Below, piece after piece: positions 1 through 64,000 of a DNA stretch of 64,000 nucleotides (the stretch's first letter is position 1; each line of letters begins with the position of its first letter). The stretch is from Balneolaceae bacterium. Lineage in GTDB: Bacteria; Bacteroidota; Rhodothermia; Balneolales; Balneolaceae. The notes under the pieces are model-generated. The model had not been told where the DNA came from, did not search any database, and worked only from the letters and a program-made list of their open reading frames with translations. A program made the translations under genes and the position numbers. Location: the NCBI GenBank assembly GCA_017795005.1, contig CP051242.1:868001-932000 (forward strand), given 5' to 3'.

Positions 1-1
1 T

Positions 2-382
2 CGTGTTTCTTTAAGTGAGATAGGAAATACATCCAATCAGATAATTCTTACAGTTGGCATGAAAGGGAAGTTTGAACCTAAAACCAGTCAGTTAGTAAGC
101 GTTGAATATGAAAATCAGAATTTCCAATCCTGGAGAACGGATTTGCTTGTTTTTGATGATTTGAAGATGAGTGAAGTGCTTAATGATATGGAAGAATATT
201 TTGATATTGCCGTATCAGCAGAAAACGAAGATATACTGAATTGTACCTTTACAAGTACCTTTTCAAAACCAACAGTTGAAGAAGTTGTAGAAGTACTTTC
301 GCTTACCCTAGATTTAGACTATCAAAAAGAAGGAAACCAATACACCTTAGTTGGTGAAGGGTGTAAAGAGATACAAAAATAA
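2..382 (+). CDS. FecR-family anti-sigma factor, C-terminal part (cut by window start)
   Basis: The reading frame is open from base 2 and has no start in the window, so the gene begins upstream; the ATG at 59 is internal. The fragment reads as the end of the FecR beta domain ('VSLSEIGNTSNQIILTVG') followed by a C-terminal DUF4974/STN-like domain ('WRTDLLVFDDLKMSEVLNDM'). FecR proteins sit in the inner membrane, sense the plug or signalling domain of a TonB receptor and control an ECF sigma factor. The next gene is such a receptor with an STN domain, so the pair is a classical cell-surface signalling unit; the sigma factor gene should lie just upstream. The substrate cannot be told from this piece. 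Confidence 0.85.
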   Translation, partial: RVSLSEIGNTSNQIILTVGMKGKFEPKTSQLVSVEYENQNFQSWRTDLLVFDDLKMSEVLNDMEEYFDIAVSAENEDILNCTFTSTFSKPTVEEVVEVLSLTLDLDYQKEGNQYTLVGEGCKEIQK

Positions 383-395
383 CAAGAGAGAGAAA

Positions 396-2987
396 ATGAA
401 GAAAATAGGACTGTTTTTTTTAATAGGAATATGTGCAACAGTAACTGCCTTATCACAGGAATTTGAGTTTAGATTAAGTTTTGAAGAAGAACCTCTGGAA
501 GAGGTTTTGAAAAGTATTGAAACAGAAACAGGATACCGCTTTTCTTATAGTAGTACAGCTATACAAACAGATATGAAGGTATCTGTTTCTTTTAAGGACT
601 CAACAATTGAAGGAATACTGGAAAAGTTATTTCAAAGTTCGAATGTAAATTATGAAATCTTTCAACGCAGAGTGATCCTTAGAAAGAAAAGAGAAGGGCA
701 AACAGTACGTGGTAAAATTGTTGATCGCCATACTCAAATTCCAATTATCGGTGCATCTGTGATTCTGCTTAATACCACTCCGCTAAAAGGAGATGCAACT
801 GACCAAAATGGGTTTTTTAGAATGGAAAACGTCTTAACAGGGCGGTATACTCTACAGGTTTCATATTTAGGGTATCAAACCAAAACAATTCCCGATATTC
901 TGGTGGGTAGTGGTCAGGAGGTAGTTTTGGAAATTGAAATAGAAGAGTCGCTTCTTCAAATGAGCGAAATTCAGATTGGTTCAGGTCGTACGTTACCTTC
1001 TGCACCTTTAAACGACATGGCTCAGGTTAGCGGTCGTTCATTCACTGTTGAAGAAACGAAAAGATTTCCGGTTAGCGTAGGAGACCCGTTACGTCTTGCA
1101 TCATCTTTTGCAGGCGTTTTAGCTACAGATGATGGAGGGAATGATATTGTTGTGAGGGGGAATTCACCTAGAGGATTATTATGGAAACTGGAAGGAGTAG
1201 AAATTCCAAGCCCGAATCATTTTTCAAGCGAAGGCACATCAACGGGTGCTATAAGTATGTTTAGTACTCAGGTAATTTCCAGATCTGACTTTTTAACAAG
1301 TGCTTTTCCGGCACAATATGGAAATGCGACTTCCGGAGTATTTGATATACAAATGCGAAGCGGAAACAATGAGAAACGAGAATCTACACTTCAAGTTGGG
1401 TTGTTGGGAGTTGATGTCGCTTCTGAAGGACCTTTTTCAAAGGAATCCAGATCTTCTTATTTATTTAATTACCGCTACTCGACTTTATCTTTGCTAGACG
1501 CTTTTGGATTACCGCTTATGGAAGAAGGAGAAAAAAATATTTTTCAGGATCTTTCCTTTAAACTAACCTTTCCAACTAATTCGGCAGGTATATTTTCGGT
1601 ATTTGGGATGGGTGGGCTAAGTTTATATGAAGAGTCGAATCCATTCGTTATAAAAAATGATGAACGCTACAATATGGGAGTCGTAGGAGTCAATAATAAA
1701 TACATCCTCGGTAGTAATACTGTTTTAATTTCTACATTATCATGGTCGGGTACAGAGGTTGGTGATAGTTACAAAATACCATTAGAAGATTCATTCTATG
1801 ATGAAGATAATTCATTCAAAAAAAACTTTTTAAGAGCGTCTGTTGAACTGAATAACAAATTGAACGTACATCACTTTTTCAGCACAGGACTAACGGCTAG
1901 CAGGTTATCCTATAAATTCAAGTCTATCGAGAAAGATCCAACAAGAGAAGACCCACTAGAGGAACTTGTCTTCTTTAACGAAGAAGGAAGCTCGGGCTCA
2001 TTTCAGGCATTCACTTCATGGAAATACAAACCCATTGAAAATCTTACCTTCGTAAATGGTGTTCATGTATTGCATTTTTTTCTAAGTCAGGAGACGGTAG
2101 TTGAACCCCGATCTAATGTTCGATGGCAATTTCATCCTAAATCTGCCGTATTTGGTGGTTTTGGTCTTCACAGTAGAATTGAATCGCTTGAGTACTATTT
2201 TGCGAATGACATTCAGGAGGATGGAAGCATAATCAATTACAATACAGATTTAGGTGTAACGAGGTCAAGGCATTATGTAGTAGGAATAGATGCTCAGTTA
2301 ACAGACCGTGTTTATGTAAAAACGGAGTTTTATGTTCAGGATATCTTTAACGCCCCTGTATTATCCGATTCTGTTGCACCAGGAAATGAACTGGCAGGTG
2401 CATTTTCAACTATAAACTTATCCGATGGCTATGTTACAGATGATCTTGTAAACGGCGGTAAGGGGAGAAACTATGGGATGGAGTTTACAGCAGAGAGAAA
2501 GTTTGCAAACAACTACTACTTTCTAGTTAATGCAATGTTGTATGAGTCTAAATATCAGGGCCGGGATGCTATTTTAAGAAATACAAGGTATGGTGGAAAT
2601 TTTGGATATAATATTTTAGCTGGAAAAGAATTTGAGTTGAATGGAAGTGGAAAGAACAGGACACTTGGATTAAATTTAAAGCTTACTCATGCCGGGAATA
2701 AAAGATATACTCCGCTTAACCTTGAACTTTCCCGTCAGGAAGGTAGAGAAGTGATTTCTGCGGATGATATTTACACTAAAAGATTTCCGGACTATTTCAG
2801 AGCAGATATTCAAGTTAGCCTGCGGAAGAATTTCAGTAAAAGAACAGTAGAATGGCGATTAGATATACAAAATCTAACCAGTCATAATAATGTACTTGAA
2901 ATTTATTATGATGCTGCCAGCGAACAGATTTTAATACCCGAGGAAAAAATATTTATTCCGGTTCTTAGCTACCGAATTGAATTTTAG
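396..2987 (+). CDS. TonB-dependent outer-membrane receptor with STN signalling domain
   Basis: An 863-residue receptor. I place the start at the ATG at 396 (purine-rich AAGAGAGAGA upstream, followed by a signal peptide 'MKKIGLFFLIGICATVTALS') rather than the upstream in-frame ATG at 351, which overlaps fecR. Domains in order: signal peptide; STN (secretin/TonB short N-terminal) domain at about 25-95; carboxypeptidase-regulatory-like beta domain at about 103-185 ('GKIVDRHTQIPIIGASVILL'); plug at about 215-330 ('VVRGNSPRGLLWKLEGVEIP'); then a beta barrel ending in 'LSYRIEF', with the terminal aromatic residue typical of Omp85-inserted barrels. With FecR upstream it would both import a substrate and signal its presence. 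No SusD partner follows, so a siderophore, cofactor or small peptide is as likely as a glycan. Confidence 0.9.
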   Translation: MKKIGLFFLIGICATVTALSQEFEFRLSFEEEPLEEVLKSIETETGYRFSYSSTAIQTDMKVSVSFKDSTIEGILEKLFQSSNVNYEIFQRRVILRKKREGQTVRGKIVDRHTQIPIIGASVILLNTTPLKGDATDQNGFFRMENVLTGRYTLQVSYLGYQTKTIPDILVGSGQEVVLEIEIEESLLQMSEIQIGSGRTLPSAPLNDMAQVSGRSFTVEETKRFPVSVGDPLRLASSFAGVLATDDGGNDIVVRGNSPRGLLWKLEGVEIPSPNHFSSEGTSTGAISMFSTQVISRSDFLTSAFPAQYGNATSGVFDIQMRSGNNEKRESTLQVGLLGVDVASEGPFSKESRSSYLFNYRYSTLSLLDAFGLPLMEEGEKNIFQDLSFKLTFPTNSAGIFSVFGMGGLSLYEESNPFVIKNDERYNMGVVGVNNKYILGSNTVLISTLSWSGTEVGDSYKIPLEDSFYDEDNSFKKNFLRASVELNNKLNVHHFFSTGLTASRLSYKFKSIEKDPTREDPLEELVFFNEEGSSGSFQAFTSWKYKPIENLTFVNGVHVLHFFLSQETVVEPRSNVRWQFHPKSAVFGGFGLHSRIESLEYYFANDIQEDGSIINYNTDLGVTRSRHYVVGIDAQLTDRVYVKTEFYVQDIFNAPVLSDSVAPGNELAGAFSTINLSDGYVTDDLVNGGKGRNYGMEFTAERKFANNYYFLVNAMLYESKYQGRDAILRNTRYGGNFGYNILAGKEFELNGSGKNRTLGLNLKLTHAGNKRYTPLNLELSRQEGREVISADDIYTKRFPDYFRADIQVSLRKNFSKRTVEWRLDIQNLTSHNNVLEIYYDAASEQILIPEEKIFIPVLSYRIEF

Positions 2988-3913
2988 AGCTCTAAAAGCG
3001 CATCCCAGAGCTTCATACTTCTGCCTTTGTTTTTTACGATAATCAAAGGCAGGTATTGATCCCTGTCAATCAACGCTTCCGTAATACTTCCCAGAACAAA
3101 AGAAGACAGTGTATTTCTACCTCTTGATCCCATGATAACGGCATCAACTTGGTTGGAAAACGAGAACCGGTTAATCATATATGGAATACTGTCACTTTTC
3201 TGAAGTTTATAGTGCATAGTAAAGCTTTCTTTAGCTATGTTATTATCCTTTAAAAAAGTATTAAGTCGATTCTCGGTGGCTTTGATGAGTTCTTCAGAAA
3301 ACTCCTCCATAGTAAGGCCAGTTTTAAAATAACCACTTGGAATTTTATAAATATGGAGTGCGTGTATCCTTACTTCAGGCCGTTTTTTTGCAAGATCCAG
3401 AGCATGTTCCAGCGCCATGAAACTGTTTTTCGAAAAGTCCAGTGGAACCAGAACGGTATTAATATCTTCGGGCAAAGTAGGCGGAATCAAAGCGATGCTG
3501 CATCCTACACTGCGAACTACTTTTTGTAAAAAAGCGACTTCACTTTCAGTATCGTTTTCATCACTTCTGTTAAGTACAAGCAGATCGATTTTTTCTTCTC
3601 TAACCACTTCAGAAATACTTCGAAGCTTCACTCCATCCAGAATTTGATAATCAATATTTTTAACAGAAGTAATCCCCTCATAATCCTTGATTTTATCCTG
3701 AATAGCACCTTTTATGGAATCATCTATAGGAGGAATCAATCCAGGGTATTTTTCTACAAGTTCCTTAGGAACATTTAAATCTTCAGCAACATGCAGAAAC
3801 ATGATTGACTTAATTGGAAATAAATCTGCAACACGGTTTACATAGTCACACACTATATCATCGTGATCATTTAATTCCATTACTACTAAGAGTCGCTTTA
3901 TCGGATACATCAA
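2984..3913 (-). CDS. Universal stress protein, tandem UspA domains
   Basis: A 309-residue cytoplasmic protein made of two UspA alpha/beta domains (about 1-145 and 150-300). The second domain keeps the ATP-binding G-2x-G-9x-G-S pattern ('GSRGRNTLSSFVLGSI'); the first does not show a clean copy, a common arrangement in tandem USPs in which one half is structural. Family members bind ATP or nucleotides and are induced by starvation, oxidative or osmotic stress; the target is unknown. The 3' end overlaps the 3' end of the convergent receptor gene by 4 bases. Confidence 0.9.
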   Translation of the reverse strand: MMYPIKRLLVVMELNDHDDIVCDYVNRVADLFPIKSIMFLHVAEDLNVPKELVEKYPGLIPPIDDSIKGAIQDKIKDYEGITSVKNIDYQILDGVKLRSISEVVREEKIDLLVLNRSDENDTESEVAFLQKVVRSVGCSIALIPPTLPEDINTVLVPLDFSKNSFMALEHALDLAKKRPEVRIHALHIYKIPSGYFKTGLTMEEFSEELIKATENRLNTFLKDNNIAKESFTMHYKLQKSDSIPYMINRFSFSNQVDAVIMGSRGRNTLSSFVLGSITEALIDRDQYLPLIIVKNKGRSMKLWDALLEL

Positions 3914-4119
3914 AATTGTGAATTATTCAGGTTAAATTTAGGAGAGATTTTTCAACAATCAAGATCAATAAAGTTACGGCTATATTAAGTCTTAATCAGC
4001 ATAAGATCTTCTAATTTTGATGGGATTGTAACAAGTAACGAGAGAGAAAGTCCTTTACTTGTTGAATCAATGAACGGGTTCAACTACATTAAGTAATTCA
4101 TTCACTAACATTATTAAAT
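3914..4119. other. Divergent intergenic region upstream of the cytochrome gene
   Basis: About 200 bases between the divergent usp and cytochrome genes. It must hold both promoters. The only structure I see is an imperfectly spaced inverted repeat, AACAAGTAA at 4030-4038 and TTACTTGTT at 4055-4063, lying about 60 bases before the cytochrome ATG, which could be an operator or a leader hairpin. No ORF is supported. Confidence 0.4.
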
Positions 4120-4776
4120 ATGAAAAAAAGCTACTATCTGATTGTAATATTATTATTCGCTTCTTCGCCACTATTAGCTCAGGTTGATTATCCAACACAA
4201 ATACAGCCTATTTTTAATGCCAGTTGTACCAGTTGCCATGGCTCAAATGGAGGAGTAAATTTAACCTCTTTTGAAGCTTTGATGGGTAGCACAGGAGTGA
4301 ATTATGGCTCCAACCTCGTTGTTGCCGGAGACCCGGATGCCAGTGGTTTAGTTGATAAAATTGAGCCAAATCCTCAATTTGGTAATCAAATGCCTCAGGG
4401 AGGAATGTTACAACAATCGGAAATTGATCTAATAAGACAATGGATTAGTGAAGGTGCAAATGCAGTAGCTGCTTCAAATGAAGATGAGTTTACAGGTCCG
4501 GAAGCTTTTAAACTTCATGGGAACTATCCCAATCCATTTAACCCAGGAACCCAAATCAAATTTGATGTGCCCGTTGCAGCACAATATACCATCGCAGTAT
4601 ACTCTGTTCATGGACAATTGATTTCAGAACATATTGGAAGTGCTTCAGCCGGAACAGTACAGGTACCAGTTAATCTATCGGGCAATCCAACGGGAATATA
4701 TTTCTATCAGGTTAGTGCTCAGGTGAATGGTGTTTCCCTCTTAATTGGAACAGGTCAAATGACACTTATTAAATAA
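4120..4776 (+). CDS. Secreted c-type cytochrome-like protein with C-terminal sorting domain
   Basis: A 218-residue protein. Signal peptide at residues 1-20 ending 'LLAQ'; a single haem-binding motif C36-T-S-C39-H40 in a 'planctomycete-type/PSCyt1-like' context ('IFNASCTSCHGSNGGVNL'), with a possible distal Met in 'NQMPQGG'; then from about residue 130 a type A C-terminal domain starting 'LHGNYPNPFNPGTQIKFD'. That last domain is the secretion and surface-attachment signal of the type IX secretion family in Bacteroidota and is found in the same form in Balneolota, Rhodothermota and Ignavibacteria. The protein is therefore probably exported to the cell surface as a small mono-haem cytochrome. 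Redox partner unknown. Confidence 0.85.
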   Translation: MKKSYYLIVILLFASSPLLAQVDYPTQIQPIFNASCTSCHGSNGGVNLTSFEALMGSTGVNYGSNLVVAGDPDASGLVDKIEPNPQFGNQMPQGGMLQQSEIDLIRQWISEGANAVAASNEDEFTGPEAFKLHGNYPNPFNPGTQIKFDVPVAAQYTIAVYSVHGQLISEHIGSASAGTVQVPVNLSGNPTGIYFYQVSAQVNGVSLLIGTGQMTLIK

Positions 4777-4849
4777 TGTTCAATTAATAATGAGTCAATT
4801 AAGAATGTTACATCCAACAATGAGTATTCTTAATTGATCATTGAACATT
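4775..4849. repeat. Heptad-periodic inverted repeat between convergent genes
   Basis: Left arm 4775-4806 and right arm 4826-4849. The reverse complement of the right arm matches the left arm except for an 8-nt offset and two central mismatches. Read in blocks of seven, the sequence shows related words (aatgttc, aattaat, caattaa, taattga, tcattga). It starts inside the cytochrome stop codon and ends 2 nt before the recN stop codon, so it fills the whole space between the two convergent genes. It could serve as a bidirectional terminator; see the findings on heptad elements. Confidence 0.7.
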
Positions 4850-4850
4850 T

Positions 4851-6557
4851 TTAATTCTTAAAAGTATTCTTTTCGATTAATTCTCTTGCGCTAATTAGTG
4901 CTGCATCTGAAATTTCTGAACCACTCATTAAGCTTGCGACTTCACGAATATGCTCTTCCTGAGAAAGAGGAATGATCTTAGTAACCGTTCGTTCCTCTTC
5001 TTCTATTTTAGCGACTTTATAATGATGATGTGCCTGACTCGCAATTTGGGGTTGATGGGTAATTGCAACAATTTGGCAACGATCTGAGAGGCTTCTCATA
5101 GATCGGCCAACTTTTTCAGAAACCTCGCCACTGATTCCCGTGTCGATTTCATCAAAAATCATAACAGGTAAACTCTGTTCTTTGGCGAATATGGATTTCA
5201 GCGCCAGCATTACGCGACTTATTTCACCTCCCGAAGCAATCTTTGCCAGTGGCTTTGGTTCTTCTCCTTTATTGGTGGAGATGAATAAACGGATATCATC
5301 ACAACCATACTCAGTACATTCAATGGACAGCCCATCAATTTCGATCCAGCCGCGTTGTATTTGTAACCAATCTACTCGTACTGCTAATTTCGAGTTAGGA
5401 ATTCCCAGTCTCGATAACTCTTCTTCAATATTGGATGCAAGCTTTTGTCCAACTAATATTCTTTCATTATGCAGCTTAGTAGCTGCAGAAGCCAAGGTAT
5501 TGGATTGAGAAGCAACAGCTCCTTCGAGCTTTTCGATTTCCAGATCAAAATTATCTGCAATTGAAAGTTCCCGTTGGATTTCAGCCAGATAAGAAATCAA
5601 CCCCGGAATATCCCGATGATATTTTTTCTGAAGCCGGTTTAACTCTGCTTGTCGTTGTCGAAATTCTTCGAGTCTCTGAGGATTGAATTCAATAGTATTT
5701 CGGTAACGCTCAGCGAACTGGACCGCTTCATTCACACTTACACGTGCCGCATTTATTTCTTCCAGATAAGACTCAAACTCAGGTTCAATACGGGCAAGGT
5801 CTTCCAGATTTAACTTAAGCTTATTTAGAAGTTGGAGAATATCAGCATCATCATTTTCAGCGAGCTCAGAAATAGCCGCAGCTTTTTGATCAAGCACTTC
5901 AGCATTATCTAACAAGTTCATTTCGGCTTCAAGTTCTTCTTCTTCATCTACAGATAATCGTGCTTGCTCCAATTCATTTACCTGAAAACGGTAAAGCTCA
6001 GTTTTTTCCTGAAGTTCAGATTCTCTTTTCTTAAGTGATGAAAGTTCCTTTTGTAAGGTTTTCATTTTTAAGAATTCAGATTGATAGGATTTCAGTACGG
6101 GTTCAATTTCACCAAAACTATCAATTACTCCGCGATGATTTTCTTCTTTCAATAATAGTTGGTGGTCGTGCTGACCATGTAAGTCCACAAGTAAATCACC
6201 CACAGCTTTTAGCACGCTTATATTTACTGGAGTATCATTAATGAAAGCCCGACTTCCGGTTTGCCGGATTTCTCTTCTAAGGATTAAGTACTCTGTGAAT
6301 TCAACTTCATTTTCATCGAGTAAAGTTCTTAATTCAGAGTTATTCCCAACTTTGATCGTAGCTTCTGAAATAGCTTTATCAGCTCCCCGACGAATTACTT
6401 CCGTATCAGCTCGTTCGCCCAGAATCATATTCAGTGCTCCGATAATGATTGACTTTCCCGCACCGGTTTGGCCTGTCAGGATATTTAGTCCTTCATTAAA
6501 CTGAACCTCAAGTTCATCAATTAATGCGAAATCTTTTATGTACAATGATTGAATCAT
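4851..6557 (-). CDS. recN: DNA repair protein RecN
   Basis: A 568-residue SMC-like ATPase of normal length for RecN, which tethers and organises double-strand-break ends before RecA-dependent recombination. Visible parts: Walker A 'GQTGAGKSIIIGAL' near residue 30; a long central coiled coil rich in Glu, Leu and Lys (about 150-370); ABC-type signature 'IASGGEISRVMLAL'; Walker B 'VMIFDEIDTGISGEVS'; D-loop and H-loop region 'IVAITHQPQIAS'. The N-terminal 'IQSLYIKDFALIDELEVQF' is the typical RecN start. The neighbouring four-helix-bundle cassette begins 2 bases upstream of the start codon, so the recN promoter must lie in or beyond that cassette. Confidence 0.97.
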   Translation of the reverse strand: MIQSLYIKDFALIDELEVQFNEGLNILTGQTGAGKSIIIGALNMILGERADTEVIRRGADKAISEATIKVGNNSELRTLLDENEVEFTEYLILRREIRQTGSRAFINDTPVNISVLKAVGDLLVDLHGQHDHQLLLKEENHRGVIDSFGEIEPVLKSYQSEFLKMKTLQKELSSLKKRESELQEKTELYRFQVNELEQARLSVDEEEELEAEMNLLDNAEVLDQKAAAISELAENDDADILQLLNKLKLNLEDLARIEPEFESYLEEINAARVSVNEAVQFAERYRNTIEFNPQRLEEFRQRQAELNRLQKKYHRDIPGLISYLAEIQRELSIADNFDLEIEKLEGAVASQSNTLASAATKLHNERILVGQKLASNIEEELSRLGIPNSKLAVRVDWLQIQRGWIEIDGLSIECTEYGCDDIRLFISTNKGEEPKPLAKIASGGEISRVMLALKSIFAKEQSLPVMIFDEIDTGISGEVSEKVGRSMRSLSDRCQIVAITHQPQIASQAHHHYKVAKIEEEERTVTKIIPLSQEEHIREVASLMSGSEISDAALISARELIEKNTFKN

Positions 6558-6559
6558 GT

Positions 6560-6593
6560 AATTATAAATTTTGGATTCTGAATTTTGAATTAT
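6560..6593. repeat. Left arm of heptad inverted repeat flanking four-helix-bundle gene (6.6 kb cassette)
   Basis: A 34-nt arm that is the inverted copy of 6946-6979 with 32 of 34 positions identical. It reads as heptads (ggattct, gaatttt, gaattat). It abuts the stop codon of the gene at 6594-6947 and lies 2 bases from the recN start codon. Confidence 0.85.
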
Positions 6594-6947
6594 TCAATTC
6601 GAGTTCTCTTGAGAGGTTTTGATAATTGAGGTAAGGATATTAACGATTTGTTGAATTTCATGTAAGTGAGTAGATACATCAATTTTCGTAAGTTCACTTT
6701 TTTGAAGCAGCCTCAACCAATATTTAGTTTCTCTCGCTTCTTTGGATGATATAGATAGTTTATGGATGAAGTCCTTTCTTGATTGTCCGGCTAATGCTTC
6801 TTCTAAGTTAGCTCCAATGCTTGTGCCAGATCTCAAAATTTGCTTAGAAATTACATATTCTCGTTCTTCTTGAAGTTTCATATACAAATCAATGATTAGT
6901 AAAGAGAAATCAAAACTTTTCTGTTGTATAAGGTTATCTTTAGGCAT
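6594..6947 (-). CDS. Four-helix-bundle protein (S23/IVP-like), cassette copy 1
   Basis: A 117-residue, mostly helical protein of the family first seen in 23S rRNA intervening sequences and related to the Avd protein of diversity-generating retroelements. Family marks: 'LRSGTSIGANLEEALAGQSRKDFIHKL' (the central R-S-x-S-I-x-x-N-x-x-E motif) and 'SSKEARETKYWLRLL'. No rRNA or reverse transcriptase is nearby, so its role here is unknown; the family is thought to bind RNA or act as a basic oligomeric scaffold. The ORF starts in one inverted arm and stops at the other, so it fills the stem-loop. It separates recN and rluD and is transcribed with recN. Confidence 0.85.
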   Translation of the reverse strand: MPKDNLIQQKSFDFSLLIIDLYMKLQEEREYVISKQILRSGTSIGANLEEALAGQSRKDFIHKLSISSKEARETKYWLRLLQKSELTKIDVSTHLHEIQQIVNILTSIIKTSQENSN

Positions 6948-6979
6948 AATTCAAAATTCAGAATCCAAGATTCATAATT
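6946..6979. repeat. Right arm of heptad inverted repeat (6.6 kb cassette)
   Basis: Inverted partner of 6560-6593. It contains the first two bases of the start codon of the four-helix-bundle gene, so the arm forms the entire 5' leader. Heptad words: aattcaa, aattcag, aatccaa, gattcat. Confidence 0.85.
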
Positions 6980-7021
6980 TTTAGGTAAGACCATGATTCT
7001 GAGAATTCCTTACAAAAAGTT

Positions 7022-8023
7022 TTGAGCGAGAAAGAAAAAACAATCTACGAATTTACAGTACCTCAGGGGCAGGAGGAGTCAATCCGACTAGATGCGTATA
7101 TCACAGGTTTTGTTGAAAACGCAACTCGGAATAAAGTACAGAAAGCAATTAAAGACGGATATGTATGGGTAAACAGTAAACATGAGAAACCCTCATATAA
7201 GATGCTTCCGGGTGACAAAATATATATTGAGTTACCGATCGCTCCACCACCAGAAGCTAAACCGGAAGAACTTGATCTGAATATTATTCATGAAGATGAT
7301 GACCTGATTGTAGTGAATAAAGAAGCGGGAATGGTAGTACACCCTGCATATGGGAATTGGACGGGTACCTTAGTAAATGGTTTAATGCATCATGTAGATG
7401 AACTTGCCGGGGAGGAGGAAGATGAAAATATCCGACCAGGAATTGTCCATCGACTTGATAAAGACACCAGTGGTTTGTTGGTGGTTGCTAAAAATGATGA
7501 AACACTTGCGGTACTTTCAGCAAAATTTGCTGAGAAAGATGTTGAGCGAACCTATTGGGCAATTATCTGGGGAACACCTGCTGAAGAAGGAACTATTGAA
7601 GGAGATATTGGTCGCTCTAAACATGATCGCAAACTCATGACCGTACTTCCCGATGGAAGAGGGAAACATGCGGTTACCCATTACAAAGTACTCGAATACT
7701 TTGATTATCTCAGTTTAGTGGAAGTGAAATTGGAAACCGGCAGAACACATCAGATCAGAGTGCATATGGCCCATATTGGGCATCATGTTTTTGGTGATAC
7801 TACCTATGGAGGAACTTCTGTTCGTTACGGACCCAATACAGGTCAGCGCAAAGTGATGTTCCATAAACTGATTACCGGGCTGGGAAGACAAGCCCTTCAT
7901 GCAAAAACATTGGGTTTTGATCATCCAAAATCAGGGGAATTAGTTAGCTTTAATTCCGAACTCCCGGAAGATTTTCAATATGTGCTGGATACATTAAGAG
8001 ATAAATGCAGGGCAGAGTATTAA
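7022..8023 (+). CDS. rluD: RluD-type 23S rRNA pseudouridine synthase
   Basis: A 333-residue RluA-family pseudouridine synthase. N-terminal S4 RNA-binding domain at about 20-85 ('LDAYITGFVENATRNKVQKA'); catalytic motif with Asp in 'RPGIVHRLDKDTSGLLVVAK'; conserved 'TGRTHQIRVHMAHIGHHVFG' further on. The family member RluD modifies U1911, U1915 and U1917 of helix 69 in the large subunit. The frame has no ATG upstream (a TAA lies at 6986), so the start must be the TTG at 7022; the product then begins 'SEKEKTIYEFTVPQGQ', as expected for the family. No lspA neighbour, unlike the usual arrangement in Proteobacteria. Confidence 0.92.
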   Translation: MSEKEKTIYEFTVPQGQEESIRLDAYITGFVENATRNKVQKAIKDGYVWVNSKHEKPSYKMLPGDKIYIELPIAPPPEAKPEELDLNIIHEDDDLIVVNKEAGMVVHPAYGNWTGTLVNGLMHHVDELAGEEEDENIRPGIVHRLDKDTSGLLVVAKNDETLAVLSAKFAEKDVERTYWAIIWGTPAEEGTIEGDIGRSKHDRKLMTVLPDGRGKHAVTHYKVLEYFDYLSLVEVKLETGRTHQIRVHMAHIGHHVFGDTTYGGTSVRYGPNTGQRKVMFHKLITGLGRQALHAKTLGFDHPKSGELVSFNSELPEDFQYVLDTLRDKCRAEY

Positions 8024-8042
8024 ACTTATTTTTGATGTTTTA

Positions 8043-8921
8043 TTAAATTGCCCGAAGCATTGGACGGGTTAAACAGGTTGGTCCGCCACCTCCTTTTACA
8101 CTAATTTCATTTCCGGAATAAACAGAAACAAATGCGCCTGCATCTTTGAGTCTTTTTTCGGTAATGGGATTTCCTTCAACCATTAGACACCTTCTGGGAG
8201 CAGTAGCTAAAACATTACAACCCATTGATTCAAACTCCTCCTCAGGAACCTCAACCAATTCAAATCCACGATTGATCAAATACTCACGGAAAGAAATAGG
8301 CATAAGAGGGGAGTACACAACTGCTAAATCTTTGTCGACCGGACTAAGAACGGACATTAGATGAAATACATCTGATTTCCCTTTGTAATGAGGTAAATCT
8401 ACTTTTATAATTTCGACTCCATGAGGTTCAAGAAAAGACTTAAGCTGAGAGATCCCCAAATCATTTGTCCGATAGGTTCTGCCTACTGCTAAGGTCTTAT
8501 CATCAATCCAGGCAACATCTCCACCTTCGAGAGTCCCGGGAAATTCAATACGACCAAGAATTGAATCTTCATTTTTTAAATAGGTTTTTTCGACAACTAT
8601 GGGTTCATTTTTTCTGCCCTCTTTTCCCATATTACACAAGATGATGCCAAAATCTGTAGCAATAGAAGCATCTCTGCAATAAATAGAATCAATAGAAACT
8701 GATTCGTCGAAGTTGAAGTAATTCATAGAAGCCCCAGTCGAGTTAATGATATCTTCAAAAGTAGCATATTCTTTTAAAGCTGTCTCAAAATCGGGCATTC
8801 CAAGATAGTTAAGTTCTTTCCATTGTTTGGATATTAGTTCCTGACTTACAAATCCCGCTTTTGCTGGTTTTAGATAAACAGATTTAAGATGGCCATATTC
8901 AGAATGATGTGTAAGCTTCAT
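8043..8921 (-). CDS. DDAH/arginine-deiminase-fold amidinohydrolase
   Basis: A 292-residue protein of the guanidino-group-modifying superfamily (dimethylarginine dimethylaminohydrolase, arginine deiminase, amidinotransferase). Visible active-site parts: Asp/Glu in 'GTLEGGDVAWID', His in 'SDVFHLMSVLSP', and the C-terminal nucleophile Cys at about 284 in 'GGGGPTCLTRPML'. DDAH enzymes convert N-methylated arginines to citrulline plus methylamines; close relatives hydrolyse citrulline or other ureido acids, so the substrate is open. Its start codon overlaps the stop of the upstream permease gene by 4 bases (ATGA type), which implies coupled translation and a shared substrate. Confidence 0.85.
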   Translation of the reverse strand: MKLTHHSEYGHLKSVYLKPAKAGFVSQELISKQWKELNYLGMPDFETALKEYATFEDIINSTGASMNYFNFDESVSIDSIYCRDASIATDFGIILCNMGKEGRKNEPIVVEKTYLKNEDSILGRIEFPGTLEGGDVAWIDDKTLAVGRTYRTNDLGISQLKSFLEPHGVEIIKVDLPHYKGKSDVFHLMSVLSPVDKDLAVVYSPLMPISFREYLINRGFELVEVPEEEFESMGCNVLATAPRRCLMVEGNPITEKRLKDAGAFVSVYSGNEISVKGGGGPTCLTRPMLRAI

Positions 8922-10222
8922 GTTTTAGATTTTTTTCGCTTAATAAACAGATGAACAGGGACTCCAAGTAAGAGAAAAAGTACTCCCCATAATACCGATT
9001 CAAATCCCGAGCCAATTAAAGCAAATAGTGAAAACAGGAAAGTAAGTGATGAAATAAGAATCACACTAATATTTTTTACTTTTTCATTTCCTGATTTTTT
9101 CATCAATATATAATAGGAAACAGAACAGAAGAGATAGGGAATCAATACTGAAACCGTAGATACTAAAATCATAAACTCAAATACCTTTAACAGGCCACCA
9201 GAGTAATTCATAATAATGAGTAAAGTAGCCAGAATACTTGATATGATGATTCCGGTTGAAGGCAACCCGTTTTTATTTTTCCGTGCAAAAACAGCTGGGA
9301 AGAACCCATTTCTTGCTATTGCTTCGGGCATTTGTCCCTGAATTAAAATCCAGCCATTCAGCGCTCCAAATACAGAGATAACAGCAGCTAAAGCAATAAC
9401 ATATTGGGAGCCTTCTCCCCAAAGTATAATTGCAGCATCGGAAAAAGGAGCAGTAGAGGTACTTAACACTTCAGGGTTTATAACTCCCATAATGGAAACA
9501 GAACTAAGAATATAAACGACAGCAGCTATCAATGTTCCCCATTTGGTTGCGAATGGAACAGTCTCTTCGGGGTTCGCAACATTTTCAGCAGGAATGGTGG
9601 CGCTTTCTATCCCCAGAAAAGAGAAAAATGTAAGAGCTGTTGTCATTGCAATAGCAGAAAAATCGGATTTCGAACTCAAATTTAAAGGTTGGAAATACTC
9701 AGGTTCAATAAAGAACAAACCCATTATGCTGATTATTAGTAATGGGGCTAATTTTAGGATGGCAGTAACGAGTGAAAGTTTTCCAACATTTCGAATATTA
9801 AGTGTATTAAACCAGGTCAGAAACCAAATTACGAATAAGGCTACCGCAATTGAGTAAATTACTTCATTGGATAGAATTGGAATAAAAACGCTTAAGTATC
9901 CTACAAAAGCGACAGCTAAAGCTGCATTAGTTGTCCATACCGAAATCCAATATCCCCATGCAACCAGAAAGGCGGGGAAATCCCCCATTCCCTTTTGGGT
10001 ATATGCATACGGTCCTCCTTGAAGTCCCGGTACCAATCTGCTTAAACGGCTAAATAATACAGCAATTAAAATTGCTCCTGCAGATGAAACCAACCATCCA
10101 ATAACACTAATTCCGCCATAAACAGCGAGTAAAGCAGGCATCATAAATACCCCGGCGCCAACCATATTTCCAACAACCAATGAAGTACTGGTCCATCTGC
10201 CTAATAATTTTTGCTGAGCCAA
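8918..10222 (-). CDS. APC-family amino acid permease
   Basis: A 434-residue polytopic inner-membrane transporter with about 12 hydrophobic segments. The N-terminus 'GNMVGAGVFMMPALLAVYGG' is the unwound TM1 substrate-binding segment of AdiC/CadB/PotE-type antiporters, and 'GLQGGPYAYTQKGMGDFPAF' is also typical. It is first in a two-gene unit with the DDAH-like hydrolase, so arginine, methylarginine or citrulline is the likely cargo. It is divergent from the Rieske oxygenase gene, with only 49 bases between the start codons, so the two units probably share regulation. Confidence 0.88.
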   Translation of the reverse strand: MAQQKLLGRWTSTSLVVGNMVGAGVFMMPALLAVYGGISVIGWLVSSAGAILIAVLFSRLSRLVPGLQGGPYAYTQKGMGDFPAFLVAWGYWISVWTTNAALAVAFVGYLSVFIPILSNEVIYSIAVALFVIWFLTWFNTLNIRNVGKLSLVTAILKLAPLLIISIMGLFFIEPEYFQPLNLSSKSDFSAIAMTTALTFFSFLGIESATIPAENVANPEETVPFATKWGTLIAAVVYILSSVSIMGVINPEVLSTSTAPFSDAAIILWGEGSQYVIALAAVISVFGALNGWILIQGQMPEAIARNGFFPAVFARKNKNGLPSTGIIISSILATLLIIMNYSGGLLKVFEFMILVSTVSVLIPYLFCSVSYYILMKKSGNEKVKNISVILISSLTFLFSLFALIGSGFESVLWGVLFLLLGVPVHLFIKRKKSKT

Positions 10223-10271
10223 GCTATTATGTACCTTCTTATAATTAAGATTAACACTGTACCCGATCCAG

Positions 10272-11360
10272 ATGAGCTACAATTTTTTTATTCATCCCGA
10301 AATTGAAAAAGCAGAAACATTACCCGGTTCGTTTTATCAAAATGATCAAATTTTTAATGATTTAAAAGATAAAGTGTTTTTAAAAACCTGGCAGTTTGCG
10401 GGAGATGTGAACGAAATCAAACTTCAAAATCAGGTAAAACCGCTGGCTTTATTAGATCATTATTTAAACGAACCGATGATTTTAACCAGAGATTCTTCAG
10501 ATCAGTTACATTGCGTGTCGAATGTTTGTACGCACCGCGGAAATATTATTGTAAATGATGGTGGAGTTAGTAAAAACCTGACTTGTAAATACCACGGACG
10601 CAAATTTGGTCTGGATGGAAGTTTTAAATTTATGCCGGAGTTTTCTGAGGCAGAAGGTTTTCCACGACCATGTGATCACCTCCATAAGTTTCCTTTGATT
10701 GAATGGGGACCATTATTATTTGTTGGGTTGGATAAGGAATTCGATTTCCAGGCTATCATCAATAAAATGAAGGAACGAGTAGGTTTTCTACCGATTGATG
10801 AATTTGTGTTAGATCCGGTTCGCTCTAAAGATTATCTGGTAAATGCCCACTGGGCGCTTTACTGTGATAATTACTTAGAAGGCTTTCACATTCCATATGT
10901 TCATAGCGATCTGAATCAGGCGTTGGATTATGGCAGTTATACTACCGAGATTTATGAGCATTGTAATTTGCAGATCGGTTACTCGGATGACGCTGTAGAA
11001 ACGTTTGATTTTCCGGAAGGACATCCGGATTTCGGAAAATATGTGGCAGCGTATTATTACTGGGTATTCCCAAATATGATGTTCAATTTTTATCCGTGGG
11101 GATTATCCATCAACATTGTTAAACCGCTTTCTAAAAACAGAACCAAAGTGTCATTTATTTCTTATGTGTGGGATGAATCTAAAATCGAGGAAAGTGCCGG
11201 AGCTTTATTGGATAAAGTAGAGCGCGAAGATGAATTTGTAGTTGAAAACGTTCACAAAGGATTGCAATCTGGTTTTTATTCAACGGGAAGATTTTCTCCA
11301 AAAAGAGAAAAAGGAGTTCATCACTTTCATCAGTTATTAGCCCATTTTATGAATAAGTGA
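10272..11360 (+). CDS. Rieske non-haem iron oxygenase alpha subunit
   Basis: A 362-residue ring-hydroxylating-type oxygenase. Rieske [2Fe-2S] ligands are C86-x-H88 ('CTHRG') and C105-x2-H108 ('CKYHG'). The mononuclear iron site is 'CDNYLEGFHIPYVH' with H206 and H211. The residue that bridges the two metal sites is Glu203 rather than the Asp usual in aromatic dioxygenases; in carnitine monooxygenase CntA that position is also Glu. I therefore lean towards the quaternary- or methylated-amine branch (choline, carnitine, betaine, stachydrine) over aromatic substrates. No reductase gene is nearby. The last ~50 bases of the gene are found again, diverged, at 12137. Confidence 0.85.
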   Translation: MSYNFFIHPEIEKAETLPGSFYQNDQIFNDLKDKVFLKTWQFAGDVNEIKLQNQVKPLALLDHYLNEPMILTRDSSDQLHCVSNVCTHRGNIIVNDGGVSKNLTCKYHGRKFGLDGSFKFMPEFSEAEGFPRPCDHLHKFPLIEWGPLLFVGLDKEFDFQAIINKMKERVGFLPIDEFVLDPVRSKDYLVNAHWALYCDNYLEGFHIPYVHSDLNQALDYGSYTTEIYEHCNLQIGYSDDAVETFDFPEGHPDFGKYVAAYYYWVFPNMMFNFYPWGLSINIVKPLSKNRTKVSFISYVWDESKIEESAGALLDKVEREDEFVVENVHKGLQSGFYSTGRFSPKREKGVHHFHQLLAHFMNK

Positions 11361-11450
11361 TTAGCAATAGGGGAAAATGGTTTAAATCAATTCCGAACTT
11401 CCCGAAGGTTTATATCGGGTAGTTGTTCCGACGCGGAGCATCGGAACAAG
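11310..11450 (+). repeat. Duplicated segment, copy A (3' end of Rieske gene plus REP)
   Basis: This stretch holds the last 50 or so bases of the Rieske gene, its downstream spacer and REP 1. It matches 12137-12278 in direct orientation at about 85% by eye, with small indels. The two copies flank the transposase gene. Confidence 0.8.
11425..11447 (+). repeat. REP palindrome 1
   Basis: Arms GTTCCGA and TCGGAAC around CGCGGAGCA. It pairs with inverted REP 2 (11481-11505), 33 bases away, in a BIME-like arrangement downstream of the Rieske gene; it may also act as that gene's terminator or mRNA stabiliser. Confidence 0.85.
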
Positions 11451-11480
11451 AGTTAACACTTCAATTAAGTCTGCTTACCT

Positions 11481-11505
11481 CGCTCCGATGCTCTGCGTCG
11501 GAGCG
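11481..11505 (-). repeat. REP palindrome 2
   Basis: Arms CGCTCCGA and TCGGAGCG around TGCTCTGCG; the inverse orientation of REP 1 and 3. It ends 3 bases from the stop codon of the transposase gene. Confidence 0.88.
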
Positions 11506-11507
11506 CC

Positions 11508-12044
11508 TCAATCTCCAAATAGAGTCAAAGGTAGATTAGATGAGCCATCTATATAGAATCTTGCAGAAGAATATTCCCAATCTAATTCAGTAGCAACCAA
11601 TCCAGCTTTTACAGGGTTATGGTGAATGTAATTGATCTTTTGCTCCATAATTAAATCAGAACTGATTTGTTTTGGGTGAAATCCCTCTGACCATAATTGA
11701 TATTCACGGTCTATTTTATGCTTTAATTTATTATTTCTTAGAGAAGCTAATGTATCTTCAAAGTTTTCTTCCTCCAGATGATCTATAATTCTTCTTGCGG
11801 TAAAAGATTTAAAACTGGAAACATGTTTTGCTAAATCTTTTCCTTCAGCAATGAAATGAATATGGTCTGGCATAATCACGTAGGCATATAGCCTGATGCT
11901 TCTTTCTTTAATTAAGAATCTTAACCCGTCAATGATGATTGAATTAATTTTAGGATTGAGTAATAAAGGTAATTTCCCAACTACACATGAAGTTATAAAG
12001 TAAGGATAGTTCTCATTCAAGATTTTGTATCTGCTTCTTCCCAT
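11508..12044 (-). CDS. REP-associated tyrosine transposase (RAYT)
   Basis: A 178-residue Y1_Tnp (IS200/IS605-like HUH) protein. The metal-binding HUH motif is H61-x-H63 ('MPDHIHFIAEG') and the catalytic Tyr is 139 in 'KINYIHHNPVKAGLV', the hallmark of RAYTs. RAYTs are single-copy domesticated transposases that nick and spread REP palindromes. Here the gene lies between inverted REPs (11481-11505 and 12107-12131), as in described REPtrons, and three more REPs of the same sequence lie within 2 kb. The length and motifs look intact, so it could be active. Confidence 0.92.
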   Translation of the reverse strand: MGRSRYKILNENYPYFITSCVVGKLPLLLNPKINSIIIDGLRFLIKERSIRLYAYVIMPDHIHFIAEGKDLAKHVSSFKSFTARRIIDHLEEENFEDTLASLRNNKLKHKIDREYQLWSEGFHPKQISSDLIMEQKINYIHHNPVKAGLVATELDWEYSSARFYIDGSSNLPLTLFGD

Positions 12045-12106
12045 GTTTGGTCAGACCGTTTTGGGAGGAATTCCTTACAATATTTTCTTGGTGATCTCTT
12101 AGGGTT

Positions 12107-12131
12107 CGTTCCGACGCAGAGCATCGGAACG
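12107..12131 (+). repeat. REP palindrome 3
   Basis: CGTTCCGA and TCGGAACG arms around CGCAGAGCA, on the upstream side of the RAYT gene and in the opposite orientation to REP 2. The duplicated Rieske fragment begins 6 bases after it. Confidence 0.85.
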
Positions 12132-12136
12132 AGGGG

Positions 12137-12278
12137 AAAGGAGTTCACCATTTTCATCGGTTATTAGCCCATTTTATGAATAAGTAATTAGCTACTAAGA
12201 GAAAAACAGTTCAAATCAATTACCCATTCCTGAAGGTTTATATCGGGTAGTTGTTTCGAGCAGAGCATCGGAACGAGG
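12137..12278 (+). repeat. Duplicated segment, copy B (gene-fragment remnant plus REP)
   Basis: A direct, diverged copy of 11310-11450. Its first part can still be read as 'GVHHFHRLLAHFMNK' plus stop. It differs from the Rieske C-terminus by one residue (Q to R) and by silent changes (CAT/CAC swaps, TGA to TAA). Mainly silent change suggests it came from a once-functional homologous gene and not from neutral decay of a fresh duplication. Confidence 0.75.
12253..12274 (+). repeat. REP palindrome 4 (degenerate)
   Basis: GTTTCGAG...GCATCGGAAC, a decayed copy of the same REP with one arm mismatched and two bases missing in the centre. It is part of duplicated copy B and borders the abiH pseudogene. 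Confidence 0.7.
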
Positions 12279-12288
12279 TGGGATAATA

Positions 12289-13272
12289 TCAAGAACTAGT
12301 TTTCTCCTTTAAGTCAAGAAAGTCAGTATTTATACCAACATAAATATTTTCTTTTGCTTTGCTCTTCTCGTTATCGGAAAGTGATGTTTTTCCAAGAAAT
12401 TTTTTTATTACAGCTCTCTCAATTCTTGGTATTAAATTTTCCCTATTTGGGGGAATTGGTTTAGTTTTTTCAAAAACTATAAGCTTTATGTCCTGCCTAA
12501 CTAGTCTTTTTCCAATTAGTTCCCACCACATTTTGTCAGTATCTCCAATAGAAGCTCCAAAAATGACTATAACATTTGATCTTGAAATTAACTTACTACA
12601 AGACTCTTCCACAGTATGTTTAAGGGCTTTGTTATAATCATTCTTTACTAATGTTTCAATAATATCTTGATTCGTTTTGAAAGCTTCATTTTTGATTTGT
12701 GATATATCGTTTATTCCTAAAACTAATCTGTTATCTGTAAACCCATGTATATGCTCAATAGAACTTAAGGTCACTGTATAGCTTCCTCTATTAAAAAGCA
12801 CTTCTTGATTCTAACCCAGAATCTTCTCAAGTGAGCGCGAATAGTTGAGTGTAATTATATCAATTTTCCAATTGGAGTTATTCCATTTTGATCTTAAAGC
12901 TCCAAACGAATTAGTATCAGCTATAGGGAGGAAGTTTTCAGGGTAAGCTAAGCTTTTACTAATATCTCCTGTATATAGATCTGTAAAATCAAACTCTTCT
13001 TCTTGTCTTTTGATGTAATTAGAAAGTTCATCTCGTAAGTTATCAAAGAGTTCATCAAAATCTTCTATTGACTCAATCTTTTCCGTGTAATTTCCAATTC
13101 CAGATTCTAAATCTGACCAAGTTTCGTAGTTACTTGAAATGTCTTTTTTCAATTTATTTACTAAAGAACTTTCGGAATGAATCGATTTATAATATTTATA
13201 AAAATCTTTGTTCGAAGTCTTCATACCAATATTCAAATCGAAACCATTTCCAATTATATATACAATATTCAT
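12289..13272 (-). pseudogene. AbiH-like abortive-infection gene interrupted by an in-frame amber codon
   Basis: Two ORFs in the same frame join into one AbiH-like protein. The first (13272-12811, 153 residues) has the family N-terminus 'IIGNGFDLNIGMKTSNKDFY' and ends 'ITLNYSRSLEKILG'. TAG follows at 12813-12811, then 'NQEVLFNRGSYTVTLSSIEH', 'IHGFTDNRLVLGIND' and 'VIVIFGASIGDTDKMWWELI', the conserved AbiH C-terminal blocks. The frame is not shifted, so a single nonsense change separates the halves. AbiH proteins give abortive infection against phages in Lactococcus and others. A GTG at 12801 could restart translation and give a split protein, but a dead gene is the simpler reading. REPs 4 and 5 flank it. 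Confidence 0.82.
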
Positions 13273-13392
13273 TACAACATAAGAAAAGAGTTAGGTGAAC
13301 AATATAATAGCTTATCTTTTAAACTTTTTTGCAGCTCTTTTTTTGCAAGGTTAGTGATTTGAGCCTCCTAAATTCTCAAGAAATTTTCACCT

Positions 13393-13417
13393 CGCTCCGA
13401 TGCTCTGCGTCGGAGCG
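13393..13417 (-). repeat. REP palindrome 5
   Basis: CGCTCCGA...TCGGAGCG, identical in its 25 bases to REP 2 by eye and in the same orientation. It bounds the island on the right, 100 bases upstream of the PadR gene. Confidence 0.88.
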
Positions 13418-13518
13418 CCCTAACTAACGAATTATATAATCTGAAACTTATTTCTTTCTAAAAAGTAGAGGTTATAAATTTTTTTACTACATTAGTTCTA
13501 CAATTTAGTAACAAAACT

Positions 13519-13860
13519 ATGAAAGAAACGAAACTAGGTGATTTTGAAGAGACTTTACTTCTGATTGTTGGAATACTGGGAGAAGAAGCATACGCCTTCA
13601 AAATTGCAGAAGAATTTGAAGACCAACTTGAACGCTCTGTATCTATTGGAGCCGTTCATTCAACCTTAAACCGTCTTGGGGAGAAAGGCTTTCTTACTTC
13701 TGAAATGGGAGCGCCTACTGCAGAACGTGGTGGTCGTAGGAAACGGATCTATGAAATTACCGCAGAAGGACAACGGGTATTAAAGAACTCCAGAGATATT
13801 AAACTCTCACTTTGGAGTCAGTTCCCGGCTTTTGCTGATTTGAAATTTAATCTGGGGTGA
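13519..13860 (+). CDS. PadR-family transcriptional regulator
   Basis: A 113-residue winged-helix protein with 'LLIVGILGEEAYAFKIAEEF' (helix 1-2), 'VSIGAVHSTLNRLGEKGFLT' (recognition helix) and 'RKRIYEITAEGQRVLKN' (wing). PadR regulators of this short type are found beside FtsX-type permeases with a 'permease prefix' domain in Bacteroidota-like genomes and probably repress them in response to a toxic or membrane-active ligand. The permease starts about 125-140 bases downstream. Confidence 0.9.
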   Translation: MKETKLGDFEETLLLIVGILGEEAYAFKIAEEFEDQLERSVSIGAVHSTLNRLGEKGFLTSEMGAPTAERGGRRKRIYEITAEGQRVLKNSRDIKLSLWSQFPAFADLKFNLG

Positions 13861-13965
13861 TGTCCTATTTCCTCACAACCATATTATCAATGTCATTATG
13901 TAGCGTATGCACGGAATCTAGAGTATTATTAAAGACAAAGAATGTGAATTCTGGAAGAGCTCTGG

Positions 13966-13985
13966 ATTCCTGCCTTCGCAGGAAT
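13966..13985. repeat. Short dispersed palindrome at the permease start
   Basis: ATTCCTGC-CTTC-GCAGGAAT is a perfect 8-bp stem with a 4-base loop, in the context 'ctggattcctgc...gcaggaatgac', a repeat form seen in many bacterial genomes. Its right edge supplies the A and T of the first possible start codon (13984) of the next gene. Confidence 0.75.
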
Positions 13986-13998
13986 GACAATTAAAAAA

Positions 13999-16614
13999 AT
14001 GAAAGTTCATCCTCCTAAATATGCTGTTCATTTTCTGACTTTCTTCCTGAAACAGGAATTACAGGAAGAAGTGCTGGGCGATCTGGAAGAGGCATTTTAT
14101 TTCAATCGAAAAAAATATTCGCCTCGTAAAGCCAGATGGCTGTACTGGTATCAGGTTCTGAATTATCTCCGTCCTTTTGCTATCAAAAATTTTTCCTCTC
14201 CACAAATCTATCCTGTTATGCTTTCACACAATATCAAAATTAGTTTTCGCACTTTAGTAAAAAATAAGACCTATTCCCTTATTAATATTTTAGGACTGGC
14301 AATTGGTATCACCGTTTCAATTCTGATAGGGTTATGGGTAATGGATGAGTATTCCTATAACAAAAATCATGAGCACTATGATAGAATAGTTCAGGTAATG
14401 CGAAAAGATGTAGCAACTGAAGGTATTTATATTAATAGTTCTATGGTTGGAGGACTTGGAGTTGAATTGAATGAGAAGTTCTCCCATTATTTTGAATACA
14501 CAGCTCTTACCTTTTTCAGACCAAGTGAGCAGGTTCTTAGTGTAGATGAAAATTCATTTGAAGAAATGGGTTATTTCTTTCAGCCTGATATTACTCATAT
14601 TCTTTCTCTACCAATGCTGGAAGGGTCAAGAAATGCGCTTCAAAACCCTAGTAATGTAATTATATCAAAGTCATTTGCAGACAAAGTATTCAGTTCCGAA
14701 AACGCAATTGGAAAAACAATCAACTTAAACGCGAATGTTGATCTAATTGTAGGAGGTGTATTCAGAGATCTTCCTAATAATTCCACCTTTGGTGATGCTT
14801 CCTTCTTTATTTCTCAGGCACTCATCTATAACGATGAAAACCCATATGTATGGAATAACTATAATATGAAGTTATTTGCCTTACTAAAGCCTAATGTTTC
14901 AATAGAAGATGCTTCATTAGCCATAAAAGATGTAATGGAGCCATACAGGGATGAATGGTGGTCTGATCAAAGAGAGCTATTCTTACTTCCAATGAAGGAT
15001 TGGAATTTAAATTCTACTTTTGAGAACGGCATACAGGTTGCAAGCCAAAAAGTGCAGTTTATCAGACTATTTACGCTAATTGGTCTTGTTATTCTACTCA
15101 TAGGATGTATCAATTTCATGAACTTGAATACAGCACAATATCAAACAAGAGGAAAAGAAGTTGGTATAAGAAAGACATTAGGTTCGGTAAGATCCAGCGT
15201 GGCAAGCCAGTTTTTAGTGGAATCGTTCATGTATGTATTCGGAGCCTTAGTGGTATCAATAGTGCTGGTGTATCTGTTGCTTCCCGGGTTTAACGAAATA
15301 TCAGGTAAAGAAGTAACTCTTCCATGGATGTACCCGGAGTTTTGGCTTGCAAGTATTTTCTTTAGCCTCATTGTTTCACTGATAGCCGGAAGTTATCCTG
15401 CCTTTTTCCTTTCTTCATTTAATCCAATTGAAGCCATAAAAGGTAAATTAAAAAAAGGTGGAAAAAATGTTCGGTTTCGGCAGATTTTAGTGGTATTCCA
15501 ATTCTCTATTTCAATCTTCTTGATTATTGGAACCATTACTATTCATGAGCAAATCAACCATGCCAAAACCCGTTCGATGGGATATGAAAAGGAAGGACTA
15601 CTTACAATAAGAGGGCGTAATGCAGAATTTGCAGAAAAAGCAGAATTATTGAGAGAAGAGCTAAGAAAAACCGGAGTTGTGGATGAAGTTGCATTTTCAA
15701 ACTATCCTCTTACGAACACTCTAGGAAATAATGGTGGATTTAGTGTAGAAGGTTCCACTGAAATAAACAATGAGACTTTTAATACAATCTATGTTACTCC
15801 AGAATATGGTGCGACAACAAAGTGGGAACTGGTTGCTGGTCGTGATTTCTCAAGAGAATTCGGAAATGAGATTAATTCGATAATCCTAAGCGAGTCTGGA
15901 GTAGCTCAACTAGGTCTTACAAATCCTGTTGGTACAGAACTTATTGCTCATAACAACACCTTCAACGATCAATCCAATTTTACTATAGTTGGAGTAGTGA
16001 AAGATATGATTAAGGGTTCTCCATTTAGTAATCCTGTTCCTTTAATGCTTTTTCCAAATGTTAGTACAAACCGAAGAGGATATATGTTTATCAGGCTAAG
16101 ACCGGATATTCCATATGGTGAATCAATAGTAAGCGTACAGGAAAGCTTCCATAGTGTTTTACCTGATCATCCCTTTTATGCTCACTTTGCAGATGACCAG
16201 TATCTTGCAAAGTTCAAGTCTGAAGAACAAACAGGGACATTAGCTACTCTGTTTAGTAGTCTCGCAATTCTTATAAGTTGCATGGGTTTATTTGGCTTAT
16301 CGGCATTTATGGTAACACAACGTGTAAAAGAAATTGGGATTCGAAAAGTGCTGGGAGCATCGGTTACTAACTTATGGTTAATGCTATCCAGGGATTTTGC
16401 CAGATTAGTAACTATTTCATGCTTAGTGGCTCTTCCCGTAGCTTTTTATGTGATGAATCTTTGGCTTCAAAATTATGAGTTCAGAATTCCATTATACTGG
16501 TGGATTTTTGCAGCAGGTGCTGTATCGTGTTTATTAGTAACCATGTTAACAGTGAGCTACCATTCAATTAGAGCTTCTCTGGCAAATCCGGTGGATTCAT
16601 TAAAAACTGAATAA
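13999..16614 (+). CDS. FtsX/MacB-type ABC transporter permease with prefix domain
   Basis: About 871 residues. N-terminal 'permease prefix' segment (about 1-60, 'MKVHPPKYAVHFLTFFLKQE', 'EVLGDLEEAF'), then two MacB-like halves, each with a periplasmic domain and FtsX membrane domain: TM near 'NILGLAIGITVSILIGLWVM', a first FtsX block at about 360-470 ('RGKEVGIRKTLGSVRSSVAS') and a second at the C-terminus ('RVKEIGIRKVLGASVTNLW'). I prefer the ATG at 13999 over 13984 because the latter lies in a repeat and family members begin with this residue pattern. No ATP-binding subunit is adjacent. Paired with PadR; likely lipid, peptide or toxin efflux or stress sensing. Confidence 0.87.
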   Translation: MKVHPPKYAVHFLTFFLKQELQEEVLGDLEEAFYFNRKKYSPRKARWLYWYQVLNYLRPFAIKNFSSPQIYPVMLSHNIKISFRTLVKNKTYSLINILGLAIGITVSILIGLWVMDEYSYNKNHEHYDRIVQVMRKDVATEGIYINSSMVGGLGVELNEKFSHYFEYTALTFFRPSEQVLSVDENSFEEMGYFFQPDITHILSLPMLEGSRNALQNPSNVIISKSFADKVFSSENAIGKTINLNANVDLIVGGVFRDLPNNSTFGDASFFISQALIYNDENPYVWNNYNMKLFALLKPNVSIEDASLAIKDVMEPYRDEWWSDQRELFLLPMKDWNLNSTFENGIQVASQKVQFIRLFTLIGLVILLIGCINFMNLNTAQYQTRGKEVGIRKTLGSVRSSVASQFLVESFMYVFGALVVSIVLVYLLLPGFNEISGKEVTLPWMYPEFWLASIFFSLIVSLIAGSYPAFFLSSFNPIEAIKGKLKKGGKNVRFRQILVVFQFSISIFLIIGTITIHEQINHAKTRSMGYEKEGLLTIRGRNAEFAEKAELLREELRKTGVVDEVAFSNYPLTNTLGNNGGFSVEGSTEINNETFNTIYVTPEYGATTKWELVAGRDFSREFGNEINSIILSESGVAQLGLTNPVGTELIAHNNTFNDQSNFTIVGVVKDMIKGSPFSNPVPLMLFPNVSTNRRGYMFIRLRPDIPYGESIVSVQESFHSVLPDHPFYAHFADDQYLAKFKSEEQTGTLATLFSSLAILISCMGLFGLSAFMVTQRVKEIGIRKVLGASVTNLWLMLSRDFARLVTISCLVALPVAFYVMNLWLQNYEFRIPLYWWIFAAGAVSCLLVTMLTVSYHSIRASLANPVDSLKTE

Positions 16615-16616
16615 GT

Positions 16617-17477
16617 CTATAACATGGAAACCGAAGAAATGGCTCGTTTTCCAAGCGATTGATACTTCGAAATAGTTAAAAAGGTGATGCCATAAAAAAT
16701 TGCCCACCCTTTTGAACGCAAAATTGTGGAAGGTGTGGCACCATATTCATCAAAAGCATCTGATCTGATTATCGGGTCGTCAGTTAGCATCCAGATTGAG
16801 GCCAGGTCTGTAGCAGGGTCTCCCTTTGTGAGATCTCCCCAATCAATAACAGCTTCAATTTTTCGATTGTTAAGGATGATATTATCAGGATGTAAGTCTC
16901 CATGGATTAATGTTTGGTTAGAATCAATGGGTTCTTCAGCTGCCATTTTCCAAATCTGGAGAATATCTTCAGTAATCTTAATTCCTTTTGATTCAAGGGT
17001 AGTTATATGTCTTTGAATAGAAGTAGCTTTCTCTGAAAGAGGGAGATCGCGGTAGGGATTTTCAGGGACTCCTTCGGGATTGATTTGATGAAGCTCTTTG
17101 AGGAAAATAATCAGCCTTTGTAATTCAGATTCCTTCAGTGATTGGTTCAAAGCAGATGTCCCTTCAAAAAATGGGTTGATTGTCCATAGCCAAGGATAAT
17201 CTTTGGTAGCTTTCCCAACATGCACAGGAGAAGGAACGGGTATCGGAAGCAGTGGTTCTAGTTTCGGAAGCCAGATAATTTCATTTGAGATTAATTCGGA
17301 GCCAAGTGTACGTCTGGGTAAACGGATTAAATGCGAATTTCCAAGTCGGAAATTTGCATTATCATACCCTTCGGATAAGAAGCTGATAGGTTGGTCTGAA
17401 AATTCCGGAAACTGAGTCTGTATTAATCCAGATACCAGTTCCTCATTAATCTCAATTTCTGCTTCGGGAAAACTCAT
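16617..17477 (-). CDS. APH-family phosphotransferase
   Basis: A 286-residue aminoglycoside-phosphotransferase-fold kinase. Catalytic loop 'HGDLHPDNIILNN' (Asp base and Asn), metal site 'VIDWGDLTKGDPATDLASIW' and the N-lobe 'SEGYDNANFRLGNSHLIRLP'. The family phosphorylates aminoglycosides, macrolides, homoserine, choline or sugars; nothing here selects one. The start overlaps the stop of the upstream HEAT-like gene by 4 bases, so the two are co-translated. The 3' end is 2 bases from the convergent permease. Confidence 0.88.
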   Translation of the reverse strand: MSFPEAEIEINEELVSGLIQTQFPEFSDQPISFLSEGYDNANFRLGNSHLIRLPRRTLGSELISNEIIWLPKLEPLLPIPVPSPVHVGKATKDYPWLWTINPFFEGTSALNQSLKESELQRLIIFLKELHQINPEGVPENPYRDLPLSEKATSIQRHITTLESKGIKITEDILQIWKMAAEEPIDSNQTLIHGDLHPDNIILNNRKIEAVIDWGDLTKGDPATDLASIWMLTDDPIIRSDAFDEYGATPSTILRSKGWAIFYGITFLTISKYQSLGKRAISSVSML

Positions 17478-17983
17478 TCCTTCAGCGAATTTATTAGTTT
17501 AAGGACTCCCTTTCTTACTCCCGGCGATAGTGTATTTATATGTTGAGGTTGGGTTAATGAAAGTACCTCGTGGGTTAATTCCGGGTATTTCTCAGTAAAG
17601 CTAACCATAACCTGAAAAGCGAAATATCGAACAGAAGGTTTTTTTCTGACCTGTTCCCAGATTGTAACACAACTATCAAAGAGAAACCCTTGTTGATCTT
17701 CGGTTAAGTTACATTGAATAAGCAGTTTTATAAATTCTCTTTGGTGACCATCCTCCAAAAAAGGTAGTTTTTCAAGAATATCATCGATATAAGGGGAAAG
17801 TTGATCCCGGTTTTCTGGGAAAGTTCCTCCTATGGCCCACGCTGCTCTCCAAGCTAAAGGCTTATTATCAGAAAGTGAAAGTGATATAGCCTCATCAAAT
17901 ATTTCCGGATGTTCTGATAGAAAAGCAGACATTTTTTCCTTTTTGATACGGCCTGATAAAGCATTTTCAAGGGGAGATTTCAT
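17474..17983 (-). CDS. HEAT-like helical repeat protein
   Basis: A 169-residue all-helical protein with tandem HEAT-like hairpins ('LSLSDNKPLAWRAAWAIGGT', 'LEKLPFLEDGHQREFIKLLI'). I do not recognise a specific family function; small proteins of this kind in related genomes are often misnamed adenylosuccinate lyase, but no lyase signature is present. It is the first gene of a coupled pair with the phosphotransferase, which suggests a scaffold or regulatory partner. Confidence 0.7.
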   Translation of the reverse strand: MKSPLENALSGRIKKEKMSAFLSEHPEIFDEAISLSLSDNKPLAWRAAWAIGGTFPENRDQLSPYIDDILEKLPFLEDGHQREFIKLLIQCNLTEDQQGFLFDSCVTIWEQVRKKPSVRYFAFQVMVSFTEKYPELTHEVLSLTQPQHINTLSPGVRKGVLKLINSLKE

Positions 17984-18004
17984 AAGTGAATTAGATATAG
18001 AATC

Positions 18005-18724
18005 TTATTCTTCTTTGGCTTTAATGGGTTCAAATATTTGTGCTTTATGATTAATCATTAACACCTTCTTATCTAGAACTAAATATATGGTGTCCTTTGT
18101 GAATCCAGTAGCATACCCAAGTTGTATTTTATCGTAAATCGGTTCGACTACATAATTTCCATTATAATCTATCAGACCAACTTTATTTTCAGGTTTTATA
18201 GCTGCATACCCACTAATAAAAATTGAAGCGCTATCAAGCTTTAGGTCAATTATAAAATTACCTTTATTATCTATATAACCATATTTATCGTTTTTTATAA
18301 CAAGTGCTCTAGCTTTACTATTAGTTCGACCAAAGTGGACTAAATCGAATTGAGGTTCAAAAAGTATATTACCTTTAATATCAATAAGCCCAATTTTATT
18401 CATCTGATAATGCACATAATCGTAACTACTATCATCATATCCTCCTGAGTCAGTCAATAGTACTCCCCATTGTAGCCAATCCTCTATGTAATCGTACTTT
18501 GGAGGGATAAGTACGTTTCCTAAGGTGTCCTTCAAACCCTGTTTATTATCCTCTTCGAACACCCATGCTACAATTTCTCTTTGATTTGAGATTACAGGTC
18601 GATCATATCCTTTAGAATTAAGTTTTGTGTAGAATAGGGTATCAAGGTTGAGAGCTAAGAAACCAACGATGAATAACAGAAAAAGTAGAATTATTCCGAG
18701 GTACTTCATTTTTAATAATTTCAT
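18005..18724 (-). CDS. WG-repeat protein, membrane-anchored
   Basis: About 239 residues from the ATG at 18724; a longer in-frame start at 18775 would overlap the kinase gene. A hydrophobic N-terminal segment ('YLGIILLFLLFIVGFLALNL') is followed by several WG/KWG-type repeats ('GLKDTLGNVLIPPKYDYIED', 'GLIDIKGNILFEPQFD', 'GYIDNKGNFIIDLKLD', 'GLIDYNGNYVVEPIYD'). WG repeats form a beta-propeller-like surface of unknown ligand. The protein is probably periplasmic, tethered by its N-terminus. It follows the histidine kinase on the same strand, 28 bases after its stop. Confidence 0.8.
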   Translation of the reverse strand: MKLLKMKYLGIILLFLLFIVGFLALNLDTLFYTKLNSKGYDRPVISNQREIVAWVFEEDNKQGLKDTLGNVLIPPKYDYIEDWLQWGVLLTDSGGYDDSSYDYVHYQMNKIGLIDIKGNILFEPQFDLVHFGRTNSKARALVIKNDKYGYIDNKGNFIIDLKLDSASIFISGYAAIKPENKVGLIDYNGNYVVEPIYDKIQLGYATGFTKDTIYLVLDKKVLMINHKAQIFEPIKAKEE

Positions 18725-18752
18725 TAAGCAACAAGATTTTGAAACGAAATTC

Positions 18753-20000
18753 TCAGGATTTAAAAGTCTGCTCATTTACTTCGGCTGGAAAAGAAAATGA
18801 GAGCTGAAATTTATTTTCGGTTTCATATTCATATTCCGCTTCAATCTGTTGCATGAGTGATTTAATCAAGGTGAAGCCAAGACTTTTCTCAGAGGCGGAT
18901 TCAAAGTCATGAATTCCAACTCCATTGTCAGAATAAACAACCTTTATATTTTCCCCAACTTGTTTTACTGAAATTAGGATTTGATTCCCTTGGGTTTCTT
19001 CAAAACCATATTTAACGGAATTCGTAATTAACTCATTAAAAATGATGCCCAGTGGTACTCCGTGATTAATACTTAATCGATCAACTGAAATATCAGTACT
19101 AAACTTGATCTCCTTATTTTCCTGGTTCATGCTGGAAAGTATTATTTCCGAAAGTTCCTGAATGTACTCTTCAAAAGGAATATTGTTGAATTTCTTTGAC
19201 TCATATAACATTTCATGGACTTTAGCGATACTGAGGATGCGATTCATACTTTTTTCCAGAACCATTTTCAGCTGTTCATTTTCAACATGGTAAGATTGAA
19301 GGGATAATAAGCCGGAAACTACGGCAAGATTATTTTTAACCCGATGGTGAATTTCCTGGAGTAACACATTTTTCTCATTCAGGTTTTCCTCTATTAACGT
19401 CTGTGACTTAACAAGTTCCTTGTTCTGTTTTTCAAGATTCAGAATAAGGTTATATACCCGGTCATTAAACTTGCTTACGAATAAAGTGATTACAAACGTA
19501 ACAACCGATAACATTAACAAGGTCTCATACCATCGGAATATAGATCCTTCAGCTATATTGTAATCTGGAGAACTAATTATTTCGAGGTGATAAAGGTGAC
19601 CGATACCAATAAATAACACAGAGCAAAATCCGAATACAATCAGCATCACCCTTAAATTATACACAAGTATGGTAAAAAAGGGAATGAGTACCATCAGTAT
19701 GAAGTCAGGTGTATTGATCCCGTTTTCAAGTAAATCTGATATCAGAAGCATGATCAGAATTACATTAATTGTATTCATTTTTACCTCGAGGCTAATTCGA
19801 TCCCGAAAAAAATAAGTCGTAAAAAGTACTCCTAACCCAAGGATATCAAAAAAGAAGTCGGCGTTTAACAGAAAGTTTTCAAGTGGAAAAAGAGAGATAA
19901 GAAATACAAAAACACCTATAGATGTTCCAACCAGTAAGACCTTGTCAATTAAGTCTTGTTTTAAATCTGCATTTTCCTGAGTTACATAATTACTATGCAT
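18753..20000 (-). CDS. Membrane sensor histidine kinase, HisKA_2 type
   Basis: A 415-residue kinase. About six membrane segments occupy residues 20-175 with no obvious periplasmic domain, then a short coiled coil (185-210), a HisKA_2 dimerisation domain with the phospho-acceptor His in 'LLQEIHHRVKNNLAVVSGLL' (H218/H219), and an HATPase_c domain ('FNELITNSVKYGF' N-box, 'YSDNGVGIHDF' G1, 'SLGFTLIKSLMQQIEA' G2). Such kinases usually pair with a response regulator encoded elsewhere; none is adjacent. The signal is unknown. Confidence 0.9.
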   Translation of the reverse strand: MHSNYVTQENADLKQDLIDKVLLVGTSIGVFVFLISLFPLENFLLNADFFFDILGLGVLFTTYFFRDRISLEVKMNTINVILIMLLISDLLENGINTPDFILMVLIPFFTILVYNLRVMLIVFGFCSVLFIGIGHLYHLEIISSPDYNIAEGSIFRWYETLLMLSVVTFVITLFVSKFNDRVYNLILNLEKQNKELVKSQTLIEENLNEKNVLLQEIHHRVKNNLAVVSGLLSLQSYHVENEQLKMVLEKSMNRILSIAKVHEMLYESKKFNNIPFEEYIQELSEIILSSMNQENKEIKFSTDISVDRLSINHGVPLGIIFNELITNSVKYGFEETQGNQILISVKQVGENIKVVYSDNGVGIHDFESASEKSLGFTLIKSLMQQIEAEYEYETENKFQLSFSFPAEVNEQTFKS

Positions 20001-20091
20001 AATTCCCCGATCAATTTTAGATAAAAGCTATTGTAACGTGTAAGCCCGAAAACTTTTATCTTTGGCGAAATAAAATAAAGATTGATTATTC

Positions 20092-20421
20092 ATGCAAAAG
20101 AAGAACATTAATATTACCGTAGAATTGGACGATCAACACATCCCAACTAACATTATTTGGAATGCGGATGATATGCAGGGCAAAAGTGAAGCACAATGCC
20201 GTGCAATGCTACTTTCACTTTGGGATGCACGACAAAAAGATACTCTTAAACTCGACCTCTGGACAAAAGATATGACGGTGGATGAGATGAAAATATTTTT
20301 TCATCAAACGCTGGTTACCATGGCTAATACACTTCAAACTGCTACCAATGACGAACGCATTTCCGAAGACATGATGGATTTCTGTGACTACTTTGCTGAA
20401 AAGATGGAGATTAAGGCCTGA
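20092..20421 (+). CDS. gldC: Gliding motility protein GldC
   Basis: A 109-residue cytoplasmic protein that I recognise as GldC ('MQKKNINITVELDDQHIPTN', 'IIWNADDMQGKSEAQCRAML', 'LSLWDARQKDTLKLDLWTKD'). In Flavobacterium GldC is encoded with GldB and assists gliding or T9SS function; in non-gliding relatives it is retained alone, as here, with no gldB neighbour. Divergent from the histidine kinase gene with a 91-base gap. Confidence 0.9.
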   Translation: MQKKNINITVELDDQHIPTNIIWNADDMQGKSEAQCRAMLLSLWDARQKDTLKLDLWTKDMTVDEMKIFFHQTLVTMANTLQTATNDERISEDMMDFCDYFAEKMEIKA

Positions 20422-20426
20422 GAAGG

Positions 20427-20494
20427 CAATAATCAATATCAAACACCCACTAAAAAATGCTCATTGAGTATTTAACAATGAATATTGTTTATTG
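20427..20494. repeat. Heptad-periodic inverted repeat between gldC and MEMO-like gene
   Basis: Left arm CAATAATCAATATC (20427-20440) and right arm GAATATTGTTTATTG (20480-20494), nearly complementary. Blocks of seven across the region share caat/tatt words (caataat, caatatc, caatgaa, tattgtt, tattgaa). The two flanking genes are convergent, so it may terminate both. Confidence 0.6.
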
Positions 20495-21721
20495 AAAAAG
20501 GATACTCCCAAAACTAACGGCACTTTCACGTTCCCTTTCATCCCATAAATCATAGGAAAGAATGTTCCCGGATATTTCCGGAAAGGTTTTCAAAAAAGTT
20601 AAAAGAGGGGGGAAGCCACATATCCGGTATGGATCATATTCTTCCTTCATTAATGAAATAAGTTTATTAGGACTACCATTAGCACCAAAATTCAGAAAGC
20701 GTTCATCATTTAACTTTACTTCATCAAACATTTTTGAAGCTTCTTTTTGATCACCGAATTTATGTCCGAAGTGTGAGAGATCACCGCTGACTAGAAAAAA
20801 GGTATCATCATTATCCAACTGTCTTAGTACAGAGGAAAAAGCTTCCAATTGTTGTTCCCGAAATGAATTTTTGGAATACAATAACTCATCAAGGCTATTT
20901 ACAAGGATTGGAATGATTTCAAAATTATGACTCCAGATATAGTTTAGAAATAAAAGATGAAGTTCAATGCTATGTTCAATGCGGTGAGCACGATCGTAAA
21001 AACTTACTCCACTTTTGTCATCCTGAACTTGTTTCAGGATTTGTGTAAGCTCAGAAATATCAGATTTAATTTCCCCATTAGGCATCAAAAAGGTTTTATC
21101 AGAAAGTATGAATGGGGTATCCCGATACATTTCCTCATATAAACCCGCATAATGTGAGGTACCTAAAATTACTACGCATTTAGGCTTTAAGTTTTTAATT
21201 GCAGAAAAAGCTTTTACATAACTACTAATACCAACACGAGGATCAATGTGAGGAGCATATAACGCTTTAGCAGAAGTTACAGGCTTAGATTGTTCATTTT
21301 CTTTAAAAGCTGTATCAAGCAGTTTATATAGCTCATCAGGATTATCCGGATATGAAATTCCAGAGGTTGTAGATATATGATAGGGAGCATGTTCATAATC
21401 AGACTCCATCAATTCCGAATGTTCAGAAAAATATTCAGATTGAAGAAGGGCATGTTCATCTAAAAATCGAACATATCCTAAAATCTGTTCTTTGGTAATA
21501 TCTTCTGAGGTAAATTTCAGAATGTCTTCCACACTTCGGTTCCCATCGATTAACGAAAGCATTGTTTCTGATTCTATAGGTAATGTGAAATCTTTTGTGG
21601 TATACCCCATTGAATCGTAGAAGTACAATAAAGAATGTCCGTTTTGCTGAACGGGTATCCGCTGGATATCATACCGTATTACAGGGATGGGTTTGTTGTA
21701 TGAATTGAATATTTTTTGCAC
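20489..21721 (-). CDS. amrB: AmmeMemoRadiSam system protein B (MEMO1-like)
   Basis: A 410-residue protein. The C-terminal ~270 residues are a MEMO domain related to class III extradiol dioxygenases: 'APHIDPRVGISSYVKAF', 'VVILGTSHYAGLYEEM', 'RIEHSIELHLLFLNYIW', 'FLVSGDLSHFGHKFG', 'DPYRICGFPPLLTFL'. The N-terminal ~120 residues ('RYDIQRIPVQQNGHSLLYFY', 'SVEDILKFTSEDITKEQILG') resemble a PqqD-like or winged-helix region and are extra to the family core. The other AmmeMemoRadiSam genes (AMMECR1 and radical SAM) are not next to it. Function of the system is not settled. A dispersed repeat is embedded in frame at 21017-21042. Confidence 0.87.
   Translation of the reverse strand: MQKIFNSYNKPIPVIRYDIQRIPVQQNGHSLLYFYDSMGYTTKDFTLPIESETMLSLIDGNRSVEDILKFTSEDITKEQILGYVRFLDEHALLQSEYFSEHSELMESDYEHAPYHISTTSGISYPDNPDELYKLLDTAFKENEQSKPVTSAKALYAPHIDPRVGISSYVKAFSAIKNLKPKCVVILGTSHYAGLYEEMYRDTPFILSDKTFLMPNGEIKSDISELTQILKQVQDDKSGVSFYDRAHRIEHSIELHLLFLNYIWSHNFEIIPILVNSLDELLYSKNSFREQQLEAFSSVLRQLDNDDTFFLVSGDLSHFGHKFGDQKEASKMFDEVKLNDERFLNFGANGSPNKLISLMKEEYDPYRICGFPPLLTFLKTFPEISGNILSYDLWDERERESAVSFGSILFQ
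21017..21042. repeat. Dispersed palindrome inside the MEMO-like coding sequence
   Basis: GTCATCCTGAACTTGTTTCA then GGAT: arms TCCTGAA and TTCAGGA. Read on the gene strand it encodes 'QILKQVQDD', a peptide known from repeat insertions in many genomes. The reading frame is kept. Confidence 0.75.
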
Positions 21722-21749
21722 GGAAGATTATATTCGAAAAATGATATCA

Positions 21750-21791
21750 AAATCCAGTAGGTGAGTTGCATGCAACTCACCTACTGGATTT
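21750..21791. terminator. Perfect 42-bp palindrome after nth
   Basis: Arms of 21 bases meet with no spacer (AAATCCAGTAGGTGAGTTGC then A and its exact complement). It begins 4 bases after the nth stop codon and ends 29 bases before the MEMO-like start codon, both genes being on the minus strand. It could terminate nth, extrude as a cruciform, or be a protein-binding site. There is no U-tract on the minus strand. Confidence 0.75.
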
Positions 21792-21794
21792 GAA

Positions 21795-22481
21795 TTAATC
21801 TTCAACCCGTTCACGCATCTTCCGGCATTCACAATGCTTTCCGTATTTGACACAAAGGGGATGATCCGGCGCTCTTGAAATTCGCGCTTTACACGGTCCC
21901 CGACCGTGATGGATCATCAAATGAGACAGATCGGTCCAGCTCTCTTTTGGAAAAAGAGCCATCAAATCCCGTTCAATTTTATCGGTGTTGGATTTGTGTT
22001 TTGTAAGCCCAAATCGGTTTGAAAAACGTTTTACATGGGTGTCAACTACAACCCCTTCGTTTATACCAAAGGCATTTCCTAAAACTACATTTGCTGTTTT
22101 TCTTGCCGCACCTCTAAGAGTGAGCAGATCATCCATATTCTTTGGGACTTCTCCATCAAAGTTTTCAACCAAAGTTTTTGATGTTTCTTTGAGAGATAAT
22201 GCCTTATTGCGATAAAAACCAGTAGTTCTGACCAATTCTTCCAATTCTTCTAAAGGCGCCTGAGCCATCAACTCAGGAGTTGGGTAGGTTTCAAACAATT
22301 TTGGTGTGACTTTATTAACCCGAACATCCGTACATTGTGCACTTAAAATAGTAGCAATGAGTAGCTCAAAAGGATTTCGGTGATCCAGTTCACAATTTGG
22401 GTTTGGATAGTAAACATACAATTCATTTAAAATTTCCTGAGCCCTTTCTTTTTGCTGCTTTGTTTTTCTGGGTAACTTCAT
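21795..22481 (-). CDS. nth: Endonuclease III
   Basis: A 228-residue DNA glycosylase/AP lyase of base-excision repair for oxidised pyrimidines. Helix-hairpin-helix 'DLLTLRGAARKTANVVLGNA' with catalytic Lys position in 'RKTANVV' region and catalytic Asp in 'GVVVDTHVKRFSNRFGL'. N-terminal 'NPFELLIATILSAQCTDVRV' is typical. The C-terminal cysteine cluster is odd: 'GPCKARISRAPDHPLCVKYG' then 'KHCEC', spacing C-x12-C-x6-C-x-C in place of the usual C-x6-C-x2-C-x5-C. One Asp-Lys pair and the fold look intact, so glycosylase activity is likely; cluster binding is uncertain. Confidence 0.93.
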   Translation of the reverse strand: MKLPRKTKQQKERAQEILNELYVYYPNPNCELDHRNPFELLIATILSAQCTDVRVNKVTPKLFETYPTPELMAQAPLEELEELVRTTGFYRNKALSLKETSKTLVENFDGEVPKNMDDLLTLRGAARKTANVVLGNAFGINEGVVVDTHVKRFSNRFGLTKHKSNTDKIERDLMALFPKESWTDLSHLMIHHGRGPCKARISRAPDHPLCVKYGKHCECRKMRERVED

Positions 22482-22587
22482 GCCGGATATGGAATTGAAA
22501 AAAATGTATTCTGGTTGAATTACTAGTTTTAATTGTCGACTCTTACAAACAAATAATCCTGGGTTAGAGGTTAATAGAAGTTTATAT

Positions 22588-24513
22588 ATGTCATCTGCAA
22601 AAGAAGGAAAATCATTCCAAAATACGATAAACTATACCATTTATGGGATGTTATTTGGAATACTATTTCCCATAATAGCTACCCTTTTTGATTTAAATTT
22701 GCAAGGGCTTTCGCTTTCTCTTGATTCAATATTAAATGTTCAAAGTAGTAACCCACTGCATTGGATTATTGATACCGCACCGTTTTTTTTGGGAGCTCTT
22801 TCTGCATTAGCTGGATACAGGAAGGATCAGACGGATGAAGTTAACAGAGGTCTGGAAAAAATTGTTGAAGAAAGAACAGAGAGACTGGAAAAGAAAAATG
22901 AACTTTTAAAGCATGAAATAGAGCAGCGTAAAGAAACTGAAAAAGCCTTAGTTGAAGCTAAAGAGCAAGCCGAAGAAGGAGCCAAAGCTAAAACGCAATT
23001 TCTTTCAACTATGAGTCATGAAATAAGAACTCCTCTGAATGCTGTAATAGGAATGTCGGGATTGTTGGCTGATACAAAACTTAATAACGAGCAACAGGAT
23101 TTTGTAAATACTATAAACAAAAGCGGTGAAAACCTGCTTGGTATTATCAACAACATTCTTGATTACGCGAAAATTGAATCCGGAAAACTCGATTTAGAAG
23201 TAGTGGAGTTTTCTCCGGCTTATCTAATCGAGGATGTCTTGGATCTTGTATCGGCTACAGAAGTAGATAAAAAGATAGAATTGCTTTATAACATAGGGGA
23301 TGAAGTTTCTGACTATGTTTTTGGTGATTCAACAAGACTACAACAGGTTCTGGTAAACCTGGTCAGGAATGCAATTAAGTTTACAGAAGAAGGTGAAATT
23401 GTAATTTTTGCGAAATCGGAAGAAACATCAGAAGGTTACCGTCTTTATTTCGAGGTGAAAGATACAGGGATAGGGATTCCAAAAGACAAATTAAAGAAAC
23501 TCTTCCTGTCTTTTTCCCAGGTTGATGCAAGTACTACCCGTAAATTTGGTGGAACCGGCTTAGGTCTTGCCATTTGTAAGCGATTAGTTGAGTTAATGGG
23601 GGGAGAAATATCTGTAAAAAGCGAACCGGGTGTTGGCAGTACCTTTAGTTTTGACGTAAATGTAAGCAAGAGTGACAAGAAACTGGGTCTTCGAAACCCC
23701 GAAAACCTAAAAGGGAAAAACATATTCATCTTAGATGATAATGATACGAATTTGTTCATTCTGAAATCTCAGTGCGAAAAGGCAGGAATGAATGTAGTAA
23801 CCTATCAGTATCCGATGGATGTATATTCTTCGGTGGATGAGCTTAAAAAATTTGACATCGGAATATTGGATATGCATATGCCCGATAAAAATGGGGTACA
23901 GGTAGCAGAAGCAATACGGGAAAAATATTCCAAGACGGATCTTCCACTTGTATTATTAAGTTCGATTATGGATCTGGGAAGTATTGAAGAACGAAAGAAA
24001 TTTAATCTGTACTTAACAAAACCTATTAAACAAACTCATTTACATCATAATCTGGAAAGAGTATTTGTAGATGTGGAAGGGATGCTCAGGTCAGATGAAA
24101 AAGAAAGTATTCAAGCATTTAATTTGGGGAAAAAGCTTAAGATTCTTTTAGTTGAAGATAATGCAATTAATCAGAAGGTAGCCTCAAAAATGTTGGAAAG
24201 GCTTGGTCTTACTTGTGATGTTGCCGGAAATGGGATCGAAGCGGTACAAATGTGTCGGCTGATCAGTTATGATCTTGTATTTATGGATATGGAAATGCCG
24301 GAAATGGATGGGCTTGAAGCCACTAAAATGTTAATCAAGATTCAGCATGATCTAAAGAAACTTCCAACCATAATAGCAATGACGGCAAATGCGATGGAAG
24401 AAGATCGAAAACGTTGTTTAGAAGCTGGAATGCATGATTTCCTACCTAAACCGGTTAAGCTGGAAGCTATGCAGGATATCATTAAGAAATGGTTTATAGA
24501 ACCAAAAACCTGA
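22588..24513 (+). CDS. Hybrid sensor histidine kinase with two receiver domains
   Basis: A 641-residue protein. Two N-terminal membrane segments (about 18-38 and 58-78) with a short loop between them, a coiled coil (85-135), HisKA with H144 in '[20 protein letters not shown]', HATPase_c ('[14 protein letters not shown]', '[13 protein letters not shown]', '[20 protein letters not shown]'), then receiver 1 (about 380-495, 'FILDDNDTN', phospho-Asp in '[13 protein letters not shown]', Lys in 'LTKPI') and receiver 2 (about 515-635, '[13 protein letters not shown]', '[13 protein letters not shown]', 'LPKPV'). Both receivers keep their acidic pocket, Asp and Lys. No HPt or output domain, so phosphate must pass to another protein. 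Confidence 0.93.
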
Positions 24514-24517
24514 CTTT

Positions 24518-24976
24518 TTAGCTCAGCAATTCTTTAATCTCTTCAAAGCCTTTAAATGCTGCATGTTCCGATGCCGTTTTTCCATGTGCATCTTTAATGG
24601 ATTTATCTGCCCCTTTTTCCATAAGTAATTTGGCAATTGCTTTTTGGTTAAACATTGCTGAAAAAATTAATGCAGTTGCTCCCTGATTGTTTTGGGCATC
24701 CAAATTTGCGCCATTATCAATTAGAAGTTCAGCAACTTCCAGATTTCCCTTGAATGAAACGCCCATTAAGGCAGTATTCCCAGCAGCGTCTCTCGCATCT
24801 ATTTCAGCCCCCGATTCGAGCAGATAAGCAGCTATTTCTTGCTGGTCTACATAGCAAGCCATGATAAGAGGGGGGAACCCTTTTTCATCAGTTTTAGAAA
24901 GGAGAGAAGGATCTTCTTTTACCAGTTTCTTAATTTCTTCAAAATTACCTGAGCGTATTAGATTGAAAAATTTCAT
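24518..24976 (-). CDS. Ankyrin-repeat protein downstream of katG
   Basis: A 152-residue protein made of four ankyrin repeats ('DEKGFPPLIMACYVDQQEIA', 'DAAGNTALMGVSFKGNLEVA', 'NNQGATALIFSAMFNQKAIA', 'DAHGKTASEHAAFKGFEEIK'). No signal peptide is visible. It follows katG on the same strand by 77 bases that contain a strong hairpin. Ankyrin genes next to catalase genes are known in other bacteria (ankB with katB in Pseudomonas), where the ankyrin protein supports full catalase activity; the same role is a reasonable inference here. Confidence 0.9.
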   Translation of the reverse strand: MKFFNLIRSGNFEEIKKLVKEDPSLLSKTDEKGFPPLIMACYVDQQEIAAYLLESGAEIDARDAAGNTALMGVSFKGNLEVAELLIDNGANLDAQNNQGATALIFSAMFNQKAIAKLLMEKGADKSIKDAHGKTASEHAAFKGFEEIKELLS

Positions 24977-24997
24977 AGCTAAATAATGTGTTTAATA

Positions 24998-25031
24998 CAC
25001 GTACGGGCAATTTATGGATTGCCCGTACGTG
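24998..25031. terminator. Hairpin between katG and the ankyrin gene
   Basis: Perfect 14-bp stem CACGTACGGGCAAT / ATTGCCCGTACGTG with a 6-base loop. It lies in the intercistronic gap on the minus-strand transcript and is not followed by a long U-tract, so it may act as a partial terminator or RNA-processing barrier that sets a higher katG to ankyrin ratio. Confidence 0.75.
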
Positions 25032-25053
25032 ATATTTTAATTAAAGCTTGAGA

Positions 25054-27297
<2,244 letters not shown>

Positions 27298-27301
27298 TTA
27301 A

Positions 27302-27320
27302 TTCCAGTTTTAAACTGGAA
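27302..27320. promoter_or_regulatory. Palindrome upstream of katG (candidate operator)
   Basis: TTCCAGTTT-T-AAACTGGAA, perfect 9-base arms around one base, centred about 40 bases before the katG ATG and more than 110 bases after the FKBP gene stop. It does not match the PerR or OxyR consensus that I know. Position suits a repressor or activator site for peroxide response, but a weak hairpin is possible. Confidence 0.5.
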
Positions 27321-27435
27321 ACATCTGACTAATATATAGGTCAAAGAAAAAGATTAGATGAATCGTTCTCCAATCAATAAAGATTTAAGCCCTGATAGGA
27401 AAGATTTATAAAGGGGTGGTAAATCACATTGAGAT

Positions 27436-27921
27436 TTAAAAAAGGAGGATTTCAAATTCAAGATTTGCATTTTGAGGGATTCCACCATTTGGCCTTCCTT
27501 CTTCACCATAACCATATACCGAAGGGATATAAAGTATAATTCTTCCACCTTGTTTTATTAATGGGATTCCAATTTGCCAACCAGGAATCAGATCATCTAA
27601 ATTACCCAAAGCGAGTATTTGGCCATTATTTGGGCTGAATACAGAGCCATCACTTATCAATTTTCCTTCAAAAGCGGCATTAATATTGTCGCAGGCTTCT
27701 GGTCTTGAGCCGGTACCCTCTCTCTCAATAGTATATCTAATTCCGGATGGATGAACTTCAGCATTTATACCTTCCTGAGCAAGATACTGATCAATAAGTA
27801 CGATATCAGCAGCTAGTTGCTCATCATCAACCTTGAAATTGGGATCTTTGCAATCATCTCCACAAGAAATAATAGTTACTAAGTAGAGAAGACATGACCA
27901 TTGGATAAATTTTGTACCCAT
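27436..27921 (-). CDS. FKBP-type peptidyl-prolyl isomerase-like lipoprotein
   Basis: A 161-residue lipoprotein: signal peptide with lipobox 'VTIISC' (Cys20), then an FKBP domain in the C-terminal ~110 residues ('LDDLIPGWQIGIPLIKQGGR', 'YIPSVYGYGEEGRPNGGIPQ', 'NANLEFEILLF'). The usual 'F-D' pair of the active site is 'VFSPNNG' here, so isomerase activity may be weak. Probably anchored in the inner or outer membrane facing the periplasm, as a folding helper or a scaffold. It precedes katG on the same strand but with 165 bases between them. Confidence 0.82.
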   Translation of the reverse strand: MGTKFIQWSCLLYLVTIISCGDDCKDPNFKVDDEQLAADIVLIDQYLAQEGINAEVHPSGIRYTIEREGTGSRPEACDNINAAFEGKLISDGSVFSPNNGQILALGNLDDLIPGWQIGIPLIKQGGRIILYIPSVYGYGEEGRPNGGIPQNANLEFEILLF

Positions 27922-27955
27922 AAAAAAAAAGGTTCTTTTAAAGATTTAATCGATT

Positions 27956-29380
27956 CTAAACTTCATTCAGAGCTTCGTTCAACGCTTGCAAACTCTTTTT
28001 AGCATCTCCAAAGAACATCTGGTTTTTTTGCTCATAGAAAAGAGGGTTATCTATACCAGCATAACCAACGCTTAAACTTCTTTTAAAGACAACCGTTCTT
28101 TTTGCTTCGTCAACATTCAAAATTGGCATGCCATAAATTGGGCTTCCGGGTGAAGTTTTAGCCATTGGGTTTACCACATCATTTGCACCGATAATCATAA
28201 CCACATCTGTAGTTGCAAATTCCGGGTTTATTTGATCCATGTCATAAAGTAAATCGTAGGGTACATCAGCTTCAGCAAGAAGAACATTCATATGACCAGG
28301 CATGCGACCAGCAACCGGGTGAATTCCATATTTAACCTGAACACCTTTAGCTTCAAGTTTAGAGGCAACCTCTTTTACAATGTGTTGAGCTTGTGCAACA
28401 GCTAATCCATAACCAGGAACAATTACCACCTTTGATGCATATGCAACTTGAATTGCTAAATCCTCAGCAGATGTTTCATTAACAGACTTATCCCCTGTGG
28501 CCCCGCCTCCACCTGAAGTACCACCATCTCCTCCAAACGAACCAAAAATAACATTGGCAAGGGAGCGATTCATTGCCTTACACATAATATTGGTTAGTAT
28601 AAGTCCGGCAGCTCCTACCAAAGCACCAGAAACAATGAGAAGATTATTTCCGAGAACAAATCCGGCCATAGAAGCCGCGATTCCTGAATAAGAGTTTAAA
28701 AGTGAAATTACCACAGGCATATCTGCTCCCCCAATAGGAATAACAGAAGTGATGCCTATTAATAAAGATACTCCCATGATTATCCAGAAAATGGTCATGT
28801 TAGCCGGGTCGTATGTGAAGACCCCTATTAATACAAGTACCCCAATCATCGAGCCGATATTGATGATATTAAGACCCGGAAAAGTGATTGCATTTCCTGA
28901 GATAAACCCCTTTAGTTTACCAAATGCTACAAAACTTCCCGTAAATGTAATTGCACCAATAAAAATACTTAGTCCCGTAGTCACTAAAACCGTTGAATCA
29001 AAGATCGTAATATCAGTAGCTCTGGCAAACTCACCCCAGGCAACTAGCGCAGAAGCCGCTCCACCAAAGCCATTAAATACAGCTACAAGTTCAGGCATCG
29101 CGGTCATTTCAACTTTTTTTGCCAGAACAATACCTATCAATCCTCCGATTACAACACCAACAATAATTAATTCAAAAGAAACTATTTGTTGATCAAATAA
29201 AGTGACAACTACACCAATAAGCATGCCAATAGCAGCAAGTTGATTTCCTTTTCTTGCAGTAGCAGGAGAATTGAGTAGTTTTAATCCACGTATAAAAAAC
29301 GCGGTAGCAACCAAATAGATAAGCTGAATGGTGTCTGGTAAATAAGCTGATATAGATTCCGGAAGGAGTTCGCTAATCAT
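27956..29380 (-). CDS. pntB: NAD(P)+ transhydrogenase subunit beta
   Basis: A 474-residue subunit of proton-translocating transhydrogenase, which drives hydride transfer from NADH to NADP+ with the proton gradient. The N-terminal ~280 residues hold about nine membrane helices; the C-terminal ~180 residues are the NADP(H)-binding domain III ('VIVPGYGLAVAQAQHIVKEV', 'GIHPVAGRMPGHMNVLLAEA', 'VMIIGANDVVNPMAKTSPGS', 'VFKRSLSVGYAGIDNPLF'). The start overlaps the stop of the small alpha-2 gene by 4 bases. Third gene of pntAa-pntAb-pntB. Confidence 0.96.
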   Translation of the reverse strand: MISELLPESISAYLPDTIQLIYLVATAFFIRGLKLLNSPATARKGNQLAAIGMLIGVVVTLFDQQIVSFELIIVGVVIGGLIGIVLAKKVEMTAMPELVAVFNGFGGAASALVAWGEFARATDITIFDSTVLVTTGLSIFIGAITFTGSFVAFGKLKGFISGNAITFPGLNIINIGSMIGVLVLIGVFTYDPANMTIFWIIMGVSLLIGITSVIPIGGADMPVVISLLNSYSGIAASMAGFVLGNNLLIVSGALVGAAGLILTNIMCKAMNRSLANVIFGSFGGDGGTSGGGGATGDKSVNETSAEDLAIQVAYASKVVIVPGYGLAVAQAQHIVKEVASKLEAKGVQVKYGIHPVAGRMPGHMNVLLAEADVPYDLLYDMDQINPEFATTDVVMIIGANDVVNPMAKTSPGSPIYGMPILNVDEAKRTVVFKRSLSVGYAGIDNPLFYEQKNQMFFGDAKKSLQALNEALNEV

Positions 29381-29667
29381 TTGTCGTCCTCCTTCTTCTT
29401 AAACATTTCGAGCATTCGGTCGGTAACCATAAAGCCACCTACCACATTAATTGTAGCAAGAATAATAGCTGCAAAACCAATCCACTTGCCTATTTCTTCA
29501 CCAAGAGAACCTGCCACAATAAGAGCACCTACAATGGTAATTCCTGAAATAGCATTTGCTCCACTCATCAATGGAGTATGCAGTGTTGGAGGGACCTTCG
29601 AAATCAACTCAAACCCGATAAAACAGGCGAGTACAAAAATGAATAATGAAAATATTAAGACTGACAT
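29377..29667 (-). CDS. pntAb: NAD(P)+ transhydrogenase alpha subunit, membrane part
   Basis: About 96 residues from the ATG at 29667 (a TTG at 29694 is in frame but lies in a repeat). Three or four membrane helices ('SVLIFSLFIFVLACFIGFEL', 'ISGITIVGALIVAGSLGEEI', 'IILATINVVGGFMVTDRMLE') form the C-terminal part of the alpha chain, a separate gene in three-subunit transhydrogenases such as those of Rhodospirillum. It is coupled to pntB by a 4-base overlap. Confidence 0.93.
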   Translation of the reverse strand: MSVLIFSLFIFVLACFIGFELISKVPPTLHTPLMSGANAISGITIVGALIVAGSLGEEIGKWIGFAAIILATINVVGGFMVTDRMLEMFKKKEDDK

Positions 29668-29679
29668 AATTTTTGAATT

Positions 29680-29746
29680 ATGAACATCAAACAAGGAACA
29701 TTGAACATCGAAGTTGGGTGTTCCCGGTTCTTCTGTTCGATGTTTA
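29680..29746. repeat. Heptad-periodic inverted repeat inside the pnt operon
   Basis: Left part about 29680-29700 and right part about 29726-29746 are roughly complementary around 'gttgggtgttcccggttc'. In blocks of seven the words are gaacatc, aaacaag, gaacatt, gaacatc, gaagttg, ggtgttc, ttctgtt, cgatgtt. It fills the gap between pntAa and pntAb and could reduce or process the transcript there. Confidence 0.65.
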
Positions 29747-30865
29747 TTTTTTTAGCATTGGGCTTATGACTTCCCCTTGATGAGTAATGGTGGTATTAAG
29801 TAAAATTTCGTCTTCGAAATCAAAATTTGTGGTTCCCTCTTTAATGAGAAGGTTCAGAAGGTTCAGCATATTCTTTGCATACAAAAGGCTTGCATGATTT
29901 GAAAGTTGACTAGGAAGGTTTATCGGTCCAACAATATTAACTTCGTGTTTAACTACTGTTTTGCCAGCTTCGGTTAGTTCACAATTTCCTCCGTTCTCAG
30001 CTGCAAGATCCACAATTACTGACCCTGGCTTCATCGCGGCAACCATTTCTTTGGTAACCAGTAAAGGGGCAGGTCTGCCAGGAATTAAAGCCGTTGTAAT
30101 TACAATATCAGATTTCTTCACGTGTTCGGCAATTACCTGTTTTTGACGTTCCTGACTATCTTTAGAAAGTTCTTTAGCATAACCACCTTTAGTCTCAGTG
30201 TTTTCTTCATCAAGTGGTACTTCCACAAATTTTGCTCCCAGACTTTCTACTTGTTCTTTTACAACCGGGCGAACATCATATGCTTCTACTACAGCACCCA
30301 ATTTTCTACATGTTGCAATGGCTTGTAGTCCTGCAACTCCTGCCCCCAGGATTAATGCTTTAGAAGGAGGAATGGTGCCAGCTGCAGTCATCATCATTGG
30401 GAAATACTTATCAAGTGTATCAGCAGCAATCAGGGAGGCTTTATATCCGGCTATAGAACTCATTGAAGAAAGTGCATCCATATTTTGAGCTCTTGAAATT
30501 CTAGGTATAGCGTCCATACCCAATGATGATATACCTGATGATTTCAAAGATTCAACCAGATCCGGGTGTTGAAGGGCCCACAAGAAACATATTAATATCG
30601 CACCAGATTTAAGATTCTTTAGATCTTCATTGCTCGGAGTTTGAACAGCAAGAAGGACCTCAGCTTTCTCAAAAAGTTCAGATCTCTCTGCCACAATTTT
30701 AACCCCGGCTTCTTCATATGCTGAATCAAGAAAATTGGCAGCTAAACCTGCACCCGATTCTACCCAGACTTCAAGGTCTTTTTTTATTAGCTGAGCGGCT
30801 ACATCAGGGGTAAGTGCAACACGCCGTTCATGCTCAGCAGTTTCTTTAGGAACAGCTATAATCAA
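29744..30865 (-). CDS. pntAa: NAD(P)+ transhydrogenase alpha subunit, NAD(H)-binding part
   Basis: A 373-residue cytoplasmic domain I, related to alanine dehydrogenase: 'MIIAVPKETAEHERRVALTP' N-terminus, Rossmann motif 'ALILGAGVAGLQAIATCRKL', 'TTALIPGRPAPLLVTKEMVA', and the C-terminal 'VDLAAENGGNCELTEAG'. The membrane part of alpha is on a separate gene (pntAb), so this is the split alpha arrangement. First gene of the operon; its promoter lies in 30866-31110, which is shared with the divergent lipoprotein gene. Confidence 0.95.
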   Translation of the reverse strand: MIIAVPKETAEHERRVALTPDVAAQLIKKDLEVWVESGAGLAANFLDSAYEEAGVKIVAERSELFEKAEVLLAVQTPSNEDLKNLKSGAILICFLWALQHPDLVESLKSSGISSLGMDAIPRISRAQNMDALSSMSSIAGYKASLIAADTLDKYFPMMMTAAGTIPPSKALILGAGVAGLQAIATCRKLGAVVEAYDVRPVVKEQVESLGAKFVEVPLDEENTETKGGYAKELSKDSQERQKQVIAEHVKKSDIVITTALIPGRPAPLLVTKEMVAAMKPGSVIVDLAAENGGNCELTEAGKTVVKHEVNIVGPINLPSQLSNHASLLYAKNMLNLLNLLIKEGTTNFDFEDEILLNTTITHQGEVISPMLKK

Positions 30866-31110
30866 TGGTATCCTCCAACTTTAGTTTACTTCAACTTAAT
30901 GAAATTGAACTTTTCCACAAATAAAAGTGGGAGCGCTTTTTTTATTCAAAAAAGTATCTTGGTAAATTTCTGGTCGTTTTTTTGGGTATTGATTTATTCT
31001 CAGAATAAAAAACCAAGTGGAAAAACAGGGTTTCCTATATTATTAAAGATTAAATGTATTTTATCTCGGGATAATGTATAATCCAATACAATAGCAGTTG
31101 GGGAGGCATT
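30866..31110. other. Divergent promoter region between pntAa and a lipoprotein gene
   Basis: A 245-base AT-rich gap with the promoters of both genes. The only element I can assign is a strong ribosome-binding site, GGGGAGG, 6-12 bases before the ATG at 31111. No convincing ORF or large hairpin. Confidence 0.5.
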
Positions 31111-32241
31111 ATGAGATTCTTACCTAAATATTATTTCCTACTTATTGGATTCGCTCTTATTGTTTCACTTTCATGTGATGAGGTTGATCTTACGGCTGAA
31201 GAGGCGCAAGGGGAAGTACAAGGTTTCTGGAAACACTACCCGGGATCTGGAAATATTGTATATATGCTAATAAATGAAAGCGAAGTGGTTTTTTATAACT
31301 ATAGCGGCAGAGAGGGTTGTAATACGATAGATGCTTATCAAATTGAAAGAGTTGATGGCAATGGTTTTTACATATTAAGTAAAGAGGGTTTAGAAGAAAA
31401 CCGAGTTATTGCAATTAGTAGAAATGCGGAAAGATTAGATGTTAGAGAAATTGACGATTCAAAGAGTAGCATTGATAGATATTATGTTTCCGATGAAGAT
31501 ATAAATTCCATAGCACCTATTTGTGTAGACCCAACTGATGTTTTTGGTAATTGGGAGCTGGAACTGGAAGATGGCGATAAAATATTACTTTCGATTGAAG
31601 AGGATTCGATAAAAGTAATAGATCAGGATCTAAAACTTGGGTGTTATTTCATTTCTGAACTTGAGGTTATTGAGTTTAATGGAAATGATTTTCTGATCAC
31701 AAATAATGATCCACTTTCTTCCGGAACTCAGGAAGTAAAGCTTACAAGAACATTAGAAGGGCTTGAAGTCGAACGACAGGAAGGAAATATATTAGTTAAA
31801 GAACTTTATCGGGCTAGTAGCGCTGATTTTTCAAACTTTACTCCCGTATGCATTTTTAATCCATTGGAAGGTCTTGAGGGAACCTGGCAATACAATGCCG
31901 CATCTGAGGAAGGAGATATTGAGTTTTATCTTAAAATAGATCAGGATGCTTTTGTTTTTCATTTCAGGTTTGGAGACCCTGTGAATGATCCGGAAAATGT
32001 ATGTTTTCAACTCCAAAAATTTGAAATTATCAGAGTAGGCGAAAATACTGTTACTATCAGAGATAATAACATAGAACCAGCAGAAGAAGTTACCTTGATT
32101 ATAGAATTTAGAGAGGAAGAAGGTCTTCTTTATGTAGATGATACATTCGATATACTTACATTTTTCCCAACAACAGTAGATGATGCGTATATCAATAATC
32201 AATGTCCGGATACCGCTGACGTAATAAATAAAATCTTTTAA
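31111..32241 (+). CDS. Lipoprotein of three lipocalin-like repeats
   Basis: A 376-residue protein with a lipobox 'VSLSC' (Cys22) and no named family that I recognise. It is built of three units of about 110 residues: each opens with a Trp block ('GFWKHYPGSG', 'GNWELELEDG', 'GTWQYNAASE'), has a Cys after an acidic strand ('GREGCNTIDAYQIERV', 'KLGCYFISELEVIEF', 'ENVCFQLQKFEIIRV') and closes with a Pro/Asn-Cys ('IAPICVDP', 'FTPVCIFNP', 'INNQCPD'). The G-x-W start and beta-rich content resemble bacterial lipocalin-like domains. The two Cys per unit may form a disulfide. Likely outer-membrane anchored; ligand unknown. Confidence 0.75.
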   Translation: MRFLPKYYFLLIGFALIVSLSCDEVDLTAEEAQGEVQGFWKHYPGSGNIVYMLINESEVVFYNYSGREGCNTIDAYQIERVDGNGFYILSKEGLEENRVIAISRNAERLDVREIDDSKSSIDRYYVSDEDINSIAPICVDPTDVFGNWELELEDGDKILLSIEEDSIKVIDQDLKLGCYFISELEVIEFNGNDFLITNNDPLSSGTQEVKLTRTLEGLEVERQEGNILVKELYRASSADFSNFTPVCIFNPLEGLEGTWQYNAASEEGDIEFYLKIDQDAFVFHFRFGDPVNDPENVCFQLQKFEIIRVGENTVTIRDNNIEPAEEVTLIIEFREEEGLLYVDDTFDILTFFPTTVDDAYINNQCPDTADVINKIF

Positions 32242-32329
32242 ATAGCTATAGCTCTAATAGACACTTTCAACCCATATTTACACCGGTTTTTCTTATTATT
32301 GTCTTTCAAAAAAACTAACAGCTATTATT

Positions 32330-33307
32330 ATGGAAGATATTGCAGGCAAAACATTTAAAGTGGTAATTATTGGAAGCGGACCTGCCGGATTAACAGCAGC
32401 TTTGTATGCAGCAAGAGCAGATTTAAATCCAATTGTATTTGAAGGACCGGAACCAGGTGGTCAATTGATGACAACCACGGATGTTGAAAACTTCCCTGGT
32501 TACCCGAATGGAGTAATGGGACCTCAAATGATGCAAGACTTTCGTGAACAAGCAACTAAATTCGGAGCAGATGCACGATATGGTTATGTAACAGATATCG
32601 ATTTTGACTCGAAGCCTTACAAGTTGACCGTTGATGAAAAAACCGAAATAAAGGCGCACACTATTATCATCTCTACCGGTGCTTCAGCGATGTGGCTAGG
32701 AATAGAAAGTGAAACACGGTTGAGAGGTAAAGGTGTTTCCGCTTGCGCAACTTGCGATGGTGCTTTTTTCAGAAATCAACATGTTATCATTGTTGGTGGT
32801 GGCGATACTGCAATGGAAGAAGCTACATTTCTCACTAAATTTGCCAGTAAAGTAACAGTGGTTCATCGCCGGGATGAACTTCGTGCTTCCAAAGCGATGC
32901 AAACCCGTGCGTTTGAAAATGAGAAAATTGAATTCATGTGGGATAGCGAAGTGGAAGAAGTGCTTGGCGGGCAGGTCGTGGAAGGAGTAAAAATCAAAAA
33001 CCGTAGAACTGGTGAATTTACAGTTCTTGGCGATGTAACCGGAGTTTTTGTAGCAATAGGTCATAAGCCAAATACGGATTTATTCAAAGGAGTTCTCACA
33101 ATGGACGATGTTGGCTATATCCAAACGAAAGGACAATCTACGAAGACAGATCTTCCAGGAATTTTTGCCTGTGGTGATGCAATGGATTCATTTTATCGTC
33201 AGGCAGTTACTGCTGCTGGAACTGGGTGTAAAGCAGCGTTAGATGCGGAACATTATTTGAGTAATGAACTTACTCCCGAGGCAATTGCGGAAGGTCACTG
33301 GAAGTAA
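32330..33307 (+). CDS. trxB: Thioredoxin reductase
   Basis: A 325-residue flavoprotein of normal length that reduces thioredoxin with NADPH. FAD motif 'VIIGSGPAGLTAALYAARAD', redox-active C139-A-T-C142-D, NADPH motif 'VIIVGGGDTAMEEATFLTKF' with 'VHRRDELRASK' (the Arg pair that selects NADPH), and the C-terminal FAD motif 'GIFACGDAMDSFYRQAVTAA'. Monocistronic, with an intrinsic terminator just after it. Confidence 0.97.
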   Translation: MEDIAGKTFKVVIIGSGPAGLTAALYAARADLNPIVFEGPEPGGQLMTTTDVENFPGYPNGVMGPQMMQDFREQATKFGADARYGYVTDIDFDSKPYKLTVDEKTEIKAHTIIISTGASAMWLGIESETRLRGKGVSACATCDGAFFRNQHVIIVGGGDTAMEEATFLTKFASKVTVVHRRDELRASKAMQTRAFENEKIEFMWDSEVEEVLGGQVVEGVKIKNRRTGEFTVLGDVTGVFVAIGHKPNTDLFKGVLTMDDVGYIQTKGQSTKTDLPGIFACGDAMDSFYRQAVTAAGTGCKAALDAEHYLSNELTPEAIAEGHWK

Positions 33308-33315
33308 ATTCCGAA

Positions 33316-34035
33316 TTAAATAGTTGAATTTTCGAGGGTTGATTTATGTAAATCAACCCTTTTTTTGTACAATTGAAATAGACTAAAAATTAAAAATACA
33401 GATAATAATTCTCCCCCAAATTTAAATGCAAACTCTGTTAATGGAGGGTAAGTAATCGTAGGGTTTGATTTAAACAGTAACTCGCCAAAGGGTTGATAAT
33501 CCAAAACCAGACTCGATAAGAAATTCCATGCTAAGTGAATAATGACTGGCATTATAATAGAGTTGGTTTTGATGTAAATATAAGCCCAGACAAAACCCAT
33601 ACTTCCGGTCAATACAAAAATATAAGCCATTGGGATAATTCCGCTGCCGAACATTCCATATGAGAACCAGTGATAGATCCCAAAACAGATTGCACTTATA
33701 AAGATTGCCGTTTTGTTTTTGGAATAATAAGCCAGTAGACTAAGTAATGCTCCTCTGAAAACCAGTTCTTCAAACATGATTGATTTCAAAAAGAAATAAA
33801 GTGCACCTAAAAGTACATTCGATTCAATAACTGTATTCAACTCCCATTCAATTGAGAATAATAGTGTTTGAAGTGCTAAAGGAATTGAAAATGATAAGAG
33901 AGCGATGCAAAAACCGATTAGTACTTCAATACCTCTTCGTTTTATGGGTGTAAACCAGTCAAGAAAAACTTCTTTTTTAAGTATAAATTTAAACAGGAGC
34001 CAAGAGGCTCCTGTTAACACAATAATTCCAATCAT
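33316..34035 (-). CDS. CPBP-family intramembrane protease (CAAX-like)
   Basis: A 239-residue polytopic protein with about seven hydrophobic segments. ABI/CPBP motifs: E-E-x-x-x-R in 'MFEELVFRGALLSLL', 'FGIYHWFS' and the final His-Asn in 'VIIHLAWNFLSS'. Family members are glutamic-type membrane proteases or act in bacteriocin self-protection; the substrate is unknown. Its last ~12 codons are contributed by the trxB terminator hairpin on the other strand. Confidence 0.88.
   Translation of the reverse strand: MIGIIVLTGASWLLFKFILKKEVFLDWFTPIKRRGIEVLIGFCIALLSFSIPLALQTLLFSIEWELNTVIESNVLLGALYFFLKSIMFEELVFRGALLSLLAYYSKNKTAIFISAICFGIYHWFSYGMFGSGIIPMAYIFVLTGSMGFVWAYIYIKTNSIIMPVIIHLAWNFLSSLVLDYQPFGELLFKSNPTITYPPLTEFAFKFGGELLSVFLIFSLFQLYKKRVDLHKSTLENSTI
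33335..33366 (+). terminator. Intrinsic terminator of trxB, inside the convergent CPBP gene
   Basis: Stem AGGGTTGATTT (33335-33345), loop ATGT, stem AAATCAACCCT (33350-33360), then a seven-T run. It fits a rho-independent terminator of trxB. On the opposite strand the same bases encode 'KKRVDLHKSTLE' near the CPBP C-terminus. Confidence 0.9.
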
Positions 34036-34059
34036 TAATAAAAAGAAAGATTAGCTGGC

Positions 34060-34482
34060 TTATTTCTTCTTTTTTTTGCCTACCGTTTTTTCTTCAGGCT
34101 CCTCTTCTTTTTCCTCAGATGTTGTTTCTTCAGATGAATCTTCCTCATCTTCTTCAGTAATTTCAATTACTTCTGCATCCACAGAAAATTCGTCTTCTTC
34201 ATCGACTTCTCTCTCAACTAAAATTTGATAGTCGTTAATAAACATTGCGAACATTCCGATTGCCGAAATAACTGGGGCCATTGCTCCTACAAGAGCTGCA
34301 CCACCAACACCGAATGCAAGTTGTGTTTGAAAAACTACTTCCCCTTCTTTGTTCTTGATGATTAGTCTGCGGGCACTGCCTTCTTTGATGAATTCTCTGA
34401 TCTTTGCGATCACTTCATTCACGCCACCTTGAACTTCTTCATAGATGCGTTTCGCTTTTGATTTTGCCTCGTCTTTATTCAT
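34060..34482 (-). CDS. DUF4342 protein
   Basis: A 140-residue protein. The N-terminal ~90 residues match the DUF4342 pattern ('AKRIYEEVQGGVNEVIAKIR', 'EGSARRLIIKNKEGEVVFQT', 'FGVGGAALVGAMAPVISAIG') with one hydrophobic segment, followed by a long acidic tail of Glu and Asp and a terminal run of Lys. Function is unknown for the family. It precedes the CPBP protease gene by 24 bases on the same strand, so the two may be co-transcribed. Confidence 0.8.
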   Translation of the reverse strand: MNKDEAKSKAKRIYEEVQGGVNEVIAKIREFIKEGSARRLIIKNKEGEVVFQTQLAFGVGGAALVGAMAPVISAIGMFAMFINDYQILVEREVDEEDEFSVDAEVIEITEEDEEDSSEETTSEEKEEEPEEKTVGKKKKK

Positions 34483-34571
34483 GATATGTGCGATTTATGA
34501 AATTTTTTGTAAGGAGTTTCCTCCAACGGGGTCTAACTACGCAAAGCAAAATAAAAAGATTCGGAGCATAA

Positions 34572-36113
34572 ATGTTAGCAAGAGTTTACTGTGCATCAAC
34601 GGTTGGAGTTGATGCCAAAATTATAGATGTAGAAACCCATCACACAAATGGATTAGTAAAATTTTTCCTGGTTGGGCTACCAGATAGAGCAGTTTCTGAA
34701 TCAAGAGACAGAGTAGAGGCAGCTATCCGAAATACAGGTTCTTATTATCCACTTGGAAGAATTACTGTAAATCTCGCTCCCGCAGATCTCCCAAAAGAAG
34801 GAAATGCGTTTGATTTACCAATAGCAATTGGTTTACTCAGGATGTCTGGACAGATTCATACCGAAAAACTCGAAGAGACAGTAATGCTTGGTGAATTAGC
34901 TTTGGATGGAAAAATACGTCCTATCAAAGGAGTACTACCTGTAGCTGTAGAAGCAAAAAAACAGGGTTATAAATACCTCATAGTTCCAAAAGAAAACGGA
35001 GCTGAGGCTGCTGTTGTAGAAGGAATTGAGATTTTTCCGTTTGAACACCTAAATCAGGTAAAAGACTGGCTTGAAAACAGGGGAAGTATGGAGTCATTTA
35101 GTATTGATGTTGGAAAAGTATTCAGTCAAAACGGGAAAATGGATGTATTGGATTTTAGTGATGTTCGAGGACAGGAGAATGTAAAAAGAGCCTTAGAAAT
35201 AGCTGCAGCAGGCGGACATAATGTAGTGATGGTTGGACCTCCCGGTTCAGGTAAAACTATGATGGCAAGAAGAATTCCGACAATTCTACCTCCACTTTCA
35301 TTAAATGAAGCGCTTGAAACTACAAAAGTTCATTCAGTTTCGGGTTTAATGAAATCAGGAAAGGCGCTTATTACATCGAGACCTTTCCGGGCACCACATC
35401 ACACCGTTTCTGACGTTGCTTTAGTTGGAGGAGGAGGAATCCCTATGCCCGGAGAAATTTCAATGGCTCATAATGGAGTGCTATTTCTGGATGAACTACC
35501 GGAATTTAAAAGGAGCGCTCTAGAAGTTATGCGACAGCCCCTAGAAGATGGGTTTGTTTCGATTTCAAGAGCCAGAATGAGCGTAACTTATCCGAGCAGA
35601 GTGATGTTAGTAGCTTCTATGAATCCTTCCCCATCCGGAGACTGGTATAATCCTCAGGAAATGAATGGAACATCTTCTATTCAGATGCAGCGATATCTGA
35701 GTAAAATCAGCGGACCACTTTTGGACCGAATAGATCTTCACATCGAGGTTAATAAAGTGGGCTATGATGAACTTTCTGGGAAAGCGAAAGGAGAATCTTC
35801 GAAAGAGATTCGGGAGCGAGTAATTGAAGCTAGGGAAGTCCAGTCGCGACGATTTCTTGGATTGAAAGGGGTATACAGTAATGCACAAATGAATACCCGG
35901 CAAGTGAGGAAGGTTTGTGAATTGGATAACACAAGTTCGGAAATTTTGAAGAAAGCCATTACCTCGCTTGGACTTTCAGCAAGGGCATATGACAGAATTT
36001 TAAAAGTAAGCAGAACAATCGCAGATTTGGATAAATCCGAAAATATCCAATCACACCATGTAGCAGAAGCTATTCAATACCGAAGTCTGGACAGAGAAGG
36101 GTGGTTGGGCTAA
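34572..36113 (+). CDS. comM: YifB/ComM-family Mg-chelatase-like AAA+ ATPase
   Basis: A 513-residue protein. N-terminal ChlI-like Lon-fold domain ('GLVKFFLVGLPDRAVSESRD', 'LAPADLPKEGNAFDLPIAIG'), central AAA+ with Walker A 'GPPGSGKTMMARRIPTILPP', sensor and Walker B 'GVLFLDELPEFKRSALEVMR', and a C-terminal ChlI domain ('LGLSARAYDRILKVSRTIAD'). The family member ComM is a hexameric branch-migration helicase that extends heteroduplex during natural transformation. I use the symbol for family membership; competence in this organism is not shown. Divergent from DUF4342. Confidence 0.92.
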   Translation: MLARVYCASTVGVDAKIIDVETHHTNGLVKFFLVGLPDRAVSESRDRVEAAIRNTGSYYPLGRITVNLAPADLPKEGNAFDLPIAIGLLRMSGQIHTEKLEETVMLGELALDGKIRPIKGVLPVAVEAKKQGYKYLIVPKENGAEAAVVEGIEIFPFEHLNQVKDWLENRGSMESFSIDVGKVFSQNGKMDVLDFSDVRGQENVKRALEIAAAGGHNVVMVGPPGSGKTMMARRIPTILPPLSLNEALETTKVHSVSGLMKSGKALITSRPFRAPHHTVSDVALVGGGGIPMPGEISMAHNGVLFLDELPEFKRSALEVMRQPLEDGFVSISRARMSVTYPSRVMLVASMNPSPSGDWYNPQEMNGTSSIQMQRYLSKISGPLLDRIDLHIEVNKVGYDELSGKAKGESSKEIRERVIEAREVQSRRFLGLKGVYSNAQMNTRQVRKVCELDNTSSEILKKAITSLGLSARAYDRILKVSRTIADLDKSENIQSHHVAEAIQYRSLDREGWLG

Positions 36114-36137
36114 GAACATTGAACATTGAACAAGGAA
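36112..36137. repeat. Left heptad arm (36 kb cassette)
   Basis: Begins in the stop codon of the comM-like gene. Words aagaaca, ttgaaca, ttgaaca, aggaatt, ttgaaca with period 7. The first 14 bases (36112-36125) are the exact inverse of 36560-36573; this arm has one extra TTGAACA unit. Confidence 0.8.
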
Positions 36138-36167
36138 TTTTGAACATAGAAATAAAAGACTTGGGAT

Positions 36168-36533
36168 ATGACTGAAAATAAGAAATATGATTTACATGAA
36201 AGATTAATCAGGTTTTCGATCTTGATTTTGAAGGTGGTCGATAACTTACCTAAAAGTTATGCAGGAGTTCATTTTGCTAAACAGTTAGTTAGGTGTGGAA
36301 CAGCCCCTGCCTTTCATCATGCCGAAGCACAAAGTGCAGAATCAAGAAGAGACTTTATTCATAAAATGAAGATTGCTGTCAAGGAACTAAGAGAAACATA
36401 TATCAACCTCAAAATCATTAAAAGAAAGCCACTTTTGACTGATCAAAAAGTAGAGGAGGCAATTGAAGAGTGTAATGAACTAATCTCAGTTTTTGTAAAG
36501 AGTATTCAGACAGCAAGGAAAAACCTGAACTAG
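36168..36533 (+). CDS. Four-helix-bundle protein (S23/IVP-like), cassette copy 2
   Basis: A 121-residue helical protein of the same family as the one at 6594, but clearly diverged in sequence: 'LVRCGTAPAFHHAEAQSAES', 'RRDFIHKMKIAVKELRETYI'. Family hallmark positions (R-C/S-x-x-x, the R-D-F-I-H-K block and the K-E-x-R-E-T helix) are kept. It sits between heptad inverted arms between the comM-like gene and priA. Function unknown. Confidence 0.85.
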   Translation: MTENKKYDLHERLIRFSILILKVVDNLPKSYAGVHFAKQLVRCGTAPAFHHAEAQSAESRRDFIHKMKIAVKELRETYINLKIIKRKPLLTDQKVEEAIEECNELISVFVKSIQTARKNLN

Positions 36534-36540
36534 CAAATAG

Positions 36541-36573
36541 TTCAAAGTTGGATGTTCTTTGTTCAATGTTCTT
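36541..36573. repeat. Right heptad arm (36 kb cassette)
   Basis: Words aaagttg, gatgttc, tttgttc, aatgttc with period 7; TGTTCAATGTTCTT at 36560-36573 is the perfect inverse of the outer left arm. The gene's stop codon is 7 bases upstream. Confidence 0.8.
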
Positions 36574-36674
36574 CACATCATCATGCGGTGAATTTAATCA
36601 TCTCAAAAAAGTTATTTATACACGGGAACTAGTTGTTACCATAAGCGTTTTAAGATCAATAGTTGGAGAATGCT

Positions 36675-36764
36675 ATGAAAAAAGGAACTACATATTGGCA
36701 AGGGAGTTTGGTATTTACATTACCAATCATCATTCTGATTATTTATCTGATTCTCACTTTATAA
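36675..36764 (+). CDS. Candidate 29-residue single-pass membrane protein
   Basis: A 30-codon ORF starting at ATG 36675, with GGAG at 36665-36668 as a well-placed ribosome-binding site. The product starts 'MKKGTTYWQGSLVFTLP', then a hydrophobic helix rich in Ile and Leu to the end ('IIILIIYLILTL'). The length and layout fit a real small membrane protein, but this is one short ORF in a 290-base gap and could be chance. It precedes priA by 60 bases. I know no homologue. Confidence 0.45.
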   Translation: MKKGTTYWQGSLVFTLPIIILIIYLILTL

Positions 36765-36823
36765 AAAGTTGATTTCAGTGTATTAAATGGATAAGCTTTC
36801 AAGCTTTAATCCAGAAAAATTTA

Positions 36824-39262
36824 TTGCCTAAATACGCTGACATAGTTTTCCCCACAGCTGTTCGACAACAGTTCACCTATCATATCTCTGAGCAATTGGA
36901 ATCTCAGGTATTGCCGGGAAAACGAGTGTGGGTGCCACTTAGGAATTACTTTGCGATTGGTGTAGTAGTTAAATTGCACGATAAAGTCCCGGATTTTGAA
37001 ACCCGACCCATCAGAAAGGTACTTGATAAGAATCCAATTATAAAAGGTGAACTCCTTGAACTAACAAAATGGATTCATCAGTTTTATTTTAGTAGCTGGG
37101 GGGAAGTAATACAGGCGGCTTTACCTGCCGGACTTAATTTCATCTCAAAAAAATACCTACGATTAAATGATAGAAAGAACTATTCTGAACTTTCATCTAG
37201 AGAAAAAGAGCTATTAAAAGAACTCGATAATGAAACAAGCACTACCCTGGATGAAGCACAAAAAAGGTGGAAAGGAACAGGATTAAATAAAGTTCTTAAC
37301 CAGCTGATCAAAAAAGAGTTTTTAGAAATCTGGGAAGAACCGGATTTAAAAGTTTCTATAAAAACTGAAAGAGAATGGATCTGGGCTAAGGGTAAGTCTA
37401 ATGAACATGCCAAAACTTTTCTTTCTTCAATTGACGGGAAATTAAATAAATGGCAGGAAGCCTTGAAAGAAATTTCAGAATCACAACTTCCTAAGAGACA
37501 TTCAGAACTTGATTCCCTCAATCATTTAAATGGTTATTCAAAACGTGCACTTCAGGATAAAGGATGGATTACTTTCAAAGAAGTGGAAGCGGTAAGTACT
37601 GAACCAAATCTTTCATTCGATCCAAATTCAATCAAAGCACTAAACACATCACAGAAGAAAGTTTTTAGTGTAATTTCTGAATCTATAAAGAAAAATGAGT
37701 TCGATAATTTCCTGTTGTATGGTATTACCGGAAGTGGGAAAACAGAAGTTTATATTCATGCTTTAAAACAAGTACGAGCATCAGGAAAAGGGGGTATTGT
37801 ACTTGTCCCTGAAATTGCACTTACTCCGCAAACGGTTGCACGGTTTTACCAGATTTTTGGAGATGATATTGCCGTTCTTCACAGTAGGATGACGAACAGT
37901 GAACGTCTTCAGGCAAGGAGTGAACTTAATGAAGGGAAAAAAAATATAGCAATAGGACCGCGTTCTGCTGTTTTTGCTCCCATCCAAAACCTTGGATTAA
38001 TTGTATTGGATGAAGAACATGATGGTTCCTATAAACAAATAGATCCTTCCCCAAGATATCATGCCAGAGAAACGGCTATTATGAGAGCAAGTCTTAATAA
38101 TGCTGTTGTAATAATGGGTTCAGCAACCCCAAGTATGCAGGCATTACATATGGCTGCAAAAGGAAAAGCTAATCTTTTAGAATTGAAAGAGAGGCATGCT
38201 GAAGCTGTTCTTCCAAAAGTTGAAATCATTGACCTGAAAAAATACACCGGAGCTATGAAGGGGGAGTTGTCAGTTCCTTTATTTATAGCAATTCAAAAAG
38301 CTCTTCAGGAAAAAAACCAGATCATCTTACTCTATAACCGCAGAGGTTTTGCTAATTATATTCAGTGTGAGACTTGCGGTCATATTCCCCAAAGCCCGGA
38401 ATGTTCAGTGAGCCTGACTTATCACAAAAGAAAGAATCTGTTGATGTGTCATTACTCTGGTTATTCAAGGAGAGCAGATACAGAGTGTGAAGTATGTAAA
38501 TCCAACAAATTAATTGTTCAGGGGTCTGGTACACAAAAAATCGAAGAGAGTCTTCAGGAATTGTTTCCAGAAGCCAGAGTTTTACGTTTTGATAAAGATT
38601 CAACATCAAAAAAAGGATCACATCAACGTATTTTAGATTCATTTGGAAAAGAGGAAGCGGATATTCTAATTGGAACACAGCTTGTTGCAAAAGGACTTGA
38701 TTTCCCAAATGTAACCGTTGTTGGAGTAGTGAATGCTGATACAGAACAAGCATTTCCATCCTTTCAGTCTAATGAAAGAACCTATCAGTTATTAAGTCAG
38801 GTTTCAGGTAGATCAGGTAGAGGATCTAAACCTGGTCAGGTTTTTATTCAAACCCGACAACCTGAAAACACAGCTATACAATTCGCAAAAAATCATGATC
38901 ACGAAGGGTTTTCAAGAGAAGAAATGGGTTTCAGAAAACCGCTAAGTTACCCTCCTTATTCCAGATTGATAAAGTTTGTTTTGAAGGGTAGGGAAGAGCA
39001 AAAAGTCAAAAAATCATCGATGTATGTCCGAAAAGCAATTGAATTGGTTGCACCTGAACTTGAGATTTTAGGTCCATCTGCTGCGGCAATAGGTTGGATG
39101 AACAGAAACTTTTATTGGGAGTTAATTTTGAAAATTAGTCCTGAAAAAGGGGCGAATTATATTGAGGCTTTATTGGATAAAATAATGCAAGTGTATGAAC
39201 ATCAATCGGAAATCAGTACATCTTCTGTTCGGATTAATATTAATGTGGATACAATCCGCTAA
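36824..39262 (+). CDS. priA: Primosomal replication-restart helicase PriA
   Basis: An 812-residue superfamily 2 helicase that reloads the replisome at stalled forks. N-terminal 3'-DNA-binding domain ('PTAVRQQFTYHISEQLE', 'VLPGKRVWVPLRNYFAIGVV'), Walker A 'GITGSGKTEVYIHAL', DEEH box 'LIVLDEEHDGSYKQIDP', motif VI 'LSQVSGRSGRGSKPGQVFIQ'. The start is TTG at 36824, with no in-frame ATG nearer. The cysteine region reads 'CETCGHIPQSPECSVSLTYH' and 'LLMCHYSGYS...ECEVC': compared with the standard eight-Cys pattern, the third and sixth Cys are Ser. In E. coli PriA both of these bind the same zinc. Confidence 0.96.
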   Translation: MPKYADIVFPTAVRQQFTYHISEQLESQVLPGKRVWVPLRNYFAIGVVVKLHDKVPDFETRPIRKVLDKNPIIKGELLELTKWIHQFYFSSWGEVIQAALPAGLNFISKKYLRLNDRKNYSELSSREKELLKELDNETSTTLDEAQKRWKGTGLNKVLNQLIKKEFLEIWEEPDLKVSIKTEREWIWAKGKSNEHAKTFLSSIDGKLNKWQEALKEISESQLPKRHSELDSLNHLNGYSKRALQDKGWITFKEVEAVSTEPNLSFDPNSIKALNTSQKKVFSVISESIKKNEFDNFLLYGITGSGKTEVYIHALKQVRASGKGGIVLVPEIALTPQTVARFYQIFGDDIAVLHSRMTNSERLQARSELNEGKKNIAIGPRSAVFAPIQNLGLIVLDEEHDGSYKQIDPSPRYHARETAIMRASLNNAVVIMGSATPSMQALHMAAKGKANLLELKERHAEAVLPKVEIIDLKKYTGAMKGELSVPLFIAIQKALQEKNQIILLYNRRGFANYIQCETCGHIPQSPECSVSLTYHKRKNLLMCHYSGYSRRADTECEVCKSNKLIVQGSGTQKIEESLQELFPEARVLRFDKDSTSKKGSHQRILDSFGKEEADILIGTQLVAKGLDFPNVTVVGVVNADTEQAFPSFQSNERTYQLLSQVSGRSGRGSKPGQVFIQTRQPENTAIQFAKNHDHEGFSREEMGFRKPLSYPPYSRLIKFVLKGREEQKVKKSSMYVRKAIELVAPELEILGPSAAAIGWMNRNFYWELILKISPEKGANYIEALLDKIMQVYEHQSEISTSSVRININVDTIR

Positions 39263-39322
39263 AAACTTGCAATAGGTTTCAGAAAGTAAGTATTTACCAT
39301 CTGTAATGATCAAAACTTAATT

Positions 39323-41263
39323 ATGGGTGAACAAAGGGTAAAACTGGCAAAAACCAATGAGCAGGTTCAGAATTTTATGAAGAACGTGCTCAAAGATTTG
39401 CGTGCATTAAAGAAAATGCTCGATGAAGATTGGTTTGAGACGGATACTATTAGAATTGGTGCAGAACAGGAACTGTGTTTAATTGATCAAAATGCGAAAC
39501 CATTTTTTGAGTCGGGTAAAGTACTTGAGAATTTAGGTGGAGATAGTGAGCACTTCACTACCGAATTTGCAAAGTTCAATCTTGAGATAAATGTAAATCC
39601 GCCTCTCGAGTTCAAAGGAAATGCACTATCTCAAATGGAGCATAATCTTCAAAAGCGAGTTGAGCAGGTAAGAGCTGCCGCTGAAGAACTAGGTGCGGAT
39701 GTTTTGCTAACAGGTATTTTGCCAACCATCAGAAAGGCGGATGTGAGTATGGATAGCCTTACCCCGATTCCTAGATATAAAGCATTATGTGAAGCCATTG
39801 ATAACCTGAGAGGGAAAGAATACGAGCTTCGCATCCAGGGAATGGATGAACTTTTGATGAAGTTTGATACGCCTATGCTGGAAGGCTGCAATACTGGTTT
39901 TCAGGTCCATCTTCAGATTAAACCGGACGAATTTGTTTCTAAATATAACGTAGCTCAGGCAATCACAGCTCCTGTATTGGCAAGCGCTGTAAATTCCCCT
40001 TTATTTCTGGGGAAAAGACTTTGGGCTGAAACACGTATCGCTCTTTTTCATCAGTCGGTAGATACTCGTGGTGTAGGAGACCATATCCGAGATAGCAGTC
40101 CCAGGGTAATGTTTGGTACGGACTGGTTGAAAGATTCTATCCTGGATATCTACAAAGAAGATATTTCAAGATTCAGAGTTTTATTGAGTTCTGATGTGCA
40201 GGAAGATGTGGAAGAACTTCTCAGGAATGGTGTCCCACCAGAGCTTATGGCGTTGAAAGTGCATAACGGAACGGTATATCGCTGGAACAGGCCGTGTTAT
40301 GGAGTTGGTGGCGGTAAACCTCATCTTAGAATAGAAAATCGCGTCTTACCATCCGGTCCAACGGTAATTGATGAAATGGCAAATACAGCATTCTGGCTCG
40401 GCTTGTTAAATGGATTTGAAGAAGAACATCCGGATATAACAAAAGAATTGGAATTTGATGATGCCCGAATGAACTTTTTTGCTGCGTCTAAAATGGGACT
40501 GGATACCAAGTTTGAATGGACGGGCGGTAAAAAAGTGACGGCTAAAGATCTGATTTCTGATGAACTTCTCCCGATTGCAAAAGCCGGACTTGAGAAAGCT
40601 GATATAGATAAATCGGATATAGATACCTACCTGAGTGTGATTGAAGACCGGGTTGAATCTGCTCAGACGGGAGCATATTGGGTAGTAAAGTCGTATGCGA
40701 ATTTAATAAAAGAGAATAACAGAGAGCATTCGGTTTCAGCTATCACAAATTCAATGCTTAAAAACCAGAAGAAAGGGGAACCTGTTCATAAGTGGGGACT
40801 GGCACGGATTGAAGATATGGATCACTGGAAACCTACCAGTCTTTTGGTAGAAGAGTTTATGACTACCGATTTATTTACTGCCAGAAAAGAAGATTTGATT
40901 GAGTTTACGGGGAACCTCATGGATTGGCGAAGGATTAGATATATACCAATCGAAGACGATCAAAAACATTTGGTTGGACTGGTTTCTATGAGAATGATGC
41001 TTCGGGAATACTCCAAAGCGGTAACAGAAGATATCGAAATTATAAACCGCCCAATAAGCGAGTTTATGATTGAAAACCCAATTACTATTCATCCGGAAGC
41101 ATCTATAATGGAAGCGATGAATATTATGCAGGATCAGAAAATCGGATGCCTTCCGGTAGTGAAGAATAGCCGATTAGTTGGTATCATTACAGAAGATAAT
41201 TTCATGAATATTACACGGCGTTTGTTGATCGCATTGTCGGAAGAAAATGATGATAAGGAGTAA
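39323..41263 (+). CDS. GCS2-type glutamate-cysteine-ligase-like enzyme with two CBS domains
   Basis: A 646-residue fusion. Residues ~30-420 form a GCS2 carboxylate-amine ligase domain ('IRIGAEQELCLIDQNAKPFF', 'FAKFNLEINVNPPLEFKG', 'GFQVHLQIKPDEFVSKYNVA', 'LRIENRVLPSGPTVIDEMAN'); residues ~510-640 are two CBS domains ('LVEEFMTTDLFTARKEDLIE', 'ISEFMIENPITIHPEASIME'), which usually bind adenosyl ligands and regulate. The ligase domain joins an amine to the side or main carboxylate of glutamate-like substrates using ATP. The next gene starts one base after the stop codon, so the ligase and an aspartoacylase-like hydrolase are coupled. The substrate is unknown and no RimK-like ligase is close. Confidence 0.85.
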   Translation: MGEQRVKLAKTNEQVQNFMKNVLKDLRALKKMLDEDWFETDTIRIGAEQELCLIDQNAKPFFESGKVLENLGGDSEHFTTEFAKFNLEINVNPPLEFKGNALSQMEHNLQKRVEQVRAAAEELGADVLLTGILPTIRKADVSMDSLTPIPRYKALCEAIDNLRGKEYELRIQGMDELLMKFDTPMLEGCNTGFQVHLQIKPDEFVSKYNVAQAITAPVLASAVNSPLFLGKRLWAETRIALFHQSVDTRGVGDHIRDSSPRVMFGTDWLKDSILDIYKEDISRFRVLLSSDVQEDVEELLRNGVPPELMALKVHNGTVYRWNRPCYGVGGGKPHLRIENRVLPSGPTVIDEMANTAFWLGLLNGFEEEHPDITKELEFDDARMNFFAASKMGLDTKFEWTGGKKVTAKDLISDELLPIAKAGLEKADIDKSDIDTYLSVIEDRVESAQTGAYWVVKSYANLIKENNREHSVSAITNSMLKNQKKGEPVHKWGLARIEDMDHWKPTSLLVEEFMTTDLFTARKEDLIEFTGNLMDWRRIRYIPIEDDQKHLVGLVSMRMMLREYSKAVTEDIEIINRPISEFMIENPITIHPEASIMEAMNIMQDQKIGCLPVVKNSRLVGIITEDNFMNITRRLLIALSEENDDKE

Positions 41264-42220
41264 ATGCATCTCGCAGAAGTAGAACACAATTTAAAGCCAG
41301 GATCCAGAGCTCAGCACTATATTGCAGACATTGTTGGCGATTTGCCGGGACCAACCATCATCGCGGTTGCAGGAATTCATGGGAATGAGGCAACCGGAAT
41401 AGCAGCCATTGAAAGAATCGTAAAAGAAATCGAGCCGCTCACATCAAAAATGAAGGGACGTTTCCTGGGATTGAAAGGAAATATCCCGGCTTTAAGTGCC
41501 GGAGTTCGATTTGTAGATGAAGACATGAATCGCTTATGGACTACTTCCATACTCGACAAAATCCGAAGAACAAAGTCGATGGAATTAAGCTCGATCGATC
41601 GGGTAGAGGTAAAAAAGATGCTTCAGATTTTAGATCCCATTGTACTATCTGAAGAACAAGGGGAAATCATCTACGTCGACTTACATACCTTTTCCGGTTC
41701 GGGAGGACTATTTTCAATCACATCAGATGACGACCGACACTCAAAAATACTATCCAAATTGGGAGTTCCACGTATCTTTGGGCTGCAACATTCTATTCCG
41801 GGAACATCTATGGATTATGTGGAAGATGCAGGTCATATTGGTTTTGCATTTGAAACTGGAACTCATGGCTCAAAAGAAGCCGAGGATAATGCATATGCAG
41901 GTTTATTGGTTCTTCTTGAAAGTCTGGGTATGATTGATAAAAATGATATCTCTGACTTTGATGTATGTCATGATTATTTGACCAGTAGAGTGAGCGGATA
42001 CCCTTCTAAAGTTAAATTTCTGTATAAACACATCATTGAAGAAGGAGATGAATTTGTGATGCGACCGGGCTTCCATAATTTTGATAAGGTGGACAAAGGA
42101 GATTGGCTGGCTTCTGATAAAAATGGAGAAATTAAGGCGCAGGCAGATGGTTATTTATTGATGCCTTTATACCAGCAACAAGGAAATGACGGCTTTTTTA
42201 TTGTGAGGGATTGTGAGTAA
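41264..42220 (+). CDS. Succinylglutamate desuccinylase/aspartoacylase-family zinc hydrolase
   Basis: A 318-residue M14-type AstE/ASPA enzyme. Zinc ligands: His and Glu in 'VAGIHGNEATGIAAIERIV', His in 'IIYVDLHTFSGSGG'. C-terminal beta domain 'QADGYLLMPLYQQ'. The ATG directly follows the ligase stop codon and its own 3' end overlaps scpB by 8 bases. Relatives cleave N-acyl amino acids or amide-linked peptides; next to a GCS2 ligase it may process or recycle the ligase's product. Confidence 0.87.
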   Translation: MHLAEVEHNLKPGSRAQHYIADIVGDLPGPTIIAVAGIHGNEATGIAAIERIVKEIEPLTSKMKGRFLGLKGNIPALSAGVRFVDEDMNRLWTTSILDKIRRTKSMELSSIDRVEVKKMLQILDPIVLSEEQGEIIYVDLHTFSGSGGLFSITSDDDRHSKILSKLGVPRIFGLQHSIPGTSMDYVEDAGHIGFAFETGTHGSKEAEDNAYAGLLVLLESLGMIDKNDISDFDVCHDYLTSRVSGYPSKVKFLYKHIIEEGDEFVMRPGFHNFDKVDKGDWLASDKNGEIKAQADGYLLMPLYQQQGNDGFFIVRDCE

Positions 42221-42953
42221 AAAACAGACATTAAATGATTATCAGTTTATTGATGGAAGCAGGCTTTCATCCGTAATTGAAGCGTTAATATTTGCCAGTG
42301 ATGAACCTATTTCTGGGGAAAAAATCCGAACAATCATTGTTGAAAATGAAGAGCAAATTGAAGTCGATGAAGGAACGGTTGCAGATTTTGTTGAAAAGCT
42401 GAATCAAAGATACGATGAAAATGGGCTGAGCTTCAGAATTGAAAAACTGGCAGGTGGATACACCTTTGTAACGCAGTCGAAATATCATTACTGGTTAAGT
42501 GTATTTCAGCATGAAAATGCTTTTAGAAAGCTTTCACAGTCTGCTATCGAAAGTCTGGCTATTGTGGCTTATCGCCAGCCCATTACCAAACCAGAAGTTG
42601 ATCAAATTCGAGGTGTGGATTCCGGATATATCATTCGTCAGTTAATGGAAAAAGCGTTGATTGAGGTGGGCGGGAGAGCTGATAGTCCGGGAAAACCGTT
42701 GCTATACAAAACTACCAAACATTTTCTACGGCACTTTGGTTTAAATTCAGTTCAGGATCTTCCCAAGCCAAGAGAAATCGAAGAAATACTGAAAGACGAC
42801 GACATGGCTGAACATCGGCAGTTATTGCTTGAGCGTCAGCTAATGATGGAAGAGTTGGATGAAGAAGAAACAACAGAAGAGATTCAGGAAGTAAATTTGG
42901 GAGAAGAAGAGGAGGAAGGAGAAGGGAACAAGGAGAAAGGAGAGGAAGAGTAA
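42213..42953 (+). CDS. scpB: Segregation and condensation protein B
   Basis: A 246-residue ScpB, the kite subunit of the Smc-ScpAB condensin. Two winged-helix domains: 'SSVIEALIFASDEPISGEKI' and 'SAIESLAIVAYRQPITKPEV', 'IRGVDSGYIIRQLMEKALIE'. The start is GTG at 42213 inside the preceding gene. scpA is not adjacent. The last ~20 residues are almost all Glu, Gly, Lys and Asn and are encoded by the left heptad arm of the following cassette. Confidence 0.93.
   Translation: MSKKQTLNDYQFIDGSRLSSVIEALIFASDEPISGEKIRTIIVENEEQIEVDEGTVADFVEKLNQRYDENGLSFRIEKLAGGYTFVTQSKYHYWLSVFQHENAFRKLSQSAIESLAIVAYRQPITKPEVDQIRGVDSGYIIRQLMEKALIEVGGRADSPGKPLLYKTTKHFLRHFGLNSVQDLPKPREIEEILKDDDMAEHRQLLLERQLMMEELDEEETTEEIQEVNLGEEEEEGEGNKEKGEEE
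42905..42948. repeat. Left heptad arm inside the scpB 3' end (43 kb cassette)
   Basis: Purine-only blocks of seven (ggaggaa, ggagaag, ggaacaa, ggagaaa, ggagagg). AAGGAGAAAGGAG at 42930-42942 is the inverse of 43345-43357 with one mismatch. Confidence 0.65.
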
Positions 42954-42973
42954 AATTAATTAAACGATAGATT

Positions 42974-43339
42974 ATGAATGAACAGGTGAAGAGTTTTGAA
43001 GACTTATTAGTTTGGAAAGAAGGTGTCCGATTATGTATAGATGTGTATTGTTTATTAAAAGGATCCAGAGATTTTGGACTTAAAGATCAAATGCAGCGTT
43101 CATCGGTTTCAGTTCCATCTAATATTGCAGAAGGCTTTGAACGAAATACCAATAAAGAGTTTATTCGCTTTCTCTATATAGCAAAAGGTTCTTGTGCAGA
43201 GTTAAGAACTCAACTTTATATTGCAATTAAAGTTGGAGAGATTGATGAGCAAACAGGAAAGAAACTCATTGAAACAGCAAAATCAATCTCATCTATGCTG
43301 CATGGTTTAATAAAAACCAGAATTGAAAAATTCAGTTAG
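42974..43339 (+). CDS. Four-helix-bundle protein (S23/IVP-like), cassette copy 3
   Basis: A 121-residue helical protein with the clearest family signature of the three: 'SFEDLLVWKEGVRLCIDVYC', 'LKDQMQRSSVSVPSNIAEGF', 'FIRFLYIAKGSCAELRTQLY'. It matches the consensus of the 23S-rRNA intervening-sequence protein family, but the setting is between scpB and rluB. Function in this position is unknown. Heptad arms with opposite purine/pyrimidine bias flank it. Confidence 0.9.
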   Translation: MNEQVKSFEDLLVWKEGVRLCIDVYCLLKGSRDFGLKDQMQRSSVSVPSNIAEGFERNTNKEFIRFLYIAKGSCAELRTQLYIAIKVGEIDEQTGKKLIETAKSISSMLHGLIKTRIEKFS

Positions 43340-43344
43340 CCTTA

Positions 43345-43357
43345 CTCCTTTTTCCTT
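43345..43357. repeat. Right heptad arm (43 kb cassette)
   Basis: CTCCTTTTTCCTT, the inverse of 42930-42942 with one mismatch. It starts 5 bases after the stop codon of the four-helix-bundle gene and ends 5 bases before the rluB start codon. Confidence 0.65.
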
Positions 43358-43362
43358 AAATC

Positions 43363-44187
43363 ATGAAAAACAAAAAGAAATATTTTAAAAATAAAAGCAA
43401 GAGTAGAAAAGAAAAGGCTACTACTGTAGACCAAAATTATTCGAAAACCGAAGAAATCAGGCTGAACAAATTCATAGCACATGCAGGACTGTGTTCCAGA
43501 AGAGAAGCTGATACCTATATCGCTGATGGTAAAGTGCAGGTGAATGGAAAAGTAATCACTGAAATGGGGTATAAAGTCCGGCGCAAAGATGCTGTGGTGG
43601 TAGATGGACAAAAAATCAGTCTCGAACCATTCGTCTATCTTTTGCTAAATAAACCCAAAAACACCATCACTACCACCGATGATGATAGGGGAAGAAATAC
43701 CGTATTGGATGAAGTGGAAAATGCAACTGGATATCGTGTTTACCCGGTTGGTCGTTTAGACAGAAATACGACCGGACTTCTGATTCTTACTAATGACGGA
43801 GATTTGGCGCACCGGTTGATGCATCCCAGTTACAAAGTAAAGAAGACCTATGAAGTTGAAACAAAACGGACGCTGACAGACGACGAATTAGCCGCGTATT
43901 CTAAAGGAGTTGAATTAGAAGATGGAGTTGCTACCGGGTATAATATTCGTCCTTTTGCAGATGTTAAAAACACATTCCTGATATCAGTATTCGAAGGAAG
44001 AAACCGATTGATCAGAAGAATGGTGGAATTCCACGGAACAGAGGTCACAAAACTGAAAAGAACGGAATATGCCGGACTGGATTTAAAAGATGTTTCTGTT
44101 GGGCGCTGGCGCTATTTGAAGCAAAAGGAAATTAATGACCTTCGAAAATTGGTTAAGCTGGACACCCTCGATTTCAAGAAAGGATAA
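43363..44187 (+). CDS. rluB: RsuA/RluB-family pseudouridine synthase
   Basis: A 274-residue enzyme. Lys-rich N-terminal extension (residues 1-30), S4 domain 'LNKFIAHAGLCSRREADTYI', catalytic 'VYPVGRLDRNTTGLLILTND' with Asp, and 'EGRNRLIRRMVEFHGTEVTK'. RluB modifies U2605 of 23S rRNA; RluE, RluF and RsuA share the fold, so the exact target is inferred. scpB-rluB is a common neighbourhood in Gram-positive and Bacteroidota genomes, which supports RluB; the four-helix-bundle cassette interrupts that pair here. Confidence 0.9.
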   Translation: MKNKKKYFKNKSKSRKEKATTVDQNYSKTEEIRLNKFIAHAGLCSRREADTYIADGKVQVNGKVITEMGYKVRRKDAVVVDGQKISLEPFVYLLLNKPKNTITTTDDDRGRNTVLDEVENATGYRVYPVGRLDRNTTGLLILTNDGDLAHRLMHPSYKVKKTYEVETKRTLTDDELAAYSKGVELEDGVATGYNIRPFADVKNTFLISVFEGRNRLIRRMVEFHGTEVTKLKRTEYAGLDLKDVSVGRWRYLKQKEINDLRKLVKLDTLDFKKG

Positions 44188-44188
44188 T

Positions 44189-45064
44189 ATGGAATTTAAT
44201 AACATCTCTATTTCTTCCGGACAAACCCCTTCATCCGAAGGTCTGCCAATACGCTGGGATTTATACACTCCAATCAGCGGAACTGCAAGAGAGTTTCCAG
44301 TGATCATTTTTCTGCATGGATTTAAAGGATTCAAAGACTGGGGTCCCTTTCCCGATGCATGTGAAGATTTGGCAAGGAGTGGATTCGGTGTTCTGGCTAT
44401 GAATTTTTCACTCAATGGAATTGGTGATAAAAGAACCGAGCTGGATCGTTTGGATTTATTTGAACGGGAAACGTTATCTCAGGATTTGGATGATATCGGT
44501 AGCATTATTCATGCGTTACAGAAAGGTGATATAAAGGATAGTCACACACATTTGAATACCGATATGATTGGAATTGTTGGGCATTCTAGAGGTGGACATA
44601 CTGCTATTGTTGCTGCCTCAGAATATGAATCGGTTCAATGTTTAGTGACCTGGTCAGCAGTTGGAAATTATATGAGCAGATGGGCGGAAGACAAAATTGA
44701 GGATTGGAAATCAACCGGATATATCGAAGTTGAAAATGCCCGAACCGGTCAGATTATGAAAGTTGGTAAAGTAGTTCTGGAAGATGCTGTTGCAAATGCA
44801 GATCAATTAATGGCCATGAAGCGTGTTTCTGATGTTCGTATTCCAACGTTATTTATTCATGGGAGAGAAGATGAAACAGTTCCTTATACCGATTCTGAAG
44901 AATTACATATTGAATGTGCTGCTAAAGACAAAGAATTGAGATTGATCTCTAATGCCGGACATACCTACGGAGCCGCCCATCCATTCGAAGAAGACGAGTT
45001 CCCAAAACCCTTCGCCGAACTTTTGGAATGGACCATAGGGTGGTTAAGAGAGCATTTGAGGTAG
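44189..45064 (+). CDS. Alpha/beta hydrolase
   Basis: About 291 residues. Start chosen at ATG 44189, one base after the rluB stop; the upstream in-frame ATG at 44135 lies within rluB. Oxyanion loop 'VIIFLHGFKGFKDWGPFPDA', nucleophile elbow 'GIVGHSRGGHTAIVA', acid 'FIHGREDETVPYTDSEEL', His in 'SNAGHTYGAAHPF'. It resembles the dienelactone-hydrolase/BAAT group. Substrate unknown; probably co-transcribed with rluB. Confidence 0.88.
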   Translation: MEFNNISISSGQTPSSEGLPIRWDLYTPISGTAREFPVIIFLHGFKGFKDWGPFPDACEDLARSGFGVLAMNFSLNGIGDKRTELDRLDLFERETLSQDLDDIGSIIHALQKGDIKDSHTHLNTDMIGIVGHSRGGHTAIVAASEYESVQCLVTWSAVGNYMSRWAEDKIEDWKSTGYIEVENARTGQIMKVGKVVLEDAVANADQLMAMKRVSDVRIPTLFIHGREDETVPYTDSEELHIECAAKDKELRLISNAGHTYGAAHPFEEDEFPKPFAELLEWTIGWLREHLR

Positions 45065-45070
45065 AAGAAA

Positions 45071-46056
45071 TTATCGGATATCGATAGTACCGACATTAAG
45101 ATTAAGGGGTATGTTTAGCTCAATTAATTCATCGTTCTGGTAGTCATATACGGAATAGCTATTTACTTCTTCTTTTTTATGATAGATTATCATATAGCTA
45201 CCATTGGTAGTCCAGTTATGGTAATACACATCGGTAGGATCAAGGGGTAGATTTAATGATTCTAATTCATTTTCAACCGTATCAAGTGTTACAACATCCA
45301 GCGTGTACCATTCATAAGGAGATGAGTTCTTCTCAATTAGGTATGTATCATTGTTTGGGTCATATGTAAATCTCCGTACTAATCCGTCCGTAGTAATTCT
45401 CCGGATTTCTCCAGTACTGATTTCGAGTTCATAAATGTCTTGACCTTTTTCTCCTTCTGATTGGTAGTCTCTTTTTGATCGAAAGGCCAGCCTGGAACCA
45501 TCTTGACTCCAAACAGCGCGATCTCCTCCTAAATTAGGGTCAAGCAATGAAGTCACTGTATCTGACTCAAAGTCATATAAGTAGACTTGTGGTGGAATAA
45601 ATTGGTTCGTAATGTGGAAAGCTATTTTCTCCCCGTCAGGGCTCCATGTTGGATAAGAACCCTGTTGTATATACTCAGTATTTTCAACCTTGTAAGTTTT
45701 TAAAGGTTTTTGATTAGTACCATCAGCATTCATTAAAAAGAGTGATAAAGAATGTTGGGTTGAAAACATATTTGAAGTAAAAATAAATTGAGTACCATCA
45801 GGATTCCAATATGGGGCACCCGCAATATCTTCTTCAAAAAAAGTAACCTGTTGGAACCCACTTCCATCTAAATTTACCGTGTAAATTTGGTATTCAAATA
45901 ATTCTGTGCTGTCATACGCTGAAAAAATTACATCACCGGGTATTACTGGAGGTCGTTTTTTTCTTCTTTATTATCTAAAATCCCACAAGAGAGTATAGAA
46001 GTTGAAACAAGGAGAAGTAGGATATACTTTATAAAAGTATTTGTTTTTAAATACAT
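45071..46056 (-). pseudogene. PD40/TolB-like beta-propeller lipoprotein, broken at an A7 tract
   Basis: The N-terminal frame begins at ATG 46056: 'MYLKTNTFIKYILLLLVSTS', lipobox 'ILSC' and 'GILDNKEEKNDLQ' before a stop. The rest lies one frame over from about 45967 to 45071 ('RPPVIPGDVIFSAYDSTEL', 'YQIYTVNLDGSGFQQVTFF', 'GSYPTWSPDGEKIAFHI', 'GGDRAVWSQDGSRLAFRSK'). The two frames meet at a run of seven A on the coding strand (T7 at 45956-45962); one more A would restore a continuous ~328-residue lipoprotein with PD40 propeller repeats. It may be a pseudogene, a phase-variable gene, a gene rescued by transcriptional slippage, or an assembly error. Confidence 0.8.
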
Positions 46057-46087
46057 ATAAGAATAAGATTAATATTTATGTAATTTG

Positions 46088-46106
46088 TTACAAATTAAAT
46101 TTGTAA
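46088..46106. promoter_or_regulatory. Palindrome in divergent promoter region
   Basis: TTACAAAT-TAA-ATTTGTAA, perfect 8-base arms, about 130 bases upstream of the metalloprotease start and 32 bases upstream of the propeller lipoprotein start. It has the form of a dimeric-regulator site; the regulator is unknown. Confidence 0.45.
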
Positions 46107-46235
46107 TTATTCGTTAACACGCTATTTAGTTCTTTTATTTCTTTTTACAGCAAAAACGAACTTTTTCCTTGATTGACTGTTTCGGTTGTAAGACTTTACA
46201 AGTCTAGATTTTTTAAAACTAACTAAGCTTGCTAT

Positions 46236-48728
46236 ATGACAAACGGATTATTTAATAAAGGAAGGTGTTTCGCATTCCTTCTTTGCGGATTTTTGGTGAT
46301 TTCAGGTTGTAAATCAACCCAGCCTGTCACCTCATCTTCATCAAACTCTCCTACCAGATCAGCAAGATCGGGCCCAAGCGGAGGAGATATGAAGAAATAC
46401 AGCGATGTAATTACCAGTAAAGCTGTTTCTGATGAAGGGCTTTTTGGAGTTCATAAAGTAAATGATAAATATTACTTCGAAGTACCGGATTCTCTACTTG
46501 AAAGGGAAATGTTACTAGTAACCCGTGTTGCGGGATCTACTCAAAATTTAAGTTTTGGAGGAGCAGGGCAAAAAGCCCGTGGACAACAAGTAGTGCGATG
46601 GCAGCGAAAAGAGAATACGATTTTACTGCGTCACGTTTCTTTCTCCAGCGTAGCAGATGAAGATGATCCGGTATATAAATCGGTTCGAAATAACAATTTC
46701 GAGCCAGTTATCTACACCTTCAACATCGAAGCAGATAAGACAGACAGCACAGGGCTGGTTTTTGAAGCGACCAAGCTTTACACCTCAGATATTCCCTTAT
46801 TGAGTGGTTTGAGCAGTTTCCAAAGAAGAAACTTTCAGGTTCGCAGACTGGATGGTAACCGAAGTTTTGTAGAGCGTATGGCGAGTTACCCAAAAAATGT
46901 AGAAGTACGTCACGTTCTCACGTATGATGCAGGTTCTCCACCGGATGATGGTGCTACGGGAACCATTTCACTTGAGGTAAATCAATCGATGTTACTTTTG
47001 CCTAAAGAACCAGTAACTCCGCGAAACTGGGATGCCCGGGTACATTATTTTTCAATAGGGCAATATGATTACAGCTCTGAAGAGCACAAAGCGGCGAGAA
47101 ATCGATTTATTACGAGATACAATCTAGTTCCAAAAGACAAAGAAGCCTATTTGAGAGGTGAATTAGTCGAACCTACAGAACAAATCGTTTATTATTTGGA
47201 TCCCGCAACTCCAAAAAAATGGGTTCCATATCTAATACAAGGAATAGACGATTGGCAGGTAGCTTTTGAAGCAGCAGGTTTTAAAAATGCAATTATTGGT
47301 AAAGAAGCTCCTACCCCGGAAGAAGATCCCGAATTTTCGCCGGAAGATGCCCGCTATTCTGTGATGAGATACATCACAAACCCAATTCAAAATGCACAGG
47401 GACCACATGTACATGACCCGAGATCAGGACAAATTCTGGAAAGTGATATTCTTTGGTATCACAATATCCAAAATCTGTTAAGAAACTGGTTCTTTGTTCA
47501 AACAGCTGCAGCAAATCCTGATGCCAGAAACGTGAAAATGTCGGATGAAATCATGGGTGAAATGCTCCGTTTTGTGATGGCACACGAAGTTGGTCATACT
47601 CTTGGACTCCCTCATAATATGGGATCAAGTGTAGGGTATACCGTAGATCAGCTAAGGGATCCTGAGTTTACTTCCACACATGGAACAGCTCCATCTATTA
47701 TGGATTATGCCCGTTTCAACTATGTAGCGCAACCTGGTGATGGAGTAACACACTTCTATCCTAAAATTGGAGAATATGACATTTGGTCTATCAAATGGGG
47801 ATATACCTGGTTTCCTGATGTTGAAGAAGCAGATGATGAAAATGAAATTCTGAATGAATGGATTGTAGCTAACGGAGATGATCTTTTATACTGGTTTGGT
47901 TTTCAGAATGGCATCGATCCAAGATCACAAACAGAAGCTATTGGTGATGACGCTATGCGCGCCAGTGAACTTGGGTTGGCAAATCTTCAGGTAATCACAG
48001 ACAACCTCATCGATTGGGTTGAAGCTCCCGGCGAAGATTTTAGTGATCTTTCCGAGTTGTACTCCAATATACTTGGGCAGTGGAGAAGATACATGGGACA
48101 TGTTACTACGTATGTTGGTGGTGTGTATCAAACCAATAAAACCTACGATCAGGGCGGAGAAGTGTACGAAGTTGTTTCGAAAGCAGATCAGCGCAGAGCA
48201 CTTGCTTTCCTGAACAGACATGCATTCACAGCTCCATCATGGGCGTTCAACAAAGAAATTCTGGATCGTGTAAATCAATCAACAGCTGTAGAAACCTTCC
48301 GTTCTGCTCAGGCTGGTGTATTGAACAATGTAATGAGTCCGGACAGAATTGCCCGACTTATCGATAATGAAACTCGTGCAGATGGGGAAACCTATACTGT
48401 TTTCGAAATGATGGATGAGTTAAGAGGTGGTGTTTGGAGTGAGCTTCGCGCGAACAGAAATATCAACGTTCACAGAAGACATCTGCAAAGAGCGTATCTC
48501 GAAAGAGCAGAATACCTGATGACAACGGAACCTCCAAGAGGTGGATTCTTTGGTTCACCTTATGATGTAAGTCAATCTGATGTTCGACCTGTTGTAAGAA
48601 ACGAACTTACTATACTAAGAAGAGATATCAACAACCGACTTAATGCCGGAAATGTTGACCGAGCCACTCGGGTACATCTCGAAGATGCACGAAGCATCAT
48701 CGAAGATATTCTTGATGGCAACGACTAA
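46236..48728 (+). CDS. Large zinc-dependent metalloprotease (DUF5117/DUF5118 type), lipoprotein
   Basis: An 830-residue protein with a lipobox 'LVISGC' near residue 25. N-terminal beta-rich region (about 50-300; 'VNDKYYFEVPDSLLEREMLL', 'LVTRVAGSTQNLSFGGAGQK') and a gluzincin/metzincin-like catalytic centre 'FVMAHEVGHTLGLPHNMGSS' near residue 450, where the two His of HExxH and the third His of the extended motif are present. These proteins are common in Bacteroidota-like genomes and usually act at the cell surface; the target is unknown. It ends in an intrinsic terminator before the next gene. Confidence 0.92.
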   Translation: MTNGLFNKGRCFAFLLCGFLVISGCKSTQPVTSSSSNSPTRSARSGPSGGDMKKYSDVITSKAVSDEGLFGVHKVNDKYYFEVPDSLLEREMLLVTRVAGSTQNLSFGGAGQKARGQQVVRWQRKENTILLRHVSFSSVADEDDPVYKSVRNNNFEPVIYTFNIEADKTDSTGLVFEATKLYTSDIPLLSGLSSFQRRNFQVRRLDGNRSFVERMASYPKNVEVRHVLTYDAGSPPDDGATGTISLEVNQSMLLLPKEPVTPRNWDARVHYFSIGQYDYSSEEHKAARNRFITRYNLVPKDKEAYLRGELVEPTEQIVYYLDPATPKKWVPYLIQGIDDWQVAFEAAGFKNAIIGKEAPTPEEDPEFSPEDARYSVMRYITNPIQNAQGPHVHDPRSGQILESDILWYHNIQNLLRNWFFVQTAAANPDARNVKMSDEIMGEMLRFVMAHEVGHTLGLPHNMGSSVGYTVDQLRDPEFTSTHGTAPSIMDYARFNYVAQPGDGVTHFYPKIGEYDIWSIKWGYTWFPDVEEADDENEILNEWIVANGDDLLYWFGFQNGIDPRSQTEAIGDDAMRASELGLANLQVITDNLIDWVEAPGEDFSDLSELYSNILGQWRRYMGHVTTYVGGVYQTNKTYDQGGEVYEVVSKADQRRALAFLNRHAFTAPSWAFNKEILDRVNQSTAVETFRSAQAGVLNNVMSPDRIARLIDNETRADGETYTVFEMMDELRGGVWSELRANRNINVHRRHLQRAYLERAEYLMTTEPPRGGFFGSPYDVSQSDVRPVVRNELTILRRDINNRLNAGNVDRATRVHLEDARSIIEDILDGND

Positions 48729-48744
48729 AACTAAAATTGAACTA

Positions 48745-48775
48745 AAAGGATGGTAATGTTTACCATCCTTTTTTT
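48745..48775 (+). terminator. Intrinsic terminator after the metalloprotease gene
   Basis: AAAGGATGGTAA / TTACCATCCTTT, a 12-bp stem with a 3-base loop and a run of seven T. Confidence 0.9.
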
Positions 48776-48800
48776 ATAAGGGACAATAAAGGAGTTAAAA

Positions 48801-51800
48801 ATGAAAAAACTATCTGTACTATTATTGGGGATTATACTTTCAATTCCCGCTGGTGCTCAGCAGCTGGATATGGAGCTGATGAAAGGAATTGAGCCACGTA
48901 ATATTGGTCCTGCAGGTATGAGTGGACGTATTACTGCAATTGATGTTGTGGAAATGAACCCTGATATCATGTATGCCGGATCTGCTTCTGGTGGATTATG
49001 GAAGTCTGAAAGTGGTGGTATCGTTTGGGAACCAATTTTCGATGAATACGAAGCTGCATCTATTGGAGCAATCGATATCTACCAAAAGAGCCCAAGTATT
49101 GTTTGGGTTGGAACCGGAGAAGGTAATCCAAGAAACAGTGCTTCTTCTGGAGCCGGAGTTTACAAAAGTCTGGACGGTGGAAGATCCTGGGAGTTGATGG
49201 GACTGGAAGGTACTCGCAATATTCATCGTGTGATCGTTCATCCGGATGACCCGAACACCGTATATGTTGGTGCACAAGGTAATGCCTGGGCTGATTCAGA
49301 AGATCGTGGTGTGTACAAAACCACGGATGGTGGAAAAACATGGGAGAAAATTCTGTATGTAAATACTAGAACCGGTATTGCCGATATGGTAATGGACCCA
49401 ATCAATCCGAATAAAATTATTGCTGCCATGTGGGAATACAGAAGATGGCCATGGTTCTTTGAATCCGGTGGAGAAGGCTCCGGGTTATACATGACCGTTG
49501 ACGGAGGAGAAACATGGAAAGAAATTACTTCTGATGACGGATTACCGGAAGGCGAACTTGGAAAAATAGGTATTGCTATCGCACCGAATAAGCCAAATGT
49601 TGTGTATGCGTTAGTAGAATCAAAGAAAAATGGAATCTACAGAAGTGATGATGGCGGGTACACCTGGGAACTTCGTCAAACCGTAGAAAAAGATCCCGAA
49701 GTAGGGAACCGACCATTTTATTACCACGAGATTTATGTAGATCCTTTTAATGAAAACAGAGTGTATAGTATTTACACGTATCTTTCTGTAAGCGAAGATG
49801 GAGGGAAATCCTTTGAGAGTCTATACCCTTATTATAACTGGGTTCACCCGGATCACCATGCCTTCTGGTTAAGTAAGGAAAGCCCCGGATTTATGATTGA
49901 TGGAAATGATGGGGGGCTTAATATTTCTCATGATGGAGGAAAAACCTGGAGATTTATTGAAAATATTCCGGTAGGACAGTATTACCACGTAAATGTGGAT
50001 ATGGAGATTCCTTACAATGTATACGGTGGAATGCAGGACAACGGTTCCTGGGAAGGTCCGGCTTACGTTTGGAGAAGTGGTGGAATCAGAAATTCCTATT
50101 GGGATGAATTATTCTTTGGTGATGGTTTTGATGTTCTTATTGATCCAAGTAATCAAAGATATGCTTATGCAATGTCCCAACAAGGAAATATTGGTCGTGT
50201 AGATCGCGAGACAGGAAGTGCTCGTTTTGTGCAGCCTACCCACCCTGATGGAGAAAGACTTCGCTTCAACTGGAACGCCGCACTCAATTTCGATCCTTTT
50301 GATGACGAGACGATATACTTTGGTAGCCAATATGTGCATAAAAGTACAGATCGCGGGGAGACCTGGGAAATCATATCTCCTGATTTGACCACAAATGATA
50401 CTACCAAGCAAAAGCAGCATGAAAGTGGTGGACTAACCATGGATGCTACCGGCGCTGAAAATTACACCACTATTCTGGCAATTGAAGCAAGTCCGATTGA
50501 AGAAGGAGTGATTTGGGTAGGAACCGATGACGGAAAAGTTCAGATAACCAGAGATGGAGGAGAAAACTGGATGGATGTTTCCGGAAATCTTCGAGGTGTT
50601 GCTGAAGGTAGTTATGTTGCTCAGGTAAAAGCCTCAAAATTTAATGCGGGGGAAGCAGTAGCCGTTATTAACGACTATCGAAGAGGCAACTGGACTCCAT
50701 ACATAATGCATACAACCGACTACGGCCGGAGATGGAGAAATATTGTAGCCGATAAAGGGCTAAACGGATATTCGCTTTCTTTTGTACAGGATTTAGTAGA
50801 ACCAAACCTGATGTTTGTTGGAACTGAATTCGGATTATATGTTTCCATCGATGGCGGTGATTCATGGACGAAATGGACCAATGAATATCCGACTGTTTCT
50901 ACCTACGATATGGTTATTCACCCACGTGAGCATGACTTGGTAATTGGTACTTTTGGTCGTTCTTTTTGGGTAATGGATGACATTCGTCCGCTACGTGAGT
51001 TGGCAGCTAACGGAGCTGATGAACTCGAGAAAACCATCAAGGCTTTTCCATCTCCTGATGCATATTTAGCAGAATGGCGTCAGGCTATGGGAACCCGTTT
51101 TGCAGCTGATGGAATGTTTTCAGGTGAAAACAGACCAAGTGGAGCTATGCTGACCTATTCAGTAAATATCCCTGAACCTGAAGAAGGTGAAAAGAAGAAA
51201 GATGAAAAAGTAACAGTTGAAATTTTTGACGCATCTGGCGAAAAGATCAGAACCTTCGACCGAACTCCTGCCCAGAATGGAATTAACAGAACCCGATGGG
51301 GTCTTGAGCGTAAAGGGGTTCGTTTCCCAAGTGAGAACGATCCACGGCCAAATGCTCCTGAGCCGGGTGGAGCGGATGTACTTCCGGGTACCTATAAAGT
51401 GAAGTACACCTTTATGGGTTCTTCAGATTCTACAATGGTAACTGTTCATCCTGATCCACGCATCGAAATGCCAATGAGTGCACTTAGAGCAACTTCAGAA
51501 TTTGTAGATCGATCCAATGAAGTAGTTGAAAAACTAAGCGATGCTGTGGCGAAAATGAGAGATGCGAAGAAAATTGTGGAAGTAAATGCCGGATTATTAA
51601 AATCTGACAGTCGCTCTAAAGATGAGCTGGAAGAAGTAAATACCATTCAGAAAGAAACCAGCGATAAAATCAAAGCGATTATGGAGCATATTTTTGGAGC
51701 AGATGATGACCGTCAGGGAATTACCAGAAATCCCGCAATGACTACCATGAATCGCCTCTTTGGTCCACGAAGGTATTTAGGTGGTGATTGGGATGGTCCC

Positions 51801-51959
51801 GGAGCTACAGAAGAGAACCTGTTAAGATTAGCCTCTGAAGCAGTAGATGAAGCCGTTAAGATGATTGAAGACTTTGTAGCCACCGATTGGGTTGCATACC
51901 AAGTAGCTATCGAAGGAGCAGACCTAAGTGCTTTCAAAGATTTAGGATCTGATAATTAA
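48801..51959 (+). CDS. Secreted BNR/sortilin-type beta-propeller protein
   Basis: A 1052-residue exported protein: signal peptide 'MKKLSVLLLGIILSIPAGAQ', then 10 or more BNR/Asp-box style repeats in two propellers ('GLWKSESGGIVWEPIF', 'VYKSLDGGRSWELMGL', 'VYKTTDGGKTWEKILY', 'GIYRSDDGGYTWELRQ', 'VQITRDGGENWMDVSG'), and from about residue 760 a Pro-rich and helical C-terminal part. The family is often labelled 'glycosyl hydrolase' or VPS10/sortilin-like, but I see no catalytic motif. A cell-surface or periplasmic binding role is more likely. Strong SD 'AAAGGAG' precedes the ATG. Confidence 0.88.
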   Translation: MKKLSVLLLGIILSIPAGAQQLDMELMKGIEPRNIGPAGMSGRITAIDVVEMNPDIMYAGSASGGLWKSESGGIVWEPIFDEYEAASIGAIDIYQKSPSIVWVGTGEGNPRNSASSGAGVYKSLDGGRSWELMGLEGTRNIHRVIVHPDDPNTVYVGAQGNAWADSEDRGVYKTTDGGKTWEKILYVNTRTGIADMVMDPINPNKIIAAMWEYRRWPWFFESGGEGSGLYMTVDGGETWKEITSDDGLPEGELGKIGIAIAPNKPNVVYALVESKKNGIYRSDDGGYTWELRQTVEKDPEVGNRPFYYHEIYVDPFNENRVYSIYTYLSVSEDGGKSFESLYPYYNWVHPDHHAFWLSKESPGFMIDGNDGGLNISHDGGKTWRFIENIPVGQYYHVNVDMEIPYNVYGGMQDNGSWEGPAYVWRSGGIRNSYWDELFFGDGFDVLIDPSNQRYAYAMSQQGNIGRVDRETGSARFVQPTHPDGERLRFNWNAALNFDPFDDETIYFGSQYVHKSTDRGETWEIISPDLTTNDTTKQKQHESGGLTMDATGAENYTTILAIEASPIEEGVIWVGTDDGKVQITRDGGENWMDVSGNLRGVAEGSYVAQVKASKFNAGEAVAVINDYRRGNWTPYIMHTTDYGRRWRNIVADKGLNGYSLSFVQDLVEPNLMFVGTEFGLYVSIDGGDSWTKWTNEYPTVSTYDMVIHPREHDLVIGTFGRSFWVMDDIRPLRELAANGADELEKTIKAFPSPDAYLAEWRQAMGTRFAADGMFSGENRPSGAMLTYSVNIPEPEEGEKKKDEKVTVEIFDASGEKIRTFDRTPAQNGINRTRWGLERKGVRFPSENDPRPNAPEPGGADVLPGTYKVKYTFMGSSDSTMVTVHPDPRIEMPMSALRATSEFVDRSNEVVEKLSDAVAKMRDAKKIVEVNAGLLKSDSRSKDELEEVNTIQKETSDKIKAIMEHIFGADDDRQGITRNPAMTTMNRLFGPRRYLGGDWDGPGATEENLLRLASEAVDEAVKMIEDFVATDWVAYQVAIEGADLSAFKDLGSDN

Positions 51960-51982
51960 CAAAATCTGAATTAATGACATTA

Positions 51983-52014
51983 AAAACCCGTTTCAATATG
52001 GAACGGGTTTTTTT
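51983..52014 (+). terminator. Intrinsic terminator after the BNR-propeller gene
   Basis: Stem AAAACCCGTT / AACGGGTTTT with a 9-base apical part and a run of seven T. Confidence 0.9.
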
Positions 52015-52093
52015 ATTGATTTAAACTATCGTGTCGATACAGTCTCAAAAATATTGAGGTAAATTCAGGATGAGCCCTTTAATTTATATATTG

Positions 52094-52200
52094 TGCTAAT
52101 TGCTAATTGCTAATTGCTAATTGCTAATTGCTAATTGCTAATTGCTAATTGCTAATTGCTAATTGCTAATTGCTAATTGCTAATTGCTAATTGCTAATTG
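52094..52200. repeat. Perfect heptanucleotide tandem repeat (TGCTAAT)15
   Basis: 107 bases of an uninterrupted 7-nt unit, 15.3 copies by count, ending 1 base before the ATG of the hydroxylase gene. Every reading frame through it meets TAA every 21 bases, so it is untranslated. It forms the immediate 5' leader or promoter of the gene. Confidence 0.97.
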
Positions 52201-52201
52201 T

Positions 52202-53062
52202 ATGGAGTCATTAATAGAATTTTTTGAAAATATACCTACTTCGTTTAGAGCGGGAGTTTTAGTTGGGGGTATCTTTTTATTCTGGATCATAGAAGGAGTA
52301 TTCCCATTATTTGAGTTCGGATATAAGAAAATCAGACATGCTGGAATTAATCTTTTTCTTAATGGCCTTTTTGTAATAATAGGTCTCGGTTTTGCGGGAA
52401 TTTTAGTATGGTCGTCCAACTGGGTTACGGAAGAAGGATTTGGGGTTTTACAATGGATAGAAATGCCGCTTTGGGTTCAGGCCATTGTTGGTGTGTTGCT
52501 ATTAGATTTCTTTGGCGCCTACCTGATTCATTGGATAGAACACAAAGTCAGGTTTATGTGGCGTTTTCATCTTGTACATCACAGCGATACTACCGTTGAT
52601 GTTACGACAGGTTTACGCCATCATCCGGGTGAAGCAGTATTCAGAATGGTGTTTACTATTATCGGAGTCATTATTGTAGGTGCACCTATTTGGATTATAT
52701 TTCTCTACCAAAGTATTTCGGCACTGTTTGCTCATCTGACCCACGCTAATATAAATATGCCCAAAAAAATAGATCGTGCTTTATCCTGGATATTTATCAC
52801 TCCATTAATGCATAAAGTACATCACCATTATACGCAGCCCCTAACGGATACTAACTACGGAAATATTTTTGCAGTCTGGGATAGGATTTTTGGCACGTTT
52901 GCTCAGGTGGATGATATTGCAGAACTAAAATATGGAATTGACACACATATGAATCCAGAAGAAAATGACAATCTGGGTAATCTGCTGAAAATCCCGTTTC
53001 AAAAGTACCGTCCACCGGTTGGTTCCAAGTTTGGGGAGGAAAGCCCCGATCAGAAAAAATGA
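52202..53062 (+). CDS. Sterol desaturase/fatty acid hydroxylase family protein
   Basis: About 286 residues from the ATG at 52202; a longer TTG start at 52184 lies in the repeat. Four or five membrane helices and the di-iron His boxes 'HWIEHKVRFMWRFHLVHHSD' (HxxxH and HxxHH), 'HHPGEA' and 'HKVHHHYTQPLTD'. Members hydroxylate or desaturate lipid substrates (sterols, carotenoids, sphingoid bases); the substrate is not clear here. Its leader is a perfect 7-nt repeat. Confidence 0.9.
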   Translation: MESLIEFFENIPTSFRAGVLVGGIFLFWIIEGVFPLFEFGYKKIRHAGINLFLNGLFVIIGLGFAGILVWSSNWVTEEGFGVLQWIEMPLWVQAIVGVLLLDFFGAYLIHWIEHKVRFMWRFHLVHHSDTTVDVTTGLRHHPGEAVFRMVFTIIGVIIVGAPIWIIFLYQSISALFAHLTHANINMPKKIDRALSWIFITPLMHKVHHHYTQPLTDTNYGNIFAVWDRIFGTFAQVDDIAELKYGIDTHMNPEENDNLGNLLKIPFQKYRPPVGSKFGEESPDQKK

Positions 53063-53283
53063 TTTCAGGTCGACCAATTACAAAATCTATTATCCTGAAT
53101 TGAATTTTTATATAATTTTAAAGCATGATAAGGAAGGAATTGTAGAGAGTGTCCATGGACTATTATATCAGCTTATACAAGAGATGAACAATCCTTCGAG
53201 GAATTATTGGAAAAATTGATAACTGATTATCATAATTAATTATAAAATCTTATCAGACTATTATTCCAACTGGGTTTTCTTAA
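53063..53283. other. Intergenic region, no supported gene
   Basis: About 220 AT-rich bases. An open stretch reads 'LKHDKEGIVESVHGLLYQLI' in one frame, which has a protein-like composition and could be a remnant, but I cannot place it in a family. Confidence 0.4.
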
Positions 53284-54069
53284 CTAAAAATCAATGTCCA
53301 GACCTTTTTGCAAAACAATTTCTCTATCATTTAAACTGTCTGTAATGGTCATAATGTTATGATTAATGGAATATTTTGTAGAAGCATTTAATATGCTTAC
53401 AAACAATCGATCAAAGTCATTGTCTCCACCAAAATTCAATCCAAATTGACCTTTGAAATCACCTTTTTCAGAGAACAAAGTTTCATAAGACGGAATAAAA
53501 AAAGCACTTGGTCCGCCAGTAGCTCCTCCATGCACGGTATAAATCGAATCCGGAGTTGAGTCATCTAAATAAATATATAAAAAAGGAATTCTTCTGGTTG
53601 AACAAGGCGTAGATTCTATTTCATTGTTAACTTTTATTCCTACTAAAACCCATTCAGCATTTACTACGGCGTCATTTTTTGTATCAATTTCATAGTCGAT
53701 ATATATTTCACACTGTGGACTTGAATATTCAATTTGGATACAAGTGTTCCGGCTATTCTTAATTAATGAACCATGAACTTCATATCGCGCAATATCCTTA
53801 ACTATCGGACTTTTCTGTCCTTCACATAAAGGATAATAAATTCTTTTCCCATAAGGATTTTCTTCAGTTACATGCCATTGGGAGTAGCTTTTCGAATAAA
53901 GGACAAAATTGAGTGAGCCAGCAGAACCAATAAAGAACCCGTTACCATTTACCTTGCCTATAGTTTTTTTGAAACTTGTTTGTTCCTGAACAGTTTCCTC
54001 TACACCTGTAGCGCAAGAATAAAAGTGTATAAGTATGATGAAAGTTAATATGGCTGTGAAAATCTTCAT
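53284..54069 (-). CDS. Hypothetical lipoprotein
   Basis: A 261-residue protein with a signal peptide and lipobox 'FYSC' (Cys19). The mature part is beta-rich ('GFFIGSAGSLNFVLYSKSY', 'CIQIEYSSPQCEIYIDYEID') with several Cys. I do not recognise a family. It is monocistronic, downstream of the symporter gene on the same strand. Confidence 0.65.
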   Translation of the reverse strand: MKIFTAILTFIILIHFYSCATGVEETVQEQTSFKKTIGKVNGNGFFIGSAGSLNFVLYSKSYSQWHVTEENPYGKRIYYPLCEGQKSPIVKDIARYEVHGSLIKNSRNTCIQIEYSSPQCEIYIDYEIDTKNDAVVNAEWVLVGIKVNNEIESTPCSTRRIPFLYIYLDDSTPDSIYTVHGGATGGPSAFFIPSYETLFSEKGDFKGQFGLNFGGDNDFDRLFVSILNASTKYSINHNIMTITDSLNDREIVLQKGLDIDF

Positions 54070-54154
54070 GTTGGTTAAATTAAACCTGATTTTATGTAAA
54101 AAATCAAATGTGATGCTTTAACCCAGATATTATCCAAAAAATCGAATTCGGACG

Positions 54155-55885
54155 TTAGTTTTTCTGGGGCAAAATTACACTTACGAAGATTCCAACTGCA
54201 ACCACAACAAAAGCACCAAGTGGATTGAGCCATAAAAACTCAATGGCTTTGGTATAGCTTTCCGGGGCTTGAGTCCATGGAAAGAAAAAGGAATAGTCCC
54301 CCAATGTTTCGGAATAGAAAAGGCGATCAAAAGTAAATACGGAGAACATCCCGGCGGCAAGACCAGTAAGGGCTCCGGTTCCATTGGCTTTTTTCACCCA
54401 AAGCAGGAGAATGAACACTCCTAAAATGGAACCATAAAAATAACTTCCAATTTGGTTTACCAATTCTATAATGGAACGGGTTTCACCAAGAGCAAGCGCA
54501 GAAACGGTAGCAAAAATACCCCAACCGAGTGTGGTCCAACGGGAGTATTTAAGATAATGGAGTTCCCCGTGTTTATTGTTGTCTAGTCGTTGATACCAGT
54601 CCACGATACTCACTGCACTTAACGCGTTTAATTGTGAGTCGATGGAACTCATTGCCGCAGCAAATATCCCTGCGATTATTAACCCAATTAATCCAATTGG
54701 GATATAGTTTAAAATGAAGTAGGGGAAGATGTAATTCGTGTCGTTAACATCCGCATCCAAAATTTCAGCCTGTAAAGCGAGTTCTTTATTTCTTGCTTCG
54801 TTAAATGAAGCATCTGCCTTCAGAAAAGCTTGCTGATTTATTTGAGACCGGTCACTTCCAAGTACAATGGCAGCTTGTTCTCTTGCTTGTTTTGCACTGG
54901 AATATTCCTCATAAATAAGTTGCTCTCGTTGTAATTGCTCCTCGGTTTGAGCAACCGGATCAGAGGCGCGGAACGAAATAGGGGCATCATTAAAAATAAA
55001 GAAAATGTACAGCATTACTCCTAGCAGAAGTATAAAAAATTGCATAGGAACCTTTGCATACGCCGACATTAACAACGAATTTCTGGCGGCGGAAACAGTA
55101 GGAGTTGTTAGATAACGCTGCACCTGAGTTTGATCCGTTCCGAAATAGGAAAGCATTAAAAATAAAGCAGCAATAACCCCACTCCATACGTTATACTTTT
55201 CACTAAGATCAAAGCTCACATCCAGTGCGGTAAGCTTGTCTAAAGAACCGGCAAGATACAATGCATCTCCAAAAGAGACTTCTTCTGGTAAGTAGTAGAC
55301 GATCATACCGAAACAGAAGATGAGTCCAAACATCATAACTGCCATTTGTTTTACATCGGTTGAGATCACTCCCGCCATACCACCAATCATAGTATATCCG
55401 GTGGCAATAATTCCAATAATCACAATAGTAACCCAAAGTGGAAGTCCCAACAGTAAAGCTAATACATAAGAAGGAGCTGCAATAACGGTACCAAGTGCTA
55501 GTCCTCTGGATATCAAAAATAAACCGCTTGTGGTAAGCCTTGTTTTTAATCCGAATCGCTCTTCCAGAACTTCATAGGCAGTAAATGCTTTCATCCTGCT
55601 GAAGAATGGAACGAGAAAAATACATATCAAGATCATGGCGAAGGGTATAGCAAGGTACACCTGTACAAACCGCATATCTTCTACATAAGCTATGCCCGTT
55701 GTTCCGATAAAAGTAATGGCAGAAGCCTGTGTAGCCATAATGGAAAGACCGGCTGCCCACCATGGCATCCCACGACCTGCGAGTAAATATCCTTCAATAT
55801 TTTGTGCGTCTTTACCCCGGCGGGTTCCATCCCAAATGGTGTAAGCAAGAAAAGCGAATAAAACAGTCCAATCTATCCAATGCAT
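54155..55885 (-). CDS. Sodium:solute symporter (SSS family)
   Basis: A 576-residue transporter with about 13 membrane helices. Motifs: 'GRGMPWWAAGLSIMATQASA', 'GGMAGVISTDVKQMAVMMFG', 'IIAGIFAAAMSSIDSQLNAL'. There is a hydrophilic, Glu/Gln-rich insertion at about 295-375 ('EEQLQREQLIYEEYSSAKQA') between two helices, as in many Bacteroidota SSS proteins. Substrate unknown; a preceding 38-codon ORF ends just 3 bases before its start, so translation is likely coupled. Confidence 0.92.
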   Translation of the reverse strand: MHWIDWTVLFAFLAYTIWDGTRRGKDAQNIEGYLLAGRGMPWWAAGLSIMATQASAITFIGTTGIAYVEDMRFVQVYLAIPFAMILICIFLVPFFSRMKAFTAYEVLEERFGLKTRLTTSGLFLISRGLALGTVIAAPSYVLALLLGLPLWVTIVIIGIIATGYTMIGGMAGVISTDVKQMAVMMFGLIFCFGMIVYYLPEEVSFGDALYLAGSLDKLTALDVSFDLSEKYNVWSGVIAALFLMLSYFGTDQTQVQRYLTTPTVSAARNSLLMSAYAKVPMQFFILLLGVMLYIFFIFNDAPISFRASDPVAQTEEQLQREQLIYEEYSSAKQAREQAAIVLGSDRSQINQQAFLKADASFNEARNKELALQAEILDADVNDTNYIFPYFILNYIPIGLIGLIIAGIFAAAMSSIDSQLNALSAVSIVDWYQRLDNNKHGELHYLKYSRWTTLGWGIFATVSALALGETRSIIELVNQIGSYFYGSILGVFILLLWVKKANGTGALTGLAAGMFSVFTFDRLFYSETLGDYSFFFPWTQAPESYTKAIEFLWLNPLGAFVVVAVGIFVSVILPQKN

Positions 55886-55888
55886 AGT

Positions 55889-56005
55889 CTAAGGCAGATT
55901 GAAATAATGGGTAAAGAGCCAGAATAGAAGTACGCATGCAATGCCCCAGCAAAAGACATCGATATAAATTTTCTTCCAGTTAGTTTCTTCTGTGGGATTT
56001 TCCAT
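55889..56005 (-). CDS. Small single-pass protein encoded just upstream of the symporter
   Basis: A 38-residue ORF: 'MENPTEETNWKKIYIDVFCW', then a hydrophobic helix 'GIACVLLFWLFTHYFN' and stop. The TAG is followed by three bases and the symporter ATG in the same frame. A charged head plus one TM next to a transporter fits a small accessory or assembly subunit. WbqC-like gene lies 24 bases upstream on the same strand. Confidence 0.65.
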   Translation of the reverse strand: MENPTEETNWKKIYIDVFCWGIACVLLFWLFTHYFNLP

Positions 56006-56028
56006 TCCTAATGATAGTAAATGATGCT

Positions 56029-56694
56029 TTAGGATAAAAGCTTTTCAATAACCCGAAAACTCTCCCGGCCTTCATTTAGTAACAGGTCAATTATCGAACA
56101 ATTGGGTTCAAATCCACTATATGCCTGAGGGTAAACGGGATGTTCTTTCAGTGCGATTTCAGCATTCTTACTCTGCCGTTGGTAGTTTTTTGATTTATAT
56201 TCGAGATACAAAGTGCTAGCCCCCAAATTTGAAAATGACTCATCAGGGAAAGTACTGTAGCCTTCTGAATTGCTTGCAAGATCAAATTTAATTTCCAGCT
56301 CAAGGAATTGAAGCATTCTCCGAAAGAAATAAAGGTTGAATTCCAACAGATATTCGAATTCATTCACTTTTAAAATATCTGATTTCAGTTCATCTTCATA
56401 GAAATCAAACCAGGTCGCATTTTGATAATTGTGTGCAATAGCATTCCAGAATGGTTCGAACCAACGCTGAGAATGATCCAACCGGACATCTTCTATTGCT
56501 TTCTTTCGGTCTTCCTGAAGCACGGGAAGGTTAATCCATTGAGTTCCAGCTTCGTTTCGGATTTCAGCCCGGTGCGTTCTTCCTTTTCTAGACCATTTTT
56601 CCACATCCTGAAGAATGATGCGATCTGCTTTCATTAGAGAAGCCAAATCATACAGATTAGGTGCAAATTGGGGGGTAAGAATCGCTAAAATCAA
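56029..56694 (-). CDS. WbqC-family protein
   Basis: A 221-residue protein of the WbqC-like family: 'DRIILQDVEKWSRKGRTHRA', 'EIRNEAGTQWINLPV', 'WNAIAHNYQNATWFDFYEDE', 'EVFL-like FNLYFFRRML'. The family occurs in polysaccharide loci and is proposed to be an amide-bond-forming or sugar-modifying enzyme, but here no such locus surrounds it. First gene of a possible transcript with the 38-residue ORF and the symporter. Confidence 0.85.
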   Translation of the reverse strand: MILAILTPQFAPNLYDLASLMKADRIILQDVEKWSRKGRTHRAEIRNEAGTQWINLPVLQEDRKKAIEDVRLDHSQRWFEPFWNAIAHNYQNATWFDFYEDELKSDILKVNEFEYLLEFNLYFFRRMLQFLELEIKFDLASNSEGYSTFPDESFSNLGASTLYLEYKSKNYQRQSKNAEIALKEHPVYPQAYSGFEPNCSIIDLLLNEGRESFRVIEKLLS

Positions 56695-56709
56695 TTATTC
56701 ATAGATATT

Positions 56710-56798
56710 TTGTCATTTCGAACGAAGTGAGAAATCTAACGAGTTTTCTGAAGGAATACTTTAGATTTCTCAGTCGATAAACTCCTTCGAAATGACAA
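56710..56798. repeat. Long inverted repeat upstream of gltX
   Basis: Outer arms TTGTCATTTCGAA (56710-56722) and TTCGAAATGACAA (56786-56798); inner arms TGAGAAATCTAA and TTAGATTTCTCA. Together they form a long bulged hairpin. The words 'gtcatttcgaacgaagtgag' and 'aaatct' match a repeat type that is widespread in Bacteroidota-like genomes. Confidence 0.85.
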
Positions 56799-56905
56799 AC
56801 GGATTAAAGAAGAATTTAAAATTCATCATTATTACCATCAAAAGACTTGATCAAAATTTCGTAACTTTAATGCTCTACAAAATTTGAATCAAAGAAAAGA
56901 AGTTA

Positions 56906-58387
56906 ATGAGCGTTCGCGTACGTTTCGCACCATCACCAACCGGATTTTTACACATTGGCGGACTTAGAACCGCACTTTATAATTACCTGTTTGCCCGACA
57001 TCATGGCGGTACTTTTGTGCTTAGAATTGAAGATACCGATCAAAACCGATATGTAGAGGGAGCCGAAGAAGACATCATTAAATCTCTGGAATGGGCTGGA
57101 ATGACCATTGATGAAGGTCCGAACAAACCCGGAGATGTTGGTCCATACAGACAAAGTGAGCGTAAGACGATGTATGCAGAATATGCTAAGCAATTGGTGG
57201 ATGGCGGCCATGCTTATTATGCATTCGATACTACAGAAGAAATCGATGAAATGCGTGAACGATTGAAGAAATCCGGGAATCCATCTCCAAGTTACGATTC
57301 TATCACTCGTCAGTCTATGAAAAACAGCCTGACCCTTCCTCAGGATGAAGTTGAAAAAAGGCTGGAAAATGGAGACGAATATGTAATAAGATTGAAAGTC
57401 CCCCGACGAGAGACCGTGAAATTTGAAGATTTAGTTCGTGGTATAGTTTCATTTGAGACTGGAGGGTTGGATGATCAGGTATTAATGAAATCAGACGGAA
57501 TGCCAACCTACCATCTTGCGAATGTGGTAGACGATCACACAATGGGAATTACCCATGTTATTCGTGGGGAGGAATGGTTGAGCTCAGCTCCGAAGCATAT
57601 GTTGTTATACAACGCCTTTGGCTGGGAACCTCCAACAATGGCACACTTGCCTTTGATTATGAGTCCAAGTGGTGGGAAACTATCAAAACGAAAAGCAGAA
57701 AGTGAAGGGATTCCGGTTAATACAAAAGACTACATATCAGGAAACTACGAGCCCGAAGCGTTGGTGAATTTCCTCGCTTATTTGGGGTGGAGCCCCGGAG
57801 ATGATTCTGAAATTCATGATATGAAAGAGCTTTGTGAATTATTCGCGCTTGATAGAGTGAGTAAAGGTGGGGCAGTATTCAATCATAAAAAACTGATGTG
57901 GTATAATGAACATTACATCAGAGAAACTTCTGTTTCAGAACTTGTTCCCAGAATTAAAGCCCTTGCTGAAGCACAAGGTTTTGATACCAAAGATGAGGAA
58001 TACCTTACAAAAGTTATTGAGTTACTTCATGAAAGGGTATCTAAAATAGATGAGTTTGTATCAATGGGGTCTTTCTTTTTTGAAGCTCCAAAAGAGTATG
58101 ATGAAAATGCTCTCAAAAAATGGAAAGAGGACAGTGCAGGCTTTGTGAAAGCATATGAGTCTAAAATTGAAGCTTTATCAGAAAGTGATTTTATAGCTGC
58201 TAATTTAAAATCAGCTTTAGAAGAAACCGTAGCTGAAAATGAAGTCGGTTTTGGGAAGGTGATGATGCCTGTTCGAATTGTCACCACCGGACAAGGGTTT
58301 GGTCCGGATTTGTTTGCTTCGCTTGAATTGATTGGGAAAGAAGAAACGTTAAGTAGAATAGATTCAGCTTTAAAGCAATTGACTTAG
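56906..58387 (+). CDS. gltX: Glutamyl-tRNA synthetase
   Basis: A 493-residue class I synthetase that charges tRNA-Glu. HIGH-type motif 'PSPTGFLHIGGLRTALYN', 'RIEDTDQNRYVEGAEEDI', KMSKS-type 'GGKLSKRKAESEG'. The C-terminal anticodon-binding helices are complete. ATG at 56906 with 'AAAGAAAAGAAG' upstream. A single bacterial GltX of normal length. Confidence 0.97.
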   Translation: MSVRVRFAPSPTGFLHIGGLRTALYNYLFARHHGGTFVLRIEDTDQNRYVEGAEEDIIKSLEWAGMTIDEGPNKPGDVGPYRQSERKTMYAEYAKQLVDGGHAYYAFDTTEEIDEMRERLKKSGNPSPSYDSITRQSMKNSLTLPQDEVEKRLENGDEYVIRLKVPRRETVKFEDLVRGIVSFETGGLDDQVLMKSDGMPTYHLANVVDDHTMGITHVIRGEEWLSSAPKHMLLYNAFGWEPPTMAHLPLIMSPSGGKLSKRKAESEGIPVNTKDYISGNYEPEALVNFLAYLGWSPGDDSEIHDMKELCELFALDRVSKGGAVFNHKKLMWYNEHYIRETSVSELVPRIKALAEAQGFDTKDEEYLTKVIELLHERVSKIDEFVSMGSFFFEAPKEYDENALKKWKEDSAGFVKAYESKIEALSESDFIAANLKSALEETVAENEVGFGKVMMPVRIVTTGQGFGPDLFASLELIGKEETLSRIDSALKQLT

Positions 58388-58397
58388 ATTTATTACT

Positions 58398-59777
58398 ATG
58401 ACCTACAAGTATTTGATAATTGGGATAGCTATTGTGCTTTTAGCTTGTAAAACTTCTGAAGTAACAACGGTTTCTGAAGTTGAAATCAATGCAGAATCAT
58501 CAGTAACTGAAGTGTTAGAAAGTATATTCGAGGAATCAGATACTTTTTCAAAAACCATAACCGGGTTTATGTTGTATGACCCGGAGGGAGACTCTACGAT
58601 TTATGCCGTTAATGAAACGAAATATATGAATCCGGCTTCTAATACTAAGCTGTTTACTTATTTCGCCGGATTAAATGTTTTGGGAGAAAGACTTCCTGCG
58701 CTAAAATATATTATCAGTGGAGACTCGTTGATATTCTGGGGCACTGGTGATCCATCTTTTCTCCATCCGGATTTTGGTACAACAGATGTATACGATTTAT
58801 TAAGCAATTTCGAAGGAGAATTATACTTTTCTGATAGTAACTATAATGATGAAAACCTTGGACCTGGTTGGTCCTGGGCTGATTATAATTCGTATTATTC
58901 TGCCGAAAAGAGTCCTTTTCCTATTTATGGAAATGTTGCCAGAGTGACTATTGAACATATTGAGGAATACAGAGTCGCTAAAGAAAACGGTGAATATGTA
59001 ATAAGTCCGTCCATCTTTAGCGAATACATTAAAAATGAAGAAAAGAACGAAGAAGGCAGATTTATTCTAGAGAGAGAACGGGTTGGAAATGAATTTGAAT
59101 ATCAATATACATCTGATACCTCGCGCTACGAAACGGATAAGCCGTTCCATTACACTCCTGAGTTTATAACAGCACTTTTATCTGATACATTAAATAAGAA
59201 AGTAAATTATCTGCCTGAGGCTGAGCTTACAAAAGATCATAATACTATATACAGTATGGATTCCGACTCGCTCTTTAAGTACATGTTGCTTCCAAGTGAT
59301 AATCAGTCTGCAGAGCAAATTCTGTTAATGGTAGCATCAGAATTAGGAATGAAGTTGAACTCCAGAGCAGCGATCAACTATGTGGTTAATAATTATCTGA
59401 GCGATTTATCCGATGAACCAAACTGGAGAGATGGCTCGGGTTTGTCCAGATATAATCTTTTTACCCCAAGAACAATGGTTGCCTTGCTGGAAAAACTGGA
59501 CGTTTTAGTTGAGGATGAGCGGTTATTTGATGCATTACCTCAGGGAGGTAAACAAGGGACAATACGAAGACTATATGCGCATAAAGAAGGTGGATCGCCA
59601 TATGTTTTTGCAAAGACAGGGTCGTTAAGCAATAATCATTGCCTGAGCGGGTATGTTGTCACAGAAACCGGCAAGAAGCTAATTTTCAGCTTTATGAATA
59701 ACAATTATGTTATTTCAACCCGGGAAGTCCAGGCTCAAATGGATGAGGTTCTCTGGTTTATTTATAAGAATTATTAA
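58398..59777 (+). CDS. dacB: D-Ala-D-Ala carboxypeptidase/endopeptidase, PBP4 (S13) type
   Basis: A 459-residue lipoprotein (lipobox 'LLAC', Cys17). Active-site motifs: SxxK at S81-N-T-K84 ('MNPASNTKLFTYFAGL'), 'RDGSGLSRYNLFTPR' (SxN type) and 'FAKTGSLSNNHCLSGYVVT' (KTG). The family trims D-Ala or cuts cross-links in peptidoglycan. It starts 10 bases after gltX. Confidence 0.9.
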   Translation: MTYKYLIIGIAIVLLACKTSEVTTVSEVEINAESSVTEVLESIFEESDTFSKTITGFMLYDPEGDSTIYAVNETKYMNPASNTKLFTYFAGLNVLGERLPALKYIISGDSLIFWGTGDPSFLHPDFGTTDVYDLLSNFEGELYFSDSNYNDENLGPGWSWADYNSYYSAEKSPFPIYGNVARVTIEHIEEYRVAKENGEYVISPSIFSEYIKNEEKNEEGRFILERERVGNEFEYQYTSDTSRYETDKPFHYTPEFITALLSDTLNKKVNYLPEAELTKDHNTIYSMDSDSLFKYMLLPSDNQSAEQILLMVASELGMKLNSRAAINYVVNNYLSDLSDEPNWRDGSGLSRYNLFTPRTMVALLEKLDVLVEDERLFDALPQGGKQGTIRRLYAHKEGGSPYVFAKTGSLSNNHCLSGYVVTETGKKLIFSFMNNNYVISTREVQAQMDEVLWFIYKNY

Positions 59778-59791
59778 ATAAATAAAGTCTC

Positions 59792-59905
59792 CCTTTGAGG
59801 GTAGTTCCGCGTAGAGGAGGGGTATTGGTACTCAATTAGGACATCCTCTGTCTATTTCTGAAAAAAATTTCAGAAATAGACACCTCCTTCAAAGGAGGAA
59901 TTAAT
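59792..59905. repeat. Complex palindromic repeat between dacB-like and nhaC-like genes
   Basis: A strong hairpin GTCTATTTCTGAAA-AAAA-TTTCAGAAATAGAC at 59850-59881, next to a second hairpin CCTCCTT-CA-AAGGAGG (59883-59898) and a third weaker 'tccctttgaggg' motif at its left. It lies between convergent genes and may serve as a bidirectional terminator; the modules look like a dispersed repeat family. Confidence 0.8.
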
Positions 59906-59931
59906 TATCTGGTCCAAAAGAGATAACCCGC

Positions 59932-61389
59932 TTACACCCCTTCGCCCTTTGCTTCTTTCAGCATTCTTACTTTGATTTTAAAAATGGCAAAAATAACAGT
60001 CATAAAAGGACTGATCAGGTTAAAGAATGCGAATGGGAAGTAAGCAAAGGTACTTACACCCAATACATTTGAGTGAAAGGCTCCACAAGTATTCCAGGGA
60101 ATTAAAGCCGAAGTAACGGTGCCTGAGTCTTCCAGAGTTCTACTAAGGTTTTCAGGAGCAAGTCCCTTATCTTTATAAATATCTGCATACATTCGTCCGG
60201 GGACTACAATTGCTAAATATTGATCTGAAGCTGTAACATTGAAGAACACACAAGTACCGGCTGTAGTAGCAACAAGAGAGCCTGCTGAGTTAATGCCGCT
60301 TATTACGCCTTCGGCGATACGTTTTAGCATCCCGCTTTTTTCTAATACACCACCAAAAATCATAGCTGAAAGGATTAGCCAGACCGTTCCTAACATTCCA
60401 TACATCCCACCAGAAGTTAGAAGTTCATCTACAATGTCATTACCGGTTCCTATACTAATATCGCCATACATGGAAGTCATTATTCCGACAAAGCCTTTTT
60501 CTAATGTAGTATCTCCAAATTGAGCTACTTCCTGAACCAAAGATGGTTGAAATATTAGTGCGAATATTGCTCCTAATAATCCGCCAATAGTAATTGCAGG
60601 AATTGCAGGCATTTTTTTTGTAATAAGAATGACCATCACTACTGGAACCACAAATAGGAAGAAATTTATATTGAATTTACTATCGATAGCATCCAGTATA
60701 ACCTGAGTATCAGCAATTTCTGCATTTCCACCGTACATAAAACCTAGAATCAAAAAGAGTACAAGTGAGATAGAAATAGAAGGTACCGTTGTATATAGCA
60801 TATAACGGATGTGGGTAAATAAATCAGTGCCGGCCATTGCAGGGGCAAGATTGGTAGTATCGGAAAGAGGTGAAAGCTTGTCACCGAAATAAGCGCCGGA
60901 AATAATAGCTCCAGCAATCATTCCAACAGGTAATCCAAGAGCTTTACCGATTCCAACAAGGGCTATTCCTACTGTAGCTGAGGTTGTCCACGAAGAACCG
61001 GTTGCTACAGATACAATAGCACAAACCACACAGGCCGCAAACAAGAAAATGGTTGGATTTAAAATCTGTAATCCATAGTAAATCATAGCAGGGACGATAC
61101 CGCTAAGCAACCAGGTTCCGGCCAAAGTACCAATCAATAAAAGAATAATCATCGAAGACATTGCTGAACTGATACTATCTACAATACCTTGTCTGATTTG
61201 CTTCCAGTTAATTCCCAATCGTAAAGCAACTAAAGCTGCAACTCCGGCAGAAAGCATCAGGATAATCTGATTAGACCCATCAAGAGAAGCATCCCCAAAA
61301 ATCCGAACATTTATAAAAAGAGCGATTATCAGAAAAATGATTGGGATAAAAGCCTGGAGAAGAGTTGGTTTTTTAAACTTGTACGTCAT
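59932..61389 (-). CDS. nhaC: NhaC-family Na+/H+ antiporter
   Basis: A 485-residue polytopic protein with about 12 membrane helices and the NhaC-family block 'SGAYFGDKLSPLSDTTNLAP', plus 'VVCAIVSVATGSSWTTSATV' and 'GTVTSALIPWNTCGAF'. Catalyses sodium (or amino acid/malate-lactate in relatives) versus proton exchange; in a marine organism, sodium export is the natural reading. Confidence 0.92.
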   Translation of the reverse strand: MTYKFKKPTLLQAFIPIIFLIIALFINVRIFGDASLDGSNQIILMLSAGVAALVALRLGINWKQIRQGIVDSISSAMSSMIILLLIGTLAGTWLLSGIVPAMIYYGLQILNPTIFLFAACVVCAIVSVATGSSWTTSATVGIALVGIGKALGLPVGMIAGAIISGAYFGDKLSPLSDTTNLAPAMAGTDLFTHIRYMLYTTVPSISISLVLFLILGFMYGGNAEIADTQVILDAIDSKFNINFFLFVVPVVMVILITKKMPAIPAITIGGLLGAIFALIFQPSLVQEVAQFGDTTLEKGFVGIMTSMYGDISIGTGNDIVDELLTSGGMYGMLGTVWLILSAMIFGGVLEKSGMLKRIAEGVISGINSAGSLVATTAGTCVFFNVTASDQYLAIVVPGRMYADIYKDKGLAPENLSRTLEDSGTVTSALIPWNTCGAFHSNVLGVSTFAYFPFAFFNLISPFMTVIFAIFKIKVRMLKEAKGEGV

Positions 61390-61441
61390 TAAAATAGGAC
61401 ACTAGTTAGGAATAATAAACGGAAAGAATAAACGCTCTTTT

Positions 61442-62215
61442 TTAACTAAAAACCAGTTTAAAAGCATTCTCTTCTATTATTTCAGAAGTCTGGGGATTAT
61501 ACCTGCGTTCGATAAAGCTTGCCTTATTTGAATAATCAATCATCAAAACAGTTGAACAACGAGTTCCATAGGTTTCGGTTTTAATAAAGACGGAAGAAAC
61601 AGCTTTTTCCCATTTTTGTGGGATACCTGTATCCGGCAACTGATCTTCCGGGGGCTTATGGTCGTTTTTTAATAACTCAAAAAGCTCTTCTATTTGAATG
61701 TTTTTATTACTGACAGCTTTCTGAAGTTCTTTTTTTGCCTGATCAAGCTTAGGCCAGGAAGTATCAAGTAGCGCATTGCTTACACCATGAATTCCTTCCT
61801 TCAGTTCTGTAACAGATTCCGTGATATTTGAATAATGAAAAATTTGGTTTGTATCCCCCAACAGTAAATTATAGCCATTGTATTTCGGGGATTCAGCAAT
61901 GGTATCCGTCAAATGAGTTTCAGGATTTTTTAGATCTTGCAGATAATTAAGTACCAGTTCTCCACGACTGGGAGGATTGTTTTTAATAATCGAAGGGTCA
62001 CGATAATTAGTAAGGGCACCCCATTTTCCGGAGTTATTGATTCCCATCCAGGTTCCTCCGGCTTCTAAATCCTTTCCGGCAAGAATATTCGGGAGATTTT
62101 CTTGGTTCCAAAACTGAGCTTTACGAGTAGGTCTAGAATAAAATTCATCCCGGTTTGCAGCAAGGATTAATTTATATTCAGGGTGAACACGATAAGCAAA
62201 AGTTATTAAGCACAT
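61442..62215 (-). CDS. NRDE-family protein (TANGO2 homologue)
   Basis: A 257-residue protein with the N-terminal 'MCLITFAYRVHPEYKLILAA' followed by the name-giving N-R-D-E ('NRDEFYSRPT'); Cys2 after Met removal would be an Ntn-type N-terminal nucleophile candidate. 'GGTWMGINNSGKWGALTNYR' and 'ETYGTRCSTVLMID' are also conserved. Eukaryotic TANGO2 is linked to haem or lipid trafficking; the bacterial role is not established. Confidence 0.92.
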   Translation of the reverse strand: MCLITFAYRVHPEYKLILAANRDEFYSRPTRKAQFWNQENLPNILAGKDLEAGGTWMGINNSGKWGALTNYRDPSIIKNNPPSRGELVLNYLQDLKNPETHLTDTIAESPKYNGYNLLLGDTNQIFHYSNITESVTELKEGIHGVSNALLDTSWPKLDQAKKELQKAVSNKNIQIEELFELLKNDHKPPEDQLPDTGIPQKWEKAVSSVFIKTETYGTRCSTVLMIDYSNKASFIERRYNPQTSEIIEENAFKLVFS

Positions 62216-62298
62216 AAATGGGGAAACAAGGGTTTTAAAAACGGAGGAATCTAAGCATATTCCTGCAACCTAAATAAAGATTTCCGTATAGAATTTTT

Positions 62299-64000
62299 AT
62301 GTTTGCATTACACGATCAACGCTTTAGGGATATACTGCTTCTTACACTGGGATTTTTTGGGGCACTATGGTTTTTTTACGACCTGGGGAATAACCACCCG
62401 CTGGGGCCGGTAGAAATTAAGCTAACTAATGATGAAGCTATTCATCATGCTGATTCAATATTCCTTAATTGGCAGTATCAACCAGTAAATCTTAAAAAAA
62501 GAGCCCGGGTTGATTCCTATTCGGGAATGATTGATCATCTTCAAGCTAAGTACGGTCGCTCAGAATTTATTCGGAATATGAAGGATACATCACCTAATAA
62601 GTTACCTGCTTATTTTTGGCAGGTTCAGGAATTTTCAGTTGATGACGGGGTAATCAAAAATGCATTTGGCGCCCGGTTAAGCAAACAAGGTGAACTTATT
62701 TCATTTAATGTAGAAGATGATTTGATTGTACAGCAAACCCCGTTCAATCGGTCTATGATACGATACGCATATAGCAGAGGTCGGGAATTCACAAAGGTTT
62801 TTGAAGATTCGATCATTACCCGACTGGTAAATTTTCAGCATATGAGAGACGACATTGAAAGCTCTATGGAGTTTATCAGTGATCAATTAGATAGTGAGGA
62901 AGAGTATCATACAAGCTATATATGGTCAGGAATCGATTATTATATACAAAATTCATATTGGAAAAGGTTTTCTTTTCGTAGAGATTCGATGAGTTTTAAT
63001 GATAATGGTAGCTTCAGATATGCAATAGCTAATCTTACTTCTCAAGATACAGTGATGGGTGTTGTTCCTAAACTTACAGTAGAGCTGTTACCGGCAGGTG
63101 TAGTTAAGAGCTTTAATGTAGAACTTGGGGATGGCTTTTCAACAAGTGCAATGGGCGTGGAGGAAAGCAGAAGGAACCACATCCTGGGCGTCTTTCTGTT
63201 TTTTGGAATTTGGTTGCTAATCTCTTTTTATCTCAGAATTAAATCCCGAGCTGTTGATACTCGTCCAGCGCTGGTTGTTGCTGTAATCTGTGGATTTCTT
63301 GTACCACTCCTGTTCGTTCTTCAGTATACACGGGAATTCGCTCTCAGTTTTGAAGCTGAGCAGCTATCGTCATTTATCAGCGTTCTTTTTTCATTTGGAG
63401 TGATGGGTGCATTGGCCGCAACGGGTTTCTTTGTAATAACTGCAGTTGGTGATTCTGTAACCAGACAATATTGGCCGGTTCAGCTTAAAACATGGGACTT
63501 GGTTCGTCGAGGCATGTTTAAAAATAAACCTGTCGGTTGGGCGATAGTAAGGGCAATTTCAATTGGTGGAATTTTAGCCGGTGCTTTTTCCATCATTCTT
63601 AGCTTCTTTCCAAGTCTGTATATCAGAGGGAATGTACTTTTTTCTGAAGGAGCGTATGCCTTTTCTCCACTTGCCAACATAATTATTACCCTTTTAATAG
63701 GGTTACCTTTTGTTTTAGTTTGTTTCCTCATTCTGGGAAATCAGATATATGCTTTAACATCAAAAAAATGGGCAATTCCTATAGTAAGTGGATTAGTTTT
63801 TGCGTTAGTCGATCTGGTCCCAATGGACATGGACCCAATGTTTACAGAATTTATCCTGAACTTTATTTTGGGATTTTTGATAGGAGTATTTTACATCAAC
63901 TTTGATTTTCTGACTATTGCTCTTGGTTTTTTCATTTTCCTAAACTTTATAACTACTTCAAAAGGATGGTTAGTGAATGGCTCGCCTGACGCTCCGATAT
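62299..64000 (+). CDS. Large polytopic membrane protein (cut by window end)
   Basis: An ORF from ATG 62299 remains open to the last base, so at least 567 residues are present and the end is missing. Layout: TM near residues 9-25, a long periplasmic domain (about 30-295) without Cys-rich or catalytic motifs that I recognise, a TM at about 300-320, then a series of about eight helices from 330 on ('AVICGFLVPLLFVLQYT', 'VMGALAATGFFVITAVGDS', 'WAIVRAISIGGILAGAFSII'). 'RRGMFKNKPVGWAIVRA' is a basic loop. The C-terminal domain that would name the family (possibly a CPBP-type protease or a phosphatase) lies beyond the window. Divergent from the NRDE gene. Confidence 0.7.
   Translation, partial: MFALHDQRFRDILLLTLGFFGALWFFYDLGNNHPLGPVEIKLTNDEAIHHADSIFLNWQYQPVNLKKRARVDSYSGMIDHLQAKYGRSEFIRNMKDTSPNKLPAYFWQVQEFSVDDGVIKNAFGARLSKQGELISFNVEDDLIVQQTPFNRSMIRYAYSRGREFTKVFEDSIITRLVNFQHMRDDIESSMEFISDQLDSEEEYHTSYIWSGIDYYIQNSYWKRFSFRRDSMSFNDNGSFRYAIANLTSQDTVMGVVPKLTVELLPAGVVKSFNVELGDGFSTSAMGVEESRRNHILGVFLFFGIWLLISFYLRIKSRAVDTRPALVVAVICGFLVPLLFVLQYTREFALSFEAEQLSSFISVLFSFGVMGALAATGFFVITAVGDSVTRQYWPVQLKTWDLVRRGMFKNKPVGWAIVRAISIGGILAGAFSIILSFFPSLYIRGNVLFSEGAYAFSPLANIIITLLIGLPFVLVCFLILGNQIYALTSKKWAIPIVSGLVFALVDLVPMDMDPMFTEFILNFILGFLIGVFYINFDFLTIALGFFIFLNFITTSKGWLVNGSPDAPI

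Follow-up and report, generated by a model that had tools for sequence, protein, structure and literature searches.

Proteins of the S23 (IVP) family are encoded within some intervening sequences (IVSs) of 23S rRNA genes, and to our knowledge their function has been an open question ever since rRNA IVSs were described. In the 23S rRNA IVS of Coxiella burnetii, an S23 ORF lies in sense between terminal inverted repeats of ~28 bp, the total being ~430 nt; the 5' arm contains two to three copies of the heptamer GACAGAT depending on the strain, and the ORF has been characterized as decaying (Warrier et al., 2016, PMC4990558). These heptamers are the one precedent that we found in the literature for the arms described below. 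Our searches, which covered open-access papers and are no proof of novelty, yielded neither a description of heptad arms at free-standing S23 genes nor a function ascribed to such genes.

Here we analyze a 420-bp unit of similar architecture, an S23 ORF between terminal inverted repeats, that lies in an intergenic spacer of a Balneolaceae genome (G000), within a window of 64 kb (the whole stretch of DNA that was analyzed). We consider that it is probably a member of a widespread group of compact, mobile-like cassettes, each made of one S23/IVP gene between locus-specific inverted heptad arms. Such cassettes would correspond, in intergenic DNA, to the ORF-bearing IVS of 23S rRNA, with a pentameric S23 ring binding the heptads and host enzymes carrying out copying or insertion.

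The recN–rluD unit

The S23 gene (6594–6947, minus strand, 117 aa) is enclosed by two 34-nt arms, a left arm downstream of the gene (its 3' arm, 6560–6593) and a right arm upstream of it (its 5' arm, 6946–6979), which match at 32 of 34 positions when inverted (94% complementarity). The stop codon directly abuts one arm and the ATG shares 2 nt with the other, so that the whole unit consists of arm, ORF and arm. Downstream, on the same strand, is the host gene recN (4851–6557, minus strand), and on the other side is rluD (7022–8023, plus strand), which is divergent; both were named from sequence and synteny. This layout had been proposed in a first-pass annotation, and it was confirmed by a search for inverted pairs, in which the two arms were the sole pair found in 6400–7200 and their score of 60 exceeded the best of 5000 dinucleotide shuffles (47). 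When the 64-kb window was scanned in 25-nt steps with identical geometry, a score of 40 was reached only at this locus. Sequence resembling the focal arms is also present singly elsewhere in the genome. Because the congener G001 retains the matching bases, the two mismatches between the arms can be assigned to changes in the right arm. The window contains no rRNA at Rfam gathering thresholds, in agreement with the earlier description of an rRNA-free recN–rluD spacer.

The ORF matches PF05635 (E 5e-25, 88.2 bits vs a curated cut-off of 33.8) and TIGR02436 (E 5.5e-30, 103.8 bits vs a cut-off of 24), which establishes the S23/IVP assignment, and its AlphaFold prediction has four helices (pLDDT 95), as the proposed four-helix bundle requires. 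Among solved structures, 2RLD (BT_0352) comes closest, with TM 0.87, Z 19.6 and 51% identity in the structural alignment, followed by 2GSC (XCC0516). Both entries contain five chains each, and XCC0516 is reported to be a homopentamer in work cited in PMC4990558. Comparison with the G001 ortholog (dN 0.058, dS 1.16, dN/dS about 0.05) demonstrates that the focal S23 protein is under strong purifying selection. The S23 gene is the only ORF of the unit: the transposase by which a transposon or insertion sequence is recognized is lacking, and no nuclease or reverse transcriptase (RT) lies beside the gene within the cassette.

Inverted heptad arms at S23 loci

The focal genome has 15 PF05635 matches. 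Two of them (L015 and L016, G000:C1:1766-2080 and 3724450-3724764) appear to be one S23 copy, which recurs close to either end of the sole contig; these ends are probably redundant sequence of a circular assembly. Beyond this apparent duplicate, no near-identical S23 copies were found at different sites of the genome, and no very recent transposition is seen. Two further S23 genes share the window with the focal gene. The first, at 36112–36573, has an ORF at 36168–36533 (plus strand) between 34-nt arms of the AACATTGAACA type (36112–36145 and 36540–36573); the second, at 42974–43339, has weak arms, and its flanking genes overlap each other in congeners.

For each S23 gene, we reverse-complemented the downstream flank and aligned it with the upstream flank of the same gene, using mispaired flanks as the control, in 103 loci from the taxonomic family and in a cross-phylum set of 79 loci from named genomes. 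The latter are mostly Bacteroidota but also include candidate-phyla bacteria, Acidobacteria, a Clostridia bin and others, and their taxon labels may err because many of the genomes are metagenome bins. The median flank score was 37 vs 22 for mispaired flanks in the family set, with 42% vs 1.5% of scores reaching at least 40, and 41 vs 22 in the cross-phylum set, with 54% vs 3.2% reaching at least 40. Only 1.4% of the non-S23 genes in such loci reached 40, compared with the 54% for S23, while about 20% of the loci have no arms detectable at a score of 30. No rRNA was found around the S23 copies at six loci of the focal genome or at 20 cross-phylum loci. The idea that the arms are generic AT-rich intergenic hairpins beside an ordinary gene was rejected as a general account on the basis of the mispaired-flank and other-gene controls, together with the period and polarity described next.

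The arms are built of degenerate 7-nt tandem units, and each locus has its own version. Autocorrelation rises to 1.42/1.46 at lag 7 and again at lags 14 and 21, where control DNA is flat, and the period of 7 with its harmonics recurs in the cross-phylum set. A loose common consensus, TNAGWWK, scores 1252 vs a maximum of 879 under a null that keeps the period and permutes the columns within each arm. The median ungapped arm is 31 nt long, that is four to five units. The focal arms match the TNAG consensus only loosely; the left arm, as the reverse complement partner of the right arm, contains units such as GGATTCT, GAATTTT and GAATTAT. The 5' arm is C-poor on the S23-sense strand, therefore the polarity of the arms is fixed relative to the gene.

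Arm sequence also follows the protein. S23 genes that are at least 60% identical and stand at different sites have an arm similarity of 0.43–0.64, vs about 0.26 for unrelated S23, and arm similarity tracks S23 similarity across sites with a Mantel r of 0.21 in the full set and 0.27 in the named set alone, above all 1000 permutations. These relationships, together with the joint presence or absence of arms and gene described below, suggest that the two travel together or co-diversify.

Presence, absence and renewal of the arms

The order of recN and rluD is maintained through the family, and 16 genomes have an S23 gene between them (truncated to 76 aa in G031), while at least 10 syntenic genomes do not. 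In the tree, the 16 recN–rluD S23 proteins group together without intruding paralogs, with weak basal support (0.33), which indicates an old rather than a recent insertion. The first-pass annotation had read the unit as a unit of transfer and had suggested a comparison of recN–rluD spacers for clean presence or absence. That proposal holds in part: at least 10 syntenic relatives lack the gene and, at other sites, arms and ORF come and go together and related S23 have related arms; recent transfer at recN–rluD itself is not supported because the gene is inherited vertically in the 16 genomes.

This vertical inheritance could also mean that the host has domesticated S23, perhaps as a regulator that acts in the recN leader, with the arms as operator or autoregulatory sites and with mobility only ancestral. 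The strong purifying selection on the protein and its position upstream of recN, in sense, are compatible with such a role. However, at least 10 syntenic relatives do without the gene, paralogs of the same architecture adjoin unrelated genes, and a selfish element selected on its own protein predicts equal constraint, so we regard domestication as improbable.

A promoter-like motif of the form TTGTAAGG..TCTTAC lies upstream of the cassette (6985–7015, minus strand; read from sequence). Motifs of the TTGTAAGG..N..TCTTAC type are found in recN–rluD spacers with and without S23, which argues that the motif belongs to the host spacer and not to the cassette, and also ahead of S23 genes that have at least one neighbor running the other way. 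Judging by these sequences, the 6985–7015 copy is probably the recN promoter and the motif possibly a promoter type of the lineage. In one genome (G007, L033), the recN–rluD spacer has another small ORF, DUF559-like by its look, beside a CCCCCTTTATAAAGGGGG palindrome in place of S23, so the site there holds a small-ORF cassette of a different kind.

Evidence for gain or loss as a unit comes from thirteen other S23 sites of the focal genome, which we located in two congeners (G001 and G002). Five are empty in both (L009, L011, L012, L015 and L019) and four are occupied in one congener only (L014, L017, L020 and L022). L021 has S23 in all three genomes, as does L023, where the type differs in G000, and L013 could not be assigned because its right flank was not located. 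L010 is empty in G002 and is a remnant in G001, with both arms kept and the inside shortened; L020 is likewise a remnant in G001, with one arm array kept. The clearest examples are L011, L010 in G002, and L012, where the empty state consists of two host genes that nearly touch or overlap, without arms. Presence or absence as a unit at orthologous sites, as expected of a transposon, is thus found at several paralogous sites and, at the focal site, only at the level of the clade; in part the pattern could reflect loss and not gain. We had considered L023 as a case of total arm replacement at one site and dropped it: the S23 genes in the same gap of G001 (L227) and G002 (L230) are only 25–28% identical to that of G000, so the site was either hit twice or had its gene replaced.

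The empty sites also bear on whether the arms are a target, that is, whether the cassette enters the loop of pre-existing palindromes. rRNA IVSs are located at hairpin tips, and arm-only hairpins exist at L006 in the focal genome and in the recN–rluD spacer of G012 (L032), where arms of inverted heptads (AATTAGGAATTACGAATTAAGAATT) with no S23 ORF between them score 49 vs a null maximum of 37. Against this, no arms were found at the empty sites L011, L009, L012, L010 (in G002) and L015, and in seven of the eight empty recN–rluD spacers that were fully tested, as well as in G046, no inverted pair exceeded the shuffles, G037 being only marginal. Arm type, moreover, goes with S23 type across different sites. 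Since the arms of L032 are either what a deletion left behind or an element made of arms alone, and arm-only cases may equally be deletion remnants like L010 in G001, we find a palindromic target very improbable.

The cassettes are mostly oriented with their surroundings. Taking as neighbors the longest ORFs and not annotated genes, both neighbors run in the S23 direction at 68 cross-phylum loci and both against it at 2; in the family set, the counts are 56 and 25. A TTGTAAG...CTTAC promoter-like motif lies upstream at 15 of 40 family loci in which one or both neighbors run against S23, vs 5 of 56 (Fisher p 0.0009), which suggests that S23 expression matters for retention.

Arm sequences at recN–rluD have turned over while their complementarity has persisted. 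We compared 14 genomes, leaving out G008, whose arms are further out, with a 22-nt insertion. For pairs with an S23 identity of 0.5–0.7, homologous arms score about 25, which is background, vs 39.7 for the two arms of one genome. At high S23 identity the arms change independently, one at a time in the close orthologs G000–G001 and G005–G044, and it is only once identity drops below about 80% that a genome's own arms match better than homologous ones. From genus to genus the arms are no longer recognizably similar, yet the left arm of each genome continues to match its right arm, so both have been rewritten together. Our data therefore demonstrate that the arms at recN–rluD are renewed as pairs over long times, and 22 sites taken jointly point in the same direction, more weakly than the strong signal at recN–rluD (Wilcoxon p 0.04). 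A site-pattern count (concerted 278 vs control 12 at 65–80% identity) is not relied on, because it is biased by the selection of arms for their match. It had been anticipated that a conserved gene with unconserved arms would speak against a cassette; in the clade, the gene is conserved and the arm sequence is not, but the arm complementarity is.

Long-conserved complementarity despite sequence change is also what selection for an RNA stem would produce, the arms then forming part of a leader stem, or of an intervening sequence in the mRNA, that RNase III cuts. The enzyme excises rRNA IVSs within such a stem (PMC4990558), the cassettes lie in sense within transcribed regions, and the focal RNA does fold with its arms paired (–87.2 kcal/mol, z –3.96). 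This fold, which the first-pass annotation had suggested checking, is an in silico result that any inverted repeat would give. Among arm mismatches, G-U pairs (159) are not in excess over A-C (143, p 0.39), so that RNA-stem selection left no wobble signal in the mismatch counts, and the single-arm changes in close orthologs argue against it as well. The RNA-processing cassette proposed earlier, which had the rRNA IVS precedent alone behind it, thus finds no backing in the mismatches, and we consider an RNA stem unlikely. The lack of a G-U excess is no proof, but it favors something at the level of DNA, for example a site to which a protein binds, or copying from arm to arm.

A proposed mechanism and its relation to known systems

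In the model that we prefer, the mobile-like cassette is gained and lost as arm, ORF and arm, and it occupies the narrow spaces that separate genes, mostly in the same direction as its neighbors. A pentameric S23 ring would probably bind about five heptads (~35 nt) per arm, about one heptad per subunit, and binding at both ends would assist copying or insertion of the unit, with the nuclease and the polymerase coming from the host. Over time the arm pair is rewritten; the probable route is a DNA-level one, with copying, or a switch of template, from one inverted repeat to the other. The recN–rluD copy is, on this view, an old insertion upstream of recN that has since been inherited vertically.

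We believe that there is a credible case for a wider, overlooked class of elements. More tentatively, free-standing S23 genes may be the cores of minimal mobile elements that span phyla and do without a transposase, their ring protein recognizing its own heptad arms at about one heptad per subunit, with arm type and protein co-diversifying and the arms rewritten in concert. For a protein whose structures have been solved, the heptad arms supply a specific ligand prediction, mobility becomes directly testable, and the paired rewriting of long inverted arms is an unusual evolutionary pattern in need of explanation.

Several known systems resemble the cassette in part. Homology between PF05635 and Avd, a protein of diversity-generating retroelements that acts in an RNA–RT complex, has been proposed (PMC10053308). 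The Avd structures (4DWL, 8UB7/8UB8) align with the focal S23 at Z 14.0 for 8UB8 and 13.4 for 4DWL (VIA-align, 108–110 residues), a likeness in fold at about the level of generic, unrelated helical bundles (13.6) and below that of 2RLD (19.6). Unlike these retroelements, the focal unit has no template or variable repeat, and its genome has no RVT_1 match, so the RT that defines such a system was not found; an RT acting in trans from the same genome was discarded on the same ground. RAYT/REP systems also place a small gene between inverted elements and have related solo elements elsewhere, but S23 has no Y1 transposase domain, and its arms have a period of 7 and are locus-specific, not a fixed palindrome. 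A small ORF in the window (11510–12044, minus strand) looks by its sequence like a RAYT-type Y1 transposase and is flanked by a 28-nt GC-rich inverted pair, CCTCGTTCCGATGCTCTGCGTCGGAACG.

In Beggiatoaceae, Cyanobacteria and some Bacteroidetes, arrays of the heptamer TAACTGA occur near start codons, and relatives have shorter gaps at these places; the arrays are described as direct repeats of one fixed unit, and S23 genes are not mentioned in that report (MacGregor, 2015, PMC4679880). The reverse complement, TCAGTTA, matches TNAGWW, whereas S23 arms are inverted and locus-specific. It is our guess that these arrays are solo arms of S23 cassettes, which may thus explain heptamer arrays beside genes in several phyla.

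In family and fold, the focal protein is like the free-standing TIGR02436 proteins BT_0352 (2RLD) and XCC0516 (2GSC). In architecture, the unit is like the Coxiella 23S rRNA IVS, with terminal inverted repeats around an S23 ORF and with heptameric arm repeats that hold for the class and only loosely for the focal arms. It differs in lying between recN and rluD and not in a 23S rRNA gene, in having arms that differ at every locus and many copies per genome, and in a protein under purifying selection. If free-standing S23 genes are indeed the cores of mobile elements, the rRNA IVSs would be merely the special case that landed in rRNA.
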